NCBI RefSeq assembly: GCF_000024425.1
Contig: NC_013946.1
Coordinates: 558,001 to 622,000, forward strand
From: Meiothermus ruber DSM 1279
GTDB taxonomy: Bacteria; Deinococcota; Deinococci; Deinococcales; Thermaceae
Direction of reading: 5' to 3'
Length of the DNA stretch: 64,000 nt
How positions within the stretch are numbered: the first letter of the stretch is position 1; the number at the start of each line of letters is the position of its first letter. Positions 1 to 64,000 of the stretch are shown here, piece after piece. Position numbers and translations under genes: made by a program. The notes beneath the pieces were generated by a model. It was not told where the DNA came from. It saw only the letters and a program-made list of their open reading frames with translations, and made no database searches.

Positions 1-59
1 CGCGATGGGGCGGGGTACTCTTACCCGAGGCCCGGCGGGGGTGGGTGCGGCGGATCTAA

Positions 60-967
60 GAAACTGTTGTAAAAGTCCCCTCCTCCAGCTTATGCGGCCC
101 TGGCCAGCCGCTTCACCAGCAAGCGTATCATGCCTAAATACATCCAGGCTTCCGTTACCTCAGGGTGGTACTCGTAATCTTTCCCCAGCCGTCGGTTTCG
201 CCCCATCCAGGCAAAGGTCCGCTCCACCACCCACCGCTTGGGCAGGGGCTTGAACCCACCCTCCCGCGGGATCTCCGGCACCTCCTCCCCCTCCCGCACC
301 CAGACCCCCCGCACCCCCGCGTAAGGACGGGCCACCACCTCCAGCTCCAGTCCCAGCCCCCTAGCCACCTCCCGCAAACCCCGGTAGCCCCAGTCCACAA
401 AGAGCTTGCGCACCCGGGGCCACAAGGAGAGGTCCATCCCCAAAAGCAACGCCTGCCCACCCCACTTGTCGTGCTCATTGGCCGGGTGGACCAAGGCCTT
501 CAAGAGACGGCCCCCCGTGTCCGTCAGGATCTGCCGCTTCCTCCCTTTGACCTTCTTCGCCCCGTCGTGTCCCCGGGGCCCCCCTTTTCACTCGTCTTCA
601 CCGACTGGCTGTCCATGACCAGGGCACTCGGGGAGGCATACCGTCCTCCCCGCTCCCGGTCACGACGGGCCAGAACCTGAGCTACCTTCTCCCAAACCCC
701 TTCCTTCTGCCACTTGCGGAAGTAGTGGTAGACCGTGGACCAGTGGGGCAAGTCGTGAGGCATGGCCCGCCACTTGATGCCGTTTTCCAGGACGTAAAGT
801 ATGGCGCTGACGATCTCCCTTCTGGGCACCTTTGCGGGTCGGCCACCGGGCTTGGGGGCAGGGATCAAGGGCTCCAGGATGGCCCACTCCGCGTCCGACA
901 GGTCGCTGGGGTAAGATCTCCGTGTAGAAGCCACCCTTCAAGCATAGCGGACTTTTACGACAGTCTC
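60..967 (-). mobile_element. IS5-family (IS427-like group) insertion sequence
   Basis: The ends form imperfect inverted repeats of about 20 bp (59-78 against 949-968, 18 of 20 matching). A TAA triplet sits directly outside each end (57-59 and 968-970) and is the likely target duplication, so the element is about 908 bp. Inside are two overlapping minus-strand frames that together make one DDE transposase, described separately. Intact ends, the duplicated triplet and two long open frames suggest a recent, possibly active copy. The 56 bases to its left, at the window edge, show no recognisable gene. Confidence 0.88.
90..934 (-). CDS. IS5-family transposase in two frames (OrfA 934-524, OrfB ending at 90), joined by -1 frameshift
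   Basis: OrfA (starts 934) carries the N-terminal helix-turn-helix domain of IS5-type transposases (SDAEWAILEPLIP, GIKWRAMPHDLPHWSTVYHY) and the first catalytic Asp in DSQSVKT. The second Asp (VDWGYRG) and the Glu (ERTFAWMGRNRRL) lie in the -1 frame. The A AAG GGG heptamer at 581-587 is a good slippery site: slipping there continues as GGPRGHDGAKKVKGRKRQ, the usual junction in this family. The fused product would be about 281 residues, normal for the family. A programmed frameshift is more likely than decay, because no other lesion is visible. Confidence 0.85.
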
Positions 968-1016
968 TAACAACTCAACCCCTCATCCACGACTGCTGAG
1001 AACGAAGCTACAGGTC

Positions 1017-1127
1017 TGTTGGGAATGTTGGGAATTTCCTTTTGGAAAAACAAAAACTCCCAACACCAGAAATGCCGTGTAGGACTTGTTATTTATGGCC
1101 TTGTTGGGAATGTTGGGACTGTTGGGA
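1017..1127. repeat. TGTTGGGA repeat cluster, iteron- or operator-like
   Basis: The 8-mer TGTTGGGA occurs five times in direct orientation, at 1017, 1026, 1102, 1111 and 1120. The units within each group are spaced exactly 9 bp. One inverted copy (TCCCAACA) lies at 1058-1065, between the groups. The cluster lies about 80 bp upstream of the membrane/winged-helix gene at 1206 and next to the right end of the insertion sequence. Regular spacing suggests a protein-binding array, such as an operator or replication iteron, but the sequence does not show which protein binds. Confidence 0.6.
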
Positions 1128-1205
1128 GTTTTGGAGAGGTACCCCTATAGAAATTCCTCGGAAGAGAAGGTCATACTATATTCCTGTGTGCAGTAACATA
1201 TTGCT

Positions 1206-2141
1206 ATGCGCTGGCAAGTGGCTTTGCTCTCCCTCATCGCGGCTCTGGCATTGCCGGTGGTTGGACTGGTCACGGGCCGGGTAGTGGGAGATTTCTTCCT
1301 CCGTGGAGACCTGATCGGCGCGGTCGGGGCGGCCTTCGGCGTGCTGGTGTACGCCCTGGCGCTGGCCTCCTCCTACTCGCACCTGCGCCACTACTACCGG
1401 GGCTATGAGGCCCAGGGGGTGCGGGCCTCGTGGGCGCTGGCCCTCGCGGTCGAGGTTGCGACCTTTTATATGAGCTTTGCGTATGTGGTCATTCACTCCC
1501 CGTGGGCCTTCTGGGGCAGCCTGATCGGGGCCTTCGTGGTGTTCTGGGGCAACTTCTCCAGCATGTATGAGGCCCGGGTCCAAACGGCCACACTGCGCGC
1601 TTCGTCAAGCGTGGCGTCTTTTCCCGGCGATAGCCGGGTGGTTGACAAAGCCCCTGCAGCGAGCGAGGAGCCTGTAGTCCAGGCACAACCCTTTCGCGCT
1701 GCGGTGGATCCGGTGCAGGAGCGTTCGCAGTACGAAGCCATCCTCGAGACGCTCCTCTCAGCGGAGGCTGTGGAAACCAAGATCAGCCAGGTGAGACAGT
1801 CGGTGCGGGCAGTCCAAACGGCCACGGTTCCACAGAAAGCCAGGAGCGAACCCCTGTCGGAGATTCCGACCCGCACGGAAGAACGTCAACAGGAACCCAC
1901 CCTGCTCCTCTCCGAGGGGGATAAGGAAGTACTCCGTCTGGCGGCGGAGGGGCCAATCGGCCCCTCGGGGATCAGCCGGGCGCTGGGGATCGCCAAGAGT
2001 TCCGCCGGAGACCGACTTAAGAAGCTGGAGCGCATGGGGCTTCTGGTGAAGCGCGGCTCGAGCTACGTTCCCACGAGTCACGCCCAAGCATCCATTGAGG
2101 GAGGACAGGCGCTGTACCAGGGGGCGCAGGCGCCCCACTGA
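1206..2141 (+). CDS. membrane protein with C-terminal winged-helix DNA-binding domain
   Basis: 311 residues. The N-terminal 120 residues hold about four hydrophobic segments (near 4-26, 36-57, 76-95 and 101-118). A polar, probably disordered linker follows (125-230). The C-terminus (about 236-290) is a MarR/IclR-type winged helix: EVLRLAAEGPIGPSGISRAL gives the first helices, and SSAGDRLKKLERMGLLVKRG gives the recognition helix and wing. The protein may be a membrane-tethered one-component regulator. The TGTTGGGA array just upstream is an obvious candidate target, which is inference. No Shine-Dalgarno sequence is evident at the ATG. It converges with the helicase operon, and I do not recognise a named family. 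Confidence 0.7.
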   Translation: MRWQVALLSLIAALALPVVGLVTGRVVGDFFLRGDLIGAVGAAFGVLVYALALASSYSHLRHYYRGYEAQGVRASWALALAVEVATFYMSFAYVVIHSPWAFWGSLIGAFVVFWGNFSSMYEARVQTATLRASSSVASFPGDSRVVDKAPAASEEPVVQAQPFRAAVDPVQERSQYEAILETLLSAEAVETKISQVRQSVRAVQTATVPQKARSEPLSEIPTRTEERQQEPTLLLSEGDKEVLRLAAEGPIGPSGISRALGIAKSSAGDRLKKLERMGLLVKRGSSYVPTSHAQASIEGGQALYQGAQAPH

Positions 2142-2340
2142 GCGGCGGGAAAGGAGAATGCTCGGGGGGCTGCTTCTCGTCAGGGACGGCTTGGTGAGGT
2201 TGTCGAGGCGCGAGCGCGCAATTCGGCGCTGATCGAGCCAGGGTTTCAGGGTCGAGCCGGCCGAGCGAGGCAGCCCCGCGGGAAAGCCATAGGGCGTGAA
2301 CCAGGGGGACGAGGGGAGCAGCTGCCCCCTGACCGGCCCG

Positions 2341-2357
2341 CGCCGCCGCGGGCGGCG
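2341..2357. terminator. GC-only hairpin between convergent genes
   Basis: A perfect 7-bp stem (CGCCGCC/GGCGGCG) with a GCG loop lies just past the stop of the UvrD-like gene and within the 221-bp convergent gap. It has no T-tract on either strand, so a terminator role is only a suggestion from position. Confidence 0.3.
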
Positions 2358-2362
2358 GCTCC

Positions 2363-4354
2363 CTATCGCTGCTCCCAGAGCTCCGGCGGCAGCTCACGCA
2401 CGAAGGGGCTCGGCCAGCGGGGGTCGTAGGCGACCACCAGGGCTTGCATGGCCCGCGAGCAGGCGACGTAGAACAGCCGGCGGTCACGGGCCTCGTAGGC
2501 CTCCACCTCCTCCGCGGGCACCGCGGCCTGGCGGGGGAGCGTGCCCTGGTTGACGTCGAGCACCACGACCACCGGGAACTCCAGGCCCTTGGCCGAGTGC
2601 AGCGTCAGCGCCTTGACCGCTGGTTGATCCAACTCGAGATCCTCTCCCTTTGACCAGGCGGCGGGTACATCCAACCGGTTGAGTATGTCAACCACCTCAC
2701 GCGCGCGGGCTTCGCTCGGGCAAAGGATACTTACCCCACTCAGAGGCACTCGCAGCTGTCTGCACAGGCGGTAGATCAGATCGCGGAGCGTGCCGGCCTC
2801 CTTGTCGTGGGCAATCCCCACCAGCAGCGGCCTGGGTCCATCACGGTGGGCTGGTTCGGGCAGATCCTCCGACTCCAGTGAGGGATGGCGGGCCAGCGCT
2901 GCCAGCGCTGCATGAATAGGCCGTGTCGAGCGGTAATTGCGCCGCAGCAGAAGGCTCCGGCCCCTCATGTCGAGCGCTTGATCTACCGCCTTAAAGGAAA
3001 ACCCCTGCTGGTAGAGGCTCTGGTTAGCGTCGGCGGTGAGATAGAAGCCCTTCGGGTGCTTGACGAGGCGCAGTAGGAAGCGCAGGGCGACGGGCGGGAG
3101 ATCCTGTGCCTCGTCAACTATTACCGCATCGTAGTTCGGTTGTGCACTGGCTCGTGCTGCCGACCGGGCCCGGTTCCAACTCAGCAGCCGGCGCTGATCG
3201 AGCAACCTGCGCCAGCGGTCGTAGGCTACCCACACCTTTTCTCGCTCCTCGGGGTATAACGGGAGCTGCCGCCCATGACGTGCGAAGCTCAGGTACTCCC
3301 TGTGATCGAGATCCCAGGCCTGAATTACGTCATGGAACTCATCGCGCAGATAGCGCGGGCCCAAACCCTGCAGGAACGGATCCCGTAGCTCGCCCAGCAC
3401 GACCCGCACGGCGTCGAGCAACTCTGAGTCGCCAGCAATTTTCCAGGAGGCGGCCTTCAGGTTCTGCCGCACTAGCCTATCCACCCAGCTAACCTCGACC
3501 TCAGCGTCCAGGCCCCGCTCTTCGATCAGGCGTGAGAGCAGCTGCTCGGCGTAGTGGGCGAGGGTGGTGGTGTAGGTGGCGAACAGGATCCGCGAGCCGG
3601 GCCGGTGCTGGGCGTAGGCCAGGGCCCGGTACAGGGCCACAACGGTCTTTCCGGTGCCGGGACCGCCGCGCACCAGGGTTGGACCCTCCAGCCGCCACTC
3701 CGAGGCGTGAATTTGCTCGGGATCAAGGCGGAGCAGTAGGTCGCTGAGGCGGCCGCTGAGGTAGTCCTCCAGTTCCTGCCGCGAGTGCACCACGTACTGC
3801 GCCTCGGACTGCGTTTGATCCAGGCCAGGCTGATATAGCATGCTGATCACGTGCACAACCCACTCGGCAGGCACCACGCTATCGAGTGCAAGCAAGTCGT
3901 CGTCGCTAGTGCAGCTCAAGAACTGAGGGAAGTAAAGTCGTGGTACGCCCCAGCCCTCGAGCTGCTCGGGGCGTAGCGGGAAGACCTGCTCCTTCGGCGG
4001 GCCTCCTGCGGCGAGCTTTTCGTCCTCCTCGTCCCAATCATCGGGGTGTGGCGTAGTGAGCTCGCTGGGCGTGTTCAGCGTGCGGGGGTTAAAGGGCAGA
4101 CTGTAGGTGTCCTCGCTACGCCGGCGAACCGCGTGGATCTCCACGTACTCATCCAGGCGGCAGAAGACCCGCCAGTTACCCACTTTCAATCGATGAAAAC
4201 CAGGGTACTTATGTAGTGGACTCAGGTTGAGCCGCCCCGAGCGTGGATCCCTTGCCAGTAGGTCGATGTCGCTCAACAGGGCATCTCGCTCACGAGCGGG
4301 AACCGCTTGCAACTCCCTCAGAGCGGTGATAGTGAAGATCGTGTGCCGCTGCAT
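2363..4354 (-). CDS. UvrD/Rep-like SF1 helicase with N-terminal RelE/ParE-like domain
   Basis: 663 residues. Residues 1-85 resemble a RelE/ParE toxin fold: a helical start, then YPGFHRLKVGNWRVFCRLDE and a final strand EIHAVRRRSEDTY. An acidic linker follows. The SF1 helicase core begins near 205 with Walker A GGPGTGKT (230-237), Walker B VDEAQD (413-418), motif IV-like RRNYRST (471-477), LTLHSAKGLEFPVVVV (583-598) and FYVACSRA (628-635). It should be an ATP-driven DNA translocase, though direction and substrate cannot be read. It is the last gene of the five-gene operon, and its ATG overlaps the preceding stop codon by one base. UvrD-like helicases recur in anti-phage systems; the toxin-like fusion is the unusual part. 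The alternative is a repair helicase with a nucleic-acid-binding RelE fold. Confidence 0.82.
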   Translation of the reverse strand: MQRHTIFTITALRELQAVPARERDALLSDIDLLARDPRSGRLNLSPLHKYPGFHRLKVGNWRVFCRLDEYVEIHAVRRRSEDTYSLPFNPRTLNTPSELTTPHPDDWDEEDEKLAAGGPPKEQVFPLRPEQLEGWGVPRLYFPQFLSCTSDDDLLALDSVVPAEWVVHVISMLYQPGLDQTQSEAQYVVHSRQELEDYLSGRLSDLLLRLDPEQIHASEWRLEGPTLVRGGPGTGKTVVALYRALAYAQHRPGSRILFATYTTTLAHYAEQLLSRLIEERGLDAEVEVSWVDRLVRQNLKAASWKIAGDSELLDAVRVVLGELRDPFLQGLGPRYLRDEFHDVIQAWDLDHREYLSFARHGRQLPLYPEEREKVWVAYDRWRRLLDQRRLLSWNRARSAARASAQPNYDAVIVDEAQDLPPVALRFLLRLVKHPKGFYLTADANQSLYQQGFSFKAVDQALDMRGRSLLLRRNYRSTRPIHAALAALARHPSLESEDLPEPAHRDGPRPLLVGIAHDKEAGTLRDLIYRLCRQLRVPLSGVSILCPSEARAREVVDILNRLDVPAAWSKGEDLELDQPAVKALTLHSAKGLEFPVVVVLDVNQGTLPRQAAVPAEEVEAYEARDRRLFYVACSRAMQALVVAYDPRWPSPFVRELPPELWEQR

Positions 4355-5301
4355 CAGCCCTCGACCCCCTGGGGATTTTTAAATAGACGTGCGAGCCCAC
4401 GAACAGAGCTGAACCAGGCCAGCAGCGAGCGTATGTATCGTTCGAGTCGATCAAGCCGTGTTGCATTGTTTTGCTGAGTATTCGAGATGGTTTCGCCCAT
4501 CTGCTCCAGGGTCTGAGCCAGTTCCTGCACCTGCCGCTCGAGCTCCTGCTGCCTCCGCGACTGTACGCCGAACTCCTCTTGCAGCAAGGCGTGGGTCTGC
4601 TGCAGCGTGTGCAACTCCTGACCCAGCGCTTCGCGGGCCGATCGCTCGGTATCGAGGGCGAGGCCGAGGGCCTGCCGTTCCCTCACCTCCTGCTCCAGGC
4701 TCTGGGAAACGGCACTTATCTGCGAGTTCATGTGTCCCAACAACGCCCGAAGCTGGTCAAGCTGGCTGCTCAACTCCTGGCGCAGGGCTGTCTGGGCCCC
4801 GAATACCTCACTCTGAAGCGCCTCCAGCCCCCCGCGCAGATTCTGGTCAAGGTCTCGCAGCGGTTCCTGTACTCGAGCCTCAACTGCCGCTACTTCCTCG
4901 CGGAGGGCTTCAAGCCACTCTTCCTGGGTGGCGGACCACTGCTGTTTGAGTGACTCAACTCGCTCACGCAGTTCCCAGAGCAGGCGCTGATCGCGCAACC
5001 CCTCCAGATCCTTGAGTGTCTCGCTCAGGTGCTGGCCCAGGCGCTCTATCTGGACTTTGCCTTCCTCCTTGAGGCGCTTCAGCAACCCATTCACCTCGCT
5101 GTGGAATCCGGCACGAGCCTGCTCGAACTCCATCCTCAAGCGGGATACGTGCTCCTCAGAAGCCTGCAGAGCTGCCTCCAGCCGGGGCAGAGAGTCCCCA
5201 GCACGCCCGAACAAGGCGATGGCATGAGCCACCTGTTCGTGGGCGGCGTCCAGTCGTTGTTGCTGCTGTGTGATCCATTCGTCGGTCAGGTAGTCAGCCA
5301 T
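4354..5301 (-). CDS. long coiled-coil protein of the helicase operon
   Basis: 315 residues, almost all predicted alpha-helical coiled coil. Heptad-like leucine and glutamine-rich segments run from about 10 to 290, for example LEQEVRERQALGLALDTERS. A short aromatic/basic tail follows (SLLAWFSSVRGLARLFKNP), which could dock to a membrane or a partner. No catalytic motif is visible. It starts within the last codons of the RecQ-like gene (8-bp overlap) and ends at the first base of the UvrD-like start, so translational coupling is likely. A scaffold or sensor rod, as in SMC/JetA-like or Zorya-like defence proteins, is a guess from architecture only. I do not recognise the family. Confidence 0.72.
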   Translation of the reverse strand: MADYLTDEWITQQQQRLDAAHEQVAHAIALFGRAGDSLPRLEAALQASEEHVSRLRMEFEQARAGFHSEVNGLLKRLKEEGKVQIERLGQHLSETLKDLEGLRDQRLLWELRERVESLKQQWSATQEEWLEALREEVAAVEARVQEPLRDLDQNLRGGLEALQSEVFGAQTALRQELSSQLDQLRALLGHMNSQISAVSQSLEQEVRERQALGLALDTERSAREALGQELHTLQQTHALLQEEFGVQSRRQQELERQVQELAQTLEQMGETISNTQQNNATRLDRLERYIRSLLAWFSSVRGLARLFKNPQGVEG

Positions 5302-8300
5302 TCATTCCTCCTATACCTCTATCTCTATGTGGGGGCGTGACGTGCTCAACAGCAGTGGTGAAAGCCTTAAGCACTTCTGCAGGCAGCAACTTGCTCAGGC
5401 GCTCGGCAACCTTCACCAGTCCCTCAAGCGCCCAGGCACGTTCAACGTGCGCTGCACGAGCAGGGTCAAGCTGCCGGAGGGTCTCAAGCAGGGTGAGGCG
5501 GGGGTGGTTGCGTCCCAGAACCCCCTGGGGATCCCCTGCTAGGTCGTCAGCGAGGCTCGGCACCCACTCTCCCAGGGCTAGCACGAAGGCCAGCTGGTTC
5601 GTCAAGCCCATCCGTGCGCGCAGCATCACGTCCAGAGCACGCTCGGTCAGCACCTTGGCGGTGGCCCTCTCGCCCTCGAGGCCCGCGCACAGGGCAGCCA
5701 GAAACAGCACCGCCAGGTCGTTGGGTCGTTGCTCGAGCAGATACTCCGCCCGGCCGCGCACAGCGCCCACGAATCCCGCCTCGACCACTTCGCGGGCGTA
5801 TGTCCTCAGCGCCGTGAGGTTGTAGCCTGTAAGCACGTTCTCAAGACCCTCGGCCAGGATCCGCTCGCGCGCTGCCTCCTCGGGAACCAGAGCTCGCTCA
5901 CGCCCGAATTTCATGTCCGGTACGCAGGTGTCACAGAAACCGCAGCTATAGTCCTGTGGCAGGCGTAGCTCGAAGGCCCGCCGAAGATATACGCGCCGAC
6001 AACTGCCCGCCGGCAGGGCTGCATAGTGGTAGAGGTTGCGCAGCCCTGCTAGCCGCATGGCCCGGATCGTGGTATAGAGCGCCTCGATGAGGATCTTCCC
6101 GGCTCGCTGCACGAACTCGGCCTGGTTTCCCTCGGAGCGGGCCAGTTCTTCGACTTCGATCAGCACCGCGTCCGGGGTGCCCGTGGCTTCGCCGTAGCCG
6201 CGCACGTAGTCAGCCAGAGCGGCGACGCCGCGAGCCCAGGTCCAGTCCTGATTGAGCGTCGCTCGGTAGGCGTGGCTCCTCTGGCGGGTATAGGTGTGAA
6301 GCACCTCCAACACTCGCAGGCGGGAGAGGGCCTTCTCCACCGGTTTGCTGTCACCAGCCCCGGCCGACTCCACCAGCAGCCTCCCGGTCAGCGCCCTGTT
6401 GTAGGCCTCGGTAAGTTGGGTTAGTTCATCCCGGGCACCGGGGAAATTCTGGTTGATGAAATAAGCCTGCTGGCCCACGTCGCAAAGCTCCTTCAAGCCG
6501 AAGGGACACCGTAACGTTGGGAAACCCCGCCTGTCGCGTTCCAGACAGGGGAGCGGTAGGGGGTCGTCCGCTCCCAGTCCGAAGATAGCCCGGTCGCCCA
6601 GGTGCTGCTCGGCGCAGGTGGGATCCGGAGGAACTGTGACCAGCGCAACGTGGGCGTGCGCGCGGTCACGTCCAGCCCGGCCAGCCTCCTGGTAGTAGCC
6701 CTCCAGGCTGCCTGACATCACGTAGTGCACCACCAGGCGTATGTTCGGCTTGTCGATACCCATCCCGAAGCCTTTGGTCGAGACCAGCACCGGCAGGCGG
6801 TTGTCGAGGAATTGGGCCTGAACCTCTAGCAGATGCTCGTCCCAATCGCTGGGGCTGGTGAAGTCGTCCCTTTTCCCAACGAACCCGCAGTCCGCCTCAG
6901 CGCAGCGATAACGGCCGTAGTCGCTGTAGTAACGGGTAGAGCCACAGCGCGGGCAGTGGCCCGGGGCAGAGTTGGAGTGGATGCCTACCGCTCCCTCTGG
7001 CAGCACCCTGTTGCGCCGGAGGTGCTCTGCCACCGCCGCTGCGTTGCTGGCGAAAAAGGCACGGCTGTGAGCGTTGGCAAAGGGGGCGAAAACCACTGCG
7101 CCGTGGCGGTGGCGGCCGCGGGAGTCGCGCTCGAGCAACCCCTCGCTCCCTGCCCCCAACACGGTAGGCGCGACCCGGGTCAGCACCTCGTCCAGTGCTT
7201 GCAGTCGTCCAGCGAAGCCCTGGCGGCCATCGACGACGTGGACGCTGTAGCTAAGCTCGGGCCGGTCGCTACTGCGGCTCTGCACCACACTGTCTGGACT
7301 GATGCCCAGCAGACGCAGGATATCTGCACGCACCACCGGTGAGGCAGTGGCGGTGAGGGCCAGCATCGGTACACGCTCGGTCACTCCTTGCTGCTCTATG
7401 TACTGACGTAGACCCTTGAGATGGAGGTAAGAGGTGCGGAAATCGTGCCCCCACTCTGACACACAGTGGGCCTCGTCAACGGCTATTAGAGAGAAGCGGT
7501 GGCCCCGGATGAGCTCCCCCAGCTCCCGCCGGAAGTTGGCCAGGTCGAGGCGCTCAGGAGCGATGTAGAAAAGACGGTAGCGGCCATTGCGAAGGTGCTC
7601 CAACGTGGCCTCTGCGGTCCCGGCAGCGTGCTTGCGTCCACTCATGAAGCCCACCCCGGTGATCCCGTCGCGGTAGAGGTGGTCGACCTGGTCGAGAATG
7701 AGTGAGACCAGCGGGGAGACCACCAGGGCGGTGCCCGGCTGGATCAGGGCAGCTAGCTGATAAATTGCTGATTTGCCGTAGCCCGTTGGCAGCAGCACCA
7801 GCAGACTCTCGCCAGCGAGCACCCGCCGCACGGCCTCGGCCTGCTCCGGTCTCAGGCGGTGGTGGCGGAAAAACCGGCTGAACAGGTGGTCGAGCACCTC
7901 CGGCGCCGGATCGACGATGTGGTAGCCCGGGTCAATGCCCGCCGGATCCTGAATTAACCCCCGAGCGGCCTCCAGAACCTCGTCCGGCTGCCAATCCGCC
8001 AGCAAGAGTGGGTCTTGGGGGTCGTCGATGAGCACGTCCACCTCACTCACGGATCCGAACTCCACCTCCGCCAGCAGCAAGCGTCTAAGCTGGCCCTCGG
8101 GGTCGCCCAGGTAGGCCCGGAGTGCCCGCTGCGACGCTTCTCCCAGCCCATCGGCCTCCAGCCGGACTCGCGGCAATCGCTGCTTAAGGCCGTAAAGCCG
8201 CCGCACCACTTCCAGCAATTCCAGGCTGTCCAGGAGTGCGAGCACCGGTAGAGGCTGGTCGCCGCGAATCCGCACCCGCAACTCGCCCGATTCCCCTGTG

Positions 8301-8839
8301 CCCAGCCGGGCCAGCCAGGCAGCCGACCACAGCCGCAGCGCTGCCGGTCCCAGCACCAGCCAGCGTCCCCAGGCCGGATCACCGCTCCGCACGGCTATCC
8401 CTTGCCGTTTTGCCTGAACCAGGGTCCAGCGCGATGAGGCTTGTAGGGCCTCTAGAGCATCGACGGTAACCGGCGCGCCGCCCAGGCGCCAGTGCTCTGG
8501 GCCGGGCTTTGGTGCATCTAGCGCCGCGGAATCGGGCATCGCTCGCTCGAAAAAGGGGAGCAAAAGCCTGCCGAAAGCACCCTGGCGCTCTGGAGCCATT
8601 GGGTCAAGAAGAGAGAAGCGGCTGTAGGCTTCGGCAGGCCACAGTTCCAACGCGTCCGCGTACTCCGGTAATTGGGCGGTGCGCAGATCACCCTCAACCC
8701 AATCCAACTGCAGCCCCTCTGCTTCGGCAAGTACGAGCAGGGCTTGCTGCAAGAAGTAAGGTACTCCTTGCAACGGGTTGTGGTGGGGCCAACCCTTGGG
8801 ATCCCAGCCGACCAGATAGGCAAGGCGGTCAATCCTCAC
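5294..8839 (-). CDS. large RecQ-like SF2 DNA helicase with internal zinc ribbon
   Basis: 1181 residues, against about 600 for a standard RecQ. Residues 1-310 are an unrecognised N-terminal region. The helicase core has motif I LLPTGYGKS (349-357), the RecQ signature DEAHCVSEWGHDFR (455-468), TATAS (496-500) and motif VI YYQEAGRAGRD (715-725). A four-cysteine zinc ribbon (C629, C632, C646, C651) is inserted between the two RecA-like lobes. The RecQ zinc site is recognisable further on (C947, C966, C969, C972). The last 200 residues are helical with no known domain. It probably unwinds DNA in a complex with its operon partners. Its start overlaps the stop of the upstream gene by four bases (ATGA). 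DpdF-type helicases of 7-deazaguanine DNA islands are possible relatives to compare. Confidence 0.85.
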   Translation of the reverse strand: MRIDRLAYLVGWDPKGWPHHNPLQGVPYFLQQALLVLAEAEGLQLDWVEGDLRTAQLPEYADALELWPAEAYSRFSLLDPMAPERQGAFGRLLLPFFERAMPDSAALDAPKPGPEHWRLGGAPVTVDALEALQASSRWTLVQAKRQGIAVRSGDPAWGRWLVLGPAALRLWSAAWLARLGTGESGELRVRIRGDQPLPVLALLDSLELLEVVRRLYGLKQRLPRVRLEADGLGEASQRALRAYLGDPEGQLRRLLLAEVEFGSVSEVDVLIDDPQDPLLLADWQPDEVLEAARGLIQDPAGIDPGYHIVDPAPEVLDHLFSRFFRHHRLRPEQAEAVRRVLAGESLLVLLPTGYGKSAIYQLAALIQPGTALVVSPLVSLILDQVDHLYRDGITGVGFMSGRKHAAGTAEATLEHLRNGRYRLFYIAPERLDLANFRRELGELIRGHRFSLIAVDEAHCVSEWGHDFRTSYLHLKGLRQYIEQQGVTERVPMLALTATASPVVRADILRLLGISPDSVVQSRSSDRPELSYSVHVVDGRQGFAGRLQALDEVLTRVAPTVLGAGSEGLLERDSRGRHRHGAVVFAPFANAHSRAFFASNAAAVAEHLRRNRVLPEGAVGIHSNSAPGHCPRCGSTRYYSDYGRYRCAEADCGFVGKRDDFTSPSDWDEHLLEVQAQFLDNRLPVLVSTKGFGMGIDKPNIRLVVHYVMSGSLEGYYQEAGRAGRDRAHAHVALVTVPPDPTCAEQHLGDRAIFGLGADDPLPLPCLERDRRGFPTLRCPFGLKELCDVGQQAYFINQNFPGARDELTQLTEAYNRALTGRLLVESAGAGDSKPVEKALSRLRVLEVLHTYTRQRSHAYRATLNQDWTWARGVAALADYVRGYGEATGTPDAVLIEVEELARSEGNQAEFVQRAGKILIEALYTTIRAMRLAGLRNLYHYAALPAGSCRRVYLRRAFELRLPQDYSCGFCDTCVPDMKFGRERALVPEEAARERILAEGLENVLTGYNLTALRTYAREVVEAGFVGAVRGRAEYLLEQRPNDLAVLFLAALCAGLEGERATAKVLTERALDVMLRARMGLTNQLAFVLALGEWVPSLADDLAGDPQGVLGRNHPRLTLLETLRQLDPARAAHVERAWALEGLVKVAERLSKLLPAEVLKAFTTAVEHVTPPHRDRGIGGMNG

Positions 8840-11800
8840 GCCATCTCCTCCTCCGGGCCGGCCGCCCGGTCACGCTCCCACAGGCTGTAGGCCAGAGCCA
8901 GCGCCTCGGGTCTGGCCCCCGCCTCGACCAGGGCACGATCGGCCTCGATGAGGGTCTGGCCGCTGCTGATCAGATCATCGAGCAGAAGTAAGCGTAGCCC
9001 GCGCACGGCGGCGGGATCGGCCACCCGCAAGGCTCCGGCCACGTTGGCGCGCCGCTCCGCCTCCCCTCCAGCGTCATGCTGGCGGAGGGGAGGCACCCGT
9101 TGCCACTGCAGCACCCTCAGCACGGGATGTCCACGGGCTTCGAGTTCCTCGGCCAGGGCATCCAATCCGGCCTGGACGGGCTGTCGTGAAGGCACATAGG
9201 CCACCGGTAAATCCGGAAAACGCCGCACGAGGTAATCTGCAACTGCACGAACACGCTTGCCAGAGCGCTTGAAATCGAGGATCTGGTAACGTGCATTGCT
9301 TAGGAGGTCGTTGGCTCGCCTGCTCCTGGGCCGCTCAGGGAGGTAGCGCCCGAGGACACTCCAAACCCGCCCGGCCCGGCTCAGTCGCAGCGGGGCCGCG
9401 ATTACTTCGGCTGGGACGCCCTCCTGCTCCAGGGGGTGCAGGTAAGCCCGGTAGTCGCCCAGTGCGTAGAGGAGGTCTTCTGGAGCAGAGAAGATAAGAT
9501 CTGGCCCTGCGTTGAGGGCGTGGGCTGCGTCCGCTGCACTCCAGGTCGCCAGAGCGGAGACGATCCCCAGCCGTCGTGCTGTCAGCACGTCCTCTAGCCG
9601 GTCTCCTACCAGAAGCACCTCTTGCGGGTTCAGATCCTCAATCAGCGGTTGCAGCCGACCGGTGCTTGGTTTGTTGGCCGACGCCACAGCGCTACCCAGG
9701 AGCCTCGCTGCCACACTCGCGGGGAAGTGCCGCTTTAAGGCAGTCTCGACGTAGCGCATTGAGTTGTTGCTGACCAGCACCACCTCGACCCGGCCGCCCA
9801 GGAGTTCCTCCAAAATCTCCATGACGCGGGGGATCGGGCGCAAATTTTCGACCAGCAGGTCGGGATCTTCACGTAGACGCTGCGCTTTGGAGACGCTGGA
9901 GCTGTCGAGCAGCAGGCTGTCGAGAACGAAAATCAGTCGCCGAAAGACAGGGTATTCTGTGAGTTTGGGCAGAAGGGTGGTGTTGGTGTCTGGCCGGGAG
10001 GGTGGCTCGAGCAGGTTGCGTAGCAGGTGTGCTGCAGCCGTGGTATTGGGCTCGGGCTTGTACGGACGGGTCTCCTCCAGAAGCAGCCGCGCCTGCTCGG
10101 CCGGGGGCGCTTCTACCGCGCCGCTGGTCGCAGGGATGTCCTGGGGAAGCCTGAGTTCGCGCAAAGGCAAGATGCAGCCGAAGCACCCCTGACCCTGGCA
10201 GTCGCAGCGCAGGCTCAGCTCCAGCAGCCGTCGGGCCTCCGCCAGGATCTCCGGCAGCTTGGCAGGCAACTGGGTGGCAACCCCGATGCCGCCCTCAACA
10301 GCGTCGTAAGCGGTGAATACCAGCTCGTGCCGCGGGGCCTGCAAGGCGAAGCCTATGTCGGAGAGGTCGGTTTCGAGTACGTCGGGAATGGCCTTGGCCA
10401 GTGCGTTGCTCAAGGCCCAGTACGCCGCTGTTGAGCCGTCGCTGAAGCGGATCTGGCCGAGATCGGTCTCGTATTCGCGAGCGAGAGGCGAGAACACCGG
10501 GTGATTCTTCCAGGTGTCCGGGACGTTCTCGAACCCAGTTTTCCAGCCATAGTGTGGCTCCGTCTCCTCCCCGCACGAGCAGGTACCAGGTAGCACAAAG
10601 TTGAAGGCATGAGTACTCACCCTGGCCTGGCGTTTGGAATAACTCTGCAGGACGTACCCTCGCCCCTGTATCGGCTCCTCTCCGTCTCGTGCGGACTCCG
10701 GCACCACCACGCTTCCGCTCTTGAGCAGTTCTCGCTTCTCCAGCGGATCCAAGAGCACTCTCCGCCCGTCGCAGTCTTCCACTACCCACTCCTCAACACC
10801 ATGGATCCCTCTGATTCCCCGAGTGCTTCGCAGTGACGGGCAGCGGAATTGCACGGTCTTAGTGAGGCGCTTGACAACCAACTCCAGGCCTACCCGTACC
10901 CGCCCCCGTCCTGCTTCTGCGATAACCGAACCTATAGCTGTGCGGGCTTCGACCTCCTCGAGCCGAGGGTAGACGACAAGCCACGGACTGTGGTAGTGCT
11001 TCACCTGCTTGAAGTCGGGCCGATCCACCTGCTTGGCACCGTAGTACGCCCGGTTGTACTCCTCAGGATCCATCAGGCTGTCGGTGACGTCCTCGACCCA
11101 TACCAGCACGGCCTCCTCAGTGCGCTGGTTCCGGGTAACGCGGGCGCGCGTCCAATCGATGCTGCGGTAGTAGCGGCCCTGATGTGGGAACACCAGGCCC
11201 AGCGCCCACTCCCGATGAGCCGCCTCCTGCCGCAACTCCCCAAGCATCCACTCCGGGGTCGTCTCCGCCTCCAGCGTTAGCTCGCCGATACCCTGGATCG
11301 GAGCCCCCTCGCCTAGCCTGATCACCAGGTACGTCAGGCCCGGCATCGACCGCAACGGCGGCGCTTCGACCCTTGCAAGCGGCTGTGTAAGTAGCGGGGC
11401 GAACTTCCGTTTGAGCTCCTTCCTCACCGTCTCGGGCACGGCTGCTGGACTCAGGAGTTGCTCGAGCAGTTCCTCGCCACCTCGCAGCCCCATGCGATGT
11501 GCCTCCCAACGCATGCGCTGTAGGTGCTGCCGTAGCAAAACCGGGTTGGCGGGGTTGATATATACCGGATCGGCCTGGGCTTCTACAAGCCGTTTCAGGT
11601 TATCAAGGCGAGAATAGTACTCGTCTGCCGCTACACCGAGACGGCCAGTACGTGGGATGAAGACCACGTGCGCCGGCCCTGAGCGCCCGGCCCGTCCAGC
11701 CATTTGCTTGAAGCTGTTGCGGCTACCAGGGAACCCCAGGATAGCGACGTGCTGGAGGTCACCAATGTCAATACCAGCCTCTAGTGTGGTCGTAGAAAAG

Positions 11801-13212
11801 ACGAACATCGACTCATTGCCCTGGCGCAACTGATGCAGGACGTTGGCGTAGTCCCGGTGGCCACTGAAGAGAGGGTGTACTTGCGTGCCACGCTGGCGGC
11901 GGTAGGTCTCTGCCAGACGCCGGGTCTCAGCCCGGCTTTCCACGAAGGCGATTCCCTTGCGCCTCTCACGCTGGACAACATGGATGAGGCTGGGCACGTT
12001 TTTTGCGACACCACGGTAGAAAAAGCGTGCGTGAACCGGCGCCCCTGACGCACCCACCACGCGGAAGCGATTACGCCCGGTCAGGCGACGCACGAAGTCG
12101 GCGGTGTTGTCAAGGGTGGCAGTTGACAGTACCAACCGCACGTCGCTGTGCACCAGCGCCATGAGTCGTCGCAGAAACAGAGCCATATTTATGCCGAAGT
12201 AGCCGCGGTAAGCGTGGGCTTCATCAAGGACGATGTAACGAACCTGGCTAAAGAACCCGGCCAGTTCCGGGCGGTCGAGGTAGTGGTTGAGCTTATCGGG
12301 GGTAGCCACTACAACGTGGGGAAGCCCTTCCTGGAGTAGTTCATCGAGGCTGATGCTACCGAAGAAGGGGCGCAGCTTGAGTGGCAGTCCCTTACATATC
12401 CGCGTGAGCTTGTCGTATTGGTCGGTAGTGAGTGCACGCAGCGGGTAGATAAACAGCGCAGTGTTATTCCGCTGCAACAGGTCTTCGAGGATGCCCGGGG
12501 CGAAGGCCAGAGTCTTGCCTGAGGCAGTGGGGGTGGTAATCACGAGGTCGAATGGCTCGTGACGGGTGGCGCGCAGGAATTCCAGTGACAGTGCCTGGTG
12601 AGTGAAGAGACCTTCCTTAGCGCCTGCAGCTGCCAGCGCCCGGGCCAGATGCTCGTCGAGGCCGAGAGCATCAAGAGGGACGACCTGGCCGGGCCTTAGC
12701 TGTGGCCGGGGGTTGAGCACCTCGGCCTGGTCGAGACTCAGCGGCTCATCCGAGATCGCAGGTATTTGGCACAATTCGACCCCCCGCTCTCTCAGCCGCT
12801 GGCAGTAGCGATCGAGACTCATCTGGTACAACAACTCGGCCAGGGTTCGAGGCCACGCCTCACCAGTCCAGGCGTGGATGAGTTCGTCCGGTAGGGTGCG
12901 CAGTACTTCCTCGGCCTGGGCCGGAGCAAGGGATACCACCGCACGTTGCAACTCTGCTACCGTCCGTGCTTGTGCAACCGCCGTGCACCAGGTGTTTGGC
13001 AGCCCAGGTGGGAGTGCATCAGTGGGAACCAACCACACCGGAAAGGCTGTAGTGCCGTCCCAAACGACTACCGTGTCATGTGGAAAGGCTCCCTCAGATG
13101 GCACGCGTTGGCCTGAGATTGGGTTAAGGAAGCCCTGAGCTTTTTCATCGTAGATAAGGTACTGCCACTGATGCATAGGGGTCTCCGGTAGATCCTCACG
13201 TCCTTTATCCAT
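8836..13212 (-). CDS. Hrq1/MrfA-like helicase - DUF1998 - HAD-like - phosphoribosyltransferase fusion
   Basis: 1458 residues with four recognisable parts. (1) SF2 helicase: TPTASGKT (227-234), VATPDKL (302-308), DEAH (330-333), STAT (363-366) and QMAGRAGR (503-510). (2) DUF1998-type region with a Cys cluster at C1003, C1005, C1010 and C1013, as in MrfA/Hrq1 and several defence helicases. (3) HAD-like domain (about 1090-1240) with motif II SNN, motif III Lys 1181 and motif IV GDRLED; the motif I nucleophile is replaced by Val 1096. (4) Class I, ComF-like phosphoribosyltransferase (about 1300-1450) with the PRPP loop LLLLDDLISSGQT (1408-1420). It may couple DNA translocation to nucleotide chemistry or sensing. 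It is the second gene of the operon, 95 bp after the first. DpdJ, DrmA/DrmB and DruE are families to compare; none can be assigned here. Confidence 0.85.
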   Translation of the reverse strand: MDKGREDLPETPMHQWQYLIYDEKAQGFLNPISGQRVPSEGAFPHDTVVVWDGTTAFPVWLVPTDALPPGLPNTWCTAVAQARTVAELQRAVVSLAPAQAEEVLRTLPDELIHAWTGEAWPRTLAELLYQMSLDRYCQRLRERGVELCQIPAISDEPLSLDQAEVLNPRPQLRPGQVVPLDALGLDEHLARALAAAGAKEGLFTHQALSLEFLRATRHEPFDLVITTPTASGKTLAFAPGILEDLLQRNNTALFIYPLRALTTDQYDKLTRICKGLPLKLRPFFGSISLDELLQEGLPHVVVATPDKLNHYLDRPELAGFFSQVRYIVLDEAHAYRGYFGINMALFLRRLMALVHSDVRLVLSTATLDNTADFVRRLTGRNRFRVVGASGAPVHARFFYRGVAKNVPSLIHVVQRERRKGIAFVESRAETRRLAETYRRQRGTQVHPLFSGHRDYANVLHQLRQGNESMFVFSTTTLEAGIDIGDLQHVAILGFPGSRNSFKQMAGRAGRSGPAHVVFIPRTGRLGVAADEYYSRLDNLKRLVEAQADPVYINPANPVLLRQHLQRMRWEAHRMGLRGGEELLEQLLSPAAVPETVRKELKRKFAPLLTQPLARVEAPPLRSMPGLTYLVIRLGEGAPIQGIGELTLEAETTPEWMLGELRQEAAHREWALGLVFPHQGRYYRSIDWTRARVTRNQRTEEAVLVWVEDVTDSLMDPEEYNRAYYGAKQVDRPDFKQVKHYHSPWLVVYPRLEEVEARTAIGSVIAEAGRGRVRVGLELVVKRLTKTVQFRCPSLRSTRGIRGIHGVEEWVVEDCDGRRVLLDPLEKRELLKSGSVVVPESARDGEEPIQGRGYVLQSYSKRQARVSTHAFNFVLPGTCSCGEETEPHYGWKTGFENVPDTWKNHPVFSPLAREYETDLGQIRFSDGSTAAYWALSNALAKAIPDVLETDLSDIGFALQAPRHELVFTAYDAVEGGIGVATQLPAKLPEILAEARRLLELSLRCDCQGQGCFGCILPLRELRLPQDIPATSGAVEAPPAEQARLLLEETRPYKPEPNTTAAAHLLRNLLEPPSRPDTNTTLLPKLTEYPVFRRLIFVLDSLLLDSSSVSKAQRLREDPDLLVENLRPIPRVMEILEELLGGRVEVVLVSNNSMRYVETALKRHFPASVAARLLGSAVASANKPSTGRLQPLIEDLNPQEVLLVGDRLEDVLTARRLGIVSALATWSAADAAHALNAGPDLIFSAPEDLLYALGDYRAYLHPLEQEGVPAEVIAAPLRLSRAGRVWSVLGRYLPERPRSRRANDLLSNARYQILDFKRSGKRVRAVADYLVRRFPDLPVAYVPSRQPVQAGLDALAEELEARGHPVLRVLQWQRVPPLRQHDAGGEAERRANVAGALRVADPAAVRGLRLLLLDDLISSGQTLIEADRALVEAGARPEALALAYSLWERDRAAGPEEEMA

Positions 13213-13307
13213 GCTGGATCCGCCTCCCCCAACTCAGAGGGTAGGTAGGTGCAGATGTTGCACCTGTAGGCTGCGCGAGCGGTAAGAATGATAGGCTTGA
13301 GGGAGGT

Positions 13308-13835
13308 TCAGCGGTCATCGGGAAGGGTTAGCGAAACACGGAAGCCGGAGAAGGGTCGCGCCTTAGAGATAGTGAAGGTGTTGCCAAAGAGGCTTGCACG
13401 CCAGAGATCTAGATCGTCGGTGAGGGTGGATACCATACCCACGGCGTTAGCGAGGGTTCCAAGGTCCCGATACAGGGTGCGCTCGCCGGTGCGCTCAAGC
13501 CACCAACCTTGTTCAGTCTTGTAAATCTTGGCTTCCGGATCAGGAATCGGGGACGGAGGATTGGCTGTAACCTGTACGCGCACAACTTCGCCGGAGGGGA
13601 GCAGTGGGTCTAGCCGCCGTTTAAGGTTCGTGAAACGTTGTTGGAGAGACTCAAGGGGCTTGCTCAGGTCTGGGTCATAATCAGTGACCTCCTCCAGGAG
13701 GCGTTGGAGGTGCTGGGCTCCGTTCTCAAGGATGATGTTGTCGGAACTCGCCAGGGTTTTGGCGCTGTGGACATGGACGAGATATGCTTTGATTTCCTGC
13801 TCTAAGCTGCGAACGTCATTGAAGAGGTTGTGCAT
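13308..13835 (-). CDS. small helical protein, first gene of the helicase operon
   Basis: 175 residues. The N-terminal 100 residues are helical and probably coiled coil (FNDVRSLEQEIKAYLVHVHS, then LQQRFTNLKRRLDPLLP). The C-terminal half is a compact, strand-rich domain that ends in FSGFRVSLTLPDDR. No catalytic motif or known family is recognised. It reads in the same direction as the helicases, 95 bp ahead of the first one, so it most likely shares their transcript. An accessory or recognition subunit is plausible but unproven. Confidence 0.6.
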   Translation of the reverse strand: MHNLFNDVRSLEQEIKAYLVHVHSAKTLASSDNIILENGAQHLQRLLEEVTDYDPDLSKPLESLQQRFTNLKRRLDPLLPSGEVVRVQVTANPPSPIPDPEAKIYKTEQGWWLERTGERTLYRDLGTLANAVGMVSTLTDDLDLWRASLFGNTFTISKARPFSGFRVSLTLPDDR

Positions 13836-13890
13836 ATTCAGAACAAGCTAGAAAACCTTACTTCCGCACATACGCGGGTGTTTTTGTCGA

Positions 13891-13900
13891 GTTCTAGAAC
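13891..13900. promoter_or_regulatory. GTTCTAGAAC palindrome upstream of helicase operon
   Basis: A perfect 10-bp palindrome lies 56 bp upstream of the first gene of the operon, inside the divergent gap (13836-14044) shared with the thermonuclease gene. It could be an operator for the operon. No confident -35/-10 pair was found in this gap. Confidence 0.3.
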
Positions 13901-14044
13901 CAGAGTCTTAACTTTCGAATCTGAGGTTACCTTTTCGTTACGTACCTCCTTGAGTCCATAAAATGGTCACCGGGGTAGCTCATCAAAATTTGTCCCTCGC
14001 TGGGGCAAACGATGACACCACTATTTTAGTGAGATGCTAATGCT

Positions 14045-14680
14045 ATGTTGCGACTTTTGACCTGCTTTTTGTTTGCTCTAAGCTTGGCCCTGGCCCAGGA
14101 CACCGTGGCAGGGCGTGCCAGCGTGATAGACGCCGATTCTTTGGAAATCCAGGGGAGCCGCATCCGCCTGTGGGGGGTGGACGCCGTGGAGAGCAGCCAG
14201 ACCTGTTTGGACGCTCGTGGGAGGGTATGGCCCTGTGGACGGCGGGCTACTTTTGCTTTGTCGGACTTTCTGGGACAGAGGACGGTGTATTGCGTTCGGA
14301 AGGGTACCGATCGGTATAGACGGATGTTAGCGGTGTGCAGCGTGGGGGGCGTAGAGATCAACCGCTGGTTGGTGGAGCAGGGATGGGCACTTTCTTATAC
14401 TCGGTATGAAGGCGCGGTCTATCTTGACAGCCAAAAACGGGCCAAAGCCGCCCGGCGAGGCATCTGGCAGGGGAGTTTTCAAGAACCCTGGACATACCGC
14501 GCCAATCCTGCCAACCCACCCAGCGCCGGGGCGCCGCGACCCTCGAAGCCCTCCTCGGACATCTACTACCGCAACTGCGCTGAAGCTAGGGCGGCAGGTG
14601 CTGCGCCGATCTATCGGGGTCAGCCGGGATATCGGCCAGGATTGGATCGGAATGGCGACGGGGTGGCGTGCGAACGCTGA
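14045..14680 (+). CDS. secreted thermonuclease (SNase-like) with excalibur domain
   Basis: 211 residues. The first 18 residues form a signal peptide ending at ALAQ. Residues about 20-145 match the staphylococcal nuclease fold: [30 protein letters not shown], then [18 protein letters not shown]. This predicts calcium-dependent phosphodiester cleavage outside the cytoplasm. A proline-rich linker leads to an excalibur calcium-binding domain (about 172-211: [12 protein letters not shown] and [10 protein letters not shown]). It diverges from the helicase operon. Its place beside DNA-targeting helicases may be chance, since secreted nucleases of this type also serve nutrient scavenging or competence. 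Confidence 0.9.
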
Positions 14681-14769
14681 ACATTTGCTCGTGTTGCAAG
14701 GGCGCAGGCGACGCGAGGAGGGCGCATAACCCAAGGGCCGCTCCTCCCGCAAGACGGCGATGGCTTTCA

Positions 14770-15225
14770 TGCCCCTGCGGCTGGTACGGCGACCCCGAGA
14801 AACCCTGTAGCTGCACCCCCGCCCAGCGCCAACGCTACGTGAACCGCATCTCTGGCCCGCTGCTCGACCGCTTCGACCTGGTGGTGGAAGTTCCCCGGCT
14901 TACACCCCAGGAACTCGCCCGCGCCCCCGAAGGGGAGTCCACCGCAGTTGTTCGAGAACGGGTGCTGGCGGCCAGGGAAAGGATGCTATCCCGCCAGGGG
15001 AAGCCCAACAGCGAACTCTTTGGCCGTACCCTGCGCCAGCACACCGCACTCTCACCATCCTCCGAGGCCCTCTTGCAAGCGGCCACTCAGCGCCTGGCCC
15101 TCACCGCAAGAAGCTACGACCGCATCCTGCGGACAGCCCGCACCATCGCCGACCTCTCAGGGGCCGAGCCCATCCAGGAAGCCCACCTGGCCGAGGCGCT
15201 GACGTATCGGCGGAGTCTGGGGTAA
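14770..15225 (+). pseudogene. comM: 5'-truncated comM (YifB, Mg-chelatase-like AAA+) fragment, copy 1
   Basis: The frame encodes only the last 150 or so residues of ComM, a hexameric helicase of natural transformation that is normally about 500 residues. It begins at the Cys-rich segment [15 protein letters not shown] and continues with [20 protein letters not shown] and the C-terminal lid ending [10 protein letters not shown]. The Walker A/B region is absent: the preceding sequence is unrelated and belongs to the thermonuclease gene end and spacer. No ribosome binding site is seen. A very similar second fragment lies 2.1 kb downstream in the same orientation. Confidence 0.8.
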
Positions 15226-15363
15226 GGATTGCATGAAACGAGCATCTAATTGCTCACCGAGTTCGTGGCTTTTTGCAGGCCACAACCAACCACCTACAAG
15301 GCCAAACCCGCCAACACCGCTAGGCGCACTGCTTTCACCCTTCTCCTCCTAAACATGCCGACC

Positions 15364-15795
15364 TTACCTTCTCGTGCTGAGGTCGTTCACCATGAAGCGT
15401 ATGGATCGGGTTTTTTCTTGCCAACTCACCAAGACTCCCACGATCCGCCGATCTGCGGGAGGGGGTGGCTGACCGGGCTTGTTACTGACCCTAAGCGACA
15501 CCATCTGGCCTAGTTGCACTTGCCGGGGATAGAGGCTAACGTCGTACCCAGAGGACTCAGCGGTGAGCCAGAACCACTGATTATCAAGAGCAAGGTCGGC
15601 GGCCTCGGTCTTGCTCAGGGTGAAATAGAAGATATCGCTATCGAAATGTTTGGTGACCACCCAGTAGCCGTCACTCTCCAAAATGGAGCGGGAGTATGTG
15701 CCGTCCACCACCTCGGCCTCGATGGGGTAAGCCGGGTACACCAAGCTGCACGCGCTTAGGCTAAGGGTCAGCATTATCAAGGTCGCAGCTCTCAC
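15364..15795 (-). CDS. small putative lipoprotein
   Basis: 143 residues. A lipoprotein signal is clear: a short hydrophobic stretch, then the lipobox LSAC with Cys 16. The mature part is strand-rich with several Tyr/Trp residues (DIFYFTLSKTEAADL, NQWFWLTAESSGYDVSLYP). It was probably attached to the outer face of a membrane. The family is not recognised. It lies alone between the two comM fragments and has a ribosome binding site (AAGGAGGCGT) just before the ATG. Confidence 0.65.
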   Translation of the reverse strand: MRAATLIMLTLSLSACSLVYPAYPIEAEVVDGTYSRSILESDGYWVVTKHFDSDIFYFTLSKTEAADLALDNQWFWLTAESSGYDVSLYPRQVQLGQMVSLRVSNKPGQPPPPADRRIVGVLVSWQEKTRSIRFMVNDLSTRR

Positions 15796-16052
15796 AACGC
15801 CTCCTTAGAGACAAGGGGTGAGCCCAACTCCGTGCCAGCACCTGGAAAACTCGGGCAGCAGGGGGGTTTCGGGGACAATTACGCCTTGGGGAATGACGTC
15901 TCCGCTCAGGCTAACCCCCAGGATGTTGACTCCTGCCAAGACTCTGCCATCCAGCCCGCCGTAGATTCCCGCCCGCAAGCGGATCACGGGCTGGTTGGGG
16001 TCTTGACTTTACATCTTACTTAGAAGCACACTTAAATGCACCCAAGAGCGTG

Positions 16053-16058
16053 TATACT
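16053..16058 (+). promoter_or_regulatory. -10 element of the vapBC operon
   Basis: TATACT lies 10 bases before the vapB ATG (16068), which leaves almost no leader. Short-leader or leaderless promoters are common in Thermaceae. The -35 region is weak. Confidence 0.45.
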
Positions 16059-16067
16059 CGAAACACC

Positions 16068-16274
16068 ATGCCCCGCATGACCATCGAAATTGACGAAGCC
16101 CTGCTGGAAGAGGCCCGCCGGGTGCTGGGGGTGCGCACCAAACGGGAAGCCATCGAGCGGGCCTTGCAGGAGCTGGTGCGCCAGCAGCGCCGCCGGGGCA
16201 TCCGGGCCCACGCCGGGCGGGTGGAGCTCGAGCTCACCCAGGAAACCCTGCGCGCGCTGCGGGAGTCCCGCTAG
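16068..16274 (+). CDS. vapB: VapB-type antitoxin
   Basis: 68 residues from the ATG at 16068. The N-terminus MTIEIDEALLEEARRVLG, followed by TKREAIERALQELVRQQRRR, is a typical ribbon-helix-helix antitoxin (VapB, MetJ/Arc class). The C-terminal tail should bind and block the toxin. The stop codon overlaps the first base of the toxin start, so the two are translationally coupled. The antitoxin, alone or with the toxin, would normally repress this promoter. Confidence 0.88.
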   Translation: MPRMTIEIDEALLEEARRVLGVRTKREAIERALQELVRQQRRRGIRAHAGRVELELTQETLRALRESR

Positions 16275-16684
16275 TGGCCCGCATCTTGGTAGATACATCG
16301 GCCTGGATTGAGTTTTATCACCCCAAGGGTGCCCGCCAGGTCAAGCAAGCCCTGGGTAACGCCCTGGAGGTACATGAGATCGCGGTCATAGCGCCGATTG
16401 CCGTGGAACTTCTGTCCGGCGCAAAGAGCGAGAAAGACTACGGTCTTCTCGCCGCTGATCTGCAGGCCCTGCTCTGGCTACCCTTGGGAAGCGAAGAGGC
16501 GGGGGTGGCTGGCAAGCTGGCCTACGATCTGGCCCGTTCCGGCCAACGGGTACCCACGGTGGACTTGCTGATCGCCGGATCGGCCTTGGTGCATGGCTGC
16601 GAACTGTGGCACTTTGGCGATGCCCACTTTGCGACCATCGCGGGCCATAGCCCCCTGCAGGAACACAACCTCAAAAGCGCCTAG
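16274..16684 (+). CDS. vapC: VapC-type PIN-domain ribonuclease toxin
   Basis: 136 residues with a GTG start overlapping the vapB stop. It is a PIN domain: LVDTSAWIEFYH gives the first catalytic Asp and Ser, VPTVDLLIAGSALVHG the middle Asp, and FGDAHFATIAG the last Asp. The length and residue order match VapC, an Mg-dependent RNase that targets tRNA or rRNA. Together with vapB it forms a complete type II toxin-antitoxin module in the comM-fragment region. Confidence 0.9.
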   Translation: MARILVDTSAWIEFYHPKGARQVKQALGNALEVHEIAVIAPIAVELLSGAKSEKDYGLLAADLQALLWLPLGSEEAGVAGKLAYDLARSGQRVPTVDLLIAGSALVHGCELWHFGDAHFATIAGHSPLQEHNLKSA

Positions 16685-16850
16685 CCCTTTCCCCACTCAC
16701 CCACCTCCAGGCCGTCCCGCTGCTCACCCCATACTTCCTCGCCAGGCTGCGGGCACTGGCCCCTGTCCGGCGGTGCTCCTCCACCAACAAAGCTCGTAGC
16801 TCTACCTTGCCCACCGGCCCCGGTTTTTGTCGAGGAAGAAAGTAGGTCAT
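16671..16850 (-). pseudogene. helix-turn-helix fragment, probable transposase remnant
   Basis: A 59-residue frame contains a homeodomain-like helix-turn-helix ([24 protein letters not shown]), as at the N-terminus of IS3- or IS481-type transposases. It stops right after the recognition helix, with no catalytic part. It overlaps the end of vapC on the other strand and lies immediately before comM fragment 2. A remnant of a mobile element is the best reading; a small stand-alone regulator is possible. Confidence 0.4.
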
Positions 16851-16885
16851 GTTACCTTGAATACCCCGATTGCCCTGCACACGCC

Positions 16886-17341
16886 TGCCCCTGCGGCCAC
16901 CACGGCGACCCCCAGAAGCAGTGCGTCTGCACCCCCACCCAGCGCCTGCGCTACGTGGGTCGCATCTCGGGCCCCCTGCTCGACCGCTTCGACCTGGTGG
17001 TGGAAGTACCCCGGCTCACCCCGGAGGAGCTGGCCCGAGCGCCGGAAGGCGAGCCCACTGCCGTGGTCAGAGAAAGGGTGCTGGCGGCCCGGGGGCGGAT
17101 GCAAGCCCGCCAGGGAAAACTCAACAGCGAGCTATTCGGCCGGGCCCTGCGGCAGCACACCGCGCTGTCCCCCTCCGGTGAGGCCCTCTTGCAGGCGGCT
17201 ACCCAGCGCCTGGCGCTCAGTGCCCGCAGCTACGACCGCATCCTGCGGGTGGCGCGCACCATTGCCGACCTGGCAGGGGCCGAGCACATCCAGGAGGCCC
17301 ACCTGGCCGAGGCGCTGGCGTATCGGAGGAGCCTGGGGTAA
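16886..17341 (+). pseudogene. comM: 5'-truncated comM (YifB) fragment, copy 2
   Basis: This is the same part of ComM as copy 1, starting at [15 protein letters not shown] and ending [10 protein letters not shown], with [20 protein letters not shown] in the middle. The two copies agree over almost the whole length at protein level but differ at many third positions, so they are not a very recent duplication. The homology to copy 1 starts at the same codon. That points to a repeated breakpoint, or to two insertions in the same target. Confidence 0.8.
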
Positions 17342-17372
17342 AGCGGGGCGATCGTTCGAGGGCGTTTGAGCT

Positions 17373-17729
17373 TTAAAGATGAGCTACAATTTCCGCTCTA
17401 CCCAGCTCGACATAGCGGTACGTGTTCAGCAACTCGCAAAGCACGTCGAGCTGCTCCAGGAAGAGGGCCTCTAGAACTTGGTTCGAGATGTTTCCGGTGG
17501 AGACCAGGAGCAGCTTGTAGGGTTCACCCCGCAGGATCAGGCTCTGGATGAAGTCCGCGTCCTTGCTTACCACCACCCGCTTTTCCCTCAGCGAAAGGGC
17601 GTTGATCTCGCTATCTTTGGTGGCATTGCCCCGCGGAAGCTCGGAGGTATGCAGGGCATCGTAACCCCGCTCCCGCAAAAGCCGCACTAAGCGAAAGGGC
17701 AGGTGCGCGTCCACCAAAAAGCGGATCAC
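17373..17729 (-). CDS. DUF5615 PIN-like toxin
   Basis: 118 residues. FLVDAHLPFRLVRLLRERGY and VVVSKDADFIQSLILRG are the two hallmark segments of the DUF5615/Mut7-C PIN-like family, with acidic residues for metal-dependent RNA cleavage. It is encoded directly after a DUF433 gene with a 4-base ATGA overlap, the standard layout of this putative toxin-antitoxin pair. Cleavage activity is inferred from the family. Confidence 0.8.
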   Translation of the reverse strand: MIRFLVDAHLPFRLVRLLRERGYDALHTSELPRGNATKDSEINALSLREKRVVVSKDADFIQSLILRGEPYKLLLVSTGNISNQVLEALFLEQLDVLCELLNTYRYVELGRAEIVAHL

Positions 17730-17965
17730 GCCACCCTCAGCACCGCCCCTACCTCGCTGAGCTTGGCAGCATACAGCAAGCAGGCCTGGATATCCTCCGG
17801 CTCGAGGTCGGGGTAATCGGCCAGAACCTCCTCCGGGGTCATACCCCCCGCCAGGAGCTCCAAGATCACCCGCACCGGGTAGCGCAACCCCCGCACAGTA
17901 GGCTGGCCGTGGTTGACCTCGGGCTCGAGGGTAATGCGCTGAAGCAGGGCCGATGGGTTCGTCAC
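17726..17965 (-). CDS. DUF433 antitoxin
   Basis: 79 residues. The sequence ITLEPEVNHGQPTVRGLRYP, followed by LLAGGMTPEEVLADYPDLEP, is diagnostic for DUF433, a small winged helix-turn-helix protein found next to DUF5615 toxins. It probably binds its own promoter and neutralises the partner. It is transcribed divergently from the SARP-like regulator at 18014. Confidence 0.82.
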   Translation of the reverse strand: MTNPSALLQRITLEPEVNHGQPTVRGLRYPVRVILELLAGGMTPEEVLADYPDLEPEDIQACLLYAAKLSEVGAVLRVA

Positions 17966-18013
17966 GGCTTCAGTCTAGCACGCCCCATAGCCGGTACTTG
18001 CTATACTCCCTCC

Positions 18014-19603
18014 ATGGACGCCCTGGCCCTCTACACCCAGGGCCGCTACTGGGAGGCCCTCTTGCTGGCCCAGCAACAAGCCCGGGTGCAGGCTGTGGCC
18101 CTGTCGCTGCTGGCGCTGGGCCAGGTAGCCGAGGCCCAGGCCCTGCTGGAGAGCTGGCAGCCCCAAGAGAGCGTCGCCCAGGCCGAACGCCTCGCGCTCC
18201 TGGGCTTCGCGGCTTTCCGCAAGGGCGATCCTGCCACCTACCGCCGGTGGGCCCTGGCCGCCGCGCAGATTGTCCAGACCCCCCTCACGCTCTACCACCT
18301 GGGCCTCTCGCTGCCGCCCGCCGATGGACTCCTGGCCCTGCAAGCGGCGCTTGACCGCTGCGAGGGCCCACCCGAGGAACAGGCCCGCCTGGCCTATGCC
18401 CTGGCCCGCACCTATAGGCGGCTGGGCTGCTTGACCGAGGCTCTTTCCTACGCCAGCCGGGCCGTCCTGCAAGCCCCGGAGCAGCCCCACTACCGGCTGG
18501 AGGAGCTCACCCTTTTGGCCCTGGCGGGGGAGGAGCCCCTCCCCGCCCTGGAACGATCCCTGCCGCCCCTGCTGGCCCACGCAGCCCCCGGGGTGCGCTA
18601 CTACGCCCTCTGGCTCAGCCTGCTCCTGCAAGGGATGCAGGGCCAGGAAAGCCCCGAACTCCTGGAAGCCCTCCTGCGGCAGAACTCCAGCCCCCACCAG
18701 CCCTACGACCTGCCCCTGCTGGTGCTGCTCTTCAAGCACCGCCCCTCGGCCCGGCCCCTTCTTTCCCGCTGGCTCCGCGCGGCGGCCGCCGGATCTTCCC
18801 CCGACCCCCTGCCCCAGGCCCTCCAGTCGCTGGCCCAGGGCCTCTGGCACTACCCCCGCCCGGAGGCCCGCCCGCTCCTGGAAGCTGCCCTCCCCACCCT
18901 GCAGACCGAGTGGGCCGAGGAGGCCCTGCGGGCCGCCGCCCACCTCGCAGCTCTGGAAGGAGCCCCCCTCCCCGAGCCCTACCGCCGGATGGCCCAGGCC
19001 CTCCGGCCTGAGGCCAGGGCCCTCTTCCTGCCGCCCGAACTCCCCCCACCCGCCACCCCCTACCTGCGCACCCTGGGGGCGGCTCACCTGGAGGGCTTCC
19101 CTGCCCTCAGGCCCCGCAGCCTGGAACTCCTCACCCTGCTGCTGGCCCACCCCGAAGGCCTCTCGGGCGAGGCCCTGGCCCGGGCCCTCTACCCCGCGCC
19201 CAACCCCCAGGCCCTCAAGAGCGAGCTCTGCCGCCTGCGCCAGCAGGGCTTCGAAGTCCAGCCCCGCCCCTACCGGCTTTGCACCCCCATCGAGGCCGAC
19301 TTCCTAAAGCTCCAGGAAGCCCTGCAACACCACCGCCTGGCCGAGGCCCTCAGCCTCTACCAGGGCCCCCTGCTGCCCAGAAGCCAGGCCCCCGGCATCG
19401 AGCTGCTGCGGAACCACCTGGAGGAACAGCTCAGAGAGGCCGTCCTCCGGCAGCCCGACCCGGAGCCTCTCTACCGCCTGACCCAGCGCATCCCGGACGA
19501 CCTCGTCCTCTGGGAAGCCCTGCTGGAACGCCTGCCCGAACCCGATCCCCGCCGCCCGGCGGTGCGGGCCTGGGTGCGGCGGCTCAACGCCCAGTACCGC
19601 TAG
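18014..19603 (+). CDS. SARP/BTAD-like transcriptional regulator with TPR repeats
   Basis: 529 residues from the ATG at 18014. The first 370 or so residues are helical TPR-like repeats rich in Ala, Leu and Gln (YWEALLLAQQQARVQAVALS). The C-terminus has a winged-helix-like segment (RSLELLTLLLAHPEGLSGEA, then PNPQALKSELCRLRQQGFEV) followed by a bacterial-transcriptional-activation-type helical domain (EADFLKLQEALQHHRLAEAL). That is the SARP arrangement with the repeats placed first. Such regulators often bind direct repeats spaced by helical turns, and four GGTNACC boxes lie just downstream. It probably controls the following peptide/export genes. The ligand is unknown. Confidence 0.72.
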   Translation: MDALALYTQGRYWEALLLAQQQARVQAVALSLLALGQVAEAQALLESWQPQESVAQAERLALLGFAAFRKGDPATYRRWALAAAQIVQTPLTLYHLGLSLPPADGLLALQAALDRCEGPPEEQARLAYALARTYRRLGCLTEALSYASRAVLQAPEQPHYRLEELTLLALAGEEPLPALERSLPPLLAHAAPGVRYYALWLSLLLQGMQGQESPELLEALLRQNSSPHQPYDLPLLVLLFKHRPSARPLLSRWLRAAAAGSSPDPLPQALQSLAQGLWHYPRPEARPLLEAALPTLQTEWAEEALRAAAHLAALEGAPLPEPYRRMAQALRPEARALFLPPELPPPATPYLRTLGAAHLEGFPALRPRSLELLTLLLAHPEGLSGEALARALYPAPNPQALKSELCRLRQQGFEVQPRPYRLCTPIEADFLKLQEALQHHRLAEALSLYQGPLLPRSQAPGIELLRNHLEEQLREAVLRQPDPEPLYRLTQRIPDDLVLWEALLERLPEPDPRRPAVRAWVRRLNAQYR

Positions 19604-19724
19604 GCACCCCGGAGCGCACCACCCCCGGCGGGGGGCAGTCGGGGTGGGTGCAGGCGCGGGCGGTCTCCCTGAGGCCCAGAACCAGAAAAACCAGCAACAC
19701 CAAGAACAGCCGAACCTTCCGCAT
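19584..19724 (-). CDS. tiny putative secreted peptide
   Basis: A 46-residue frame starts at ATG 19724. It has a textbook signal sequence (MRKVRLFLVLLVFLVLGL, then a cleavage-like ARA). The short mature part has two Cys and three Pro (ACTHPDCPPPGVVRSG), so one disulfide loop is possible. Its last 20 bases overlap the end of the SARP-like gene on the opposite strand. The ribosome binding site is weak (GGTGGAAGC). A secreted signal peptide sensed by the TPR regulator is an attractive but untested idea. Confidence 0.45.
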   Translation of the reverse strand: MRKVRLFLVLLVFLVLGLRETARACTHPDCPPPGVVRSGVPSGTGR

Positions 19725-19746
19725 GCTTCCACCCTAACCCAGGGGA

Positions 19747-19818
19747 GGTAACCAACACGGTCAGAAGGTAACCAAAATGAGAGGAAAGGTCACCATTCTG
19801 AGAGGGGGTTTGGTTACC
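19747..19818. repeat. four GGTNACC boxes, likely operator array
   Basis: GGTAACC at 19747 and 19767, GGTCACC at 19788 and GGTTACC at 19812 are spaced 20, 21 and 24 bp apart, about two helical turns. The second and third boxes share flanks (AGGTNACCA, then TGAGAGG at the same distance). The array lies between the SARP-like gene and the peptide/exporter genes. It is a good candidate site for a DNA-binding protein on one face of the helix. Confidence 0.6.
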
Positions 19819-19825
19819 TGGGGGA

Positions 19826-19855
19826 GCTAAAAATAAAAACAGCCCTTTAGGGCTG
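19826..19855 (-). terminator. Rho-independent terminator reading leftward
   Basis: The perfect stem CAGCCC/GGGCTG with loop TAAA (19840-19855) is followed on the minus strand by TTTTTATTTTTAG. For plus-strand transcripts, the same hairpin sits 18 bases before the 24-residue peptide start and might act in the leader. Confidence 0.5.
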
Positions 19856-19873
19856 GAAAACAAAGGAGGAACC

Positions 19874-19948
19874 ATGGAAGGTTACAAGGTTACACGAATC
19901 ATTGCAAACAGCACTGGGAACGGGCCGGTGCTTTTGCGGCAGGAGTAA
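19874..19948 (+). CDS. 24-residue peptide with strong ribosome binding site
   Basis: AAAGGAGG followed by a 4-base spacer and ATG is the best Shine-Dalgarno in this region. The frame reads MEGYKVTRIIANSTGNGPVL and ends LRQE. It has no signal peptide and no Cys. It could be a leader peptide controlling the operon, or a precursor or signal peptide exported by the adjacent ABC transporters. No family is recognised. Its stop lies 22 bases before the ATG of the FecR-like gene, so the two are probably co-transcribed. Confidence 0.45.
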   Translation: MEGYKVTRIIANSTGNGPVLLRQE

Positions 19949-19970
19949 GAGGTACAACCTGGAAGAGGGG

Positions 19971-20525
19971 ATGACATTGATTGTGGGTGATCGACTGGAA
20001 ACTTTGGACGGCTGGCTGGAAGTAAGGGATCGCGATGGTTTGGTTGTTCGACTGGGGCCTTCCTCGGAGTTTTCATATGAGTTTGATCCCTTTGGAGGAG
20101 TCATTTCTCATCCTGCGAAACGCCCCTCTATTGTTCTGTATGGAGAGGTGTTCAAATTTCGCCACTACGTCCGACCATTGGAAGTGATGGCTTGCGGAAA
20201 GTACCGAACCTCGTGCTGGTATTGTCCATCCAGTTTCTACGTCCGCAATCTCGATGCCAGCAGGGATGCCTATTATGCGCTAGCAGGGGAGGTTCCAGTC
20301 TGGGAGTGGGACGAAGAAGGGAGGCCATTTGATATCGTCACAATACCTGAAGGTTTAAAAGCGATTATTCACCACGACCCACTCCAACCCATGCACAAGC
20401 GCTATACCGTCGAGGAAGTTTCTCCTGTTGCAGCAGATGAATGGGACTACATTTCCTCCAACTTCATGAACCCCAAGCGCTGGTTGGCACCCAAAGCTCG
20501 GCAGGAGGTGGTTGCGGCTGGATAG
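19971..20525 (+). CDS. FecR-like-domain protein of the export cassette
   Basis: 184 residues from ATG 19971. The N-terminal segment VGDRLETLDGWLEVRDRDGL, then VVRLGPSSEF (residues 5-34), resembles the beta-rich FecR domain. Further on is an unusual Cys cluster (C75, C82, C85 in ACGKYRTSCWYC) that might bind a metal. No signal peptide or membrane segment is visible, so it is probably cytoplasmic. An earlier TTG start at 19902 would run through the 24-residue peptide region and is less likely. Its end overlaps the ABC transporter start by 14 bases. The role is unknown. Confidence 0.55.
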   Translation: MTLIVGDRLETLDGWLEVRDRDGLVVRLGPSSEFSYEFDPFGGVISHPAKRPSIVLYGEVFKFRHYVRPLEVMACGKYRTSCWYCPSSFYVRNLDASRDAYYALAGEVPVWEWDEEGRPFDIVTIPEGLKAIIHHDPLQPMHKRYTVEEVSPVAADEWDYISSNFMNPKRWLAPKARQEVVAAG

Positions 20526-22311
20526 GAGAACTTTTCGATGGCGCCTGGTTGGGCTGGCTTTGCGCCAGGTGATCCAGGCGGCCCCCCTCGAGGCCACCCT
20601 GCTTTTGCTGCTGCTGGCCCTGGGGGGGCTGGTGCCGGTGGGGGTTCTGGGCTTTACCCGCGCCCTGGTGGACGGCCTGGTGGCCGGTCTGGGGGAGGGC
20701 GTGTGGGGCCCCTGGCTCTGGTGGCCCCTGCTGGGGCTGGCCCTGGCCTTTGCCCTGGACTTCCTGCTGGCCCCCTGGGTGGCCTATCTGCAGGGGGCGG
20801 TGAACGAGCGGCTCACGGCCCGGGTGCACCTTCTGCTGATGGATAAAGTGGGCGGCCTGCCCGACCTGACCCCTTTTGAGAACCCCAGCTTTCACGATGA
20901 GCTGCAGGTGTTGCGCGATCAGGCCCCCTACCAGCCCCTGAACCTGCTCATCTTTCTGGGGAGCGCCTTCCGGGGGAGCATCACCGTGGCCGGGGTGTTG
21001 CTGCTTTTGCTGAGCGCGGCGCCCCTTTTCCCGCTGTTGCTATTGCTGGCCACCCTGCCCCAGGCCATCCTAACCTTCCGGCTGCAGAAGGGGGTGTGGG
21101 AAGCGGTGCTGTTCACCGCGCCCGAGGCCCGCCGGATGCGCTACTTTGCCGAGGCCCTGCTCGAGGCCGACACGGCCAAGGAGGTGCGCCTGTTCGGCCT
21201 GCTGCCCTTTTTTCGGGGGCGCTACCTCGAGGCCTTCTGGGCCCTTTACCGCGCGGTGCGTCGCGCACGGGGCCGCCAGGCTCTGGGGGCCAGCGGCCTG
21301 GTGCTTCTGGGCGCCCTGGCGACGGCTGCGGCTCTTTTCCTGGCCCTGCGGCAGGCCCTTTCGGGGGCCAGCGGCCTGGGCAACCTGGTGCTGGTGCTCC
21401 AGTCGGTGGGCAGTCTGCAGCAGAACCTGTTTGGCCTGGTACAGGACGGGGGGATGCTTTACGAGAGCCTTCTGTACTTCGAGCGGCTGGAGCGGTTCCT
21501 GGCCCTGCCGCCGACCCTGCGACAGCCCCCCAAGCCCCGGGAGGTGCGCTCCTTTGAGGAGATCCGCTTTGAGCAGGTGGGCTTCACCTACCCCGACGGG
21601 AGGCGGGCCTTGCAGGACGTTAGCTTCACCCTGCGCCGGGGGGAGCGCCTGGCCCTGGTGGGGGAGAACGGGGCGGGCAAGACCACCCTGGTCAAGCTGC
21701 TCCTGCGCTTCTACGATCCCGGCGAGGGGCGCATCCTGGTGGACGGGGTGGATCTGCGTGAGCTGGATCTTGCGGCCTGGCGCCGCCTGGTGGCCGCGGT
21801 CTTCCAGGACTTTGGCCGCTATGCCCTAACCCTTGAGGAAAACATCGCCCTTTCCGACCTAAAGCACCTCCACGACCCAAAGCGCTTAGAGGAGGCGGCC
21901 CGGGCTGGAGGGGCCGAGGGGCTGCTCCTCCGGCTGGGGCCGGAAGCTTTGCTCTCCAGGGCCTTTGGGGGCACCGAACTGTCCCTGGGGGAGTGGCAGC
22001 GGGTGGCGCTCTCGCGGGCCTTCTTCCGCCAGGCCGAGCTGCTGGTTCTGGACGAGCCCACGGCCTCCCTGGATCCCAAAGAGGAGGCCCACCTCTACGC
22101 CCGCTTTGCCGAGCTGGCTAAGGGGAAAACGGTGCTCCTCATCACCCACCGCCTGGGCTCGGTGCGGATGGCCGACCGCATCCTGGTACTGAGCGGGGGG
22201 CGCCTGGTGGAGGAGGGTGATCACGCCACCCTGCTGGCCCGTGGGGGTGCCTACGCCGAGCTCTGGCGCTTGCAAGCCGATCTCTACAGCCCCGACCTGG
22301 CCGACAAATGA
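20512..22311 (+). CDS. ABC exporter, fused permease and ATPase
   Basis: 599 residues from a TTG start at 20512, placed by AGGAGGT three bases upstream. About six membrane helices fill residues 12-310 (for example ATLLLLLLALGGLVPVGVLG). The ATPase domain has Walker A GENGAGKTT (384-392), a signature LSLGEWQ (490-496, degenerate from LSGGQ) and Walker B LLVLDEP (510-516). This is a half-size type IV exporter that would act as a dimer. Such proteins export peptides, lipids or drugs. The neighbouring small ORF, MFS pump and second, broken ABC exporter suggest a self-resistance or peptide-export cassette. Confidence 0.88.
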   Translation: MRLDRRTFRWRLVGLALRQVIQAAPLEATLLLLLLALGGLVPVGVLGFTRALVDGLVAGLGEGVWGPWLWWPLLGLALAFALDFLLAPWVAYLQGAVNERLTARVHLLLMDKVGGLPDLTPFENPSFHDELQVLRDQAPYQPLNLLIFLGSAFRGSITVAGVLLLLLSAAPLFPLLLLLATLPQAILTFRLQKGVWEAVLFTAPEARRMRYFAEALLEADTAKEVRLFGLLPFFRGRYLEAFWALYRAVRRARGRQALGASGLVLLGALATAAALFLALRQALSGASGLGNLVLVLQSVGSLQQNLFGLVQDGGMLYESLLYFERLERFLALPPTLRQPPKPREVRSFEEIRFEQVGFTYPDGRRALQDVSFTLRRGERLALVGENGAGKTTLVKLLLRFYDPGEGRILVDGVDLRELDLAAWRRLVAAVFQDFGRYALTLEENIALSDLKHLHDPKRLEEAARAGGAEGLLLRLGPEALLSRAFGGTELSLGEWQRVALSRAFFRQAELLVLDEPTASLDPKEEAHLYARFAELAKGKTVLLITHRLGSVRMADRILVLSGGRLVEEGDHATLLARGGAYAELWRLQADLYSPDLADK

Positions 22312-22416
22312 GGAAAATTGGAGCAATCAGGCTGAGCTGCACGATGAAGTCGCTTACTACCGACCACCCGGCAGGAAGCCTACCAAGGCCGGAAACCTTG
22401 TGATGGGATCAATGGG

Positions 22417-23610
22417 ATGGCTCGAGCCCAACTCACCGGCATTCTGCTTGCACAAACCACCACCTATGTGGGCTTGCAGTTGTTTATGTTTGTGGCCCCG
22501 TGGTGGGCTCTAGGGTTCACCGAGTCACCCCTGGCACCTATTGGCATCTTCCTGGCCATAACCCTGGCCAATACGCTTCCTGGCCCCCTGGTGGGGCATC
22601 TGGTGGACAAGTCTGACCCGCTCCGCCTGCTACAGACTGCTCGCATCCTTACGGTGCTTTTACTGGCGGTTATTGCGCTTATCAGCTTTGTAAAGCTCGA
22701 ATCTATTGGGTTGGTTTGCCTGCTGGTGGGACTGGTGGGTTTCACCGAGTTTCTGTACTCGACTGCTTTCTTTAGCGCAGTTCCTCGGTTCATTGATCGC
22801 CAGGGTTTGCTAGGACTGGGCTCGAGGCTCGAGACCATCAACGCTGTGGCGGGTATTCTAGCGCCCGTAGTGGCGGGTCATTTGCTTGTGCTGGGTAACT
22901 TTACGGTTGCTTTTGGCGCTGTGGCGGCGCTGCTCGCCCTGGGTTTACTGGGGTTCCGGGGTGCCTCTGCTGGCAAAATCGGCGGCGAAGAAGATAAATC
23001 TTCCGGTACGGAGTCTTTATCCAAAACCGGTTTCGTACAGGGCTTGCGCCTTTCTGTCCGCCAAACACTTGCCGATAAAAAGCGACTGTATCTTATCGCT
23101 ATACCCGCACTGGCCAACGTGGCGATGGCCCCCCTTGGCGCTTTGGTGCTGGTCGCAGTGCATGATCTTGGCTTGGGGGCCCGCGAGGCCGGTTGGGCCA
23201 CCTCGGCCTTTGCGGGGGGTGTGCTGGCTGCAACGTTGCTGCTGGCCAGGTTTTCTACACCAAGACATCTCTATCCGGTGGGGATATCGGTGCTGGTGCT
23301 GGGCCTCGGAACGGTGATAACCGGTGCTGTGGGCTATCCATACCTGCTGGTGGGCTCGTTTTTGGCAGGTGGAGGCACCATCGCGCTCGGGCTATACGCA
23401 CGCACACTCATGCAAACACTGGCCGGGCCCTCAACCCTCGGAAAGTCGCTGGCGCTGCAAAGAACCCTGCGTATGTCGCTCCGACCCCTGGGTTTGGTTC
23501 TTGCGGGTGTGGGTGCAGAGCTATTCGGCTCACGCGCCGCGATTGCTTTTTTGGGTTTCTACCTTTTGATTGTGGGCTCCGCGGGTTTGTGGTTTGTACG
23601 CAAAACCTAA
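22417..23610 (+). CDS. MFS efflux transporter
   Basis: 397 residues with about 12 hydrophobic helices. The N-terminal loop GPLVGHLVDKSDPLRLLQTA is the loop 2-3 signature of drug-type MFS pumps, and the overall form resembles MefA/enterobactin-exporter types. It probably exports a small molecule by proton antiport. It lies between the ABC exporter and its decayed paralogue. Its stop codon overlaps the ATG of the next frame. Confidence 0.8.
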   Translation: MARAQLTGILLAQTTTYVGLQLFMFVAPWWALGFTESPLAPIGIFLAITLANTLPGPLVGHLVDKSDPLRLLQTARILTVLLLAVIALISFVKLESIGLVCLLVGLVGFTEFLYSTAFFSAVPRFIDRQGLLGLGSRLETINAVAGILAPVVAGHLLVLGNFTVAFGAVAALLALGLLGFRGASAGKIGGEEDKSSGTESLSKTGFVQGLRLSVRQTLADKKRLYLIAIPALANVAMAPLGALVLVAVHDLGLGAREAGWATSAFAGGVLAATLLLARFSTPRHLYPVGISVLVLGLGTVITGAVGYPYLLVGSFLAGGGTIALGLYARTLMQTLAGPSTLGKSLALQRTLRMSLRPLGLVLAGVGAELFGSRAAIAFLGFYLLIVGSAGLWFVRKT

Positions 23611-24985
23611 TGGAGACAAGGAAATGTTCAACGGAAAAGCTATTAGAATTTGTGCTGGTAATCCTGGCTTTTCAGCCCTTGCTAGTGGTAGCCCTCCTGG
23701 TTGCGCTCATCCCCGCCCTGCTGGTGGCTCGGGACTCCGGCCACATCACCTTTGCCTCCTACGATATGACCACGGCAGATGGCCGACGGGCCGCCTACTT
23801 CGACGGCCTCCTGATGTCCGATGCTGCGGCCAAGGAGCTGCGGCTGTTCGACCTGGCGCCCTGGCTGCTGGCCCAGCGCCAGGCCTATGCCCAGCGGGTC
23901 ATTGAGCGGCGGTTACAGGCGGCTTGGGCCACTAGCAAGGGGTTTGTAATGGCGGCAGTGGTATCGGCCGGGGCGCAGTACCTGGCCCTGGCCTTTGTGG
24001 CTTACCAGGCGGTCACCGGGCGCATCACCCTGGGCGACTTTACGATGCTGGCTACGGCGCTGGTGGTGGTGCGGCAGAACCTTTCTCAGGCGCTGGCTAA
24101 CCTGGGGGAGCTGTTGGAGAACTCGCTATTTTTTGGTGACCTCGAGCGCTTCTTCAACTTCAGACCGAAGATCGCCACACCGTCCGCGCCTCGGCCCTTG
24201 CCGAGCATCGAAGGGTACGAATTTACTTTCGAGCATGTGGCCTTTACCTACACCGGCGCCCCAAGTCCAGTCTTCCAGAACCTGTCGTTTGAGCTGCGGG
24301 CTGGGGAGGCCACGGCCCTGGTGGGGGTGAACGGGGCTGGTAAAACCACCATCGTGAAGCTGCTGACCCGGCTTTACGAGCCGGAGCGGGGCCGCATCCT
24401 GCTCAACGGGGTGGACATCCGTGAGTTTCCGCTCGAGGACTACCGGGCTATTTTTGGGGTGATCCTGCAGGACTTCGTGCGCTACCACCTCACCGCCCGA
24501 GAAAACATCCAGGTGGCTAAAGTTTCGGCGCCGCCCGACCTGGGTAGGCTCGAGGAGGCGGCCCGGCAGGCCAGGGCCGATGAGGTTATAAAAAGCCTGC
24601 CCCTGGGCTGGGAGACCATGCTGGGGCGGCAGTTCGACGAACAAGGGCAGGCGCTCTCCGGCGGGCAGTGGCAGCGAATAGCGCTGGCTCGGGCCTCTAC
24701 CGGGACGCCCCGGTCTTGATCCTGGACGAGCCCACCGCTGCCCTGGACGCTAAGGCCGAGGCCGAGCTCTTCCAGGCCTACCGCGAGCTGACCCGTGGGA
24801 AGACCAGCCTGCTCATCACCCACCGGCTCAATACTGTCCGCATGGCCGACCGCATTTTGGTGCTCGAGGGCGGCCAGATTGTGGAGGACGGTTCGCACCA
24901 CGAGCTAATACAGAAACGGGGGCACTACTACGAACTGTTTACTACGCAGGCCGCGACCTATGGCGCGGAGGTAAACAGGCCGTAG
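23610..24985 (+). pseudogene. decayed ABC exporter (5' truncated and frameshifted)
   Basis: Compared with the intact exporter at 20512, the frame starts at the equivalent of about residue 165, so the first membrane helices are missing. The ATPase part is otherwise good: NGAGKTT and ALSGGQWQR. Just after GGQWQRIALARA a one-base deletion near 24695 shifts the frame. The missing YRDAPVLILDEPTAALDAKA and the remaining C-terminus are read in the second frame up to 24985. One extra C would restore IALARALYRD. Two independent lesions make it a pseudogene; a sequencing error could explain only the second. Confidence 0.8.
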
Positions 24986-25199
24986 GTACGGAGGATGCTT
25001 GCGGTTTGCAAGCCTGCCGGATTGAGTATGACTGAACAGAAATCCCCTCCGGCTGCGACGACTTGCGGATTATAGTAGGCCGCGTGGGGTTGAGTGGGTT
25101 TTTCTCAAAGAGAATAATACCATCCCTACGAAACGAAGAATCTCTCCAGGCTCATTTTTTGCCGCTGGTGGCAGCATTGAAAATAGCGAAGGCTGCCAT

Positions 25200-25343
25200 A
25201 TGAGCAAAATCGGTGCCTTCCTCAGACAGCACTACCCCGCCCTAGCCCACCCCTCCTACGTCCGGCTGCTCTGGGCCACGGCCTTTTCCAGCCCGGGCCG
25301 TTCTGCCAGAAGCGCTGTGGCAGGGTATGGACACAAACGCTAA
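25200..25343 (+). pseudogene. N-terminal fragment of an MFS transporter
   Basis: A 47-residue frame begins MSKIGAFLRQHYPALAHPSY and continues VRLLWATAFSS, which looks like the start and first helix of an MFS permease. It then breaks into unrelated sequence and stops at 25341-25343, against the end of the dehydroshikimate dehydratase gene. It is probably a deletion scar at the boundary of the export cassette. The gap 24986-25199 holds nothing recognisable. Confidence 0.45.
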
Positions 25344-27214
25344 TCGGGCCGGAACCGTAGGGGAGTGGACAGGGTGCGCAGGGACTCCTTGTACAACCGG
25401 GTCTGAGCGGCGATGCGGATGGGGGCGTTGACCGCGCCGTAGCCCTGGTACGCACCCCGGCGTTCGACAATTTCGATAAAAAAGAGATCGTCGAAGGTCT
25501 GGGTGTAGGCGTGGAAGAACTCACCCTCCGGGCTCTGGTCGTACAGCACGTTGAGGGCCTGCATGCGCTCTAGAAGGGCGGGCTCCAGCGCGTAGCGGGC
25601 CTCGAGGTCGTGGTAGTAGTTCTGAGGGATGGGGAGGAGCTGGAGGCCGTTGTTCTGTAGGCGCTCGAGGGTGCCAAAGATGTCGGAGGTAGCCAGAGCG
25701 ATGTGCTGCACCCCGCCGCCGTAGTACTCGTTCAAGAAGCGCGCGGCCAGGGTGCCGCCGGCCTGGGAGGCGTTGAGCACCAGGCGCAGCGAGCGGTCGG
25801 GGCTTTCGGCGGCCTGGCTTTGAATGAGGCCGCCGGGGTCGGGAATCTCCAGCAGGTTGGAGGTTTGCAGGCCCAGGATGGTGCGGTAGAACAGAACCCA
25901 GGAAAGCACCTGGGCTGCCGGCATCACCTGGGCCAGATGGTCAATGCGCTGTAGAGCGGTGGGTGTGGGCTGGGGTGCGGCCAGCTCGAAATCCACTGCC
26001 CAGAAGCTGTCCATCTCCTGCTGGGCTTCAATCAGGTACAGCAGGCTTCCATCCAGACCGCGCAGGGCCGGGATCTGGTGCTCACCGGGGCCGGTTGGGC
26101 CGTAGAAGATGGGGGCCTTGTAGGTCTGGGCCCGTTGCAACACCTCCTCCACCCCCTCGACCAGAACCGCCACCGCGCAGACCGAGGTGCCATGCACCTG
26201 GTTGTAGGCCTGGGCAAAGCTGCCCGGCTCGCTGTTGAGAATGAAATTAATCTGCCCCTGCTGCCACAGGCTCACCTCCTTGGAGCGGTGCTGGCCGCGC
26301 TTCTGGAAGCCCAGGGCCCCGAGGAACTGGGCCAGGGTGGGAGCCATCTCCTCGCTGACGGCGAACTCCACGAAGGCCACCCCGCCGGTTTGCACGGGGA
26401 GCTTTTCCAGGGGGTTTTCCTGCAGGTAGACCAGCGAGCGGTAGCCGTCCAGGGCGGTTTCCTTGGGCGGGGTGGTGCGAAACTGGTCGTTGAAGACCTC
26501 GAGGGAAAGCCAGCCGTCGTAGCGGGTCTCCCTGAGCACCTGCATGAAGCGATCCAGCGGGAGCTGGCCCTGGCCGGGGAAGCTGCGGAAGTGTCGGCTC
26601 CAGGGCAGCACCCCCATCTCCAGCAGGGGGGCGTCGGCGATCTGCACCAGAAAAATCTTTTCCTTTGGGATCTTGGCGATGGCCGAAAGCTCGAGGTTTC
26701 TGGAGAAGATATGGAAGGTATCGAGGATCAGGCCTACCGCGGGGTGGTTGGCCCGGCGCACTACCTCCCAGGCGTCGCGGTAGTCGTAGATGTGCTTGGA
26801 CCAGGCCAGCGCCTCGTAGCCGACCCGGAAGCCCCGCTGTCGGGCGCGTTCGCCCAGCTCATAGAGGTCTTCGGCAATGCGCTCGAGGCTCCCCGTGCTT
26901 TGCGGTGAGGTGTTGGCGCAGACGAAGAACAGGTCGGTGCCTAGCTCGGCCATCACGTCCATCTTGCGCTCGGCCCGGTCGAAAGCCCGGCTGCGCTGGG
27001 GTTCGGGCAGGCCTTCAAAGTCGCGGAAGGGCTGTAGGGTTACGATGGTAAGCCCCAGATCCTGGGCCATCTGCCGGATTTCCTGGGTGGAGCCCTCGAA
27101 GCTCAGCAAGTCGTTCTCGAACAGCTCGAAGCCCTCAAAACCAGCGGCGGCAATGGCCTCGAGCTTGCCCCGGAGGTCGCCGCTCAAACAAACCGTGGCC
27201 ATGGATCTACGCAT
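25340..27214 (-). CDS. quiC: 3-dehydroshikimate dehydratase (QuiC/QsuB type, TIM barrel plus HPPD-like domain)
   Basis: 624 residues from ATG 27214, with GGAGG upstream. Residues 1-270 form a xylose-isomerase-like TIM barrel with likely metal ligands E134 (YEALAW), D165 and H168 (LDTFH) and E239 (LSLEVFN). This converts 3-dehydroshikimate to protocatechuate. Residues 280-600 form a 4-hydroxyphenylpyruvate-dioxygenase-like vicinal-oxygen-chelate region. The metal triad seems kept (H426 in IDHLA, H504 in VQHIAL, E581 in FIEIVERR). The bifunctional-looking layout and length fit QsuB/QuiC1. It is the last gene of the operon and overlaps the dehydrogenase gene by 8 bases. Confidence 0.85.
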   Translation of the reverse strand: MRRSMATVCLSGDLRGKLEAIAAAGFEGFELFENDLLSFEGSTQEIRQMAQDLGLTIVTLQPFRDFEGLPEPQRSRAFDRAERKMDVMAELGTDLFFVCANTSPQSTGSLERIAEDLYELGERARQRGFRVGYEALAWSKHIYDYRDAWEVVRRANHPAVGLILDTFHIFSRNLELSAIAKIPKEKIFLVQIADAPLLEMGVLPWSRHFRSFPGQGQLPLDRFMQVLRETRYDGWLSLEVFNDQFRTTPPKETALDGYRSLVYLQENPLEKLPVQTGGVAFVEFAVSEEMAPTLAQFLGALGFQKRGQHRSKEVSLWQQGQINFILNSEPGSFAQAYNQVHGTSVCAVAVLVEGVEEVLQRAQTYKAPIFYGPTGPGEHQIPALRGLDGSLLYLIEAQQEMDSFWAVDFELAAPQPTPTALQRIDHLAQVMPAAQVLSWVLFYRTILGLQTSNLLEIPDPGGLIQSQAAESPDRSLRLVLNASQAGGTLAARFLNEYYGGGVQHIALATSDIFGTLERLQNNGLQLLPIPQNYYHDLEARYALEPALLERMQALNVLYDQSPEGEFFHAYTQTFDDLFFIEIVERRGAYQGYGAVNAPIRIAAQTRLYKESLRTLSTPLRFRPD

Positions 27215-28181
27215 TGCATCCTCCATGCAGCAATACCACCTTGGCCTCGGCCAGCCGACCGGCCAGCAGCTCTTCGAAGCTGGTCTGGGCCATGGCAAAA
27301 GGCCGCCGGACGGCCAGGGTATCCGGCAGATGAGCCAGCAGCGCGGTGGCCCGGGCAAACTCGGCCTGGGTGAACACATACGAGCCCTGGATACGAATCT
27401 CCTGCAAGACTGTGCGCTGCAAGGGGAGGGGGGCCTCGAGGTCGCTCAAACCCACCAGCACCACGCTACCCCCCGGCCGGGCGGCGTTCACGGCCAGGGC
27501 CAGGGTGCTCTGGGCCCCTACGGTCTCGAGCACCCGGTCGTACTGTCCGCTGGGGGTCGGCACCACCTCGGCGATAAAGCCCAGCCCCTCGAGCCAGGCC
27601 GCGCGCAGCGGGTTGCGCTCGCTGACCGTTACCCGCGCCCCGGCCTGGGCCAGCAGCCAGGCCGCCAGGGTGCCGATGGCCCCCCCGCCCAGCACCAGCA
27701 CCGGCCGGCCCAGCACCGGCCCGGCCAGCTCCACGGCCCGCAACGCTACCGCCAGCGGCTCGGCCAGGGCCCCTTTCCACAGCGGTACCCCGGCGGGCAG
27801 CCGGTGGAGCTGGGATAGGGGCACCCGGATCTGCTCGGCGAAACCGCCCCAGTAGTGAAAGCCGATGTTGGTACGATGGGCGCACAGGTTGCTCAGCCCT
27901 TCCCAGCAGGCCGGGCACTGGCCGCACGCCACCAGCGGGTTGACCGCTACCGCCTGGCCCAGCCAGTCCGGGGGGCCCTCCTGCACGATACCGGCAATCT
28001 CGTGCCCCAGCACCAGGGGTGGTTTCCAGCGGGCCCGCATGGCCGGGGCCCCCTTGTATACGCTCAGGTCGCTGCCGCAGATGCCGCAGGCCGCGACCTG
28101 CAAGAGCACCCCCGCTCCTTCCGGGGTCTCGCGGTGGTGCACGCTGAGTCGTCCGTAATCCTCTAGAACCCATGCTTGCAT
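27207..28181 (-). CDS. zinc-dependent medium-chain dehydrogenase
   Basis: 324 residues. The catalytic zinc site is visible (CGICGSD, GHEIAG) and so is the structural zinc set (CGQCPACWEGLSNLC). The Rossmann motif is VLVLGGGAIGTLAA. It is an NAD(P)-dependent alcohol/polyol dehydrogenase of the MDR family. Placed between a TctABC transporter and 3-dehydroshikimate dehydratase, it may oxidise quinate or shikimate, or a related hydroxyl, to feed the dehydratase. That assignment is contextual; classical quinate dehydrogenases are of a different family. Confidence 0.82.
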   Translation of the reverse strand: MQAWVLEDYGRLSVHHRETPEGAGVLLQVAACGICGSDLSVYKGAPAMRARWKPPLVLGHEIAGIVQEGPPDWLGQAVAVNPLVACGQCPACWEGLSNLCAHRTNIGFHYWGGFAEQIRVPLSQLHRLPAGVPLWKGALAEPLAVALRAVELAGPVLGRPVLVLGGGAIGTLAAWLLAQAGARVTVSERNPLRAAWLEGLGFIAEVVPTPSGQYDRVLETVGAQSTLALAVNAARPGGSVVLVGLSDLEAPLPLQRTVLQEIRIQGSYVFTQAEFARATALLAHLPDTLAVRRPFAMAQTSFEELLAGRLAEAKVVLLHGGCNA

Positions 28182-28190
28182 GCGGTCACC

Positions 28191-29654
28191 TCACGGGTTG
28201 TTGGGCCTGGCCCGCTGCCCGCGCAGCCAGAGCATGCCCACAATCAACAACAGGTTGCATACCGCCAGCACCACGGCCACGGGCCGGCTGAAAAACGCGG
28301 TCAGATCCCACTGGGTCTTGATCAGGCTCATCATCAGGTACTGCTCCAGCAGGGGTCCCAGCACCATGCCCAGAATGAGCTGACCCACCGGGAAGCCGCC
28401 CCGCTGCATCAAGAGCCCCAGCAGGCCCAGCACCACCAGCAGGTACAGGTCGAAGGGGTTGCGGTTGATGGCGTAGGTGCCCACCAGGCACAAACCCATC
28501 ACCGCCCCCAGCAGCAGGCGCATGGGAATGCGCAGCAGGGTGCTGATCAGGGCCGCCCCCAGGTAGCCCACCAGGGGCATCATGAGCAGGCTGGCCAGGA
28601 TAAAGGCCATGTACAACTGCACCACAAAGCCCAGGTTTTTGGCGAACAGGTCGGGGCCGGGGGTAATGCCCATGGTGAGGAACATGCCCAGCACAATGGC
28701 CGTCAGGGTGTCGCCGGGGATGCCCAGCGAAAGGGCCGGAATCCAGGTGCCGGCCACGGCGGCGTTGTTGGAGGAGGCCCCGCTGAGGGTGACCTGTTCT
28801 TTGCTGCCCCGGCGCAGCCGGGTGAAGTTGCTGCTGATCCAGGCCGCCAGGTCGGAGCCGGCCCCCGGCAGGAAACCGATAAAAGTGCCCAGCAGGCTCG
28901 AGCGCAACAGGAGCCGGCGTTCCTTCCAGACCAGCCGGCCCCCTGCACCAAAGAACTCCTGGGCCACCGAGCGATTCTGGTTGGGACTGGCCGGTGGCTG
29001 GTGGCCTTTCTTATAGCTATAGATGTTGTTGATCACCTCGGCCACGCCAAAGAAGGCGATGAGGGCGACGATGAAGGAAATCCCTCCCAGCAGGTTGGGG
29101 TTGCCGAAGTTGAAGCGGGGGGTGCCCAGGGCGGGGTCGTAGCCGATGGTGGCGATGAGCATGCCCACCCCAAAGGCAATTAACCCCTTGGCCATGGAAG
29201 GGGAGGCAAACACGCCGCTCACAATGCCCAGGAGCACCAGCCAGAAGTACTCGAAGGAGGAGAACTGCTTGGCCACCTGGGCCAGGCCCAGCGAGCCCCC
29301 AATCAGAATGACCACCCCCACCAGGCTGCCCAGGGCCGAGCTGAGGGCCGAGATGCCCAGGGCAAAAGCGGGGGAGCGCTCCTTGCCAATCTGGTGAATT
29401 TCCTCGGTGTAGGCCGCCGAGGCCGGGGTACCGGGGATGCGCATGGCGGTAGCCCCAATATCCCCGGCGAAGATGGCGGTGGCGGTAATGCCGATGATGG
29501 CTGAAAAAGCTACCGTGGGGTCTAAAAAGATGGCGATGGGGATGAAGAGGCTGATGGCCAGGGTGGCGGTAAGTCCCGGAAGCGAGCCAAACAAGGCGCC
29601 GTACAGGGCTCCCAGCATCATGGCGAGGAAGGACTCGAGGCTAAAAAAACTCAT
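28191..29654 (-). CDS. tctA: tripartite tricarboxylate transporter, large permease TctA
   Basis: 487 residues and about 11-12 membrane helices. The family hallmarks are present: GALYGALFGSLPGLTATLAI near the N-terminus and FLPGAGSDLAAWISSN in the middle. It is the main membrane channel of a TTT system and works with TctB and the binding protein TctC to import carboxylates using the ion gradient. Its start overlaps the tctB stop by four bases. The substrate is probably a hydroaromatic acid, from the neighbouring enzymes. Confidence 0.92.
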   Translation of the reverse strand: MSFFSLESFLAMMLGALYGALFGSLPGLTATLAISLFIPIAIFLDPTVAFSAIIGITATAIFAGDIGATAMRIPGTPASAAYTEEIHQIGKERSPAFALGISALSSALGSLVGVVILIGGSLGLAQVAKQFSSFEYFWLVLLGIVSGVFASPSMAKGLIAFGVGMLIATIGYDPALGTPRFNFGNPNLLGGISFIVALIAFFGVAEVINNIYSYKKGHQPPASPNQNRSVAQEFFGAGGRLVWKERRLLLRSSLLGTFIGFLPGAGSDLAAWISSNFTRLRRGSKEQVTLSGASSNNAAVAGTWIPALSLGIPGDTLTAIVLGMFLTMGITPGPDLFAKNLGFVVQLYMAFILASLLMMPLVGYLGAALISTLLRIPMRLLLGAVMGLCLVGTYAINRNPFDLYLLVVLGLLGLLMQRGGFPVGQLILGMVLGPLLEQYLMMSLIKTQWDLTAFFSRPVAVVLAVCNLLLIVGMLWLRGQRARPNNP

Positions 29655-30094
29655 AACGGCACCTTGAGCAACTGCACAAAGACCACGTACACAAAGGCCA
29701 CCATGAACAGCGCAGTGAGCAGGGCCTCGAGCCAGCGCGCACCCAGGAGCAGGCAGGACAGCAGCACCAGCAACCCGGCGGAGCCCAACAGGCCCAGCCT
29801 GTCCAAAGCCCAGGGGGTCAGTAGCAAGGCCAGCAGAACGCCGCCGATGCGCAGCAGATTGCCCCAGGCCAACAGCTTGAACGAGGCCCCTAGCCCAGGC
29901 TGGCGCAGGTTGCGGTAGAGCAGGCTCAGGCTGGCCACGGCCAAACCCACCGCCAGCAGCTTGGGGAAAAGCGCCGGCCCCAGATACCCTTCCGCGGTGC
30001 GGGGGAAGGTATCGCTGATGAACCAGGCAGCGAGCCCTAGGGCCAGGGCGATCAGGCAGACTAAAAGCTCAAAAGGGCGGGCCGGATTGACCAT
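29651..30094 (-). CDS. tctB: tripartite tricarboxylate transporter, small permease TctB
   Basis: 147 residues from ATG 30094, preceded by AAAGGAAG. Four hydrophobic helices with the family's typical N-terminal pattern (FELLVCLIALALGLAAWFIS, then GPALFPKLLAVGLA). It is the small membrane subunit of the TTT transporter. A hairpin separates it from tctC. Confidence 0.88.
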   Translation of the reverse strand: MVNPARPFELLVCLIALALGLAAWFISDTFPRTAEGYLGPALFPKLLAVGLAVASLSLLYRNLRQPGLGASFKLLAWGNLLRIGGVLLALLLTPWALDRLGLLGSAGLLVLLSCLLLGARWLEALLTALFMVAFVYVVFVQLLKVPL

Positions 30095-30200
30095 TGGAAT
30101 CTTCCTTTCTGTTTCTGTTGTGCCTCCAATATATCCCTGTCGTGAAGAAATGTGATTTACTTGAGTCTGACCGCTCAATCGCTGCAACTTTCCAACGTAA

Positions 30201-30224
30201 CTGGGCAGACGTGGGTCTGCCCAG
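30201..30224 (-). terminator. tctC-tctB intercistronic hairpin
   Basis: A perfect 10-bp inverted repeat (CTGGGCAGAC/GTCTGCCCAG) with a 4-base loop follows the tctC stop. It has no T-tract, so partial termination or mRNA stabilisation is more likely than full termination. This would keep the binding protein more abundant than the permeases. Confidence 0.6.
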
Positions 30225-30245
30225 GTTGTACCGCATTGCCACGGG

Positions 30246-31199
30246 CTACTTCAACTCATCGGCCAGCTCAGCCATGGCCCGGTTGCGCTCGGCCAGGAAG
30301 GCTTTGGTCTGGTCGAAGTTCAGGTGGTTGATGACCAGGTTGGCGTTGTTCATGAAGCGCACAAACTCCGGGTCTTGCACGGCCTTGGCAAAGGCCTGGT
30401 CGAGCTGGCGGGCCACCGAGGGCAGGGTGTGCTTGGGGGCCGCGGCCATCAGGAAAGAGGCAAAGGTCCAGTCCACGCCCAGCTCTTTCAGGGTGGGCAC
30501 GTCGGGGAAGGCCGGGAAGCGCCGGTCGGTCATGAAGGCCAGGTAGCGGGCCTCACCGGCTTTAACCAGCGCGCTGGCTTCGCCGATCGAGACAAAGGCC
30601 ACGTTGATGCCCCCCGAAATCAGCTCTTGCAAAGCGGCGGCCGCACCCTGTGCGGGCACCCAGGGCAGGGCCGCGTCTTTCAGGCCAAGCTTTTTGAGGA
30701 AGCCCAGCCGGGCATAGTCGTAGGAGCCGGCGCGGGCGGTGCCGGAGGCCTTGTACTTGCCGGGGTTGGCCTTGATATCGGCGATGAACTCCTGGGCGGT
30801 TTTCCAGGGGGCGTCTTTGCGCACCACGATGGCCACGGGGTTCAGCACCAGGAGCGCGATGGGCGTAAAGGCATCGGCGTTGATTTTGGTCTGGTTGACC
30901 CAGGCCGGTAGCACCACCTCCAGGGTGATGATGCCAATGGTGTAACCGCTGGGGTCGCCCTGGGCGATGGCGGCGTGGCCGATGGCCCCACCCCCGCCGG
31001 TGCGGTTGACCACCTGTACCGGCTGGCCCAGGATGTTGCCCAGCACCGGGGCCAGGGAACGGGCGGTAAGGTCGGTGCTGCCGCCGGGTGACCAGGGCAC
31101 GATCAGGGTAATGGGCCGGACAGGGTAGCGTTGCCCCAGTGCCACCAGGGTGAGCGCCAGTACGGCCACAACCGCCAGAATGCCAAAAACTCGCTTCAT
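30246..31199 (-). CDS. tctC: tripartite tricarboxylate transporter, substrate-binding protein TctC
   Basis: 317 residues from ATG 31199, with GGGAGGAG upstream. A signal peptide (residues 1-22, ending ALGQ) is followed by the Bug/TctC signature YPVRPITLIVPWSPGGSTDL and VNRTGGGGAIGHAAIA. It captures the substrate in the periplasm for TctAB. It is the first gene of the operon, behind a good promoter that faces the GntR regulator. Confidence 0.92.
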   Translation of the reverse strand: MKRVFGILAVVAVLALTLVALGQRYPVRPITLIVPWSPGGSTDLTARSLAPVLGNILGQPVQVVNRTGGGGAIGHAAIAQGDPSGYTIGIITLEVVLPAWVNQTKINADAFTPIALLVLNPVAIVVRKDAPWKTAQEFIADIKANPGKYKASGTARAGSYDYARLGFLKKLGLKDAALPWVPAQGAAAALQELISGGINVAFVSIGEASALVKAGEARYLAFMTDRRFPAFPDVPTLKELGVDWTFASFLMAAAPKHTLPSVARQLDQAFAKAVQDPEFVRFMNNANLVINHLNFDQTKAFLAERNRAMAELADELK

Positions 31200-31268
31200 G
31201 TAGACTCCTCCCTTGCTCAATAGCATCAAAGGTGAACCGTATTGTGGATGTCCTTTGGGACGCTGGAC

Positions 31269-31338
31269 AATCTAACACAGTTTTTACAAAGATGCAACTG
31301 GCATCTCAGTTGAGTTTTAGTACGCGGCTTGTTAGACT
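31269..31338. promoter_or_regulatory. divergent tctC/GntR promoters with operator-like dyads
   Basis: Minus strand: TTGCAT (31297-31292), 17 bp, TAGATT (31274-31269) for tctC. Plus strand: TTGAGT (31310-31315), 17 bp, TAGACT (31333-31338), only 6 bases before the GntR ATG, so that mRNA is probably leaderless. The dyads GATGC-N5-GCATC (31291-31305) and CAACTG-N6-CAGTTG (31295-31312) overlap both -35 regions. They are good candidates for the GntR operator. Confidence 0.65.
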
Positions 31339-31344
31339 GGCTTT

Positions 31345-32013
31345 ATGGTTCAACCCAGTGATGTGGAGGAACTGCCCCTACGGGAGCGGGCCTACCTGCA
31401 CATCAAGCGCCTGATTCTCAACGAGGAGTTACCGCCCAACAGCTTTTTATCGGAGCGGAGCCTGGCCCAGCAGCTTGGCATGAGCAAAACCCCGGTGCGG
31501 CTGGCTATCGCCCGCCTCGAGAACGAGGGTTTTGTGCGGGTCTCGCCCCAGCAGGGCATTGTGGTGCTGGCCCTGAGCTTTGAGGAGGTGCTCGAGCACA
31601 TCGATTTTCGCCTGGCCCTGGAAAGCTTTGTGGTCAAGCGCCTGGCCGGCAACCTGAGCCGCAGCCAGGCCAGGGTGCTGCAGGAGCATATTCAAGAGCA
31701 GCAGGCCCTGGCCCAGCACCCCCAGACCCAGACCGAGCAACTGGTGCTGGCCGATATGGCGTTCCACCGCCGGCTCGCCACTACCCTGGGCAACCGTCAG
31801 ATTGTGCAGGCCCTCGAGCGCCAGCAAGACATGCTGTACCGGGTGGCCCACCGTGTGTACCAGAAACACCCCTCCCGGCGTGAGCAGAGCATAGCCGAAC
31901 ACCAACGCCTGCTGCAGTTTCTGGTCGAGGGTGAGCAGGCCGAGGCCCTGGGTTTGATCGAACAGCACATCAGTCGCATCAAGTCTTTGTTGATCAGCGC
32001 CGCTGGGGGCTAA
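31345..32013 (+). CDS. GntR-family regulator (FadR subfamily)
   Basis: 222 residues. The N-terminal winged helix is LSERSLAQQLGMSKTPVRLA, followed by RLENEGFVRVSPQQG. The FCD ligand-binding domain (about 85-215) shows the expected acidic/His pattern: FRLALESF, DMAFHRRLA and EHQRLLQFL. It is divergent from the tct operon and most likely represses it in the absence of the imported acid. Confidence 0.9.
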   Translation: MVQPSDVEELPLRERAYLHIKRLILNEELPPNSFLSERSLAQQLGMSKTPVRLAIARLENEGFVRVSPQQGIVVLALSFEEVLEHIDFRLALESFVVKRLAGNLSRSQARVLQEHIQEQQALAQHPQTQTEQLVLADMAFHRRLATTLGNRQIVQALERQQDMLYRVAHRVYQKHPSRREQSIAEHQRLLQFLVEGEQAEALGLIEQHISRIKSLLISAAGG

Positions 32014-32039
32014 GGTTTCCCAGACCGGGCTTCACGCGA

Positions 32040-32579
32040 TTATGGCTGAGCGCTCATGGGTGCTTGGGTGTCCCAGCAGGCGAGGGCTTTGAGAACGGCG
32101 TTTCGCTCGTTTTGATGCGAAAGCCGCTTAAGGGCCTCGCGCACAGGGAACCAGGCCACCCCGTCCACCTCTTCTTTTTGGGGCCGGGGTGTGCCACCCA
32201 CGTAGCCCATCAAGAAGTGATGAACTTCCTTAGTGACGGTGGTTTGTACCCCGTCGTCTTTGACCGTGAAGTGATAGCGGATGCTGCCCAGGGGGGCCAG
32301 TACCCTGGCCTCGATGCCAGTCTCTTCACGCACCTCGCGGACGGCGGTTTGTGGATAACGCTCGCCTGGCTCTACCTGGCCCTTGGGCAGGCTCCAGACC
32401 CGTCCGTCTTTGATGGCGATGAGGAGCACCTCCAGGCCCTTCCCCCCAGGCCGCTCGCGCAACACCACCCCCCCCGCCGAGGTCACCCGGCGGCGGGATT
32501 GCGGCAGCGCTTGGGGCCTCGAGCCCCCCACCATGCCGCGTTTAGGTCTACGGCGGCGTAAACTTACCGAATAACGCAT
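32040..32579 (-). CDS. Nudix hydrolase
   Basis: 179 residues from ATG 32579. The Nudix box is GQVEPGERYPQTAVREVREE followed by TGIEA, with all catalytic Glu residues present. A basic N-terminal tail of about 30 residues precedes the fold. It hydrolyses a nucleoside diphosphate-linked compound with Mg; diadenosine polyphosphates are a possible substrate by analogy with Thermus Ndx1. It is convergent with GntR. Confidence 0.85.
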   Translation of the reverse strand: MRYSVSLRRRRPKRGMVGGSRPQALPQSRRRVTSAGGVVLRERPGGKGLEVLLIAIKDGRVWSLPKGQVEPGERYPQTAVREVREETGIEARVLAPLGSIRYHFTVKDDGVQTTVTKEVHHFLMGYVGGTPRPQKEEVDGVAWFPVREALKRLSHQNERNAVLKALACWDTQAPMSAQP

Positions 32580-32699
32580 ACTGTAACTACTTTCCAATGA
32601 CCCAATGATGGGTACCTGTTCTCAGTTTACTAGGAACTGGCGCTTTTGTCGTGTATGAAGGCACACATGGGCCGCAGAATGCCATTAGCCAGTAGTAAG

Positions 32700-32732
32700 C
32701 AGTAAAAAGAAAAAGCGCCCCGAAGGGCGCTT
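32700..32732 (-). terminator. Rho-independent terminator of the 16S rRNA gene
   Basis: The stem AAGCGCCC/GGGCGCTT (32713-32732) with a TTCG tetraloop on the minus strand is followed by TTTTTCTTTTTAC. It ends about 45 bases beyond the 16S 3' end, so the rRNA transcript carries 16S only. Confidence 0.85.
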
Positions 32733-32770
32733 GCCTTGAACAAAGAAAGATCAGCCGAGCTATTTATGCT

Positions 32771-34265
<1,495 letters not shown>

Positions 34266-34267
34266 CG

Positions 34268-34283
34268 CTCACCTTGCGGTGAG
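34268..34283 (-). other. hairpin in the 16S leader
   Basis: CTCACC-GCAA-GGTGAG forms a perfect 6-bp stem with a GNRA-type loop just upstream of the mature 16S 5' end. It is probably part of leader folding or processing. Confidence 0.45.
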
Positions 34284-34392
34284 ACTTGTATTTTTCTCGT
34301 TTATAAACGTCCGAGAAAACGACGTATGGTTCGTGCTTCTGCTGATCTTTCTTTGTCAAGGTGCTTGGCTACCTCGTGGCAGCGCAACGAGA

Positions 34393-34421
34393 AGTGTACC
34401 GACTACCCCCAAACCTGTCAA
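34393..34421 (-). promoter_or_regulatory. 16S rRNA promoter
   Basis: TTGACA (34421-34416), a 17-bp spacer and TACACT (34398-34393) on the minus strand, about 130 bp before the mature 16S. It is close to the sigma-70-type consensus. The -35 box overlaps the stop codon of the M50 protease gene. A second TTGACA at 34359-34354 has no good -10. Confidence 0.75.
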
Positions 34422-35566
34422 GCCCTACCCGGTATGTGGTTCTTGGGATGGTCGGACAAGCTCATCTGGGCGGCGCGGAGCTGCAGGGCTCGCAGCAGGT
34501 CGGTTTTGCTTAGAATGCCGATTAAGTGCCCCTGCTCGTCGGTAACCAGGAGCCTCGAGAACCCCTGTTCAGCCATGCGTTGTAGGGCGGCGAGGGCTTC
34601 GGTGTCTTGGTTTACCTGTAAGGGGGGGCGCATCCGCTCGAGCACCCGGGTCTGCGGCGAGGCCCCGTGCAGGTCTTCCAGGCTGATCAGGCCCAGGAGC
34701 CGCCCCTCCTCCACCACCGGGTAGCCCACGTGCCGCTCGAGCATCATCTTCTCCAGGAGCTCGGCCACGGTCAGGCTGGGGGGCACGGTGCTTACCTCGC
34801 GGGTCATCAGGTCGCGCACCCAGAGGCCCTCGAGGGTGCGGCTGAGCACGGTTTGCTCACCCTCGGCGCTGGCCGCCATAAAGACGAAAAAAGCGATCAG
34901 GAGCATGAAGAGGTTGCCGATGAGCAGGCCCAGCAGGCCCAGGGCAAAGGCCATCACTTTGCTCACCGCGACGGCGGTGCGGGTGGCCTCGAGGTAGGGT
35001 CTGTAAAGGGCCAGCAGGCTGCGCAGGATGCGCCCGCCGTCGAGCGGCAGGGCTGGTAGCAGGTTGAACAGGGCCAGGCTCAGGTTGATGAAACTCAAGT
35101 AGCCCAGCAGAAACTGCCCATCGGTTGCGCCTGGGGGTGCCAGTCCGCGCAAAAGCGCAAACAGCCCTGAAAGCAGCAGGCTCACGATGGGGCCGGCGAT
35201 GGCGATGACGGCCTCGGCCCCGCGGGTGCGGGGGATTTGCTCGAGCTGGGCCACCCCCCCCAGGAGCCACAGGGTAATCTCGCGGGTTTGTACGCCATAG
35301 GCCCGCGCCGTGAGGGCATGGCCCAGCTCGTGGAGCAGCACGCTCAGGAACAGACCCAAGGCGGCCAGCAGGCCCAGCACATAGGGCATGGGGCCTTGGA
35401 GCCAGTCGGGCGATGCCTCGATCTGCAGCAGCCGCAGGTAGAGCGGAAGCTGGCTGCCGATCAGAAAGGCCAGAAGGGGCAGCACAATCAGAAAGCTCAG
35501 GTCGAGCGAGACCGGGATGCCCAGGAGCTGCAAAGGCAGGCGGATGGTTTTGGCGAACATTTGCAC
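34418..35566 (-). CDS. M50-family membrane metalloprotease with two CBS domains
   Basis: 382 residues. The site-2 protease hallmarks are HELGH (in LLHELGHALTARAYGV) and the downstream metal-ligand motif LLPALPLDGGRIL, within about six membrane helices (residues 1-235). Two CBS domains follow (about 250-365), which usually bind adenine nucleotides and could tune activity. The layout is that of SpoIVFB/Rip3-type proteases, which cleave regulators inside the membrane. It lies just upstream of the 16S gene on the same strand, so read-through into the rRNA promoter region is possible. Confidence 0.9.
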   Translation of the reverse strand: MQMFAKTIRLPLQLLGIPVSLDLSFLIVLPLLAFLIGSQLPLYLRLLQIEASPDWLQGPMPYVLGLLAALGLFLSVLLHELGHALTARAYGVQTREITLWLLGGVAQLEQIPRTRGAEAVIAIAGPIVSLLLSGLFALLRGLAPPGATDGQFLLGYLSFINLSLALFNLLPALPLDGGRILRSLLALYRPYLEATRTAVAVSKVMAFALGLLGLLIGNLFMLLIAFFVFMAASAEGEQTVLSRTLEGLWVRDLMTREVSTVPPSLTVAELLEKMMLERHVGYPVVEEGRLLGLISLEDLHGASPQTRVLERMRPPLQVNQDTEALAALQRMAEQGFSRLLVTDEQGHLIGILSKTDLLRALQLRAAQMSLSDHPKNHIPGRA

Positions 35567-35652
35567 GTATGGTACTACACTGCGAGAAGCCCTTTGTGCT
35601 TCCCGCGGGGGTTTCAGGGCGAGGGATAATCGGTTGTAGGATACGTAGGCCC

Positions 35653-36453
35653 ATGCGCTTGAGTCTGGTACCCACCCCCATCGGCAACCTCGAGGACATC
35701 ACCCTGCGGGCCTTGCGGGTGCTCAGGGAAGTCGAGGTGGTGGCCTGTGAGGATACCCGGCGCACCGGCATTCTGCTCAAACACTTTGGCATCTCCAAGC
35801 CGATGCTGCGCCTCGACCAGCACACCGTGGGCCAGGCCCGGCGGCTTTTGGAGGGGTACGAATGGGTGGCCTACGTGACCGATGCCGGCACCCCCGGCAT
35901 CTCCGACCCCGGCGCCGAACTGGTGGCCTTGGCCCTAAAAGAAGGCTGGCAGCTCGAGGTGCTGCCCGGCCCCACCGCCCTAATCCCGGCTTTGGTGGCC
36001 TCGGGCCTGCCAACCGCTCGCTTCGCCTTCGAGGGGTTCCTGCCCCAGAAGCGCTCGGAACGGCGGGCCCGCCTGGCGCAGGTGGCAGGCCGTACCGTGG
36101 TGCTCTACGAGGCCCCCCACCGTCTGCGTGAGACCCTGCAGGATCTGCTACAAATCTACGGCCCCGAGCACCCAGTGGCGGTGGCGCGGGAGCTTTCCAA
36201 GCTGCACGAGGAAATTTGGCGGGGCCGGCTGGCCGACGCGCTGGAACACTTCAAAGAACCCCGGGGTGAGTTTGTGCTGGTGTTGGGCCCCAAAGCGGAG
36301 CCTACAGCAGGTCTCGAGCAAGAAGCAGAAGCAGTGCTCGAGCACCTCAAAGCCCAGGGCCTGAAAGGCAAGGCGCTGGTCAAAGCCCTGACCGAGGCCG
36401 GGCTTCCCCGCAACCGGGCCTACGAACTTGCCCATAAGCCGGATACACCGTAG
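35653..36453 (+). CDS. rsmI: 16S rRNA (cytidine1402-2'-O)-methyltransferase
   Basis: 266 residues from ATG 35653. The N-terminus LSLVPTPIGNLEDITLRALR and VACEDTRRTGILLKHFGI, plus DAGTPGISDPG, are RsmI signatures of the tetrapyrrole-methylase fold. It uses SAM to methylate the ribose of C1402 in the 16S decoding centre. Longer in-frame starts exist but lack family homology. It is divergent from the M50 gene and monocistronic or loosely linked with pfkA. Confidence 0.93.
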   Translation: MRLSLVPTPIGNLEDITLRALRVLREVEVVACEDTRRTGILLKHFGISKPMLRLDQHTVGQARRLLEGYEWVAYVTDAGTPGISDPGAELVALALKEGWQLEVLPGPTALIPALVASGLPTARFAFEGFLPQKRSERRARLAQVAGRTVVLYEAPHRLRETLQDLLQIYGPEHPVAVARELSKLHEEIWRGRLADALEHFKEPRGEFVLVLGPKAEPTAGLEQEAEAVLEHLKAQGLKGKALVKALTEAGLPRNRAYELAHKPDTP

Positions 36454-36558
36454 TTGCCAGGTGGGTGCTACAAATAGACTTTCTGGGTAAACTAACAGGC
36501 AGTTTTTGGCTGAGGGCTCTGAGGCTCTGCTTAAAAAAATCTGTTGAGGAACGGTTGG

Positions 36559-37527
36559 ATGAAGCGAATTGCGGTTTTTACCAGTGGAGGCGACGCGCCC
36601 GGCATGAATGCCGCCATCCGGGCGGTGGTGCGTACGGGGGTGGCCCACGGCCTGGAGGTTATCGGCATCCGGGGTGGCTATCAGGGCATGATCGAGGGTG
36701 ACTTTATACCGATGGGGCCGCGGGATGTGGCCAACACCCTGCAGCGGGGGGGCACCATTCTGCTCACCGCCCGCAGCAAGGAGTTCATGACCCCTGAAGG
36801 CCGGGCCAGGGCCGCTGAAAACCTCAAAAAGGCCGGCATAGATGGGGTGATCGCCATTGGCGGCAACGGCACCTACGCCGGCGCGGCGAAGCTGCTGGCC
36901 GAACACCACATTCCGGTGGTGGGCGCGCCCGGCACCATTGACAACGACCTCTACGGCACCGATTACACCATCGGCTTTGATACGGCGGTGAACACCGCCC
37001 TGGAAGCCATTGACCGCATCCGCGATACCGCGGCCAGCCACTCGAGGGTCTTCTTTATCGAGGTGATGGGCCGCCATGCGGGTTTTATTGCCCTGGAAGT
37101 GGGCATTGCCGGGGGGGCCGAGGTAATCGTGATTCCTGAGATACCCACCAACGCCCAGGCTTGCGCTGAAGTGATCAATAAGTCGGCGGAGAAGGGCAAG
37201 CGCTCCTCCATTGTGGTGGTGGCCGAGGGCGGCTACGAGGGCGGCGCCGAGCAGTTGGCCAAAGATGTACGGCAGTACTCGGGTTTCGACGCGCGGGTTA
37301 CGGTGCTGGGCCACATCCAGCGCGGCGGTAGCCCCACCGCCAAAGACCGGGTGCTGGCCAGCCGCCTGGGAGCCGCCTGCGTGGAAGCCCTTCTAAGCGG
37401 GGCCAGCGGGGTTGCGATTGGCGAAGTGAACGACGAAATCCGTCTCACCCCCTTCAAGGAAGCCATCGAGAAGCGTAAGGATATCAACCACAAGAAATAC
37501 GAGCTGGCCAAAGTGCTGGCCCTGTGA
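36559..37527 (+). CDS. pfkA: ATP-dependent 6-phosphofructokinase
   Basis: 322 residues from ATG 36559, with AGGAACGG upstream. PfkA motifs are present: FTSGGDAPGMNAAIRAVVR (ATP site), GGNGTYAGA, the catalytic segment PGTIDNDLYGTDYTIGFDTA, and MGRHAGFIAL. It carries out the committed step of glycolysis. Gly and Asn at the GGNGT position agree with the bacterial ATP-type fold. Its length is standard. It acts in the cytoplasm. Confidence 0.94.
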   Translation: MKRIAVFTSGGDAPGMNAAIRAVVRTGVAHGLEVIGIRGGYQGMIEGDFIPMGPRDVANTLQRGGTILLTARSKEFMTPEGRARAAENLKKAGIDGVIAIGGNGTYAGAAKLLAEHHIPVVGAPGTIDNDLYGTDYTIGFDTAVNTALEAIDRIRDTAASHSRVFFIEVMGRHAGFIALEVGIAGGAEVIVIPEIPTNAQACAEVINKSAEKGKRSSIVVVAEGGYEGGAEQLAKDVRQYSGFDARVTVLGHIQRGGSPTAKDRVLASRLGAACVEALLSGASGVAIGEVNDEIRLTPFKEAIEKRKDINHKKYELAKVLAL

Positions 37528-37578
37528 CCGTTACCTACCTCACATCAGGCCAGAGGGCCTAGGCATAAGAATGCCACC

Positions 37579-38124
37579 ATGCAGACTTTAGAACTCGCCA
37601 CCCTGGGCGGTGGGTGTTTTTGGTGCCTTGAAGCCGTCTTCGACGAGTTAAAAGGCGTGGTGGATGTGGTTTCGGGGTACTCGGGGGGGCATGTGCCCAA
37701 CCCTACCTACGAGCAGGTGTGCAGCAAGCAGACCGGCCACGCCGAGGTGGTGCAGATCACCTTCGACCCCAGCGGTATCTCGTACCGGGAGGTGCTCGAG
37801 GTCTTCTTCACCATCCACGACCCCACCACGCTCAACCGCCAGGGCAACGATATAGGGCCGCAGTACCGCTCGGTGATTTTCTATCACTCCCCGGAGCAGC
37901 AGGCCGTGGCCCGGGAGGTCATGCAGGCCCTGGCCCAGGCTGGGGTGTGGGATAACCCCATTGTGACCGAGCTGGTGCCGTTTGAGCGGTTTTACCCTGC
38001 CGAGGACTACCACCAGGAATACTACAGGCGCAACCCCTACCAGCCCTACTGCGCACTGGTGGTGGGCCCCAAGGTGGCCAAGTTCCGTAAGCAGTACTTC
38101 GACCGGCTCAAGCGCACGGTTTGA
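37579..38124 (+). CDS. msrA: peptide methionine (S)-sulfoxide reductase
   Basis: 181 residues. The catalytic motif [11 protein letters not shown] is complete, and [31 protein letters not shown] and the C-terminal [13 protein letters not shown] are typical for MsrA. It repairs oxidised Met residues with thioredoxin as reductant. There is no MsrB domain fusion. It is followed 15 bases later by the RNase H gene. Confidence 0.94.
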
Positions 38125-38139
38125 GTGGGGTTCGGGGTT

Positions 38140-38772
38140 ATGGCTCGAGCGGCGAAGAATCAAAGCAAGCATTACGTGGTCTGGAAGGGCCGAAAGACCG
38201 GTATATTCTCCTCCTGGCCCGAAGCCGAGGCGCAGGTCAAGGGTTTTGCGGGAGCCGAGTACAAGGCCTTCGATACCCTGAGCGAAGCCAGAGAGGCCTT
38301 TTCTGGGAGATACCAGGACTACCTGGGCCCAAAAGCCACGCAGAACCGCCTCCTGGAAGTTCCCCCACCGATTACCCCCAGCTACTGCGTGGACGCAGCT
38401 TGCAGCGGCAATCCGGGGCTGCTGGAGTACCGCTGTGTAGAGACCGCTTCGGGCAAGGAGATTTTTCACCGGGGACCCTTTGCTCAGGGCACCAACAACG
38501 TGGGCGAGTTTTTGGCGATTGTCGAGGCCCTGAGGCTTTGCAAAGAAAAGGGCTACACCTGGCCCATCTACTCCGACTCGATTAACGCGATTGCCTGGGT
38601 CAAGGCCAAAAAAGCCCGCACCAACCTGGTGCGCACCCAGCAAAACGCCGAGCTGTTCGAGCGCATATCCCAGGCCGAGGCCTGGCTACGCTCCCATACC
38701 TACCCTAACCCGATCCTCAAGTGGCAGACCGATAGCTGGGGGGAGAACCCGGCGGATTTCGGGCGGAAATAA
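38140..38772 (+). CDS. RNase HI with N-terminal viroplasmin-like domain
   Basis: 210 residues from ATG 38140. Residues 8-55 form the caulimovirus viroplasmin/hybrid-binding domain: HYVVWKGRKTGIFSSWPEAE, then VKGFAGAEYKAFDTLSEA. Residues 85-210 are RNase H with catalytic acids in CVDAACSGNPG (Asp), NNVGEFLAIVEAL (Glu), IYSDSINAI (Asp) and ENPADFGRK (Asp). It cleaves the RNA strand of RNA/DNA hybrids. The arrangement is like eukaryotic RNase H1 and some bacterial homologues. Overlap with msrA was avoided by choosing the second start. Confidence 0.88.
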   Translation: MARAAKNQSKHYVVWKGRKTGIFSSWPEAEAQVKGFAGAEYKAFDTLSEAREAFSGRYQDYLGPKATQNRLLEVPPPITPSYCVDAACSGNPGLLEYRCVETASGKEIFHRGPFAQGTNNVGEFLAIVEALRLCKEKGYTWPIYSDSINAIAWVKAKKARTNLVRTQQNAELFERISQAEAWLRSHTYPNPILKWQTDSWGENPADFGRK

Positions 38773-38779
38773 ATGGGCT

Positions 38780-39265
38780 TTAGGGGTGGCGGATGTGCGG
38801 GATTAAGGCTGTTTTGAATAGGGGGCTGCCCGCCGCCCAGTCGAACAAGGGGCGGGCAAAAGCGCTGCTGACGATGCCATCTTTGACCCCGCTGGAAATT
38901 TGCTCGGAAGGGTAGCGCAGAGCGCCGGTGGAGGCCACAAATTCGCTGGGGAAGCCCACCCAGATTACAGCGGCTAAGAACAGCCCCCAGGCCAACCCCC
39001 CAAGGCCGCCAATGATGCCCTCGAGAACCGGGCTGAGGGGATTAATCGGAATGAAATGCCGCACATAGGCCATACCCAGGCTCAAGGCCAGGGCCAGCAC
39101 CGGCAGGGCTGCGATCGGCAGCAGGGATCCAGCCCAGGCTGTGAGCAATATGTAGAGTAGCAAAGCGGGTACTACCGCCAGTGTAAAAGCAACCCCCTGG
39201 CGAATGCCTACGCCGAGGGCAGCCGAAAGGACTAGAAGGGCCACTAAGTCGAGCCAGCTAAGCAT
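38780..39265 (-). CDS. CvpA-family membrane protein
   Basis: 161 residues from ATG 39265. Four hydrophobic helices, beginning LSWLDLVALLVLSAALGVGI, with a conserved-looking middle NPLSPVLEGIIGGLGGLAWG. This matches CvpA/colicin V production family proteins, whose exact role is unknown (membrane homeostasis or export). It is convergent with the RNase H gene. Confidence 0.72.
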   Translation of the reverse strand: MLSWLDLVALLVLSAALGVGIRQGVAFTLAVVPALLLYILLTAWAGSLLPIAALPVLALALSLGMAYVRHFIPINPLSPVLEGIIGGLGGLAWGLFLAAVIWVGFPSEFVASTGALRYPSEQISSGVKDGIVSSAFARPLFDWAAGSPLFKTALIPHIRHP

Positions 39266-39268
39266 CAA

Positions 39269-39692
39269 ACCGGAGTATACCCGCCCTGAGGGGCTTAGAG
39301 GCGCTATTTTGACCAGAGGGGCTCTGTGGAGCTGGGAGCGGCCAGGAAAAGCAGGGTATAAGCGCGAGCGTGCGCACTAGACCGACATAAGGCAAGCTGC
39401 CAGCCAATCGGATAGCGAGGTGAGATGATCCCAGACAGGGGCAGAAGGGGAGGCTGCTGGGCGGTGAGCACCCTTTTAAGGCTGGCTTGCCCGCTACGGC
39501 CCGCAGTTGGGATGCCACTGTTGAAGCTGGGGCCAGCCAGGCTCATTCTGGGCAAGAAAGAGCTAGCCGAGCAGGGCAAGTGTTCATGCACAAAGCCCTG
39601 AACGAATTCTGCGCGGCCTGGATCGGGTCGCTGAGCGGGGGTGAATTGAACCGCCACTTTTCCGCTTACGGCCGTAAGGATATGCTGCTGCT
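39269..39692. other. 424-bp gap without recognisable gene
   Basis: It lies between the divergent cvpA-like gene and argJ. Short open frames exist on both strands, but none has a family signature, a plausible ribosome binding site or codon use like the neighbours. It presumably holds the promoters of both genes; no convincing -35/-10 pair was picked out. Confidence 0.4.
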
Positions 39693-40835
39693 ATGCGACT
39701 TCCGATTGGTTTTCGCGCCGGTGCAACCCAGGCCGGCATCAAACCCTCCGGCAAGCCTGACCTGGCCCTTTTGGTCTCGGGAACGCCCTGTAGCTGGGCT
39801 TTTGTGGGAACCCTGAACAAAGCCGCTGCACCTTGCGTGGCTCGAGGCCGCCAACTGCTGGCTGCCGGCCAGGGTCTGCAAGCCATCGTGGTCAATGCCG
39901 GCAATGCCAACTGTGCCACGGGTGAGCAGGGCATCTGGGCCGATGCGCGCATGGCCGAACTGGCGGCGGCGCAGCTACAGCTTGCACCCGAGACGGTGCT
40001 GACCGCCTCTACCGGGGTGATTGGGCAGCCCTTGCCGGTGGAAAAAATCGAGGCTGCCCTGCCCCAGATTCGGCTGGGACTGGAAATAGACCCCTTCATG
40101 GAAGCCATCATGACCACCGACCTGGTGCCCAAGATGGCCGAGGCCACCCTCTCGAGCGGGGCGCGGGTGGTGGGGGTTTGCAAGGGGAGCGGCATGATTG
40201 CCCCCAACATGGCCACCATGCTGGCTTATATCGTCTCGGACGCGGCGGTTTCCCAGGAAGAGCTGCGCCGGGGCTGGCAGGGCGTGGTGGATAAAAGCTT
40301 CAACCAGGTGACGGTGGACACCGACACCTCCACCAACGACATGGCCGTTCTGATGACCAACGGCGCGGCGGGGCCGGTGGATTTGGCCGAGTTCTGGCAG
40401 GCGGTGGAGCGGGTTTGTGTGGAGCTGGCCCGCAAGCTGGCCCGCGATGGCGAAGGGGCCACCAAGCTGCTGACCGTAAAGGTTACCGGGGCCAAAAGCG
40501 ACGTGGAGGCCCGCAAGGCCGCCCTCTCGGTAGCGGCCAGCCCTTTATGGAAAAGCGCCGTCTACGGCAACGACCCCAACTGGGGCCGCGTCATGATGGC
40601 GCTGGGCAAGGCGGGGGTGGCGCTCGAGCCCGACAAAGTGCGCATTACCCTGCAGGGCATTCCCCTCTATGCCGGGAAGGTGCTCGAGTTCGACCGGGCC
40701 CAGGCCAGCCAGGCCATGCAAGCCGAAGAAGTGCTGGTCGAGGCCGACCTGGGGCTGGGGGAGGGGCAGGGAACGGCCTGGGGATGCGACCTCACCGAGG
40801 GCTACGTGCGAATTAATGCGCTCTATACCACCTAA
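39693..40835 (+). CDS. argJ: bifunctional ornithine acetyltransferase / N-acetylglutamate synthase
   Basis: 380 residues. The autoprocessing site is clear in [19 protein letters not shown]: cleavage before the Thr of ATML gives alpha and beta chains, and that Thr is the nucleophile. Other ArgJ landmarks are [15 protein letters not shown] near the N-terminus and [16 protein letters not shown] near the end. It acts in the cyclic arginine pathway. The C-terminus ALYTT has the usual length. Confidence 0.95.
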
Positions 40836-40889
40836 GGTAACGCCAAAATAACGCAAAGGTGCTAGACTACCCTTGGAGGTGAACAAAAG

Positions 40890-41351
40890 ATGAAGCGTTT
40901 GGCACCCTTGGTTGTGTTGTTTGCGTTGCTGTTTGGCTCTCTCGGCAAGGCCCAGTCGGATGGTTTTGGTATTTACTCGGGCTTCCCGACCTGGATTGGT
41001 GTGCAGTATCAGGTCAGCAGCTTCCGCTTGGGGGCCGGCCTGGCCTTTGCAGGGCTGGGGGCTGGGGCCGATTACATCGTGCTCGAGCAGGCCATCCCGG
41101 CTGCACCGGGCTTCGACCTGAGCTGGTACGCCGGCGCCGGGGCCTCGGTGGGGTTCTGGACGGTTCTGAGCAACACCGGTATTTACATCTTCCCCCACGG
41201 TTTGGTTGGCATTGAGTACGCCTTCCCGGCCCAGCCCTTCAGCGTTTATGGCGAGCTCCAGGTGGGCTTCGGGATTGGTACCGGGGCGCTCTCGGGTGTG
41301 ATTGGAGGCGTGGACTTCAACGCACGGGCTGGCCTAATTTTCAGACCCTGA
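40890..41351 (+). CDS. exported small beta-barrel-like protein
   Basis: 153 residues. A signal peptide (residues 1-21, ending GKAQ) is followed by alternating hydrophobic/Gly-rich strands (FRLGAGLAFAGLGAGADYIV, AGLIFRP at the end). This resembles a small outer-membrane barrel, and the terminal aromatic-Arg-Pro tail fits. Shine-Dalgarno TGGAGG lies 10 bases before the ATG. The family is not recognised and the function unknown. Confidence 0.6.
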   Translation: MKRLAPLVVLFALLFGSLGKAQSDGFGIYSGFPTWIGVQYQVSSFRLGAGLAFAGLGAGADYIVLEQAIPAAPGFDLSWYAGAGASVGFWTVLSNTGIYIFPHGLVGIEYAFPAQPFSVYGELQVGFGIGTGALSGVIGGVDFNARAGLIFRP

Positions 41352-41371
41352 GCAACTGTTAGGATGGAGGG

Positions 41372-42022
41372 GTGCGGTACGCGCCCCTTCTCTTTTTGTT
41401 GCTACTTGCGGGATGCCAGCGGCCGGGGGATACCCAGCCACCGCTCATCGGTATTACCCAGCCCAAAAGTGGGGTGCTCTCCCAGCGCTCGCTGCAGGTG
41501 CAGGGGTACGCCCTCGACGATGTGGGGGTGCAGAGCGTAAAAGCGGGCGGGAAGGAACTGTTGCCCGAAGCCAGCCGGGGGCAGAAGCTGGTGCGCTTCA
41601 CCTTCCGGGTGCAGGCCCCCCAGTCGGGGCAGGTGGAGATCAAGGTGGACGCCACCGACATGAGCGGCCAGACCCGCACCGTGCGCCTGCCGCTGGTGCT
41701 GGATGCCCGTCCCCCGCAGATCGTCATCGAGCGGGCCGAGCGCGTTGTTACCGTGGTGCAACCGGCCCACAAGCGCACCCTGCCCGATGGCACCGAGGAG
41801 GAAATTCCGGCCCGCACCGAGTCCACCCTGCAAATCTCCGGGCGGGTGCTGGATGATACCGGGGTGGATCGGGTTACCTTGCAGTACAACCGCACCTTTA
41901 GCCCGCTGTCGCTACCCAAAGGCAAAGAGGTCAGTTTTTACGTGGAGCTGCCGGTGCGGCGGGTGACCCTGATTGCGGTGGATGCAGCCGGCAACCGCAC
42001 CAGCGTGGATGTGAGTCGCTGA
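41372..42022 (+). CDS. lipoprotein with Ig-like repeats
   Basis: 216 residues with a GTG start after GGATGGAGG. The lipobox LLAGC places the lipidated Cys at 15. Two or three repeats with the pattern GYALDDVGVQSVKAGGKEL and GRVLDDTGVDRVTLQYNRTF resemble bacterial Ig-like/cadherin-type strands. It is probably anchored to a membrane surface. It lies 20 bases after the barrel-like gene and is likely co-transcribed. The role is unknown. Confidence 0.65.
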   Translation: MRYAPLLFLLLLAGCQRPGDTQPPLIGITQPKSGVLSQRSLQVQGYALDDVGVQSVKAGGKELLPEASRGQKLVRFTFRVQAPQSGQVEIKVDATDMSGQTRTVRLPLVLDARPPQIVIERAERVVTVVQPAHKRTLPDGTEEEIPARTESTLQISGRVLDDTGVDRVTLQYNRTFSPLSLPKGKEVSFYVELPVRRVTLIAVDAAGNRTSVDVSR

Positions 42023-42023
42023 G

Positions 42024-43118
42024 TTATGGGTCGGGCTCGAGCAGGGCGCTGCTCATGGCGAGGCCGCGTGCTGTCGGGCGCAGCCCTTCCCGCACCACCT
42101 CGAGCCAGCCCGCTTGCCGGGCCTTTTCCCGCACCTGCTTGAGAAAGCGAGGGTTCCACCCGAACTCCTCGAGCACCTCCCCTTCGGGCACCGGCTGATC
42201 GTGGTGGGCCAGGTGTGCGACCAGCAGGCGGGCGGCGACCTCGAGGCGCTGTCGTTCCCGGCGCAGGCGGGCGGTGAGGTAGCCCTCCACGGGCGAAAAG
42301 AGGAAGGCCAGGGTAAAGCAAAGCCCGGCCACCGTGGCCATCATGCCGGCGATGGAGGCGTCCAGCCAGATGGCCAGCGCATATCCCGCCAGGCTGGAAA
42401 CCACCCCGACCCCCACCGCCAGGGCAATCATCACCGGCAGGCGCCGCGTGAGCAGGTAGGCCGTAGCGGGAGGAATGATCAGGAAGGCCACAATCAAAAT
42501 GGCTCCCACCGACTGGAAAGCCCCCACCGAGGTGAAGGAGACCAGGGTCATCAGACCGTAGTGCAGCGCGCCGGGTGCGAGGCCCAGCGCGGCGGCCAGG
42601 CCAGGATCGAAGGTAGAGAGCTTGAGTTCCTTATAAAACAGCAGCACGAACAGCAGGTTGAGCAGGGTGAGCGAGCCCATCACCAGCCACGACTCGGGCA
42701 CCTCCCGGCCCCACAGGTTCAGGGTGTTGAAGGGGGCATAGGCGATCTCACCGTAGAGCACGGCGTCCATGTCCAGGTGCACGTTGCGGAAGAAAAGCGA
42801 GACCGCCAAGACCCCCAGGCTAAACAGCGCAGGGAACACGATTCCGATGGCCGCATCGTTTTTGACCTTGCCGGTGCGGGTTAGCCACTCCACCAGAACC
42901 ACGGTCACCAGGCCCGCGGCGGCGGCCCCCAGCAAGGCCGGTACAGTGGCCCGCTCGCCGCCGGAAAGCCAGTAGGCCAGCACGATGCCCGGCAGCACCG
43001 CGTGGGAGATGGCATCGGACAGCAGGGCCATACGGCGCAGCACCAGGAAGCTGCCCACCAGGGCCGAGGCCGTGGAGACCAGGATGGCGGTGAGGATAAT
43101 TACCAGGTCGGCGTTCAT
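42024..43118 (-). CDS. metal ABC transporter permease with C-terminal winged helix (second permease)
   Basis: 364 residues. Residues 1-283 are the ZnuB/MntB-type permease: SFLVLRRMALLSDAISHAVL at the N-terminus and AFQSVGAILIVAFLIIPPAT. Residues 285-364 are a soluble extension that reads as a winged helix (VPEGEVLEEFGWNPRFLKQV, then RQAGWLEVVREGLRPTARG). Ordinary family members end near 280. It overlaps the first permease by four bases. It imports Mn, Zn or Fe with the ATPase and binding protein upstream. Confidence 0.88.
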   Translation of the reverse strand: MNADLVIILTAILVSTASALVGSFLVLRRMALLSDAISHAVLPGIVLAYWLSGGERATVPALLGAAAAGLVTVVLVEWLTRTGKVKNDAAIGIVFPALFSLGVLAVSLFFRNVHLDMDAVLYGEIAYAPFNTLNLWGREVPESWLVMGSLTLLNLLFVLLFYKELKLSTFDPGLAAALGLAPGALHYGLMTLVSFTSVGAFQSVGAILIVAFLIIPPATAYLLTRRLPVMIALAVGVGVVSSLAGYALAIWLDASIAGMMATVAGLCFTLAFLFSPVEGYLTARLRRERQRLEVAARLLVAHLAHHDQPVPEGEVLEEFGWNPRFLKQVREKARQAGWLEVVREGLRPTARGLAMSSALLEPDP

Positions 43119-44248
43119 GACGAACCCTCCACCCTATGCGGCAAAACCCGCATGGCTTGCTCGAGTTCGTGGGCTTTCTGTTCGCCGGTCGGTGTGAGGA
43201 TAAAGCCCTGCGGGTGTTCCTGTACCCAGCCCAAAGACCGCAGGGCCTCGAGGTTCTGTAAGGCCACGGCCACCGGCTCGCGGCGGCGCTCTGCCAGGGT
43301 CTGCGGGGTCAGGGTGCCGTGGGCGTGCAGCACGTGGGCGTCCAGCAGGAGGCGCTCGAGGCGCACCCGGCGGCGGTTCTGCCGGGTGCGGGCCCAGTCC
43401 CACACCAGCCCCCTGAGCGGGGCAAAAAAGAGCGAGACCAGCAGGATGGCGCTCATCGAGAGCACCACCAGCGGGCCGGTGGGCAGGTTTTCGCGGGTGG
43501 CCGAGATCAAGGCCCCGCTCACCCCGGCCATGGCTCCAAACAGCGCCGAGAGCCCGATCATCGCCTCCAGCCGGTTGGTCCACTGCCTCGCGGCGGCAGC
43601 CGGGGCAATCAGCATGGCCGCCATCAAGACCACCCCTACGGTTTGCAGCCCCACCATGACCGCCAGCACCATCAGGGAGGTGAGGAGGGTGTTCAGCCCC
43701 CGCACCGGCAGGCCCAGGCTGTGGGCGTAGGCGGGGTCGAAGGAAAGCAGCTTGAACTCTTTGTAAAACAGCCCCACCACCAGCAGCGCGACGCCGCCCA
43801 GCACCATAAAGTTCCGTACGTCGGAGGCCACAATGGTAGCGGCCTGCCCGAAGATGTACTGATCCAGCCCGGCCTGGCTGGCGTTGTTGCTGTGCTGGAT
43901 AAAGGTGAGCAGGGCCACCCCGAAGCCAAAAAAGCTGCTGAGCATCACCCCCAGGGCCGAGTCCTCGGGTAGCCGGCTGTGGCGTAACACAGCCAGCACC
44001 AGCCAGGCGGCCAGCCAGCCGGCCAGACCCCCGCCCAGGAGCAGCACCAGGGGGGCCTTGGTGCCGGTGAGGATGAAGGCCAGGCAGATGCCCGGTAGCG
44101 CGGCGTGGGCCAGCACATCCCCCAGCAGGCTCTGGCGGCGCAGGACAGCAAAAGCCCCCAGCACCCCGCCCACCACCCCCAGCATGGCCGAGCCCAGCGC
44201 CACGTTGCGCAGGGTGTAGTCGGTAAAGATAAGCAGGAGTTCAGACAT
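43115..44248 (-). CDS. metal ABC transporter permease with C-terminal winged helix (first permease)
   Basis: 377 residues from ATG 44248. Residues 1-283 are the MntB/TroC-type permease (LRRQSLLGDVLAHAALPGIC, VGLQTVGVVLMAAMLIAPAA). Residues 290-377 form a helix-turn-helix-like tail (HAHGTLTPQTLAERRREPVA, then LRSLGWVQEHPQGFILTPTG). Its sequence recalls DtxR-type N-termini. A 195-bp gap with a GC-rich hairpin (GCCCC/GGGGGC) separates it from the ATPase gene. A longer upstream start is open but has no family similarity. Confidence 0.88.
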   Translation of the reverse strand: MSELLLIFTDYTLRNVALGSAMLGVVGGVLGAFAVLRRQSLLGDVLAHAALPGICLAFILTGTKAPLVLLLGGGLAGWLAAWLVLAVLRHSRLPEDSALGVMLSSFFGFGVALLTFIQHSNNASQAGLDQYIFGQAATIVASDVRNFMVLGGVALLVVGLFYKEFKLLSFDPAYAHSLGLPVRGLNTLLTSLMVLAVMVGLQTVGVVLMAAMLIAPAAAARQWTNRLEAMIGLSALFGAMAGVSGALISATRENLPTGPLVVLSMSAILLVSLFFAPLRGLVWDWARTRQNRRRVRLERLLLDAHVLHAHGTLTPQTLAERRREPVAVALQNLEALRSLGWVQEHPQGFILTPTGEQKAHELEQAMRVLPHRVEGSS

Positions 44249-44443
44249 AGTGAGGAAGAATGGTTCCAAGGGATGGCTGCGGCGTGGGGTTTGCTCATGC
44301 CCCCGGGCAGGGGCACGGGCCCGTCCCGCTCTCACGGCTTTCGTGCATTGCATGAGAGGAGCCGCGAACTGGGACGCAGAGAAAACTGTTTTGAAAGGCG
44401 GCCTCGAGCCCGTGGTGGTTGTGTAAAGAGATGCTTTTCCAGC

Positions 44444-45223
44444 TCATGCGCTGTGCCTTTCCCCCCACCGCATCCGCTCCCCGTAGGTTCGTTTTAGGTT
44501 CTCGGGTGTAAACACCTCTTCCATCGGCCCGCTGGCTATTACCTGCACGTTCAGCAGGGTCAGGTGGTCGAAGTAATCGCGCACGGTTTCCAGGTCGTGG
44601 TGTACCACCACCACGGTTTTACCCTGCTTCTTAAGCTCGTGCAGTACCCGCAGGATGGCCTCTTCGGTAACGGCATCCACCCCAGCGAAGGGCTCGTCCA
44701 TAAAGTAGAGATCGGCATCCTGGGCCAGGGCCCGGGCCAGAAACACCCGCTGCTGCTGGCCGCCGGATAGCTGCGAGATCTGGCGGGTGGTAAAGGCCTG
44801 CATCGAGACCTGCTCCAGGCAGCGCAGGGCTGCCTCGCGCTCGCGCGGGCCGGGCCGCTTGAACCAGCCCAACTGGCCGTAAAGCCCCATCATGACCACG
44901 TCCAGTACGCTGGTGGGGAAATCCCAGTCCACCGAGCCCCGCTGGGGCACATAGCCGATGCGTTTGCGGGCCTGTGCCAGGCTCTGGCCAAAAAAGCGCA
45001 CCTGCCCCGAGGCCACCGGCACCAGCCCCAGGACTGCCTTAATCAGGGTGGATTTGCCCGCCCCGTTGGGGCCCACAATGGCGCAAAGCTGCCCGGTGGG
45101 TACTTCCAGATCCACATCCCACAAGGCTGGCTTCTCCCGGTAGACCACGGTCAGGTCGCGCACGCGGAGGGGGCTCGAGGCCCCGGATTCCGGGTTCTGA
45201 ACGGTTCTAGGTTGGGTGATCAC
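44444..45223 (-). CDS. metal ABC transporter ATPase
   Basis: 259 residues. Walker [10 protein letters not shown], signature LSGGQQQR and Walker [10 protein letters not shown] identify the family. The family-typical stretch [20 protein letters not shown] is characteristic of MntA/ZnuC-type Mn/Zn importers. It overlaps the end of the binding-protein gene by four bases. It powers uptake through the two permeases. Confidence 0.92.
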
Positions 45224-46185
45224 GGCTCCCTCCCCAGCAGACCGTTCACGATGGTGCGGATGTTGTGCTCCATCATGCCCACATAGGTGCCCTCGGGGGT
45301 GCCGGGGCTGCCGGCAGCGTCGGAAAAAAGCTCGCCTCCGATGGTTACACGCCAGCCTCGAGCCCGCACCGCTGCCACCACCGCATCAATGGCGCGCCGG
45401 GGCACGCTGGACTCCACGAAGATGGCGCGAATTTTACGCTCCACGATGAAGTCGGCCAGGGCCTGCACGTCGCGGGTGCCGGCCTCGGATACGGTGGAGA
45501 TGCCCTGCAAGCCCCGCACCTCGAGGCCGTACCGCCTGCCCAGATAGTTAAAGGCGTCGTGGGCGGTAATCAACACCCGTTGCTGCGGTGGAACCTGGGC
45601 AATTTGCTGGCGGATGAAGGCATCCAGTTGCTCGAGGCGCTTGCGGTAGGCCTCGGCATTGGCCCGGTAGCGGCTGGCCCCAGCGGGGTCTACCTGGCTG
45701 AGCGCATCCCGCACCCGGCCGATGGTGAACTGCCAGAGGGTCACATCGAACCAGACGTGGGGGTCGTAGGTGAACTGCCCCTGGAAGCCACCAGCGGGCC
45801 GAATCAGGCGCTCGCGGGGGATGGCGTCGGTCACCGCGATGGCCTTGGGCAGGCGTTCCAGCAGCTCCACCATCTTGCCCTCGAGGTGCAGCCCGCCGTA
45901 GAAGACCAGGTCGGCCTGCTGGAGCCGGCGCACATCGCCCGCCGAGGCCTTGTAGAGGTGGGGGTCTACCCCGGCCCCCATCAGGCCCTCCACCCGGACG
46001 CGGTCGCCCCCCACCTGCTGTACCAGGTCGGTGATAAAGTTGACCGTGGTCACCACCCGCACCGGGGTTTGCCGCACCGGCTGAAGCCGGCTGATTTTGT
46101 CTGGCTGGGCGCTGACCTGGGTCGCAAGGCCCAGCACCAGCAGGGCCAGTAGTATAGAGGGTTTTAGGTGGTTACGGATTCGCAT
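45220..46185 (-). CDS. metal-binding periplasmic protein (TroA/ZnuA family)
   Basis: 321 residues with a signal peptide (ending VSAQ). The cluster A-I metal ligands are visible: [20 protein letters not shown] (first His), [13 protein letters not shown] (second His), [20 protein letters not shown] (region of the third ligand) and IFVESSVP (Glu). The Glu and the absence of a long His-rich loop favour Mn or Fe over Zn, as in MntC/TroA. Its start lies inside the repressor gene end. Confidence 0.88.
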
Positions 46186-46891
46186 CCTGATCCTCCTCGA
46201 TCTGTATCCACAGCACCTGGGCCAGGCTGGTGGGCAGCAAATAGCGCTGGCCTCCTACCTGTATGCGGCTGCCCTCGGCCCCCTGCTCGAGCAGCCGCAG
46301 CGAAGCGCCGGGCTTGAGACCCAGACGGGCCAGCAGGTTGAGCGCGTCCTGATCCTGGGTGGCTACCCGTGCCACCGTGCCGTACTGGCCGCTTTGCAAG
46401 GCTGCCAGGCGGCGGTTGGGGGTGGTGGGGGGTAGCTCGAGGGCCGCGCTGGGGATGAGATCGCCGTGGGGGTCGTGGGAAGGGTGGCCCAGCCACTCGG
46501 CGATGCGCTGTTCGAAGGCTTCCGAGATGTGGTGCTCGAGCTTTTCTGCCTCGGCGTGCACTTCCTCCCAGCCGTAGCCCAGCGCCTGGTGCAGATAGGC
46601 CTCAATCAGCCGGTGATGGCGGAGCACCTCGAGGGCCACCTTGTAGCCGGCCTCGGTGAGCCGCACGCCCCGGTAGGCCTCGTACTCCACCAAGCCCAGC
46701 TCGGCCAGCTTCTTGAGCATCCCGGTGACCGAGGCCGGCTTGACCTGCATCCGGTCGGCCAGCGATTGGGTGGATACCGGCAGGGTGTCCTCCAGCCGGC
46801 CCATGCCCTCCCCGCTGCCTAGCAGCAAGACCTGCTTTAGATAGTCTTCCTGGGCCTCGGAGAGGGGGGTGCGGTGGGTGGTTCTGTTCAT
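46172..46891 (-). CDS. DtxR/MntR-family metal-dependent repressor
   Basis: 239 residues from ATG 46891. The winged helix has PVSTQSLADRMQVKPASVTG and MLKKLAELGLVEYEAYRGVR. The dimerisation/metal domain has HRLIEAYLHQALGYGWEEVH and AEKLEHHISEAFEQRIAEWL, with the His/Glu ligands of this family. A C-terminal FeoA/SH3-like domain ends the protein. It is the first gene of the transporter operon it probably controls, and a palindrome overlaps its promoter. Confidence 0.9.
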   Translation of the reverse strand: MNRTTHRTPLSEAQEDYLKQVLLLGSGEGMGRLEDTLPVSTQSLADRMQVKPASVTGMLKKLAELGLVEYEAYRGVRLTEAGYKVALEVLRHHRLIEAYLHQALGYGWEEVHAEAEKLEHHISEAFEQRIAEWLGHPSHDPHGDLIPSAALELPPTTPNRRLAALQSGQYGTVARVATQDQDALNLLARLGLKPGASLRLLEQGAEGSRIQVGGQRYLLPTSLAQVLWIQIEEDQDANP

Positions 46892-46930
46892 AGTCTGAGA
46901 TTTAGGCAAACCATGCCAAGTAGGCTTTTA

Positions 46931-46958
46931 TTTTTAGGTAAAACTAAAAATCTGTCAA
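46931..46958 (-). promoter_or_regulatory. promoter and metal-repressor operator of the uptake operon
   Basis: TTGACA (46958-46953), a 16-bp spacer and TAAAAA (46936-46931). The perfect palindrome TTTTTAG-N6-CTAAAAA (46931-46950) covers the spacer and -10. Its position is ideal for repression by the DtxR/MntR-type protein encoded first in the operon. Confidence 0.7.
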
Positions 46959-47009
46959 GCCTGCCCATCCTCACGGTTGCTCCAGAGCATCTGTGACAGA
47001 CTGAAGCCG

Positions 47010-47393
47010 ATGACCTACGAGGCCTTTGCCGAAACAGCCGAGCGCTTGTGGGACGAAATTCCAGCCGAGTATAAGCGAGGTCTGCACGGCCTTCACGTGC
47101 TGGAGCACCTCAAGCCCGACCCCGACGAGCCCGAGCTGCTGCGGCTCGGTGAGTACTACGACCCTGGCTATCCTTCGGTGCTGGGTGGGTTTGAAGGTAT
47201 CGGGCGGCACATTGCCCTGTTTTACGGCTCTTTTGCGGCGCTGGCCGCCGAAGATCCCAGCTTCGACTGGGAGGGCGAGATCTGGGAAACCCTGCTGCAC
47301 GAACTGCGCCACCACCTGGAGTCGCTGGCCTGGCGGGACGACCTGGTGCAGGAGGACATGGAGAACCTGCGGCGATACCGCGAAGGCCGGTAG
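47010..47393 (+). CDS. Zincin-type small metallopeptidase
   Basis: 127 residues from ATG 47010. It has an HExxH-like motif HELRHHLESLAW near residue 97, with GLHGLHVLEHLKPDPDEPEL and IALFYGSF upstream. This layout matches the Zincin_1/MSMEG_3727-like family of minimal zinc metallopeptidases. Substrates are unknown. It is divergent from the metal-repressor operon, within about 120 bp. It is followed by a hairpin. Confidence 0.75.
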   Translation: MTYEAFAETAERLWDEIPAEYKRGLHGLHVLEHLKPDPDEPELLRLGEYYDPGYPSVLGGFEGIGRHIALFYGSFAALAAEDPSFDWEGEIWETLLHELRHHLESLAWRDDLVQEDMENLRRYREGR

Positions 47394-47400
47394 CCTACAA

Positions 47401-47434
47401 CAGCAAAAGCCCCCGTATGGGGGCGGCTGTTTTG
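47401..47434 (+). terminator. terminator after the metallopeptidase gene
   Basis: The nested stem CAGC-GCCCCC/GGGGGC-GCTG with loop GTAT is followed by TTTTGATCG. It is also usable on the other strand for the nucleotidyltransferase gene that ends at 47559. Confidence 0.65.
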
Positions 47435-47558
47435 ATCGAGGAATTTATTGTGCTTCAGCTCGCAGAGCGAAGGGCTCTGGTTTTCATTCTGGACACGAGT
47501 GGACAGCAGCTTGTGGAACCATACCCCAGGACGAAAACCCAGCCGATGGTTGGTGAGG

Positions 47559-48623
47559 CTAGGCCAGCTCGAGGCTGCTCAGGTCGCCCAGCACCAGTTT
47601 GTGGGCTTTGGGCAGGCTTTGGCGCCTGGTTACTCTGGCTCCAACCCCCAGAATGCACTCATGGAGTCGCAGCGGCACATCCTCGACCACGGCGCTATCT
47701 TCCAGGATGGAATACTCCACCTCGGCCTGGCGCACCACAGCGTTGGGGCCTACCGAGGTAAAAGGGCCGATGTAAGCACCTTCGACAATGGCGTTCTGGG
47801 CGATGTGCACCGGGCCCAGAATGGTGCTGTTCTTGACCACCGCGCCCTTTTCGATGACCACCCGCCCGGTGACCTGGCTTTCGTGTACCTGCCCTTCGAT
47901 GACCGGGGTGGGGCTTTTTTGCTCCACCAGCAAGAGCCGGTTGGCATCCAGCAGATCGGCGGGGCGTCCGGTGTCCTTCCACCAGCCGGCAATTTCCTGC
48001 CCCAGCACGGTATGGCCCCGATCCACCAGGGCCTGGATGGCGTCGGTAATCTCATACTCGCCCCGGGCGCTGGGTTTGAGGTTGGCGATGATGTCCATGA
48101 TGACCGGGCCAAACACGTACACCCCGGCCACCGCCAGATCCGAAGGTGGGTTTTTGGGTTTCTCCAGCAGCTTGACGATGCGCCCTTCCTCCAGCACTGC
48201 CACCCCAAACTGCCGGGGGTCGGGTACGCGCACCAGGGCAATCACCGCGCTTATGCCGGGCTGGTAGGCTTCCACAAAGGACTTGACGCCTTTTTGAAAG
48301 AGGTTATCGCCCAGGTACAGCACAAAAGGGCTCTGCCCCAGCCAGTCTTTGGCCGTGCCAACCGCATGGGCGATGCCCAGGGCTTCTTCCTGCACAATGT
48401 AGGTGATCTGCACACCCGAACAATCTTTGAGGGCCAGCTTGATGTCTTCGATGGTGTCGGGGGAGACCACCACCCCTATCTCGGTAATGCCGGCCTCGAG
48501 CAGGTTGTCCACCGCGTAGCGAATGATGGGTTTGCCAGCCAGTCGGATGACCGGTTTAGGGCGCGTATGGGTGAGGGGACGAAGCCGGGTGCCCCGTCCA
48601 GCGGCAAGAATGAGTCCTTTCAT
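47559..48623 (-). CDS. sugar-phosphate nucleotidyltransferase (glucose-1-phosphate thymidylyltransferase-like, long form)
   Basis: 354 residues from ATG 48623. The N-terminal domain has KGLILAAGRGTRLRPLTHTR PKP (nucleotide loop), YLGDNLF (metal Asp) and EKPKNPPSDLAVAGVYVFGP. Residues 245-345 are left-handed beta-helix hexapeptide repeats (VVIEKGAVVKNSTILGPVHI). The layout is the long RmlA/archaeal-type form; it makes dTDP- or UDP-glucose for cell-surface sugars. GlmU-like substrates are possible. Confidence 0.85.
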   Translation of the reverse strand: MKGLILAAGRGTRLRPLTHTRPKPVIRLAGKPIIRYAVDNLLEAGITEIGVVVSPDTIEDIKLALKDCSGVQITYIVQEEALGIAHAVGTAKDWLGQSPFVLYLGDNLFQKGVKSFVEAYQPGISAVIALVRVPDPRQFGVAVLEEGRIVKLLEKPKNPPSDLAVAGVYVFGPVIMDIIANLKPSARGEYEITDAIQALVDRGHTVLGQEIAGWWKDTGRPADLLDANRLLLVEQKSPTPVIEGQVHESQVTGRVVIEKGAVVKNSTILGPVHIAQNAIVEGAYIGPFTSVGPNAVVRQAEVEYSILEDSAVVEDVPLRLHECILGVGARVTRRQSLPKAHKLVLGDLSSLELA

Positions 48624-48664
48624 GTCGCCTACCATCTTATCAGTAAGCCGGCTGGCTCAGTTTT

Positions 48665-48764
48665 TGTAATCGTTTACAGAAAACTAATCAATAAAAATAA
48701 TACACCGTATTGACACGGGTTTTTGAAAGCCTTTATTATGAGTGAAAGTCTGTAAGCGATTACA
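48665..48764. promoter_or_regulatory. LacI-type operator pair flanking a promoter
   Basis: TGTAATCGTTTACA (48665-48678) and TGTAAGCGATTACA (48751-48764) share the arms TGTAA/TTACA. Between them lies a good plus-strand promoter: TTGACA (48710-48715), 18 bp, TATTAT (48734-48739). The downstream operator lies 10 bases before the ATG of the LacI-type gene. Two sites 86 bp apart could allow looping and autoregulation. Confidence 0.75.
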
Positions 48765-48774
48765 AAAACAGATT

Positions 48775-49755
48775 ATGAACCACCAACAGACCCCCACCAT
48801 TCAAGATGTGGCCCGCCTGGCCGGGGTCTCTACCGGCACGGTCAGCCGGGTGCTGAACCAGCGGCCCGGGGTGCACCCCGAGACCAGGGCCCGGGTGCTC
48901 GAGGTGGTGGCGCGCTTGGGCTACGTGCCCATGCAGGCCGCCCGCGAACTGACCGGCAAGGGCGACACCGTGGGCATACTGCTGGCCCCGGGGGTGCGGC
49001 GCTACATCCCGTACTTTGTGCTGTTGTTCGAACACCTGTCCGAGGCGCTCTGGCAGGCTGGGCTGCGCCTGGAGGAGACCCCCATCGACCCCGCCGGCCT
49101 ACCTCTTAAGCCGGCCAAGGGCTACATCCTGCTGGGGGCGCACGACCACGACCCCCGGCTCGAGGCCCTGGCCCAGGCCCGGACGCCCCACGTGCTGGTG
49201 GGGGTGTATCCGGGGGCTTTCTGGGTAGCGCCGGACGACGAGGGCGGGGCCTATGCGGCCACCCGGCACCTGCTCGAGCTCGGCCACCGCGAGATTGCCC
49301 ACCTGACCGGTCAGCCCCAACACCAGGCCGGACGGGAGCGGTTGCGTGGGTATCGGCGGGCGCTCGAGGCCTACCAGGTACCCTACCGGCCCGAGCTGGT
49401 GCTGGACGGCGACTTTTCTACCCTTACCGCCTACCGGGTGGTGCGCAAGGCCTGGGAAGGGGGCCTGCGCTTCAGCGCCCTTTTCGCAGCTTCCGACGAG
49501 ATGGCGGTGGGGGCTCTGGCGGCCTTGGAGGATGTGGGCCAGCGGGTGCCCCAGGACGTCTCGCTGGTGGGCTACGACGACCTGCCCGAGGTGGGCGAAC
49601 AGCTCACCACCGTGCGGCAGGATATCGCGGAGATTGCCCGTACCACGGCCCGTCTACTCAAAGAGGCCCTGGCAGGGGCGGCCCCTCATGGAATACGGGT
49701 GCCGGTGCGCCTGGTGGTGCGCGGTACCACCTGCCTGAAGGAGGTGGAAGGATAA
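48775..49755 (+). CDS. LacI-family sugar-responsive repressor
   Basis: 326 residues from ATG 48775. The N-terminal LacI helix-turn-helix is PTIQDVARLAGVSTGTVSRV, followed by LNQRPGVHPETRARVLEV and the hinge helix MQAARELTGK. A periplasmic-binding-like ligand domain follows (FAASDEMAVGALAALEDVGQ, DVSLVGYDDLPE). It probably represses itself and the maltose-type ABC operon downstream, with an alpha-glucoside as inducer. Confidence 0.92.
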   Translation: MNHQQTPTIQDVARLAGVSTGTVSRVLNQRPGVHPETRARVLEVVARLGYVPMQAARELTGKGDTVGILLAPGVRRYIPYFVLLFEHLSEALWQAGLRLEETPIDPAGLPLKPAKGYILLGAHDHDPRLEALAQARTPHVLVGVYPGAFWVAPDDEGGAYAATRHLLELGHREIAHLTGQPQHQAGRERLRGYRRALEAYQVPYRPELVLDGDFSTLTAYRVVRKAWEGGLRFSALFAASDEMAVGALAALEDVGQRVPQDVSLVGYDDLPEVGEQLTTVRQDIAEIARTTARLLKEALAGAAPHGIRVPVRLVVRGTTCLKEVEG

Positions 49756-49817
49756 GCATATACCCCAACAAAAGCGGCTTAGGCTGGTCAATGGCGTCTT
49801 TTTTGTAGGAGGAACCC

Positions 49818-51050
49818 ATGAAGAAAATACTGGCAACCCTGGCCCTGGCTGTGCTGGGCCTGGCCTCGGCGCAAACGGTGGTCAAGCTACAGGGCTTTGG
49901 CGGCAACGATACCGCCATCATCAGCAGTCTGGTGCGGGAGATTGTAAACCCAGCCCTGGAAAAAGAAGGCATCCGGGCCGAGTACCAGGGCATCGAGGGC
50001 GATTACCGCGCGGCTTTGCTCAACGCCCTCTCGGCGGGCACTGCTGCCGACCTCTTTTACGTGGATATCTTCTGGTCGGAGCCTCTGTTTGCTTCGGGCC
50101 GGGTGGAGCCCCTGAACAAATACTTCACCCCACAGGAGCTGGCTGTTTTCAACCGCAACCTGCTGAATGCCTTCACCCTGCGCGGCAACATCTACGGCCT
50201 GCCCAAGGACTTCAACACCCTGGCCGTGCAGTTTAACAAAGACCTCTTCGACGAGGCCAAGGTGCCCTACCCCAACCAGACCGACACCTGGGACACCTTC
50301 AAGGACAAACTCAAGCGGGTGCAGGCCGTTGTTAAGGATGTGGCCGGGCTTTGTGTGGTGGCCGACTACGCCCGATTCGGGGCTTTTGCCTATGCCACCG
50401 GCTGGCGGCCCTTCAACGCCCAGGGCCGTACCGTGCTGGACGCCAATTTCCGCCGGGCCTTCGAGTGGTACACCAGCCTGGTCAAGGACGGGGCCGGCAG
50501 GTACGCCCAGGATCTGGGCGAGGGTTGGACGGGCGGCTGTTTCGGAGCCGAGAAGGCCGCGGTGGCCATTGAGGGGGCCTGGATCGGTGGCTTCCTGCGC
50601 GACAAGGCCCCCAACATGCGCTATGGCACCACCCTGATTCCCCTCGACCCGGTCACCAAGCAGCGGGGCAACTTCATATTTACGGTCTCCTGGAGCATGA
50701 ACGCTGCCTCCAAGAACAAGGAAGCAGCGGCCAAGGTGCTGCGGGTTCTCACCAGCCCCGAGGCCCAGAACTGGATCCTCTCCCGTGGTCTGGCCCTGCC
50801 CAGCCGCAGCGCGCTGGCCAACAGCCCCATCTTCCAGCGCCCCGGCAAGGAAAACGAGCTGAACCGGGTGGTCTTCCAGGGCTCGACCGGTGTGGGCGGG
50901 GCGGTGCTGCCCTTCAAGTTTGGTGCGCTGGACGGGGGTAACTGGATGCGCCCCATCAACGAGGCCCTGCAGGCGGTGATTACTGGCAAGAAGTCGGTGG
51001 ATCAGGCCATTGCCGACGCCCAGGCCGAGCTGAACCGCATCGTTCGCTAA
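49818..51050 (+). CDS. maltose-type ABC sugar-binding protein
   Basis: 410 residues with signal peptide MKKILATLALAVLGLASAQ and GGAGGAAC before the ATG. It is family 1 (MalE-like): SAGTAADLFYVDIFWSEPLF, YGLPKDFNTLAVQFNKDLFD, AAVAIEGAWIGGF. It captures a di- or oligosaccharide, such as maltose, trehalose or sucrose-like sugars. It is the first structural gene after LacI. Confidence 0.9.
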   Translation: MKKILATLALAVLGLASAQTVVKLQGFGGNDTAIISSLVREIVNPALEKEGIRAEYQGIEGDYRAALLNALSAGTAADLFYVDIFWSEPLFASGRVEPLNKYFTPQELAVFNRNLLNAFTLRGNIYGLPKDFNTLAVQFNKDLFDEAKVPYPNQTDTWDTFKDKLKRVQAVVKDVAGLCVVADYARFGAFAYATGWRPFNAQGRTVLDANFRRAFEWYTSLVKDGAGRYAQDLGEGWTGGCFGAEKAAVAIEGAWIGGFLRDKAPNMRYGTTLIPLDPVTKQRGNFIFTVSWSMNAASKNKEAAAKVLRVLTSPEAQNWILSRGLALPSRSALANSPIFQRPGKENELNRVVFQGSTGVGGAVLPFKFGALDGGNWMRPINEALQAVITGKKSVDQAIADAQAELNRIVR

Positions 51051-51106
51051 AGGTTGTGGGATTGTGGAGCAGGGCCCGGCCCTGCTCCAGCCCTTAGGGG
51101 GTGTGC

Positions 51107-52198
51107 ATGCTTCGTTCGCGACGAACCGAAGCGCTGTATGCGCTGCTGTTTCTGGCCCCGTTTCTGATTCACCTGGGAATTTTCTTCGTCTTCGCCTTTG
51201 TCCGCACGGTGGGCTTTAGCTTTACCGACGCCACCCTGATTGGGCAGTCGAGCCGGTTTGTGGGCTTCGCGAATTTTGTAGAGCTCTTTCGCGAGCCGCG
51301 CTTTCTGGCCGCTTTTACCCACTCCATCAGCTTCATGCTGGTGGTCACCACCCTGCAAACCTTTCTGGCTTTGGTTCTGGCGGCGGTGCTTAACCAGCGG
51401 CTGCGCGGGATTACCTTTTTCCGCACGGTTTACTACATCCCCAGCGTGCTCTCCTCGGCTGCCGTAACGGTAATTGCCATCTGGTTTTTCCAGAAAACCG
51501 GTTTCCTGAACACCTTTATTGGGTACATTGGCTCGGTGGCCCCGGTGCTCCTGGTCTTTGGGGGCCTTTTTGTGCTGGCCCAGGCGGTGCAGGTGGGCTG
51601 GGAACGCTGGCGGGGGGTGCCGGTGCCCTGGCTCGACCCGGCCCTGGCCACCATCTCGCTGGTGGTGGCGCTGGCCCTCACCTGGGGGCTGGTGGGGCTG
51701 GGGGTGGTGCGGCCCCTCGAGGCCCGTCCCCCCGAGTTCACCTGGCTCACCAACCCCGACCGCTTTCTGGGGATTCCCATCCCGCTTTGGAGCATCGTTA
51801 TCCTCAACACCTTCACCACCATTCCCACCCTGATGTTGATCTTCCTGGCAGGTTTGCAGGACATTCCCAAAAGCCTTTACGAGGCAGCCTCCATTGACGG
51901 GGCCTCGCCCGTGCAGCAGTTCTTTAGCGTGACCGTGCCCATGCTGCGCCCGGTGACTTTTTTGGTGATTACTTTGTCGCTCATTGGCACCTTGCAGATG
52001 TTCGACCAGGTGGCCCTGATGGGCGACGCGGCCCCGCTGGACTCGATTATCGTGCTGGCCTATTACGTCTACAACAACGTGTTTAGTGGGGAGGGCCAGG
52101 TGGGCCTGGCCTCGGCGGCGGCCCTGATTCTGGCCGGGCTGACCTTCGCCATTGTGCTCTTGCAACGGGCGCTGGGCATCTCGGAGAAGGCCCATTAG
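51107..52198 (+). CDS. ABC sugar permease, MalF-like
   Basis: 363 residues from ATG 51107. About eight membrane helices, beginning EALYALLFLAPFLIHLGIFF. The EAA loop is IPKSLYEAASIDGASPVQQF. A stretch of about 80 residues with two extra helices (roughly 145-215) separates the usual N-terminal helices from the core. It pairs with the next permease. No ATPase gene is in the cluster, so a shared MsmK/MalK-type ATPase must be encoded elsewhere. Confidence 0.9.
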   Translation: MLRSRRTEALYALLFLAPFLIHLGIFFVFAFVRTVGFSFTDATLIGQSSRFVGFANFVELFREPRFLAAFTHSISFMLVVTTLQTFLALVLAAVLNQRLRGITFFRTVYYIPSVLSSAAVTVIAIWFFQKTGFLNTFIGYIGSVAPVLLVFGGLFVLAQAVQVGWERWRGVPVPWLDPALATISLVVALALTWGLVGLGVVRPLEARPPEFTWLTNPDRFLGIPIPLWSIVILNTFTTIPTLMLIFLAGLQDIPKSLYEAASIDGASPVQQFFSVTVPMLRPVTFLVITLSLIGTLQMFDQVALMGDAAPLDSIIVLAYYVYNNVFSGEGQVGLASAAALILAGLTFAIVLLQRALGISEKAH

Positions 52199-52208
52199 GG
52201 GGTGCGGG

Positions 52209-53591
52209 ATGGCGACACAAGCGATCCGACCGGTGCGCAAACTGGACGAGCGCCACCTGGCCCGCCAGCGTTGGGCGCGGGCGGGCTGGGTGTATGGCAC
52301 CATGCTGGCGCTGGCGGTTTTCTTCATTGGACCCTTTTACGTGGCGTTTCTAGGTAGCCTGAAGGACAACCCCCTCGAGTGGCCCTTCCGCTATAGCTTT
52401 GCCCAGACCCAGCCCAAGAACTGGGCGGCGGCCTGGCGGCTGGGGCAGTTGGGCGCGGGCAACCCCTGGACGGGAGGGTTTGCACCGGGCGCTGAGATTC
52501 CCTTCCAGATCAGCTATTTTGTGGAGGAGGGCCAGGAGCCCGAGCCCCCTACCGTCACGGTGCCCACCCGGCGGGCCGGGGCCGGCCTGGGGGCCATCTT
52601 CGACGAGGTGCAGGCGGCCCCGTACGCCCAGGTTTCCGAGGTACAGGAGGTGAGCCGCCGTCCGGCGGTGGTGGGCGGTCAGCCGGGTCAGGTTGTGACC
52701 TACGCCTTCACCATCCGCTATCCCAAGGGCGATGCCACGGCCAATCAACCGACCGTTCCCCGCCTGCCCCTGGATGTGGAGGCCCCCAGGGGCCAGCAGT
52801 ACTACGCGGCCACCCTCGACCCCAACCGCCTCGAGCGCCGCGGACGGGTGGCGAGCTGGGATAGCGTGACCCCCGGCTTCTTTGGCTACGTTTTCCGCAA
52901 CTATGTGCGGGTCTTCAACGAGGCCCGCGACCCCAACACCGGGGCCAGCTTCTTTTTGCGCTGGACGGCCAATACCTTTTTTGTGAGCCTGGTGGTGGTG
53001 CTCACCACCCTGCTCTTTGCCTCGCTGGGGGGTTATGCCCTGGCCCGCATGTACCTGCCGGGCAAAAACTACCTGTTCGCCTTCATCGTTTTTACCATGA
53101 CCGTGCCCAGCCAGGCCACCTTCATCTCCAACTACCTGGTGCTGCGCGACCTGGGCCTGCTGGGGAGCCTGTGGGGCATGATTGTCTGGAGCGCGGTGGG
53201 GGCCGGGGCGGTGTTCATCATGAAGCAGTTCTTCGAGTCCATCCCCCGCGAGATCGAGGAGGCCGCCCTGATGGATGGCGCCACCCCCGTCACCACCTTT
53301 TTCCGCATCATCCTGCCCATGGCCGCGCCCGCGCTGGGGGCGCTGACCATCCTGACCTTCCAGGGCATGTGGAACGAGTTCTTCAAGGCGGCGGTGGTGC
53401 TCTCGGGCCAGCAGGCCAGCTACACCCTGCCCCTGGGCCTTTCCTTCTTCCGCAGCGCTTATGGGGTGGCGGGCGACTGGGGCCTGATGCTGGCCAGCGC
53501 CTTTCTTTCCATGATTCCCATTATCATCTTGTTCGTGGTCTTCCAGCGCTACTTCGTGGAAGGGGTTTCCACCAGCGCGCTCAAGGGATGA
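52209..53591 (+). CDS. ABC sugar permease, MalG-like, with large periplasmic insertion
   Basis: 460 residues from ATG 52209, against about 280-300 for MalG proteins. After the first helix (residues 27-50), about 180 residues of soluble sequence (60-235) precede the remaining five helices. The insertion includes strand-rich segments such as QVVTYAFTIRYPKGD. The EAA loop IPREIEEAALMDGATPVTTF is intact. The insert faces outward if topology is normal, so it could contact the binding protein or sugar. Confidence 0.88.
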   Translation: MATQAIRPVRKLDERHLARQRWARAGWVYGTMLALAVFFIGPFYVAFLGSLKDNPLEWPFRYSFAQTQPKNWAAAWRLGQLGAGNPWTGGFAPGAEIPFQISYFVEEGQEPEPPTVTVPTRRAGAGLGAIFDEVQAAPYAQVSEVQEVSRRPAVVGGQPGQVVTYAFTIRYPKGDATANQPTVPRLPLDVEAPRGQQYYAATLDPNRLERRGRVASWDSVTPGFFGYVFRNYVRVFNEARDPNTGASFFLRWTANTFFVSLVVVLTTLLFASLGGYALARMYLPGKNYLFAFIVFTMTVPSQATFISNYLVLRDLGLLGSLWGMIVWSAVGAGAVFIMKQFFESIPREIEEAALMDGATPVTTFFRIILPMAAPALGALTILTFQGMWNEFFKAAVVLSGQQASYTLPLGLSFFRSAYGVAGDWGLMLASAFLSMIPIIILFVVFQRYFVEGVSTSALKG

Positions 53592-53663
53592 GGCCGATGC
53601 CTGTCGCTAGTTCACGCCCAGAATCGAAGGTGTGGAACTGTGCGTTCTAAATGAGGTTTATTA

Positions 53664-55535
53664 ATGCTTCCGCTCAAAGAAGACGATACTTACGCAGTTT
53701 TATCAGACCAGGGCCTGGTAGAAGCAGGGGAGCAGGGCTTTTACCGGCACGATACCCGCTACCTCTCGAGCTACACCTGGGTGCTGCCGGGCTTTCGCCT
53801 GCTGCTCTCGCAAAGCCCCCGCCCCGACCGGTTGGTGCAGCACTGGAGCTGGATTAAGGGCCCCGACCAGGTGGTGGGGGTGCGGCGGGAACTCCAGATG
53901 GAGCGGGGTGGGTTCTGGGAGCGGTTGGAGTTCGAGAACACCTCGCTAGAGGCCCAGGCCGTGGAGATTACCTTGCGGGCCCAGGCCGACTTTGCCGACC
54001 TTTTCGAGGCCAAGGGCTGGCACAGGGTGGAGCGGCGGCTGGAGGGCCTCGAGTACACCGCCCCCGACGGCCTGCGGCTGGCCACCCGCCTCACCTGCGA
54101 CCCCCCGCCCGTTCAAGAAACAGCGCTCGAGGGCGGCGCGCTGTACACCTGGCGCTTCGACCTGGCCCCCAAACAAAAAGCCCTTCTGCACCTGAAGGGC
54201 CGCTTCGAAAGCCCCTTCGAGCCCCACACCCCACCCCTGCCCAGCTATGAGGCGTGGCGGCAGCGCTTCCCCCTGCACCTGGAAAGCGGGCACAGCCAGC
54301 GGGTTTTGGAGCAGGCTATCGCCGATCTGCGGGCCTTGCTCTTCTCCCTACCCGAAGGGTTGTTTCCCGCGGCAGGGATTCCCTGGTATGTCTGCCCTTT
54401 TGGCCGCGACTCCCTGCTGACGGCCTACATGATGCAGCCCTGGGCCAGCGAGGTAACCCAGGGGGTGCTGACCTACCTCGCCAGGCACCAGGGCCGGGAG
54501 GTGAACCCGTTTCTGGACGAGACCCCTGGCAAAATCATCCACGAGGTGCGCTTAGGCGAGCTTTCGCGCACCGGCCAGGTGCCTTTTGCCCGCTACTACG
54601 GCACTGTGGACGCCACCCCGCTGTTTGTCATCCTGCTGCACCGCTACTGGAAAGACAGCGGCGATATGGCCTTTGTGCGCCGCTTACAGCCCCACTGGGA
54701 GGCGGCCCTGGCCTGGATGACCGACTACGCCGACCCCGACCAGGACGGCTTTCTGGAGTACGCCCCCAACACCCAGAAGGGCCACCTGGTGCAGTCCTGG
54801 AAAGACTCCTTCGACTCCCAGAGCCACCGCGACGGCTCGCTGGCCCAGGGGGCTATTGCGGTTTGCGAAGTACAGGGCTATGCCTATATGGCCTATCAGT
54901 CGGCGGCGGCGTTTTACCGGGCGCTGGGCCAGACCGGTCAGGCCGAAGCATGGGAGTCTCGAGCCCAGGCCCTCCGAGACCTTTTTCATCAGAAGTTCTG
55001 GCTGCCGGAATTAAAAACCTACGCGGCAGGCTTAGACGGCCAGAAAAAACCCATGGCCATCCTTACCTCCAACCCCGGCCACCTGCTGTGGAGCGGCATC
55101 GTGCCGGAGGAGGTGGCCCCCCAACTGGTCGAGACCCTCTTCTCCGAGGCGCTTTTTAGCGGCTGGGGGGTGCGCACGCTGGGCGCGGGGGAGGTGCGCT
55201 ACAACCCGCTCTCGTACCACAACGGCTCGGTCTGGCCGCACGACAACGCGCTGTTGATTGGGGGGCTGGTGCGCTACGGCTTTTACGAAGAGGCCCTGCG
55301 GGCTATGGAGGCCCTCTTCCGCCTGGCCATGAGCCAGCCCGACGGGCGCCTGCCGGAGCTGGTAGGGGGCTACCCCAAGCACGAAGAGGAACCGCCGGTG
55401 CCCTACCCGGCTTCTTGCAGGCCCCAGGCCTGGGACGCGGCGGCGGTGGTGTATATGCTGCGCTTGATCCACGAAATAGATCAAAAGCGTGAAGTGAAGG
55501 GGCTCTTGGAGCTGCGCAAGGTCAAGGTGCAGTGA
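53664..55535 (+). CDS. amylo-alpha-1,6-glucosidase-like (glycogen debranching family) enzyme
   Basis: 623 residues. The N-terminal beta domain has GFYRHDTRYLSSYTWVLPGF. The (alpha/alpha)6 barrel has CPFGRDSLLTAYMMQPW, ETPGKIIHEVRLGELSRTG, YGTVDATPLFVILLHRYW, SWKDSFDSQSHRDG and RYNPLSYHNGSVWPHDNAL, with acidic residues in the GDE/GH63-like active site. It is cytoplasmic by lack of a signal. It follows the sugar transporter by 72 bp and likely processes imported or stored glucans. Confidence 0.85.
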   Translation: MLPLKEDDTYAVLSDQGLVEAGEQGFYRHDTRYLSSYTWVLPGFRLLLSQSPRPDRLVQHWSWIKGPDQVVGVRRELQMERGGFWERLEFENTSLEAQAVEITLRAQADFADLFEAKGWHRVERRLEGLEYTAPDGLRLATRLTCDPPPVQETALEGGALYTWRFDLAPKQKALLHLKGRFESPFEPHTPPLPSYEAWRQRFPLHLESGHSQRVLEQAIADLRALLFSLPEGLFPAAGIPWYVCPFGRDSLLTAYMMQPWASEVTQGVLTYLARHQGREVNPFLDETPGKIIHEVRLGELSRTGQVPFARYYGTVDATPLFVILLHRYWKDSGDMAFVRRLQPHWEAALAWMTDYADPDQDGFLEYAPNTQKGHLVQSWKDSFDSQSHRDGSLAQGAIAVCEVQGYAYMAYQSAAAFYRALGQTGQAEAWESRAQALRDLFHQKFWLPELKTYAAGLDGQKKPMAILTSNPGHLLWSGIVPEEVAPQLVETLFSEALFSGWGVRTLGAGEVRYNPLSYHNGSVWPHDNALLIGGLVRYGFYEEALRAMEALFRLAMSQPDGRLPELVGGYPKHEEEPPVPYPASCRPQAWDAAAVVYMLRLIHEIDQKREVKGLLELRKVKVQ

Positions 55536-55602
55536 GAGCAGTGAAAACCGAGGGTGGGCAGTAAGAGCCTGCCTTTCTTCTTTTTGTTCATGGAGGGTAA
55601 AC

Positions 55603-56394
55603 TTGGGAGCGATGCGTTTATTGGCTGTTTTTGCCCACCCCGACGACGAGTCGTTTTTCTGCGCCGGAACCTTAGCCAAGTATGCGGCTTTGGGGCACGA
55701 AGTGTACCTGATCTGCGCCACGCGCGGAGAGCAGGGCCGAATCCGCCATCCGGCCATTGACGCTTCACTGTATCCCAAGGGTGAGGCTTTGGGTAAGCTG
55801 CGTGAAAAGGAGCTCGAGGCCGCCTGCGCTGTGCTGGGTTTGCGCCCGCCCATCTTTCTGGGCTACCAGGACTCGGGGTATCCGCTCGAGGTCGCCCAGG
55901 CCAACCCCAGGGGCTTCATGCACCAGGATCTGCAGCAGATCGAGGATGTCCTGCTGGGGTACATGGCCCAGCTAAAGCCCCAGGTGGTCATTGGGTTCGA
56001 CCCGCAGGGCTACTACGGCCATGCCGACCACATCCACCTTCACCGGGCCACCCTGGGGGCCTTCTGGCGGGCCGGCAATGTGATGCCCGAACCGCCCAAG
56101 CGCCTCTTTTTTCCGGTACGCACCAAAGAGCGGGTGGCCCAGACCAGGTTCGACCCCGAGCGCTATGGGGTTTCGCCCTGCTCGCTGGCGGTGCGGGTGG
56201 ACGTGCGCCCCTTGGCTCCGACCATCCGGGCGGCGGTGCTGGCCCATGCTTCGCAGGCCGGGCCCGAGGAGAACTTTTCTCAGGTGCTGCTGGACTGGCC
56301 GGGCCTGCTGGAAGAAGAGACCTTCGTGCTGGGCGGGCTGCGGGGGTCTTTCCCGGCCATGCCGGTAGACGATCTGCTGGCGGAATGGTCTTAG
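55603..56394 (+). CDS. LmbE/PIG-L-family N-acetylglucosaminyl deacetylase
   Basis: 263 residues. The zinc site motif AHPDDESFFCAG and the downstream HADHIHLHRATLGAFW are the PIG-L/LmbE hallmarks. Members remove acetyl groups from GlcNAc conjugates; BshB of bacillithiol synthesis is a plausible role in this phylum. The TTG start at 55603 is best spaced from TGGAGGG, but an ATG at 55612 is also possible. Confidence 0.85.
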   Translation: MGAMRLLAVFAHPDDESFFCAGTLAKYAALGHEVYLICATRGEQGRIRHPAIDASLYPKGEALGKLREKELEAACAVLGLRPPIFLGYQDSGYPLEVAQANPRGFMHQDLQQIEDVLLGYMAQLKPQVVIGFDPQGYYGHADHIHLHRATLGAFWRAGNVMPEPPKRLFFPVRTKERVAQTRFDPERYGVSPCSLAVRVDVRPLAPTIRAAVLAHASQAGPEENFSQVLLDWPGLLEEETFVLGGLRGSFPAMPVDDLLAEWS

Positions 56395-56539
56395 CTGACC
56401 AGGACTACCGGCCCAACACCACCCCAACTTTGATCTTAGCAATTTCGATAAGCCGGCGAGGTGGATTCGTCCAAACCAACGCTCGCTAGGAATTTGGCGC
56501 TGCGAGTGCTAACCTCTAGACTTTGGTTGCCTGCCTGCC

Positions 56540-57823
56540 ATGATGGACTACCGCCAAGTTCTGCAACAGCTTTCCTTCCTGCCCGATCTCTACCTGGTGG
56601 GCGGGGCGGTGCGCGACATTCTGCTAGGTGAGACGCCCGAAGACCTGGACTTTGCCACCTCCGCGCCCCCGGAGGTGGTGATGCGCCTGGCTAAAGCCCA
56701 GGGCCTGGAGGCTATTCCCACCGGCCTCGAGCACGGCACGGTTACCATCCTGATTGACCACCACCCCTACGAGGTCACCACTTTCCGCCGCGACGTGGAG
56801 ACCTATGGACGCAAGGCCAGGGTGGCCTGGGGGCAAAGCATTGAGGAAGACCTAGCCCGGCGCGACTTCACCATCGGGGCCATCGCCATGGATGCCGCCG
56901 GGCGGGTGATCGACCCCTACGGTGGGCAGCAGGACCTCGAGGCCGGCGTCTTGCGGGCGGTGGGCGACCCGGCCCAGCGCTTCCGGGAAGACTACCTGCG
57001 GGTGATCCGGGCGGGCCGGTTTGCGGCGCGCTACGGCTTTGAGATTGAGCCAAGAACCCTGCAAGCCGCGCGGGCAGCAGCCCCGGAGGTGCTCTCGCAC
57101 GTGGCCATCGAGCGGGTGACCGCGGAGTTCGACAAAGCCTTCCAGAACGGCACCCCCAGCCGTTTTCTGCGCTACCTCTACGACCTGGAAATCCTGCAAC
57201 GCCTGATTCCCGAGTTCGAGGATACCCACCTGCTCTTGCAAAACCCCCGCTGGCACCCCGAGGGCGATGTGCTGACCCATGTGTTGCAGGTGGTGGATCG
57301 GGCGCCGCCGCCGTACCGCTGGCACGCCCTGCTGCACGACATCGGCAAAAAAGATACCGCGCGCTGGAGGCCCGAGGGCTGGTATAGCTTCTATGGGCAC
57401 GAGCGGGTGGGCGCCGGGCTGATACCCCGCATCGCCCGCGACCTGCGCCTGCCCAATCATCTGCGGGACGAATTGGTGGTGACCACCGCTTTGCACATGG
57501 TGCCGGTCTTTACCAAGCCCACCCCTGCGGCCATCCGCAAGTTTCAGGCCCAGGCCGGCCCGCATCTGCCAGCCTTGAGAGCCCTGTATGAAGCCGATGG
57601 GGCCGGGCGCCGATCCAAAGAGTCCTGGAAGTTTTTTGAGCCCCAGCCGGTGCCGGTGCAGCCGGTTTTGCTGGGACGGCACCTAATTGAGCGGGGTCAC
57701 AAGCCAGGGAAAGTTTTTAGCCGGATGCTCAAAGCCGCCTATGACTGGCAGCTCGATAGCGGCGAGACCGACATCGAGGCGCTTTACCGGGTGGCTCTGA
57801 GGGCTTTGGAGCGGGAAGCCTGA
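56540..57823 (+). CDS. tRNA CCA-adding enzyme / poly(A) polymerase family with HD domain
   Basis: 427 residues. The class II nucleotidyltransferase head is YLVGGAVRDILLGETPEDLD FAT, with the metal Asp pair, then RRDFTIGAIAMD and FREDYLRVIRAGRFAARYGF. A C-terminal HD domain (WHALLHDIGKKDTA, YGHERVGA) follows, with HD at about residues 268-269. It maintains tRNA 3' ends; in some thermophiles the CCA and A-adding activities are split, so the exact one is open. Confidence 0.88.
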   Translation: MMDYRQVLQQLSFLPDLYLVGGAVRDILLGETPEDLDFATSAPPEVVMRLAKAQGLEAIPTGLEHGTVTILIDHHPYEVTTFRRDVETYGRKARVAWGQSIEEDLARRDFTIGAIAMDAAGRVIDPYGGQQDLEAGVLRAVGDPAQRFREDYLRVIRAGRFAARYGFEIEPRTLQAARAAAPEVLSHVAIERVTAEFDKAFQNGTPSRFLRYLYDLEILQRLIPEFEDTHLLLQNPRWHPEGDVLTHVLQVVDRAPPPYRWHALLHDIGKKDTARWRPEGWYSFYGHERVGAGLIPRIARDLRLPNHLRDELVVTTALHMVPVFTKPTPAAIRKFQAQAGPHLPALRALYEADGAGRRSKESWKFFEPQPVPVQPVLLGRHLIERGHKPGKVFSRMLKAAYDWQLDSGETDIEALYRVALRALEREA

Positions 57824-57851
57824 CCCTATTTTTTTAGGCTATGCTGGGGGT

Positions 57852-58565
57852 ATGTCGGTTCCTGTGGTCTTGCTACACGCCTTTCCCTACAGCCCGGCCA
57901 TGTGGGCAGGGCAGCTCGAGGCCGTCAAAGGGCATCCGGTTCTGAGCCCCGACATCCTGGGGTTCGAGAGCCTGGAAAGCGCAGCTGCCCACGTGCTGGT
58001 CGAGATGGACAACCTGGGCTGGCAGAAAGCGGTGTTCGTGGGGCTTTCCATGGGCGGCTACGTGATCTTTAGGCTGTGGAACCTCGAGCCCGAGCGCTTC
58101 GCGGGGATGGTGCTGGCCGACACCCGCGCCACCCCGGACACCCCTGAGGCGGCCCGTTCGCGCCTGGAGCAGGCCGAGCGCATCCGCCTGGAAGGGATGC
58201 AGTTCTTCCCGGAGGCCACCCTCAAGGGGCATCTGGGGGTTACCACCCATGCCTGCCGCCCTGAGCTGGTGGCCCGGGTGCGGCAGGCCCAGCTCGAGGC
58301 CGATCCCAGCCGGGTGGCGAGGAGCCTCGAGGCCCTGGCAGCGCGCCCCGACTCGGTGCCGCTGCTCTCCAGCATCTCGGTTCCAGCCCTGGTGCTGGTG
58401 GGCGAGGAGGATACCCTCACCCCGCCCGCCGATGCCCGGCAGATGGCCGCCCAGATTCCCGATAGCCGGATGCTGATCCTGCCCGAGGCGGGGCACCTGA
58501 GCAACCTGGAGAACCCCAAGGCCTTCAACACCGCCCTGCGGGGCTTTTTGGCCGAGCTTTACTGA
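57852..58565 (+). CDS. alpha/beta-fold hydrolase
   Basis: 237 residues. The nucleophile elbow VGLSMGGYVIF (Ser), the acid in LVLVGEEDTLTPPADARQMA (Asp) and the final His in PEAGHLSNLENPKAF complete the catalytic triad. The overall form resembles 3-oxoadipate enol-lactonase and related esterases. The substrate is not readable. Its last bases overlap the end of the convergent TPR regulator. Confidence 0.85.
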   Translation: MSVPVVLLHAFPYSPAMWAGQLEAVKGHPVLSPDILGFESLESAAAHVLVEMDNLGWQKAVFVGLSMGGYVIFRLWNLEPERFAGMVLADTRATPDTPEAARSRLEQAERIRLEGMQFFPEATLKGHLGVTTHACRPELVARVRQAQLEADPSRVARSLEALAARPDSVPLLSSISVPALVLVGEEDTLTPPADARQMAAQIPDSRMLILPEAGHLSNLENPKAFNTALRGFLAELY

Positions 58566-61327
58566 GCGGGGCTGGCCTGGCTCAGGTGCAGGGCCAGGCA
58601 GTCGTCCAGGGCCAGGGGTGACCGGGTTTTGAGCCGCGTGCGCAGGGCTTCGGCGGGCCAGATTTTGCCCAGCACCCGGCCCAGTTGGGCGCGGTAGGGG
58701 GCCGGGAGGCCCGCACAGGTCTGGAGCTTTTTCCAGGCAGCCTCTTCCTGCCCCAGCCCCAGCAGCGCCTGGGTCTCCAGGCCCAGCTTCCAGCTCTGCA
58801 CCCCTGGGTCTTGCAGATCGCCAATCTGCACCACCTGGGCCAGCGCCTCGGCCCACTTTTCCTGCCTTGCTAGGGTTTCGGCGTAGCCCAGGCGGGCCTG
58901 GGCCTGGAAATAGGGGTCGCTTTGCTGCAAGCAGCCCTGCATCATGGCCTCGGCCTTGGGGGCCGGCATCAGCAGGGAGAGTTTCAGGGCCACATCGATG
59001 GACAAGGCAGTGTAGCGGTCGCCGGGGAGTTTTTTGCTGAGCAGCTCTTCGCGCAGTTGGCGCAGGATTTTCAGGCTTTCGGGGGCTTTTTGACCGCCCA
59101 CATAAGGTGGTAGGTAAGGCAGTCCGCTGGCTCGCACCCAGTAGGCCACGGCAATGCGGTACAGGGTGCGGCGGTGGCGGTAGTGGGCTTCCTCGGGGCG
59201 CTCGCGCACCTCGCGCAGGTAGGCCTCGGCCTCGGCCAGGAGGGCCAGGGCTTCCAGGGGGCGGCCTCGAGCCAGCTCGAGCACGCTGGCCTCGCTCATG
59301 GCCCGGGCTCGGATGAACTCGTCGGAGGCCTCGCGGATGGACTGGTACAGGTAGCGCTCGGCTTCTTCGAAGTTGCCGATGCGACGCAGGGCTGTACCAA
59401 AGCGAGCCCGTACCCGGGCTATCTCCTCGGGGGGCGCCCCCGAGGCTTCCAGGGCTTGCAGACCCTGGCGCATCTGGGCCTCGGCCTCGTAGACCCGCCC
59501 GGTGCGCAGGAGCAGGTCGCCCGACTGATAGCGGGCCCGCCCGACTAAGAGGGGGTCGTGCGAGACCTGTCGCAGGGCTTCCAGGGCTTCCTCGAAACGG
59601 CCCGCGTCCTTGGCTACCAGGCCCTGCCACAGCCGCACCCGGTCGGCCAGAAAGGGCTGAATGGGCAGGGAGAGGGCCTGCTGGACGTAGGCTTCGGCCT
59701 GGGCGTAGTCGCCCTGCCAGCGTTCCACAGCGGCCCAGACCAGAAGCCCCTCGGCCCCAATCTCGCCCGAAAGGGTCTCGGGCGAGGGCAGCAGCTGTAG
59801 GGCGGCGGGAAAATCGCCGGCGTCTACCCGGGCTTCGGCGGCCTTGACCCGGGCCCAGGCCTGCACCGCGGGGTCGGTGGAGTGAAAGAGCAGCTCGAGG
59901 GCCTCCAGGGCCTCGGGGTGGGCGTACTGGCCCAGCACGGCCCGGTAGCGCACCACCGCCATGGCCAGCCTTTCCCGCTCGAGGGTGGGCCAGGACTGTG
60001 ACTCAACCCAGAGGGTGGGCAGCAGCGCGAGCCGGCTGGGGTCTTGTGAGAGCAGCTCGAGCAGCTTATCCAGCCGCTGGGCGCCGCGCGCGTGGTGCAA
60101 TTGACGGAACAGGTCACTCCTAAAAAAATCCAGGGCCAGGGTATGCAGCCGGCGGGCTTCTTTTTCTGGTACCTCGGGTAGCAGACTGCGCAGGGCCGGG
60201 CGTACCTTGCCCTCGCCCATGGGGGCCAGCAGTGCCCGCTCGGCCTGGGAGAGGTGCTCGAGGCCTTTACCGATGGCCTTTTCCAGCAGGGGAACCGGGA
60301 TGCCAGGGTCGGCCTCGGGCGATAGAACGGCCAGTGCGTACAGGATGGGGCGCAGGGCGGTGTCCTGGGCCAGGTTGTAGGCGGAGGGGCTGTCCTGGGT
60401 CTGGGCGGCCTCCAGTAACACCAGCCGCGATAGCTCGGCAAAGTTGCGCCCGGCCTGGTTGACCAGGGCCTCTACGCGCTCGGGCGGTAGATCGGGCAGG
60501 CGGTCTTTCACGTAGCGGCGGGCCTCGGCCCGGCTGGGGGCCGAGAGCGGGTGCCAGGCCAGGTTGGGTGGGGGTTCGGAGAGCCCGGCCAGAAAAGGAA
60601 TGGTGAGCCGGCGCAGCAGCGGCTCGATCCAGGCCGCCAGCCCCACCGGGTTGCCCTGGGTATCGCGCAGGCTCAGGCCGCCGATCTGCCCCTCTTTTTC
60701 GGCCCGCAAGAGCAGGGGTTTCCCGCAGGCGTTGAGGGCACCGGCCAGCTCGTTGCGAAGCTCATCCTGCAGGGCGGCCTGCAGGGCGTAGGGCTGGGTG
60801 GGGGAGAGCTGTGAGAGGATGCCCTCGAGCTCCAGCCCCAGTTTTTCGGCCAGGGGGTGGAGGTGCTGGGCCAGCTCACCCCCCAGGTTGACCATCAGGC
60901 AGCCCGGCACGGCCCGCTCCACTGCGGCCAGCAGCACGCCCTTGCCGGTGGCCGCGCCCCCCACCACCACCATCTGGGGTTTTTCGCCCTGCTCCAGGGC
61001 CCGCACAAAGCGGCGAAACAGCCGGCGCTTGTCGCGCCCCAAAGCCCGCCGGGCCGACTCGAGGGCCAGCTCCGAGGGCAGTGGAGGGGCCTCCAGCCCC
61101 GATTCGGTGTACAGATCGCAGATGACCTCGAATAGCCGCAGTTTTTCTTCGGGACTACCCAGATCTTTGTACAAAATGTTGCGTACCGTTCCAGCCCTTC
61201 CACCACGCTCGGCCACGGCGGCTTCCAGCCAGCGTAAACTGCCTTTTTTGCCGCGGTGGTCGCGCCCACTCAGATGAGGCCGAAGGGTCTCGAGGTGAAC
61301 CTGCCAGAGTGTACTCACTTCACCCAC
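58559..61327 (-). CDS. large TPR-repeat regulator with P-loop-like ATPase region
   Basis: About 920 residues. An N-terminal segment (about 5-75: VHLETLRPHLSGRDHRGKKG) may be a helix-turn-helix. An ATPase-like region follows with a divergent P-loop VVVGGAATGKGVLLAAVERA. The rest is TPR-like helical repeats (RYQSGDLLLRTGRVYEAEAQ and so on). The layout resembles MalT/LuxR- or SARP-type STAND regulators but lacks a C-terminal LuxR motif. The frame is open up to a TTG at 61369; GTG 61327 is preferred here because dyads and a promoter occupy 61324-61365. Function unknown. Confidence 0.65.
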   Translation of the reverse strand: MGEVSTLWQVHLETLRPHLSGRDHRGKKGSLRWLEAAVAERGGRAGTVRNILYKDLGSPEEKLRLFEVICDLYTESGLEAPPLPSELALESARRALGRDKRRLFRRFVRALEQGEKPQMVVVGGAATGKGVLLAAVERAVPGCLMVNLGGELAQHLHPLAEKLGLELEGILSQLSPTQPYALQAALQDELRNELAGALNACGKPLLLRAEKEGQIGGLSLRDTQGNPVGLAAWIEPLLRRLTIPFLAGLSEPPPNLAWHPLSAPSRAEARRYVKDRLPDLPPERVEALVNQAGRNFAELSRLVLLEAAQTQDSPSAYNLAQDTALRPILYALAVLSPEADPGIPVPLLEKAIGKGLEHLSQAERALLAPMGEGKVRPALRSLLPEVPEKEARRLHTLALDFFRSDLFRQLHHARGAQRLDKLLELLSQDPSRLALLPTLWVESQSWPTLERERLAMAVVRYRAVLGQYAHPEALEALELLFHSTDPAVQAWARVKAAEARVDAGDFPAALQLLPSPETLSGEIGAEGLLVWAAVERWQGDYAQAEAYVQQALSLPIQPFLADRVRLWQGLVAKDAGRFEEALEALRQVSHDPLLVGRARYQSGDLLLRTGRVYEAEAQMRQGLQALEASGAPPEEIARVRARFGTALRRIGNFEEAERYLYQSIREASDEFIRARAMSEASVLELARGRPLEALALLAEAEAYLREVRERPEEAHYRHRRTLYRIAVAYWVRASGLPYLPPYVGGQKAPESLKILRQLREELLSKKLPGDRYTALSIDVALKLSLLMPAPKAEAMMQGCLQQSDPYFQAQARLGYAETLARQEKWAEALAQVVQIGDLQDPGVQSWKLGLETQALLGLGQEEAAWKKLQTCAGLPAPYRAQLGRVLGKIWPAEALRTRLKTRSPLALDDCLALHLSQASPAQ

Positions 61328-61365
61328 AGTATCTACACCATACTGTGGTGTAGTGTAACGTGCAA
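61324..61365 (-). promoter_or_regulatory. promoter with two interlocking dyads before the TPR regulator
   Basis: Minus-strand TTGCAC (61365-61360), 17 bp, TATGGT (61342-61337). Two perfect dyads overlap: CCACAGTAT-N7-ATACTGTGG (61324-61348) and CTACACCA-N5-TGGTGTAG (61333-61353). Their arms alternate (A, B, A', B'). This may be a double operator or a pair of alternative RNA hairpins. Confidence 0.6.
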
Positions 61366-61370
61366 GCAAA

Positions 61371-62147
61371 TTACTGCGCCAGCTCTACTTCCAGGTTTTT
61401 GTTTCTGGGCACATTAATCAGCGTGCTCAAGGTGCGATAGCCGGGCGCTTCGACCTGCAGGGTGTAGTCGCCGGCCTCGAGCGAGAAGCTCGAGTACTCG
61501 AGCTTGCTGCTGGCAACCTCGGTGCCGTCCTGCAGAATGCGCACCGTGGGGTTGGGGGCTTTCACCCGCACGCTGAGGAGACAGGGGCAGGCCGGATCAA
61601 CCTCGCGCACACTGCCTGAAGCAACCGGCGCGGTGGGGGCGGGCTCGGCAGGGGACGGCGAAGGCTCGGTTGCGGGCTGGGATGGATCGGTCTCGGGCGG
61701 GGTGGGGGTTGGTTCAGGGGTGGTCTCAGCCGGCGGCGTGGGGTTGGTTGTGGGGCCATCTGGCGCGCTGCCGGGGTCGGTTTGGAAGTTGTTGAGCGGG
61801 TTGGGAATGGTACCCGAGGTGAGCAGGTTGGGGCTGCTGCTGTTCAGCAGTACGATGCTGCCAAAGCCGGTAAGCACCAGCAGCACGGCCAGACCGGCGC
61901 TCCAACCTGCCAGGCGGCTCCGGAGGTTCAACAGGGCCCAGACCAGCAGCAGCACCCCCAGGATGCCCAGCCCCCAGAAGACGGTTGTGCCGTACTGCTG
62001 GTGCAGCCAGGCCCCGCCCAGCCCAGCCAGGCCCAGCACCAAACCAAAGCCCAGCCAGGCCAGCCCACCGCGCGGTAGGCGGGTGAGGCCCCAGAGCATA
62101 ATAAGCACGCCCAGAATGCCCAGAATCCAGAGTAAGAGTGCGTTCAT
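61371..62147 (-). CDS. membrane protein with C-terminal PEGA-like domain
   Basis: 258 residues. Four hydrophobic helices (residues 3-22, 30-48, 57-75, 83-102) are followed by a Pro/Thr/Ser-rich linker of about 70 residues. A compact C-terminal domain ends the protein (DGTEVASSKLEYSSFSLEAG, then DYTLQVEAPGYRTL). The GY/LEAGDYTL pattern is that of PEGA beta domains, usually outside the cytoplasm and linked to cell surface. It ends two bases before the open frame of the TPR regulator, so the two may be co-transcribed. Confidence 0.68.
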   Translation of the reverse strand: MNALLLWILGILGVLIMLWGLTRLPRGGLAWLGFGLVLGLAGLGGAWLHQQYGTTVFWGLGILGVLLLVWALLNLRSRLAGWSAGLAVLLVLTGFGSIVLLNSSSPNLLTSGTIPNPLNNFQTDPGSAPDGPTTNPTPPAETTPEPTPTPPETDPSQPATEPSPSPAEPAPTAPVASGSVREVDPACPCLLSVRVKAPNPTVRILQDGTEVASSKLEYSSFSLEAGDYTLQVEAPGYRTLSTLINVPRNKNLEVELAQ

Positions 62148-62282
62148 GCCAGCTCCTTTCGTAGATTGCTCGAGGTGGGGTTGGCACCGACGGCCACAAG
62201 ATCACCTGTTTAGACTCTAACACCTGCGGCCAGGGCATGGTGTAATCCCGGTCGCGGGCCAGCAAGCCTCTTAGGGCAACGG

Positions 62283-62288
62283 TATACT
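62283..62288 (+). promoter_or_regulatory. -10 element of the fumarylacetoacetase-family gene
   Basis: TATACT is 9 bases before the ATG at 62298, implying a very short leader. No clear -35 is seen. Confidence 0.4.
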
Positions 62289-62297
62289 TGAGCCACT

Positions 62298-63074
62298 ATG
62301 AAGCTCGTACGGTTCGACGCAGGTCAATGGGGGGTACTGGAAGGCGAGACCATTCACGAAACCGACGGCCCGGCGGGCAACCCCACGGGCCGTCATTTTG
62401 ACCTGGGGGGCGTGACCCTGCTGGCCCCGGCCACCCCCACCAAGATTGTCTGCGTGGGGCGCAATTACCTCGACCACATCCGCGAGATGGGCCACGACTT
62501 CGGGGGGGATCTGCCCAAGGAGCCGGGTCTGTTCCTGAAGGGCCCCAACACCCTGGCCCACCCGGCCAACCCGGCCCGTCCCGAGCGTTCGGGCGATGTG
62601 GTGCCCTACCCCAGCTTCACCAACCTGCTGCACTACGAAGGGGAGCTGGCGGTGGTGATTGAAAGCCGCATGAAAAACGTACCCGAGAGCGAGGCGCTCG
62701 AGCACGTGCTGGGCTACACCTGCGCCCTGGACGTCACCGCCCGCGACAAGCAAAAAACCGACCTGCAGTGGGTGCGGGCCAAGTCCGCCGACAAGTTCTG
62801 CCCCCTGGGGCCCTGGCTGGTGACCTCGCTCGATCCCCAGAACACCACCCTGCGCACCTACGTCAACGGCGAGCTGCGCCAGGAGGCCCACACCAGCCTG
62901 ATGATCTTCTCGGTGGCTAAAATTCTCTCCTACATCAGCAGCTTCATGACCCTCGAGCCCGGCGATGTGGTGCTGACCGGCACCCCCGAGGGGGTGGGCG
63001 AGCTCAAGCCCGGCGACCACGTGGAGGTCGCCATCGAGGGCATCGGCGACCTGCACACCCGAATTGGGCACTGA
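62298..63074 (+). CDS. fumarylacetoacetate hydrolase family protein
   Basis: 258 residues. Core motifs of the FAH superfamily are present: [39 protein letters not shown] (metal acids), [13 protein letters not shown] and [14 protein letters not shown]. Members cleave or decarboxylate acylpyruvate-like compounds (for example 2-hydroxyhepta-2,4-diene-1,7-dioate isomerase) in aromatic or amino-acid breakdown. The exact substrate is not readable. It is monocistronic. Confidence 0.88.
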
Positions 63075-63179
63075 GGCCCTGCGCTGGAGCCTTACCTGGC
63101 TGCATACTGAATCCAGGGTGCTTTGAGCACCGGAGCGTTGCTACTCCTGGCACCGCCGCTGGGAGCAGTGGAGGTGTAC

Positions 63180-64000
63180 TTGCCCAAACCCGAGATACTT
63201 CTGCTAATCGTCGGCACTTTGCTGCTGCTTAGTGTGCTGGCTACCAAGCTGGGCGGGCGGCTGGGGATACCAGGGCTGCTCTTGTTTTTGCTGATCGGCA
63301 TGCTGGCCGGGAGCGATGGGCCGGGGGGCATTTGGTTTGACAACTACTACATTGCCCAGCTAGTAGGTACGCTGGCCCTGATCTTCATCCTCTATTCGGG
63401 CGGCCTTTTCACCCGTTGGAACAGCGTGCGCCCCGTGCTAGGGGCTGGTCTGTCGCTGGCTACTTTGGGTGTGTTCTTCACCATGCTCCTAACGGGCGTG
63501 TTTGCCCACTGGGTGTTAGACCTGGGCTGGCTCGAGGCCTTCTTGCTGGGTGCCATAGTTTCCAGTACCGATGCCAGTGCGGTGTTTGGGGTACTGCGCG
63601 AGCGGGCGGTGCGCCTGCGCAAGCCTTTGCGGCCTTTGCTGGAGTTCGAATCCGGCACCAACGACCCCATGGCGGTTTTCCTGACGGTTGGCCTGACCGC
63701 GCTGATTACCCGCCCTGAGATGAGCGCCTGGCAGATTCTGCCGATGTTCGTCCAGCAGATGCTGTTGGGCCTGCTACTGGGTTATGGCCTGGGGTGGGCG
63801 GTGGCCTGGATTTTGCGAAACATCCGCCTGAGCTTCGATGGGCTGTATGCGGTTTTGTCGGTTACCCTGATGCTTTTGGTGTTTTCTCTTACCGCCGTGC
63901 TGGGTGGCAGCGGTTTTGTGGCTGTTTATGTGGCGGGGGTGGTGGTGGGCAACAGCGATTTTCCTCGTAAAACGGCCCTGCTGGCCTTTCATGAGGGCAA
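63180..64000 (+). CDS. NhaP2/CvrA-type cation/proton antiporter, partial at window end
   Basis: The frame is open to the last base, so the 3' end is outside. A TTG at 63180 follows GGAGGTG by three bases; upstream in-frame GTG and TTG codons are alternatives. The sequence matches the CPA1 NhaP2 pattern: LGIPGLLLFLLIGMLAGSDG, then GAIVSSTDASAVFGVLRERA and LEFESGTNDPMAVFLTVGL, with the Asp pair of the ion site. It exchanges K+ or Na+ for protons in the inner membrane. About 274 residues are present. Confidence 0.85.
   Translation, partial: MPKPEILLLIVGTLLLLSVLATKLGGRLGIPGLLLFLLIGMLAGSDGPGGIWFDNYYIAQLVGTLALIFILYSGGLFTRWNSVRPVLGAGLSLATLGVFFTMLLTGVFAHWVLDLGWLEAFLLGAIVSSTDASAVFGVLRERAVRLRKPLRPLLEFESGTNDPMAVFLTVGLTALITRPEMSAWQILPMFVQQMLLGLLLGYGLGWAVAWILRNIRLSFDGLYAVLSVTLMLLVFSLTAVLGGSGFVAVYVAGVVVGNSDFPRKTALLAFHEG

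Follow-up and report, generated by a model that had tools for sequence, protein, structure and literature searches.

Both permeases of a metal importer in Meiothermus ruber DSM 1279 carry a long C-terminal extension, and the locus raises the question of whether these extensions act on DNA or on the transporter itself. It lies within a stretch of 64,000 nucleotides (the window; NC_013946.1, positions 558,001 to 622,000). Fusion of a permease to a repressor is already known: in Chlamydia, YtgR conserves the metal ligands of DtxR, is released from YtgC by cleavage and binds DNA with Fe (PMC5599777). That source credits Thompson et al. with orthologous permease-repressor fusions in 11 phyla. Such fusions have so far been read as transcriptional, and an initial annotation of the present locus had proposed membrane-linked metal sensing or transport-coupled gene control in Thermaceae.

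The operon and its two long permeases

Read 5' to 3' on the minus strand, the operon encodes MntR, a metal-binding protein, an ATPase, the first permease (P0002) and the second permease (P0001). Its features, in window coordinates, are:

46930..46950, minus strand: inferred MntR operator TTTTTAGTTTTACCTAAAAAT (TTTTTAGnnnnnCCTAAAAAT), adjoining the -35 element TTGACA (46953-46958)
46172..46891, minus strand: mntR, whose product MntR (P0003) has all three domains of a complete DtxR-type repressor (HTH, metal/dimerisation, FeoA)
45220..46185, minus strand: P0005, ZnuA-type periplasmic metal-binding protein (PF01297, E 8e-81)
44444..45223, minus strand: P0004, ABC ATPase of the transporter (PF00005, E 1.6e-30)
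43406..44248, minus strand: ABC-3 core of the first permease, P0002 residues 1-281 (PF00950, E 3.9e-67, residues 11-275)
43115..43405, minus strand: winged-helix tail of the first permease, P0002 residues 282-377 and stop codon (AlphaFold2, hhalign)
42276..43118, minus strand: ABC-3 core of the second permease, P0001 residues 1-281 (PF00950, E 9.8e-54, residues 8-274)
42156..42215, minus strand: candidate metal site H302-x3-H306-x7-E314-x3-E318-x2-W321, between helices 1 and 2 of the second tail
42024..42275, minus strand: winged-helix tail of the second permease, P0001 residues 282-364 and stop codon (AlphaFold2, hhalign)

By position, P0002 (43115-44248, minus strand) corresponds to TroC/YtgC/MntB and P0001 (42024-43118, minus strand) to TroD/MntD; the two genes overlap by 4 bases (ATGA). 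At 364 (P0001) and 377 (P0002) residues both proteins are indeed longer than usual, solved relatives having 260-290. Both cores belong to the ABC-3 family (PF00950; 183 and 226.9 bits, cut-off 20.1) and end near residue 275-280, after which 83-97 residues follow; in P0001 homology to 7kyp extends to residue 284. The solved relatives share this core but end with it and have no tail (manganese permease chains of 7kyo/7kyp, 282-290 residues; ZnuB 9oko, 260 residues). A third permease of the same genome (L002) is likewise an ABC-3 protein without a tail, as ABC-3 permeases in general are. The operon is tightly packed except for a gap of about 195 bases (44249-44443) between the ATPase gene and the first permease, and in relatives this gap ranges from about 10 to 400 bases.

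The presence of a separate DtxR/MntR-type repressor in the operon is confirmed, P0003 scoring 387.5 bits against NF047407 (NCBIfam, cut-off 350) and matching Fe_dep_repress, Fe_dep_repr_C and FeoA in Pfam. In this protein Lys19 replaces the metal ligand Glu11 of B. subtilis MntR, a replacement also reported for Deinococcus DR2539.

The Treponema TroABCDR system resembles the operon in its transporter gene order and in having a DtxR-type TroR. Treponema TroD has 366-367 residues and TroC 298-304 (PMC2628430 Table 1). Compared by length alone, TroD could accommodate a tail of M. ruber size; TroC is too short, so that, unlike the M. ruber pair, the Treponema permeases would have at most one long tail between them.

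Fold and kinship of the tails

AlphaFold2 models built from alignments of 66 and 68 sequences gave the order H1-H2-H3-strand-strand-H4 for both tails, with a mean pLDDT of 85.9 for the first and 88.4 for the second and values in the mid 90s across most of the domain. The canonical order, the confident models and TM scores of about 0.5-0.77 to wHTH structures place both tails among the winged helices. Foldseek searches of the PDB matched the winged helices of MarR, DtxR, MntR, DR2539 and CggR at E values of 2e-3 to 1e-2, none reaching 0.001. The first tail fits E. coli MntR (2h09) at 1.3 A over 83 columns with a TM score of 0.77. In sequence profile searches of the PDB, the top matches of the first tail were DtxR-family metalloregulators (ScaR, E 4.6e-4); those of the second tail were a MarR-family regulator and MntR (E 0.007-0.02). 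With hhalign the profiles of the two tails align with each other (95.8%, E 7.8e-9), and both match MntR (first tail 93.5%, E 2.3e-7; second tail 82.6%, E 9.6e-6).

With DtxR/MntR repressors (DR2539, E. coli MntR 2h09, IdeR, ScaR) the tails share the winged-helix fold and a profile match over domain 1. The alignment with MntR spans residues 14-94, that of the first tail stopping at R94 in the RHH that starts DtxR domain 2; the metal-binding/dimerisation domain is therefore missing from the tails, and Pfam did not find Fe_dep_repr_C in either. The tails are truncated DtxR/MntR-type winged helices, comprising the DNA-binding half only. The proposal of a C-terminal winged helix on both permeases, akin to the DNA-binding half of DtxR/MntR, is thus borne out by AlphaFold2 and hhalign. 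Since they lack both the metal-binding/dimerisation domain and a conserved recognition helix, the tails are nevertheless not DtxR/MntR repressors.

The parallel with Chlamydia YtgC/YtgR stands in one respect and fails in another. As in YtgCR, the ABC-3 permease in the first-permease position ends in a DtxR-type winged helix. Unlike YtgCR, which has a complete DtxR-like unit on the permease, the M. ruber tails of 83-97 residues are the HTH half (domain 1) only, occur on both permeases and coexist with a separate MntR; with the metal-binding/dimerisation half missing, a close analogy is unsupported.

Purifying selection acts on the tails, with a median dN/dS of 0.32 and 0.19 compared with 0.13 and 0.10 for the cores. 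Rrf2 and HVO_A0261_N were discarded as tail families, their single-sequence Pfam matches falling below cut-off, and independent translation of a tail was rejected, the sequence having no internal Met ahead of it.

Occurrence and conserved residues of the tails

The tails are not a peculiarity of Thermaceae, as had been suggested; their spread across many phyla rules this out. A single scan of genome contigs, biased to relatives of P0002, gave 80 loci from Deinococcota, Chloroflexi, Bacteroidota/Rhodothermia, Poribacteria, Calditrichota, Zixiibacteriota, Spirochaetes, Omnitrophota, Armatimonadota, Actinomycetota and Proteobacteria, together with two archaeal records. Because these loci are mostly from MAGs, single phylum placements may reflect contamination. 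Where the permease pair was complete (loci L039-L114, n=69), both permeases were tailed in 56/69, a set reaching from Chloroflexi to Spirochaetes and Omnitrophota, and the second only in 13/69. Judged from these sequences, the tailed-pair arrangement is old and widespread.

The tails are also dispensable: several lineages have lost one of them, and Fusobacterium has neither. In five Deinococcota loci (L028-L032) only the first permease is tailed, the second-permease ends having no wHTH; the missing tails are taken as losses. Conservation in Thermus and Deinococcus, suggested earlier as a check, is partial. Among 111 genomes of the phylum, the tailed pair occurs in most of Meiothermus and near genera, and in one further family. 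Most Thermus-like genomes (g4, a name that is inferred) have no close system, the exception (G062) carrying a tail on the second permease only, and in Deinococcus plasmids the first permease is tail-less and the second tailed.

Several loci depart from this layout. A small complete DtxR-type protein follows the second permease in two of the three Deinococcus plasmid loci read (L137:6010-6405 and L136:6061-6405; 114-131 residues, with HTH and HLEHH metal/dimerisation parts and no FeoA); D. peraridilitoris also carries a full-length regulator upstream. In genome G001 (L023:1498-2868) the first permease has 457 residues, and its tail consists of two tandem winged-helix copies.

The best-conserved non-core positions of the second-permease tails form the pattern [IV]-H24-L-x-x-H28-E ... 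[HE]36-x3-[HE]40-x2-W43. H24 is present in 68/68 sequences, a conservation exceeding that of hydrophobic core positions, and H28 in 64/68. The P0001 equivalents H302, H306, E314, E318 and W321 are all invariant in Thermaceae, positions 314 and 318 being mostly His or Glu in second-permease tails as a whole. At the equivalent place between helices 1 and 2, first-permease tails have QHxDxx[HY]xH, of which Thermaceae retain only H310 and, in most cases, H305. In the two tails of this window, most of all the first, a large part of the His signature is reduced. In the corresponding stretch of the stand-alone MntRs from these loci, no His exceeds 20%. His/Glu pairs at i, i+4 on two neighbouring helices are a usual metal-binding arrangement, and the cluster between helices 1 and 2 is a candidate metal site.

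Our literature search, with limited coverage of subscription journals, turned up neither half-repressor tails on both permeases nor the His signature, and no account of tailed permeases beyond Chlamydia. If a common form of these fusions keeps only the DNA-binding fold, without the repressor functions and with a conserved His/acid cluster, many of them would regulate transport and not genes.

DNA reading and the role of the tails

The operator TTTTTAGnnnnnCCTAAAAAT sits between the -35 and -10 elements of the mntR promoter and is conserved at this place in at least 10 genomes of Meiothermus. Shuffling predicts 0 occurrences, and the sole perfect copy in the genome is the one upstream of mntR. 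In 17 Thermaceae sequences the HTH region of MntR has 86% pairwise identity, and its recognition helix KPASVTGMLKKL (K51-L62) is essentially invariant, K51 being K or R. Over the same 17 sequences identity is 61% and 67% in the tails and 82% and 86% in their cores, and exposed positions of tail helix 3 vary freely, charge included. In the wide alignments few elements of the tails are less conserved than helix 3, whose mean net charge is +0.3 and +1.1; that of the wing is about -0.1 to -0.2. Because the tail helix drifts while that of MntR is near-invariant, and because the lone perfect operator precedes mntR, the suggested DNA-directed function in gene control finds no support. A winged helix without a conserved recognition helix may still bind DNA if its targets change too.

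Release of the tails by proteolysis, to bind the mnt operator as repressors in the manner of YtgR, is therefore very improbable, notwithstanding their DtxR-type wHTH kinship, the YtgC precedent and the fusions reported in 11 phyla (PMC5599777). The operon already encodes a complete MntR, and the variable recognition helices of the tails contrast with the near-invariant MntR helix at a conserved operator. What speaks most strongly against release is the lack of the second half of DtxR, with its dimerisation and metal functions, together with a Paracoccus aestuarii plasmid (L139:2902-4995) in which one polypeptide of 698 residues, whose far end looks frameshifted, places the first tail between two permeases, tethered at both ends. 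An alternative is DNA binding at the membrane as in CadC/ToxR, where unreleased, paired tails would link transport to gene control or to nucleoid position. Two wHTHs per transporter would make a natural pair, and DNA-binding proteins with a matching fold include CggR and members of the MarR family; with helix 3 and the wing near-neutral and poorly conserved, and no second perfect operator copy in the genome, we regard this as quite unlikely.

The main rival to metal sensing is a relic or purely structural role, in which halves of a former repressor are retained for folding or assembly and sense nothing. Relaxed, though purifying, selection, repeated single losses of tails and the reduced His signature in Thermaceae would all fit. 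The presence of His24 in every second-permease tail, across many phyla and above the level of the hydrophobic core, goes beyond the needs of folding, and we consider this role unlikely.

With the metal-sensing and pairing half missing and no sign of DNA reading, the tails more likely work in place. On balance we favour the view that they are cytoplasmic accessory domains, derived from a truncated DtxR repressor, that act on the transporter and possibly sense metal. Truncated winged helices would long ago have been built into a metal importer with two permeases (binding protein, ATPase, permease, permease). Basic residues just past the last core segment in both permeases (R287-R294; R284-R291) are consistent, by the positive-inside rule, with tails in the cytoplasm, where they would adjoin the ATPases and stabilise or gate the transporter. 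Because the His/Glu positions are conserved, membrane-linked metal sensing is a possibility, as a matter of transport rather than of gene control. Response to cytosolic metal through the His/acid cluster seems the most plausible specific role. That such importers form a widespread class whose paired tails serve as cytosolic metal sensors and directly close or slow the transporter at high cytosolic metal (trans-inhibition) through the HxxxH...[HE]xxx[HE]xxW site is a more tentative proposal, which we would not call probable.

Transcription of the operon would be left to the separate MntR, which on this evidence is enough to explain the operator at 46930-46950. About 20 bases downstream of that operator, most mntR promoters in the comparison have a conserved GCCTAAAT half-site (46900-46909).
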